9,711 bases of DNA from Nitrospinota bacterium (GTDB lineage: Bacteria > Tectomicrobia > Entotheonellia > J063), in the NCBI GenBank assembly GCA_003696125.1, contig RFHZ01000095.1, forward strand, positions 1 through 9,711. The letters are read 5' to 3'. The notes beneath the pieces were generated by a model. The model was given only the letters and a program-made list of their open reading frames with translations. It was not told where the DNA came from and ran no database searches. How positions within the stretch are numbered: the stretch's first letter is position 1; each line of letters begins with the position of its first letter. The position numbers and the translations under genes are program-made. Positions 1 to 9,711 of the stretch are shown one piece after another.

Positions 1-980
1 ACAAAGAAGTTCGGGGTCCCTGTCGGAGGGGGAGGGCCATCCAGATCGGCAGGGAGCAGACCACCGAAGCCGGGATTGACCGGCTCCAGATCGAAATATA
101 TTATCAGGGCCGGTAGGCCAGCCAGCATCTTGTCCCGTTCCAGAACGGCTGCCCCGGCACCGGCAAAGCCAAAGGCACCGAATATTTGACAGAGGGGAGG
201 GGGGATGAGGCATTCAAACTGATTTACCGACATGTAATACCCATCCGGCCAGACCCCGAACTTGGGATAGTCCCCCAGCTTGTTGTTCGGTACCTCAAAG
301 GCATACCGGTTGTAAGCACCGGTCGGGTCACTGGTCTGGGAGACGGCGATGCAGTGGAAGAAGGGGGGACCGTTGGAGACATTGGCAAACTGGCTCAAAA
401 ACCAGCGATCGGCCAGATGGTCGTAGAGCACGATCGGATCCCCATCGTTGGTGGTCTCGCATGGCCCACCAAAGCCTCGCCACAGCAGGTTCCCGGGAAC
501 CGGACCGGCAAGGGGGGTCCCGTTTTTGTCCCAGACCCCAATGGAGATATTGACCCACTGGACGTAATGATCGGGACCCACCGCCCCGTTGGTGTCAGGA
601 GGCACGACCAGAAGCCCGGTTACCGCCCCGTTATCCGCATTGCTCAACCCTTCAAAGTTTTGGATGATGGTCGGCATTGCCGGCTGGATACTTCCCGGTC
701 CCTGAAAGGTCCGCTGCCAGTCCTGGATCACCGGGTCTTCCTCCGGCTGGACCGGTCCTAAAGCGGGGGGAAGACGCAAAAGCGGGATCTCACGTATACG
801 AGGTTCTGTAGAGGGTTGGGAAGGCTGGAGATCACGTAGGGGAGGGGAGACATCATTTTTCAGGGAGGGGATGACCAGGAGTCGGGGTCCCCTGGGTGAC
901 GATTCCCCTGCCAGGAGCGGCGTGCTACACAGAGCGACAAAAGACACCACAAGGATGACGATCCATTTCTTTGTCTTCAT
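1..980 (-). CDS. Large secreted protein of unknown function, N-terminal part (runs off window edge)
   Basis: An uninterrupted frame of 326 codons runs leftward from ATG 980-978 and is still open at base 1. GGAGG at 992-988 lies 7 nt before the start. Residues 1-24 form a typical Sec signal peptide (MKTKKW, a hydrophobic stretch, then a TPLLA/G cleavage site). A Pro-rich linker follows to about residue 105. The globular part starts near NFEG (108-111), followed by PPDTNGAVGPDHYVQWVN (127-144), DGDPIVLYDHLADRW (179-193), YPKFGVWPDGYYMSVN (238-253) and a Pro-rich LDGPPPPTGTPNFF at the cut end. I recall these motifs from large, uncharacterised exported proteins in several environmental phyla. I cannot name a catalytic residue or function. 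It points away from the other genes and has its own promoter region. Confidence is high that it is coding and secreted, low for any role. Confidence 0.88.
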   Translation of the reverse strand, partial: MKTKKWIVILVVSFVALCSTPLLAGESSPRGPRLLVIPSLKNDVSPPLRDLQPSQPSTEPRIREIPLLRLPPALGPVQPEEDPVIQDWQRTFQGPGSIQPAMPTIIQNFEGLSNADNGAVTGLLVVPPDTNGAVGPDHYVQWVNISIGVWDKNGTPLAGPVPGNLLWRGFGGPCETTNDGDPIVLYDHLADRWFLSQFANVSNGPPFFHCIAVSQTSDPTGAYNRYAFEVPNNKLGDYPKFGVWPDGYYMSVNQFECLIPPPLCQIFGAFGFAGAGAAVLERDKMLAGLPALIIYFDLEPVNPGFGGLLPADLDGPPPPTGTPNFF

Positions 981-1109
981 GAGCTTTCCTCCAGTTTTTG
1001 AGGGAACGCTTCTTGCTTATGACCGGGACCATGGTTTCTGTACGGCCTTGTTCTCACCTCCTTCCACCTTAGATGATCCCGTAATGTTGGATTCGCCGGA
1101 CAAAAGTTA

Positions 1110-1126
1110 CTATAATAAAATTATAG
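1110..1126. repeat. Perfect 7-bp inverted repeat carrying TATAAT on both strands
   Basis: CTATAAT-AAA-ATTATAG is a perfect palindrome with a 3-nt centre. It puts a consensus -10 hexamer on the plus strand (1111-1116) and on the minus strand (1125-1120). On the plus strand TTGGAT at 1087-1092 lies 18 nt upstream, a weak second rightward promoter possibility. It may be a bidirectional promoter core, an operator, or a chance AT-rich palindrome. Confidence 0.6.
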
Positions 1127-1128
1127 CA
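1120..1128 (-). promoter_or_regulatory. Extended -10 promoter element for the secreted-protein gene
   Basis: Read on the minus strand this is TGCTATAAT, a perfect TATAAT with the TGn extension, which can compensate for a poor -35. No good -35 is seen at the usual distance (minus strand about 1148-1142 is A-rich). The expected start near 1113 would give a leader of about 130 nt before ATG 980. Confidence 0.5.
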
Positions 1129-1131
1129 TAG

Positions 1132-1143
1132 ATAGCAAGCTAT
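1132..1143. repeat. Short inverted repeat between divergent promoters, candidate operator
   Basis: ATAGC-AA-GCTAT is a perfect 5-bp inverted repeat. It lies just upstream of the leftward -10 (1125-1120) and 20 bp upstream of the rightward -35 (1164). The position suits a regulator acting on both promoters, but the arms are short and no regulator gene is visible. Confidence 0.3.
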
Positions 1144-1163
1144 TTCTTCCTCCCAATTCCCGG

Positions 1164-1192
1164 TTGACAGGGGAGGGCAAATATCCTATGTT
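1164..1192 (+). promoter_or_regulatory. Sigma-70-type promoter of the thiolase/transporter operon
   Basis: A consensus -35 TTGACA (1164-1169) is followed, after exactly 17 nt, by TATGTT (1187-1192), which matches four of six positions of the -10. Transcription should start near 1199, leaving a leader of about 75 nt before GTG 1276. That leader holds a small GGGC/GCCC hairpin possibility (1230-1244) with no U-tract. This is the best promoter for the four plus-strand genes. Confidence 0.65.
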
Positions 1193-1275
1193 TAAACAGA
1201 GGTTCCGGTGAGCGATAAGGAGTTTGAGAGGGCGAAAAAAGCCCAGATACTCTGTACATAGAGGAGGGAAGGCTG

Positions 1276-2277
1276 GTGAAGAGAAGAGCTGTGGCTCTCC
1301 TTTCCGGGGGATTGGACAGCCTGCTGGCGGTGAAGATCATCATGGCGCAGGGGATCGAGGTGAGAGCACTCACCTGCATGACCCACTTCGGCTGTGATGG
1401 GCATAGCAGTTGTGGTCATGATCCGCGAGAGTTTGCCGACGACCTGGGGTTTCATGTCAAGCTGTACCACCTGGGAGAAGAGTACGTGGAGATGGTCAAG
1501 AAACCCCGCTTCGGGTACGGGAAGCACATGAACCCGTGTCTCGATTGTCGTCTGATGATGCTGGCCGCGGCCAGAGAATATATGGAGGCCATTGATGCCT
1601 CCTTTATCATCACCGGAGAGGTGGTGGGGCAGCGTCCCATGTCCCAGCGTCGCGATGCCCTGGCCATGATCGATCGCGAAAGCGGACTAAAGGGACTGAT
1701 CCTGCGTCCCCTCTCGGCCAAGCTCCTCCCTCCCACCATCCCTGAGATGGAAGGGATCGTTGATCGGGAGAAACTCTACGCCATCAAGGGACGTTCCCGC
1801 AAGGTGCAGATGGAGCTGGCCAAACAGTTCGGGATCACCAAGTATCCTTCTCCGGCCGGAGGATGCCTGTTGACCGATAGTCGCTACTCTGAGAAGCTGC
1901 GCGATCTCTTCCATTACGTGCCTGATGCCCGTGTGGAAGAGATCCATCTCCTCACCACCGGCCGGCATTTTCGGATCAGCGAGCAGTGCAAGATCATCGT
2001 GGGGAGAGATCAGGCGGAGAACGAGGTCCTCTCTCGCTACACCGGTATCTGTACCGCTTCCTGCGCCGTGACCGACTATCCCAGCCCGCTGACGCTGGTC
2101 TTTGGTCCCACCACGCCGGAGGAGCGCAAGCGTATCGCCGAGATCACCGCCCGGTACAGCAAGGCTCCCTGGATGGCCGAGGCGAGGGTAAGGTTTGTGT
2201 ATAGCACAGGGGAGAGCGAAGAACTGATCGTCAAGGCGGCCGTCGATGCGCAAACCCTCGATGCCCTGCGTATTTAA
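1276..2277 (+). CDS. PP-loop ATPase, ThiI/MnmA-like tRNA sulfurtransferase with C-terminal NFACT-like domain
   Basis: A cytoplasmic enzyme expected to adenylate a tRNA uridine and replace its oxygen with sulfur. SGGLDS at residues 10-15 is the ATP-binding PP-loop of the ThiI/MnmA/TtuA-type family. Cysteines 88 and 91 (NPCLDC) plus 197 (AGGCLLTD) match the CxxC-plus-one-Cys pattern that binds an iron-sulfur cluster in related thiolases. GEVVGQRPMSQRR (114-126) is another family block. The last 70 or so residues resemble the RNA-binding NFACT-R-type domain attached to short ThiI-like proteins. There is no N-terminal THUMP domain and no rhodanese domain, so it is shorter than classical ThiI. The start is GTG, chosen because GAGGAGG (1261-1267) sits 8 nt upstream and the PP-loop follows at the usual distance. 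It is the first gene of the operon, and its end overlaps the next gene by 32 bp. The class is fairly sure; the modified base (s4U8, s2U34 or other) is not. Confidence 0.85.
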   Translation: MKRRAVALLSGGLDSLLAVKIIMAQGIEVRALTCMTHFGCDGHSSCGHDPREFADDLGFHVKLYHLGEEYVEMVKKPRFGYGKHMNPCLDCRLMMLAAAREYMEAIDASFIITGEVVGQRPMSQRRDALAMIDRESGLKGLILRPLSAKLLPPTIPEMEGIVDREKLYAIKGRSRKVQMELAKQFGITKYPSPAGGCLLTDSRYSEKLRDLFHYVPDARVEEIHLLTTGRHFRISEQCKIIVGRDQAENEVLSRYTGICTASCAVTDYPSPLTLVFGPTTPEERKRIAEITARYSKAPWMAEARVRFVYSTGESEELIVKAAVDAQTLDALRI

Positions 2278-3844
2278 ATGGCTGATGCCCCTTAACATCC
2301 TCCTGCTCCTCTGGTTAGGGGCAGGAGGATGTACCTCCAACTCCCCACAAGCAGAGAATCGCCTGATCATCGGCCTGGAGAGTGCTCCCCTTTCCCTCGA
2401 TCCCCGTTATGCTCTTGATGCCGCTTCGTACCGGATTATTCAGCTCCTCTTTAACGGGCTGGTAAAGAAGGATCTCCATACCCGGCTCGTTCCGGATCTC
2501 GCCGAGCGGTGGGAGACGCCAAACGACACCACCTACGTCTTTCACCTGCGACCCGGAGTGAAGTTTCATGATGGAAGGGAACTGACGGCCGAGGATGTGG
2601 CTTTTACCTTCCGTTCCATCCTCGATCCGGCCACCAAATCTCCCAAGCGAGGCAGCTATACCACCATCCAGCGGATCGACGTCCTGGATCCCTATACGAT
2701 TCGTTTTGTGTTGAAAGAACCGTTTGCCCCTTTTCTCATCAACATGGTGACCGGCATTGTCCCCCGGCATGCTGCTGGAAAGGCCGGCTTTGCCCAGCAC
2801 CCGATCGGTACCGGGCCATTCCGCTTTTCCCGATGGGAGGGAGAATCCCGCATCGAGCTCAAGGCCAATGAGCACTATTTTGCGGGGAGACCCAAACTGG
2901 ATCGGCTGATCTACAAGATCATTCCGGATCAGACCGTTCGTGTGCTCGAGCTGGAGAAGGGGAGCATCGATTTCTTGCAGAACGATATCCCCCCTGACCT
3001 GCTTCCCCGTTTAGAGCAGAATCCGGCCTTACAGGTACGGAAAAAGGTGGGAACCAATTACTCGTATATCGGTTTCAACCTGCAGGATCCGATCCTGGGA
3101 AAGCGAAAGGTGCGGCAGGCCCTGGCTTATGCGATTAACCGTCCCGGAATCATTGCCCATATCCTGCAAGGACTCGCTCTGCCCGCATCGAGTATCTTTC
3201 CTCCTTCCCATTGGGCCTATGAACCCCGGGTCAAGACCTACCCGTACGATCCGGCCAAGGCCAGGGAGTTACTCGACGAGGCCGGCTATCCTGATCCGGA
3301 TGGAGAGGGACCGCTTCCCCGCTTCTCCCTGACCTATAAGACGAGCGAGAATGCCTTGCGGCGACGGATCGCGGAAGCGATCCAGGAAGATTTCAAGCGG
3401 ATCGGGGTAGAGATCAAGATCCGGAGTTTCGAGTGGGGTACCTTTTTTCATGATATCCAGCGCGGTAACTTTCAGCTCTATTCCCTGACCTGGGTCGGGG
3501 TGACCGATCCGGATATCTTCTACTACCTCTTTCACTCGCAAAGCGTTCCTCCCAATGGGGCCAACCGAGGGCGTTATCATAACCCGGTCGTTGACCGCCT
3601 GCTGGTGCAGGGGAGGCGTACCCTTGATCTCAAGCAACGGCAGGCCATCTATAGCATGGTGCAGAAGATCCTCTCCGAAGATGTGCCGTATATCAGCCTC
3701 TGGTTTTCCACCAATGTCGTGGTCATGAAGAAAGGGCTGCAGGGGTTTGTCCTCTATCCGGCTGGTGATCTGATTTCCTTAAAGGACGTCTATTGGGAGG
3801 GAGAGGAGGAACGGGCGGTCGCTTCCCCCCCTTCCGCCTCTTGA
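2246..3844 (+). CDS. ABC transporter substrate-binding lipoprotein, SBP family 5 (peptide/nickel type)
   Basis: The periplasmic ligand-capture component of a peptide-type ABC importer, 532 residues, normal for the family. Family 5 landmarks are clear: SLDPRYALD (50-58), DLAERWE then HLRPGVKFHDGREL (84-113) with TAEDV, HPIGTGPFRF (185-194), and VRQALAYAINR (299-309). The N-terminus has a lysine-containing n-region, a Leu-rich core and Cys29 after LGAGG, a loose lipobox, so it is probably a lipoprotein anchored to the membrane. ATG 2246 is preceded by AAGGCGG (2233-2239) at 6 nt. ATG 2261 would still keep Lys in the n-region, but no ribosome site is seen there. The start lies inside the upstream thiolase gene (32-bp overlap), implying translational coupling. 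The permease genes follow directly. Ligand is unknown: members bind oligopeptides, dipeptides, nickel, heme or sugars, and sequence alone does not decide. Confidence 0.93.
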   Translation: MRKPSMPCVFKWLMPLNILLLLWLGAGGCTSNSPQAENRLIIGLESAPLSLDPRYALDAASYRIIQLLFNGLVKKDLHTRLVPDLAERWETPNDTTYVFHLRPGVKFHDGRELTAEDVAFTFRSILDPATKSPKRGSYTTIQRIDVLDPYTIRFVLKEPFAPFLINMVTGIVPRHAAGKAGFAQHPIGTGPFRFSRWEGESRIELKANEHYFAGRPKLDRLIYKIIPDQTVRVLELEKGSIDFLQNDIPPDLLPRLEQNPALQVRKKVGTNYSYIGFNLQDPILGKRKVRQALAYAINRPGIIAHILQGLALPASSIFPPSHWAYEPRVKTYPYDPAKARELLDEAGYPDPDGEGPLPRFSLTYKTSENALRRRIAEAIQEDFKRIGVEIKIRSFEWGTFFHDIQRGNFQLYSLTWVGVTDPDIFYYLFHSQSVPPNGANRGRYHNPVVDRLLVQGRRTLDLKQRQAIYSMVQKILSEDVPYISLWFSTNVVVMKKGLQGFVLYPAGDLISLKDVYWEGEEERAVASPPSAS

Positions 3845-3859
3845 AGGAAGGCGACACCG

Positions 3860-4786
3860 ATGCGATCCTACATCATGAGACGGCTTTTGCTCCTCTTCCC
3901 GGTTGTCTGCGGTGTGGTCACCTTTGTTTTTTTGATCATTCATCTCATCCCGGGTGATCCGGTGGAGATCATGCTGGGAGAGCAGGCCCTGCCGGCAGAT
4001 AAAGCCGCCCTCCGCACGGCATTGGGACTGGATAAACCGGTCCTGATCCAGTATCTCCATTTTTGGTTCCGGCTGCTACAAGGTGATCTCGGCTCCTCCC
4101 TCTATTCGGGTCGGGCGGTGCTGGTCATGATCCTGGAGCGGGTACCGGCTACAGTAGAACTGACCCTGGGGGCACTGGGGGTTGCCATCGCTATCGCCCT
4201 GCCCCTGGGGATTGTGGCTGCCGTGCGCCGCTACTCGCTTTGGGACCATGGCTCCATGCTCATCGCCCTCCTGGGGGTCTCTATCCCCAATTTCTGGCTC
4301 GGACCCCTGCTCATCATCCTCTTCTCCCTGCAACTCGGATGGCTACCGGTAGCAGGCCGGGGAGGCATTGCCCACCTGATCTTGCCGGCGATCACCTTAG
4401 GAACCGCTTTGGCCGCCATCCTGACCCGCATGACCCGCTCTTGCCTCCTAGAGGTTTTAAATAAAGGGTATATTGTTGTGGCCCGGGCCAAAGGGGTACG
4501 GGAGAGTCTCGTTGTTGGCAAGCATGCGCTACGTAACAGCCTTATCCCCCTGATCACCACCGTCGGGTTACAGCTCGGTGCCCTCCTCTCCGGTTCGATC
4601 ATCACCGAGACGATCTTTGCCTGGCCCGGCCTGGGGCGTTTGACCATTCAGGCCATTCAACGCCGGGACTACCCGCTGGTGCAGGGATGTGTCCTCTTCA
4701 TCGCCCTGAGCTATGTCCTGGTAAACCTCCTCGTCGATCTGCTCTATGCCTATGTGGACCCACGGATCCGTTTTACCAAAGCATAA
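3860..4786 (+). CDS. DppB/OppB-type ABC transporter permease (first pair)
   Basis: An inner-membrane channel subunit of a peptide-type ABC importer, 308 residues, normal length. One N-terminal membrane segment (about 9-29) is followed by the HLIPGDP motif (28-34), an external region, then the BPD_transp_1 core from about residue 95 to 300. The EAA loop that docks on the ATPase reads VARAKGVRESLVVGKHALRN (207-226). TETIFAWPGLGRL (249-261) and the terminal DPRIRF are typical DppB endings. AAGGAAGG (3844-3851) sits 8 nt before ATG 3860, 15 nt behind the binding-protein stop. Its 3' end overlaps the next permease by 41 bp. It should pair with that DppC-type subunit and receive ligand from the upstream binding protein. 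No ATPase gene is present nearby. Confidence 0.94.
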   Translation: MRSYIMRRLLLLFPVVCGVVTFVFLIIHLIPGDPVEIMLGEQALPADKAALRTALGLDKPVLIQYLHFWFRLLQGDLGSSLYSGRAVLVMILERVPATVELTLGALGVAIAIALPLGIVAAVRRYSLWDHGSMLIALLGVSIPNFWLGPLLIILFSLQLGWLPVAGRGGIAHLILPAITLGTALAAILTRMTRSCLLEVLNKGYIVVARAKGVRESLVVGKHALRNSLIPLITTVGLQLGALLSGSIITETIFAWPGLGRLTIQAIQRRDYPLVQGCVLFIALSYVLVNLLVDLLYAYVDPRIRFTKA

Positions 4787-5576
4787 GGGGCTCTGGATAG
4801 GAGGAAGCCTCTGCCTGCTTCTCTTCCTCCTGGCCCTTTTGGCGCCCTGGATCGCCCCGTACAGCCCCACCGACCAGGAGCTCTCCCGCGGGTTGGAACC
4901 CCCTTCCCTGCAGCATCCCTTTGGCCTGGATAAACTGGGGAGAGACATCCTGAGCCGGGTCCTTTACGGGTCCCGCATCTCCCTGCAAGTTGGGCTGATC
5001 ACGGTCACCGTTGCCGGGATGGCCGGCGTGCTAATCGGGGCCGTGGCCGGGTATGGGGGAGGGATGCTGGATGAGGCTATCATGCGTATCGCCGATATCT
5101 TTCAGGCTTTCCCAGGCATATTGCTGGCCATCGCCCTGATGGCGGTCCTGGGGCCTAGCCTCCATAACGTGATCATCGCCCTTACCGTCATGGGCTGGGT
5201 CAGCTATGCCCGCCTGGTGAGAGGACAGATCCTCTTTTTACGGGAGGAGGAGTTTGTCCTGGCCGCCCAGGCGGCAGGAGCACCGTCCCGACGCATCGTG
5301 ATACGGCACCTCCTCCCTAACCTGGCCGCGCCTCTCATCGTGGAGGGGAGCTTTGGCATGGCCGGAGCCATCATCGCCGAAGCCGGACTCAGTTTTCTCG
5401 GTCTTGGGGTCCAGCCGCCCACTCCGAGCTGGGGGGCCATGCTCAACGAGGGACGCCCTTTCCTCCTGGTCGCCCCGCACCGCGCCCTCTTACCCGGCCT
5501 GGCCATCATGCTCACCGTCCTCGCCTTAAACATGCTAGGGGACGGGCTCAGGGATTGGCTTGATCCGGGGGCTTAG
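4746..5576 (+). CDS. DppC/OppC-type ABC transporter permease (first pair)
   Basis: The second channel subunit, 276 residues, near the short end for DppC. A first membrane segment (about 15-38) is followed by HPFGLDKLGRDILSR (57-71), the conserved N-terminal block of DppC proteins. The EAA loop is EFVLAAQAAGAPSRRIVIRH (169-188), and LSFLGLGVQPPTPSWGAML (215-233) and GDGLRDWLDP (265-274) close the domain. ATG 4746 lies inside the DppB-type gene (41-bp overlap). ATG 4752 is an in-frame alternative two codons later. No clear ribosome site precedes either, so translation is probably coupled. The N-terminus is short and lacks the basic cytoplasmic extension of the second DppC-type protein in the window. 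The last 29 bp overlap the end of the convergent cytochrome gene, and no terminator is visible. Confidence 0.92.
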   Translation: MPMWTHGSVLPKHKGLWIGGSLCLLLFLLALLAPWIAPYSPTDQELSRGLEPPSLQHPFGLDKLGRDILSRVLYGSRISLQVGLITVTVAGMAGVLIGAVAGYGGGMLDEAIMRIADIFQAFPGILLAIALMAVLGPSLHNVIIALTVMGWVSYARLVRGQILFLREEEFVLAAQAAGAPSRRIVIRHLLPNLAAPLIVEGSFGMAGAIIAEAGLSFLGLGVQPPTPSWGAMLNEGRPFLLVAPHRALLPGLAIMLTVLALNMLGDGLRDWLDPGA

Positions 5577-5943
5577 CCAGTTCCCTGGCCTCAAAACGCT
5601 TAAAGCGTCCCTGTTTCACCCACTGCGGCCAGCGGGTTCCGCGGTGAACCGTCTTGATCAACAGCCCCTCTTCTCGGATATAGTGGCAGACACGGCACTC
5701 CTGGGCCTGGGTATAAGGGGGCCGATCATAGAACTGCCGACTCCTTTCCAGGTGTTGGTCGGCAGAGAAACCGGCGTGTACATGGCACTCCAGGCAGTAG
5801 TCGTTGATGACCTTGTTTGCCTCTGCCGGAGGCAGATCTCCCTGAAAGGCCTGTTCTAAAACCGGTTTGGAGCAGGAGGAAAGGAGAATCCCGCCCAGGA
5901 GGGCCCAGCCTACCAGGGAGACAACAGAGGTGTTCATCTTCAT
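5548..5943 (-). CDS. Small diheme c-type cytochrome lipoprotein
   Basis: A predicted periplasmic electron carrier of about 131 residues, anchored by lipid. The N-terminus is a signal sequence ending in the lipobox LLSSC (Cys24). Two heme c attachment motifs follow, CLECH (50-54) and CRVCH (83-87). The mature part contains no methionine, so bis-histidine ligation is likely; candidate distal ligands are His56, His64 and His100. The C-terminal third is basic and Trp/Arg-rich. GGAGG (5951-5947) is 3 nt before ATG 5943 and 9 nt before ATG 5937. Spacing favours the second, while the lysine in MKMN favours the first. An in-frame ATG at 6000 would add 19 residues and overlap the permease gene, which is less likely. 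The gene sits 16 nt behind the DppC-type gene and overlaps the convergent permease gene by 29 bp. Its redox partner and role are unknown. Confidence 0.87.
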   Translation of the reverse strand: MKMNTSVVSLVGWALLGGILLSSCSKPVLEQAFQGDLPPAEANKVINDYCLECHVHAGFSADQHLERSRQFYDRPPYTQAQECRVCHYIREEGLLIKTVHRGTRWPQWVKQGRFKRFEARELAKPPDQANP

Positions 5944-5959
5944 CGGCCTCCACAGGGTT

Positions 5960-6874
5960 TTATACATCGAGATGCGGATCGAGGAAATCGCGTAGCCCAT
6001 CCCCTAACAGGTTGATGCCCAGGGTCGTGATAAAGATGGCCAGCCCCGGGAAAGCGGCCAACCACCAGCGTCCCAACATATAGACCCGCCCCTCACTCAA
6101 CATCCCTCCCCAGGAAGGGGTAGGAGGCTGCACGCCGAGTCCCAGAAAGCTGAGCACCGCCTCCCGCAGGATGGTCCGGGCCACTTCTATGCTGGCCAGG
6201 ACGAGCAGAGAGTTGAGCAGATTGGGGAAGATATGTCGCAGGATGATGCGAAGATCGCTGCAGCCGAGTCCTTTAGCCGCCTGCACGAATTCTCGTTCGC
6301 GAAAGCTGAGCACCTCGGAGCGGGCCACCCGGGTATATACCGGCCAGGTGGTGATACCGAGGACGATGATCATGTTGCGCAGGCTCGGTCCTAAGATGGC
6401 GATGACGGCCAGGGCCAAAAGGATAAAGGGAAAGGCCATCATGATGTTGACCAGATTGGTGACCAGCGTGTCGATAAAGCGTCCATAGTACCCGGCGACC
6501 ACGCCCAGGGTGACCCCGATACAGAGGGCAATGACAACAGCCACCGTCCCGGTGATCATAGAAATACGTGCCCCGTAGATGATACGGCTGAGATAATCCC
6601 TCCCTACCTGATCGGTCCCCAGCAGGAACTCCATTCTCCCCCCATCTTCCCAGGCCGGTGGGAGCAGACGGGTGGCGATACTCTGCTTGTACGGGTCGTG
6701 AGGGGCAAAGGTGGCAGGGGTGATCGCCAGTATCACCGCTACCAGGACAATGGCCAGACCTACCAGTCCTTTCTTCACACGCCACAACCGGCGCCAGAGC
6801 TTGCGTTTAGGCGTGAGCCGGGACTCAGCCAGCTCTGCCCAGACCTTATCAGGAGATGAAGTGTTCTTAATCAT
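5960..6874 (-). CDS. DppC/OppC-type ABC transporter permease (second pair)
   Basis: A membrane channel subunit of a second peptide-type importer, 304 residues, typical for DppC. It has a basic cytoplasmic N-terminus (about 20-36, rich in Lys and Arg) before the first membrane segment (about 37-56). Conserved blocks are LLGTDQVGRDYLSRIIYGAR (84-103), the EAA loop EFVQAAKGLGCSDLRIILRH (195-214), LSFLGLGVQPPTPSWGGML (241-259) and GDGLRDFLDP (291-300). The start ATG 6874 overlaps the DppB-type stop in an ATGATTAA arrangement (8 bp), with no clear ribosome site of its own, so translation is probably coupled. It is related to, but clearly diverged from, the DppC-type protein on the other strand, so this is not a recent duplication. 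The cytochrome lipoprotein gene follows after 16 nt. Confidence 0.94.
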   Translation of the reverse strand: MIKNTSSPDKVWAELAESRLTPKRKLWRRLWRVKKGLVGLAIVLVAVILAITPATFAPHDPYKQSIATRLLPPAWEDGGRMEFLLGTDQVGRDYLSRIIYGARISMITGTVAVVIALCIGVTLGVVAGYYGRFIDTLVTNLVNIMMAFPFILLALAVIAILGPSLRNMIIVLGITTWPVYTRVARSEVLSFREREFVQAAKGLGCSDLRIILRHIFPNLLNSLLVLASIEVARTILREAVLSFLGLGVQPPTPSWGGMLSEGRVYMLGRWWLAAFPGLAIFITTLGINLLGDGLRDFLDPHLDV

Positions 6875-7784
6875 ACCGGATTCTCGGATCGAGGAGTCCT
6901 ACTGCAATATCGGCAAACAGGTTGGCAAAGACGATAAAGAAGGCGAAGATGATGACCGCTGCCTGTACCACCGGAAAGTCGTAGTTGCGAATCGAGGTCA
7001 CGGCCAGGCTCGCCACTCCAGGCCAGGCAAAGACCGTCTCCGTTACCACCGCTCCGCCCAGGAGGGTGCCGAGCTGCATACCGAGGATGGTGACCACCGG
7101 GATACAGGCGTTACGCAAGGCATGCTTGTACAGGACCAGACTCTCCCGGAGTCCCTTGGATCGGGCCGTCTTGATATATTCCTGTCCCAGCACCTCGAGC
7201 ATGCCGGAACGGGTAAGGCGCATGGTTAAGGGGGCCAGGTACCAGCCCAGGGTGATGGCCGGGAGGACAAGATGGGCAGGGGTTCCCCGTCCCGAGACCG
7301 GAAACCAGTGCAGCTTGACGCCGAAGACGATGATCATCATGATGCCGAGCCAGAAGACAGGCATGGCCTGCCCGGTGATGGCAAAGACACTGGCAAAGCT
7401 GTCCAGGAGAGAGTTGCGCTTAACTGCAGCGGCAATCCCGAGGGGAATCGAGACCACGATCGTGACAAGCAGGCCGGCAACAGCCAGTTCGATCGTGGCC
7501 GGCATCCGCTCAAGGATCAGAGAGGAGGCAGATTGTTTCACAAAGAAAGAATCACCGAAATCCCCATGCAGGATGTTCTTGAGAAAACGGCCATACTGGA
7601 CGATATACGGATCATTTAATCCCAACTCTTCTCGCAGCACCGCCACATCTTCTGCTGTCGCTTCTGGCGGGAGCAGGAGCAGGGCCGGGTCACCCGTCAC
7701 ATTGAGGAGGAGGAAGGTGATGATGGAGACACCAAAGCAGACGATGAGCGATTGCAATGCCCGACGAATGATATAGACTCGCAT
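6867..7784 (-). CDS. DppB/OppB-type ABC transporter permease (second pair)
   Basis: The first gene of the minus-strand operon and a channel subunit of 305 residues. One N-terminal membrane segment (about 9-28) is followed by NVTGDPA (28-34), an external stretch, and the BPD_transp_1 core. The EAA loop reads YIKTARSKGLRESLVLYKHA (203-222). TETVFAWPGVASL (248-260) and LLDPRIRYD at the C-terminus are DppB-like. ATG 7784 was chosen because MRVYIIRR aligns with MRSYIMRR in the other DppB-type protein. AAAGGG (7798-7793) lies 8 nt upstream, with GAGAGG directly adjacent to the start. No binding-protein or ATPase gene accompanies this pair in the window. The pair may share the binding protein of the convergent operon or use one encoded elsewhere. 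Confidence 0.94.
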   Translation of the reverse strand: MRVYIIRRALQSLIVCFGVSIITFLLLNVTGDPALLLLPPEATAEDVAVLREELGLNDPYIVQYGRFLKNILHGDFGDSFFVKQSASSLILERMPATIELAVAGLLVTIVVSIPLGIAAAVKRNSLLDSFASVFAITGQAMPVFWLGIMMIIVFGVKLHWFPVSGRGTPAHLVLPAITLGWYLAPLTMRLTRSGMLEVLGQEYIKTARSKGLRESLVLYKHALRNACIPVVTILGMQLGTLLGGAVVTETVFAWPGVASLAVTSIRNYDFPVVQAAVIIFAFFIVFANLFADIAVGLLDPRIRYD

Positions 7785-7925
7785 CCTCTCTACCCTTTAC
7801 CTCCCCTACGCTCTTCCTCGGCCTCGAGTTTACAAAACCGCTCTCCTTTGCCCCCGGATTCCTTGTGGGTCCTTCTGGGGTAAGATGAACAGGCAGGGAG
7901 AAACTCATGAGTATGATCTTAGTAG

Positions 7926-7954
7926 CATATACCAGGCTTTTCCTTTGCTGTCAA
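7926..7954 (-). promoter_or_regulatory. Sigma-70-type promoter of the minus-strand permease/cytochrome operon
   Basis: On the minus strand a consensus TTGACA (7954-7949) is followed after 17 nt by TATATG (7931-7926), preceded by TGG, an extended -10. Initiation near 7919 would give a leader of about 135 nt before ATG 7784. No terminator hairpin or known riboswitch was recognised in that leader. Confidence 0.6.
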
Positions 7955-8130
7955 GCCCTAATCCGATACATGCCCTCACTCCCCACGTCCCTCTCTAGAA
8001 GGGATGGAGACTCTCTATAAGCCCTCTTTGCTTCACACCCGGGTTGAAAAATTGTCCGTGCTTCCCCGGGGCTAGTGTGATAAGGTAATAGGGACAGTGG
8101 GAATAGCAGAGATGGTGTACAGAAGCGAGA

Positions 8131-8138
8131 GGAGGAGG
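8131..8138 (+). promoter_or_regulatory. Ribosome binding site that decides the oxidoreductase start
   Basis: GGAGGAGG ends 3 nt before ATG 8142, and its first GGAGG is 6 nt from it. It lies downstream of the alternative in-frame ATG 8112, so it can only serve 8142. The protein then begins MYGYTGK, as is usual in the family. Confidence 0.7.
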
Positions 8139-8141
8139 CTC

Positions 8142-9711
8142 ATGTACGGCTATACGGGGAAAATCCTTTTTGTCGATTTAAGCACCGGTCAAAGCCGGGT
8201 GGAACGTTTCGACGAAACCTTTGCTCGCCAGTACCTGGGAGGAAACGGGTTTGCGGCAAAGATCCTCTGCGAGCACCTGGTCCCGGGTATAGATCCCTTG
8301 TCGCCGGAGAATATGCTGGTCTTGGCCGTGGGACCGGTAACCGATACGCTCATCCAGAGCAACTGTCGAGGCTATATCGCTACCAAATCTCCTCTCACCG
8401 GACTTTATTCCGATTCGACCTTTGGGGGACGTTTTGCCGCCATGCAGAAACGGACCGGGTTTGAAGCGATTGTGGTGACCGGTAAGGCTCCGCAACCTTC
8501 CTATCTCCTGGTCACAGAGGAGGGGGCTGAGATCAAACCGGCTGGAAGCGCCTGGGGACAGCTCACCCTGGAGGCGATCGAGACGATCCGCTCCCGGGAA
8601 GGGATAAAGGATCTCGATGTGCTGGCGATCGGGCCGGCCGGAGAGCATCTGGTCCGTTTCGCCTGTGCGGTGCACGCCTTCCAGAGCCGGGATGCCATCG
8701 CTGGCCGGGGAGGGATCGGCGCGGTCATGGGCTCCAAGAATCTGAAGGGCATTGCGGTACGGGGCAACATCAAAACAGAGGTGGCTTCGCTGGCCGCCGT
8801 GAAGACGGTGGTCCGGGAGAACAGCGAGCAGGTCAAGGTGGGCACCAAGGGCCTGGCAGAGTTTGGCACCCCGATTCTCGTGCAACCGATCAATACGATG
8901 GGACTGCTGGGGACGAGAAATGTCCAGCAGGAGGTGTTTGCACAGGCCCAGGCCATCAGTGGAGAGCGACTCAAGGATCTCTTCTGGGAGCGGGATACCA
9001 CCTGTTTTCGTTGCAGCATCGCCTGTGGCAAAGACTTTCGCGTCGACGAAGGGGAATTTGCCGGGATCAGGGCCAAAATGCCAGAGTACGAAACCCTCTT
9101 CGCCTTTGGCTCTATGGCCGACGTGGATGAGCCGGCAGCGATTATCAAGGCCAACAAACTCTGCGACGAGCTGGGCCTGGATACGATCAGCATGGGAGTG
9201 ACCCTTACCTTTGTCATGGAGTGTGTGGAGAAGGGATTGCTCTCCACCCAGGAGATCGGCAGGGAGCTTACCTTTGGAAACTACCATGCCATGCTCGACC
9301 TGATCGAAGCCACTGCCCGGCGGGAGGGCTTTGGAAACCTGCTGGCCGAAGGATCGGCCAGATTGGCTGACCATATCGGGAAGGAGGCTTCCCGTTTCCT
9401 CTATGCGGTGAAACGACTGGAGCTGCCAGCGCATTCGGCACGTGGCTTGAAGGGGATGAGTATCGGGTATGCCACCGCCACCCGTGGTGGGAGTCACCAC
9501 GACACCCGGCCTACCCTGCAATACGATCCGAATTTCGACCGCAAGAGCATCGAGGGAAAACCGGCTTTTGCCATCCGGACGCAAAACTTCACGGCCGTGG
9601 ACGATTCGCTGACCCAGTGTCGCTTCACCAGCGAGCGGGGGTTTGGCGGGATGCTCAACGAGAAGTACGCCCAGATGATCAATACGGTCACCGGCTGGAA
9701 CCTCTCAGTAG
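8142..9711 (+). CDS. aor: Aldehyde:ferredoxin oxidoreductase family protein, 3' end outside window
   Basis: Tungsten (or molybdenum) bis-pterin enzyme of the AOR family, which oxidises aldehydes to acids with ferredoxin, or reduces acids in reverse, in the cytoplasm. 523 codons are visible and open at the edge; family members usually have about 600. The N-terminal domain has MYGYTGKILFVDLSTG (1-16), YLGGNGFAAK (31-40), Arg76 within SNCRGY, FGGRFA and AGRGG (187-191). Iron-sulfur ligands are Cys288, Cys291 and Cys295 (CFRCSIAC) plus Cys493 in DSLTQC. The first three carry the same numbers as I recall for Pyrococcus furiosus AOR. The two pterin-binding motifs of DxxGL type are DELGLD (342-347) and the D488-C493 segment, which has LTQ instead of the usual xGL. 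All cofactor residues appear intact. It is divergent to the permease operon with its own leader. Substrate cannot be told from sequence. Confidence 0.92.
   Translation, partial: MYGYTGKILFVDLSTGQSRVERFDETFARQYLGGNGFAAKILCEHLVPGIDPLSPENMLVLAVGPVTDTLIQSNCRGYIATKSPLTGLYSDSTFGGRFAAMQKRTGFEAIVVTGKAPQPSYLLVTEEGAEIKPAGSAWGQLTLEAIETIRSREGIKDLDVLAIGPAGEHLVRFACAVHAFQSRDAIAGRGGIGAVMGSKNLKGIAVRGNIKTEVASLAAVKTVVRENSEQVKVGTKGLAEFGTPILVQPINTMGLLGTRNVQQEVFAQAQAISGERLKDLFWERDTTCFRCSIACGKDFRVDEGEFAGIRAKMPEYETLFAFGSMADVDEPAAIIKANKLCDELGLDTISMGVTLTFVMECVEKGLLSTQEIGRELTFGNYHAMLDLIEATARREGFGNLLAEGSARLADHIGKEASRFLYAVKRLELPAHSARGLKGMSIGYATATRGGSHHDTRPTLQYDPNFDRKSIEGKPAFAIRTQNFTAVDDSLTQCRFTSERGFGGMLNEKYAQMINTVTGWNLSV

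Follow-up and report, generated by a model that had tools for sequence, protein, structure and literature searches.

The diheme cytochrome c lipoprotein encoded in the window (the whole stretch of 9,711 bases that was analysed) is, in the reading that we hold to be moderately probable, an electron carrier of the cell envelope whose function does not depend on import; it would lie beside a cell-wall-peptide importer through ancient gene order, and its tie to the same-strand permease pair dppB2-dppC2 would be incidental. The nearest same-strand gene, dppC2, is the wrong partner for inferring the role of the cytochrome, while a convergent partner that is conserved in three phyla provides a concrete lead. 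The features concerned are as follows.

2246-3844, plus strand: SBP_bac_5 lipoprotein, the substrate-binding protein (SBP) of the cassette (Pfam PF00496, 4.5e-106)
3860-4786, plus strand: dppB1, DppB-type permease (Pfam match)
4746-5576, plus strand: dppC1, DppC-type permease, whose last 29 nt overlap the 3' end of the cytochrome gene
5548-5576: tail-to-tail overlap of 29 nt between dppC1 (plus) and the cytochrome gene (minus)
5548-5943, minus strand: diheme c-type cytochrome lipoprotein of 131 aa (lipobox Cys24, C50xxC53H54, C83xxC86H87)
5960-6874, minus strand: dppC2, DppC/OppC-type permease (Pfam BPD_transp_1 and OppC_N)
6867-7784, minus strand: dppB2, DppB-type permease, sharing 8 nt with dppC2

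The preliminary description had recognized the cytochrome by two CxxCH motifs, a lipobox and a mature part without methionine, and all of these were borne out by the sequence (heme motifs CLECH and CRVCH, lipobox LLSSC). The best start is the ATG at 5943, which is preceded by GGAGG, and a start at either of two alternative ATGs in frame, 5967 or 6000, would bring the gene into overlap with dppC2. Open reading frames combining a lipobox, two CxxCH motifs and a methionine-free mature part occurred once in the window, against a mean of 0.0 in 300 codon-shuffled copies. Assignment to the lipoproteins is based on Cys24 of the LLSSC lipobox, invariant in both alignments A1 and A2, with signal and lipobox judged by eye, and assignment to the c-type cytochromes on the two CxxCH motifs behind the lipoprotein signal, sequence motifs that were followed through 26 aligned members. 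Across these 26 members of A2 the heme-binding Cys and His residues and the lipid-anchor Cys are invariant, as is His56, two residues past the first CxxCH (26/26), and His64 is kept in at least 90%. His56 and His64 are therefore likely distal heme ligands, and the cytochrome is probably bis-His; we infer heme attachment, His ligation and the electron-carrier role from these sequence patterns. An AlphaFold model built from two sequences reached a mean pLDDT of 55.8, too low for further use.

Directly behind a peptide-type permease pair on its own strand, at a spacing of 16 nt, is where the preliminary description had placed the cytochrome gene, and both the arrangement (dppC2 stop codon TAA at 5962-5960, gap at 5944-5959) and the DppB/DppC types were confirmed, by coordinates and family profiles, respectively. 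A promoter common to dppB2, dppC2 and the cytochrome gene, as also proposed there, found no backing in a promoter scan, which detected no minus-strand sigma-70-like site in 5400-8200. Neither an SBP nor an ATPase gene could be found near dppB2. Since the spacing is only 16 nt, read-through from dppC2 into the cytochrome gene is likely in the window organism. An aldehyde:ferredoxin oxidoreductase gene (8097-9711), divergent from dppB2, is cut by the contig end.

Neighbourhoods were compared at 60 cytochrome loci, one per genome, 2 of which leave less than 250 bases of sequence ahead of the heme motifs and are uninformative for the same-strand upstream gene. A DppB/DppC gene upstream on the cytochrome's strand was present at 1/60 loci, that of the window only, so that a conserved same-strand operon of dppB2, dppC2 and the cytochrome gene was rejected. 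In all four relatives from the window's phylum this place is taken by a tRNA-Gly (CCC) gene, directly upstream and on the same strand; no tRNA or Rfam element was found in the window. The tRNA genes are located at L007:2556-2628, L008:9785-9858, L009:9756-9830 and L010:9673-9747. That dppB2, dppC2 and the cytochrome gene form a true, new operon with a joint function in the window's lineage would agree with the common strand, the 16-nt gap and the good ribosome-binding site, but it is very unlikely given that this order occurs at one locus among 60, and that the junction was observed in the window's genome alone, on a contig (C299) that the 9.7-kb window makes up entirely, in an assembly of 990 contigs with 8% contamination, where a local rearrangement or misassembly is possible. 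The best reading of the placement behind dppC2 is an incidental local rearrangement, and the preliminary description's alternative that the pairing is incidental fits the comparison well.

The cytochrome gene instead faces, on the opposite strand, a cassette of SBP, dppB1 and dppC1 (2246-5576, plus strand), which was absent from the preliminary description. Like the DppABCDF and OppABCDF importers, this cassette contains an SBP_bac_5 protein with DppB and DppC permeases, all of them far above the Pfam cut-off; unlike them, it has no ATPase genes, as neither of the two oligo_HPY ATPases expected in the cassette operon could be found in the window, and DppD/F-type ATPases are encoded elsewhere. 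The window's own genome has 19 PF08352 matches outside the window, and PF08352 ATPases were found outside the cassette in 17/17 genomes tested, among which G077 has a single pair. Together with the dacB, nagZ or recJ genes beside relatives of the cassette, this suggests a cell-wall-peptide importer that draws on ATPases encoded elsewhere. The nearest solved relatives of the SBP are of the AppA/DppA type, and the protein is related alike to heme-binding and dipeptide-binding proteins. Its start is overlapped by the end of a gene for a ThiI-like/NFACT-R_2 protein (1276-2277), which scores below all NCBIfam cut-offs. Single dispersed DppD/DppF-type genes were also seen in G208, G338, G067 and G473.

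Repeated co-occurrence of the cytochrome with DppB/DppC genes had been set beforehand as the test of a unit, and the expectation failed for the same-strand order and held for the opposite-strand set, since at 20/60 loci, in three phyla, a dppC1 orthologue converges on the cytochrome gene. These carriers comprise the window and G001, G077 and G218 (both carriers of their phylum), and all carriers (16/16) of the G141 phylum. The dppB/dppC orthologues beside the cytochromes are mostly 57-75% identical to the window's permeases, and the SBP orthologues 47-60% identical to its SBP. The 3' ends of dppC and the cytochrome gene share 13 nt in 12 genomes, 7 nt in one and 29 nt in the window, and are separated by 15-16 nt in G077 and G218 and by 84-300 nt in three genomes; the cytochrome gene of G001 (L007:2636-3487) has no stop before the opposite-strand dppC, its frame continuing for 519 nt through that gene. 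The dppC1/cytochrome pair is a rare case of a tail-to-tail order preserved across long distances.

The wider order reads recJ<- dacB<- ->SBP->dppB->dppC-> <-cytochrome, which would represent the ancestral neighbourhood; in the window, dacB, nagZ and recJ do not adjoin the cassette. In G002-G004, which belong to the window's phylum, the cytochrome gene immediately precedes recJ and the cassette is missing from between the two; among the best three candidates scored per genome, none was a close SBP. Because the cassette is present at this place in G001 and in two other phyla, its loss from beside the cytochrome gene in G002-G004 is the simpler reading. The cassette itself occurs in many genomes without the cytochrome, and is unlinked from it in G067, G208 and G338. 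Genomes with the cytochrome contain an SBP orthologue more often than those without it (9/17 vs 32/369, Fisher p = 9e-6, with genomes counted as independent despite their relatedness). In the SBP tree, the proteins of the window and G001 are not sisters and the deep forks are weak, so that one and several origins of the linkage both fit. Four loci (L099, L100, L101 and L105) contain close SBP relatives of 50-60% identity with no dppB/dppC in the fetched stretch, that is, solo binding proteins.

Cell-wall-derived peptides are most likely the substrate of the cassette, a suggestion based on dacB and nagZ neighbours, on the locus of G208 and on the precedent of YejBEF-YepA. A dacB gene (Peptidase_S13) is divergent from the SBP gene at many loci, and where relatives of the cassette occur in the absence of the cytochrome, dacB flanks them on one side and dppC is followed by a GH3/nagZ-type gene (the latter at L111, L121 and L129). 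At the G208 locus (L186:1108-5236), a DppF-type ATPase gene overlaps dacB and is followed by recJ. YejBEF-YepA of Agrobacterium is a peptide-type ABC importer of muropeptides serving peptidoglycan recycling (PMC9790009), whose SBP, YepA, is likewise encoded apart from the core transporter, and MppA is a murein tripeptide-binding protein (PMC6022919). Both systems share with the proposed cassette role the peptide-type ABC import for peptidoglycan recycling, a likeness that is founded on the dacB and nagZ neighbours.

Assignment of the cytochrome to a known Pfam or NCBIfam family was ruled out, with all scores under the cut-offs; against the Pfam gathering cut-offs, it reached 18.5 vs 25 bits for PF14537 and 15.1 vs 24.8 bits for PF14522. 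A profile search of solved structures returned no clear relative (best E 0.16), and a search for plasmid homologues returned none. It resembles Cytochrom_c3_2, Cytochrome_C7 and MtrC-MtrF domain II-IV (PF14537, PF14522, PF22113) in its CxxCH motifs with extra His residues and in weak profile similarity, but differs from them by having only two hemes, a lipid anchor and its own conserved motif NxxI..YCxxCHxHxxF. Members were found in 93 different genomes, with one copy in each carrier. The cytochrome is present in 5/5 genomes of the window's phylum, in 2/3 of the phylum of G077 and G218, in 16/18 of the phylum of G141 (11/11 of the good ones), in 65/77 of the class of G009 (30/31 of good quality) and in 17/386 genomes sampled across the domain, counts in which many of the genomes are incomplete MAGs. 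The class of G009 probably corresponds to Nitrospinia, since its member G394 shares an identical cytochrome sequence with L002, labelled 'Nitrospinia bacterium'. The closest relative of the window's cytochrome, at 60% identity, is in G035, on a short contig without a dpp gene, and the cytochrome tree is weakly supported. Judged by its sequences, this is an uncharacterised and unnamed family of single-copy diheme lipoproteins that is conserved across several phyla which have received little study; it is near-universal in the good genomes of several lineages, the Nitrospinia-like class included, yet matches no Pfam or NCBIfam cut-off.

It is conceivable that the cytochrome and the importer facing it work together as a module, for example to take up a heme-related or redox-active ligand, with expression coupled via overlapping transcript 3' ends. 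The convergent order in three phyla, the 13-nt overlaps and the higher frequency of the SBP among cytochrome carriers would be in accordance with such a module, as would the use of heme by Dpp-type importers in Haemophilus and Mycobacterium (PMC2738685, PMC6751184). Nevertheless, G002-G004 and the Nitrospinia-like loci have the cytochrome but not the cassette, many genomes have the cassette without the cytochrome, and the two are unlinked in three of the genomes named above, so that we regard a common module as unlikely. The shared function of cytochrome and importer that the preliminary description had considered was not established, most carriers having no linkage and G002-G004 keeping the cytochrome alone, and its heme-related ligand gained no positive evidence; the genes around the conserved cassette hint at peptides from the cell wall instead.

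A further possibility is that the cytochrome serves the upkeep of the cell envelope or of peptidoglycan, with genes for a lytic transglycosylase and a FimV/SPOR protein beside its own in one lineage and the importer opposite in others. In the Nitrospinia-like class, the cytochrome gene follows the lytic transglycosylase gene slt on the same strand at 31/32 loci, and a FimV/SPOR protein gene lies downstream at 25/32, which together with dacB and nagZ around the importer would speak for such a role. On the other hand, the neighbours in other lineages are recJ, rlmN, gatB or tonB-like genes (rlmN, gatB and tonB being identified by eye), genes for the cell wall are common anyway, and the literature search turned up no diheme cytochrome role in peptidoglycan turnover. 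The link of the cytochrome to the cell wall is thus possible but weak, and that cell-envelope maintenance is its task seems quite improbable; we give equally small credence to the broader proposition that this unnamed family, conserved in several little-studied phyla, takes part in peptidoglycan turnover or recycling. If true, periplasmic electron flow would be tied to cell-wall maintenance.

The reading of an independent electron carrier brings these observations together. The single-copy diheme lipoprotein would carry electrons on the periplasmic side of a membrane, and because G002-G004 and the Nitrospinia-like loci keep it without the cassette, its work would need no importer. The SBP-dppB-dppC cassette would act as an ABC importer borrowing DppD/DppF-type ATPases encoded elsewhere, and the placement of the cytochrome gene behind dppB2 and dppC2 would stem from a local rearrangement. 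What holds the tails together would be old gene order, with at most a coupling of the 3' ends of both transcripts, rather than one machine. Several points count against this reading, namely the near-fixed tail-to-tail spacing over three phyla, which is unusual for unrelated genes, the enrichment of SBP orthologues among cytochrome carriers, the ability of Dpp-type importers in other bacteria to carry heme (PMC2738685, PMC6751184), by which a heme link stays conceivable, and the absence of dacB, nagZ and recJ from beside the cassette in the window. In the phylum of G141 (L034, L156-L170), the cytochrome C-terminus forms a conserved basic-aromatic tail, K/R-W-Y-F-[FL]-[YW]-L-[FY], which is kept even where dppC does not overlap and is therefore probably under selection.
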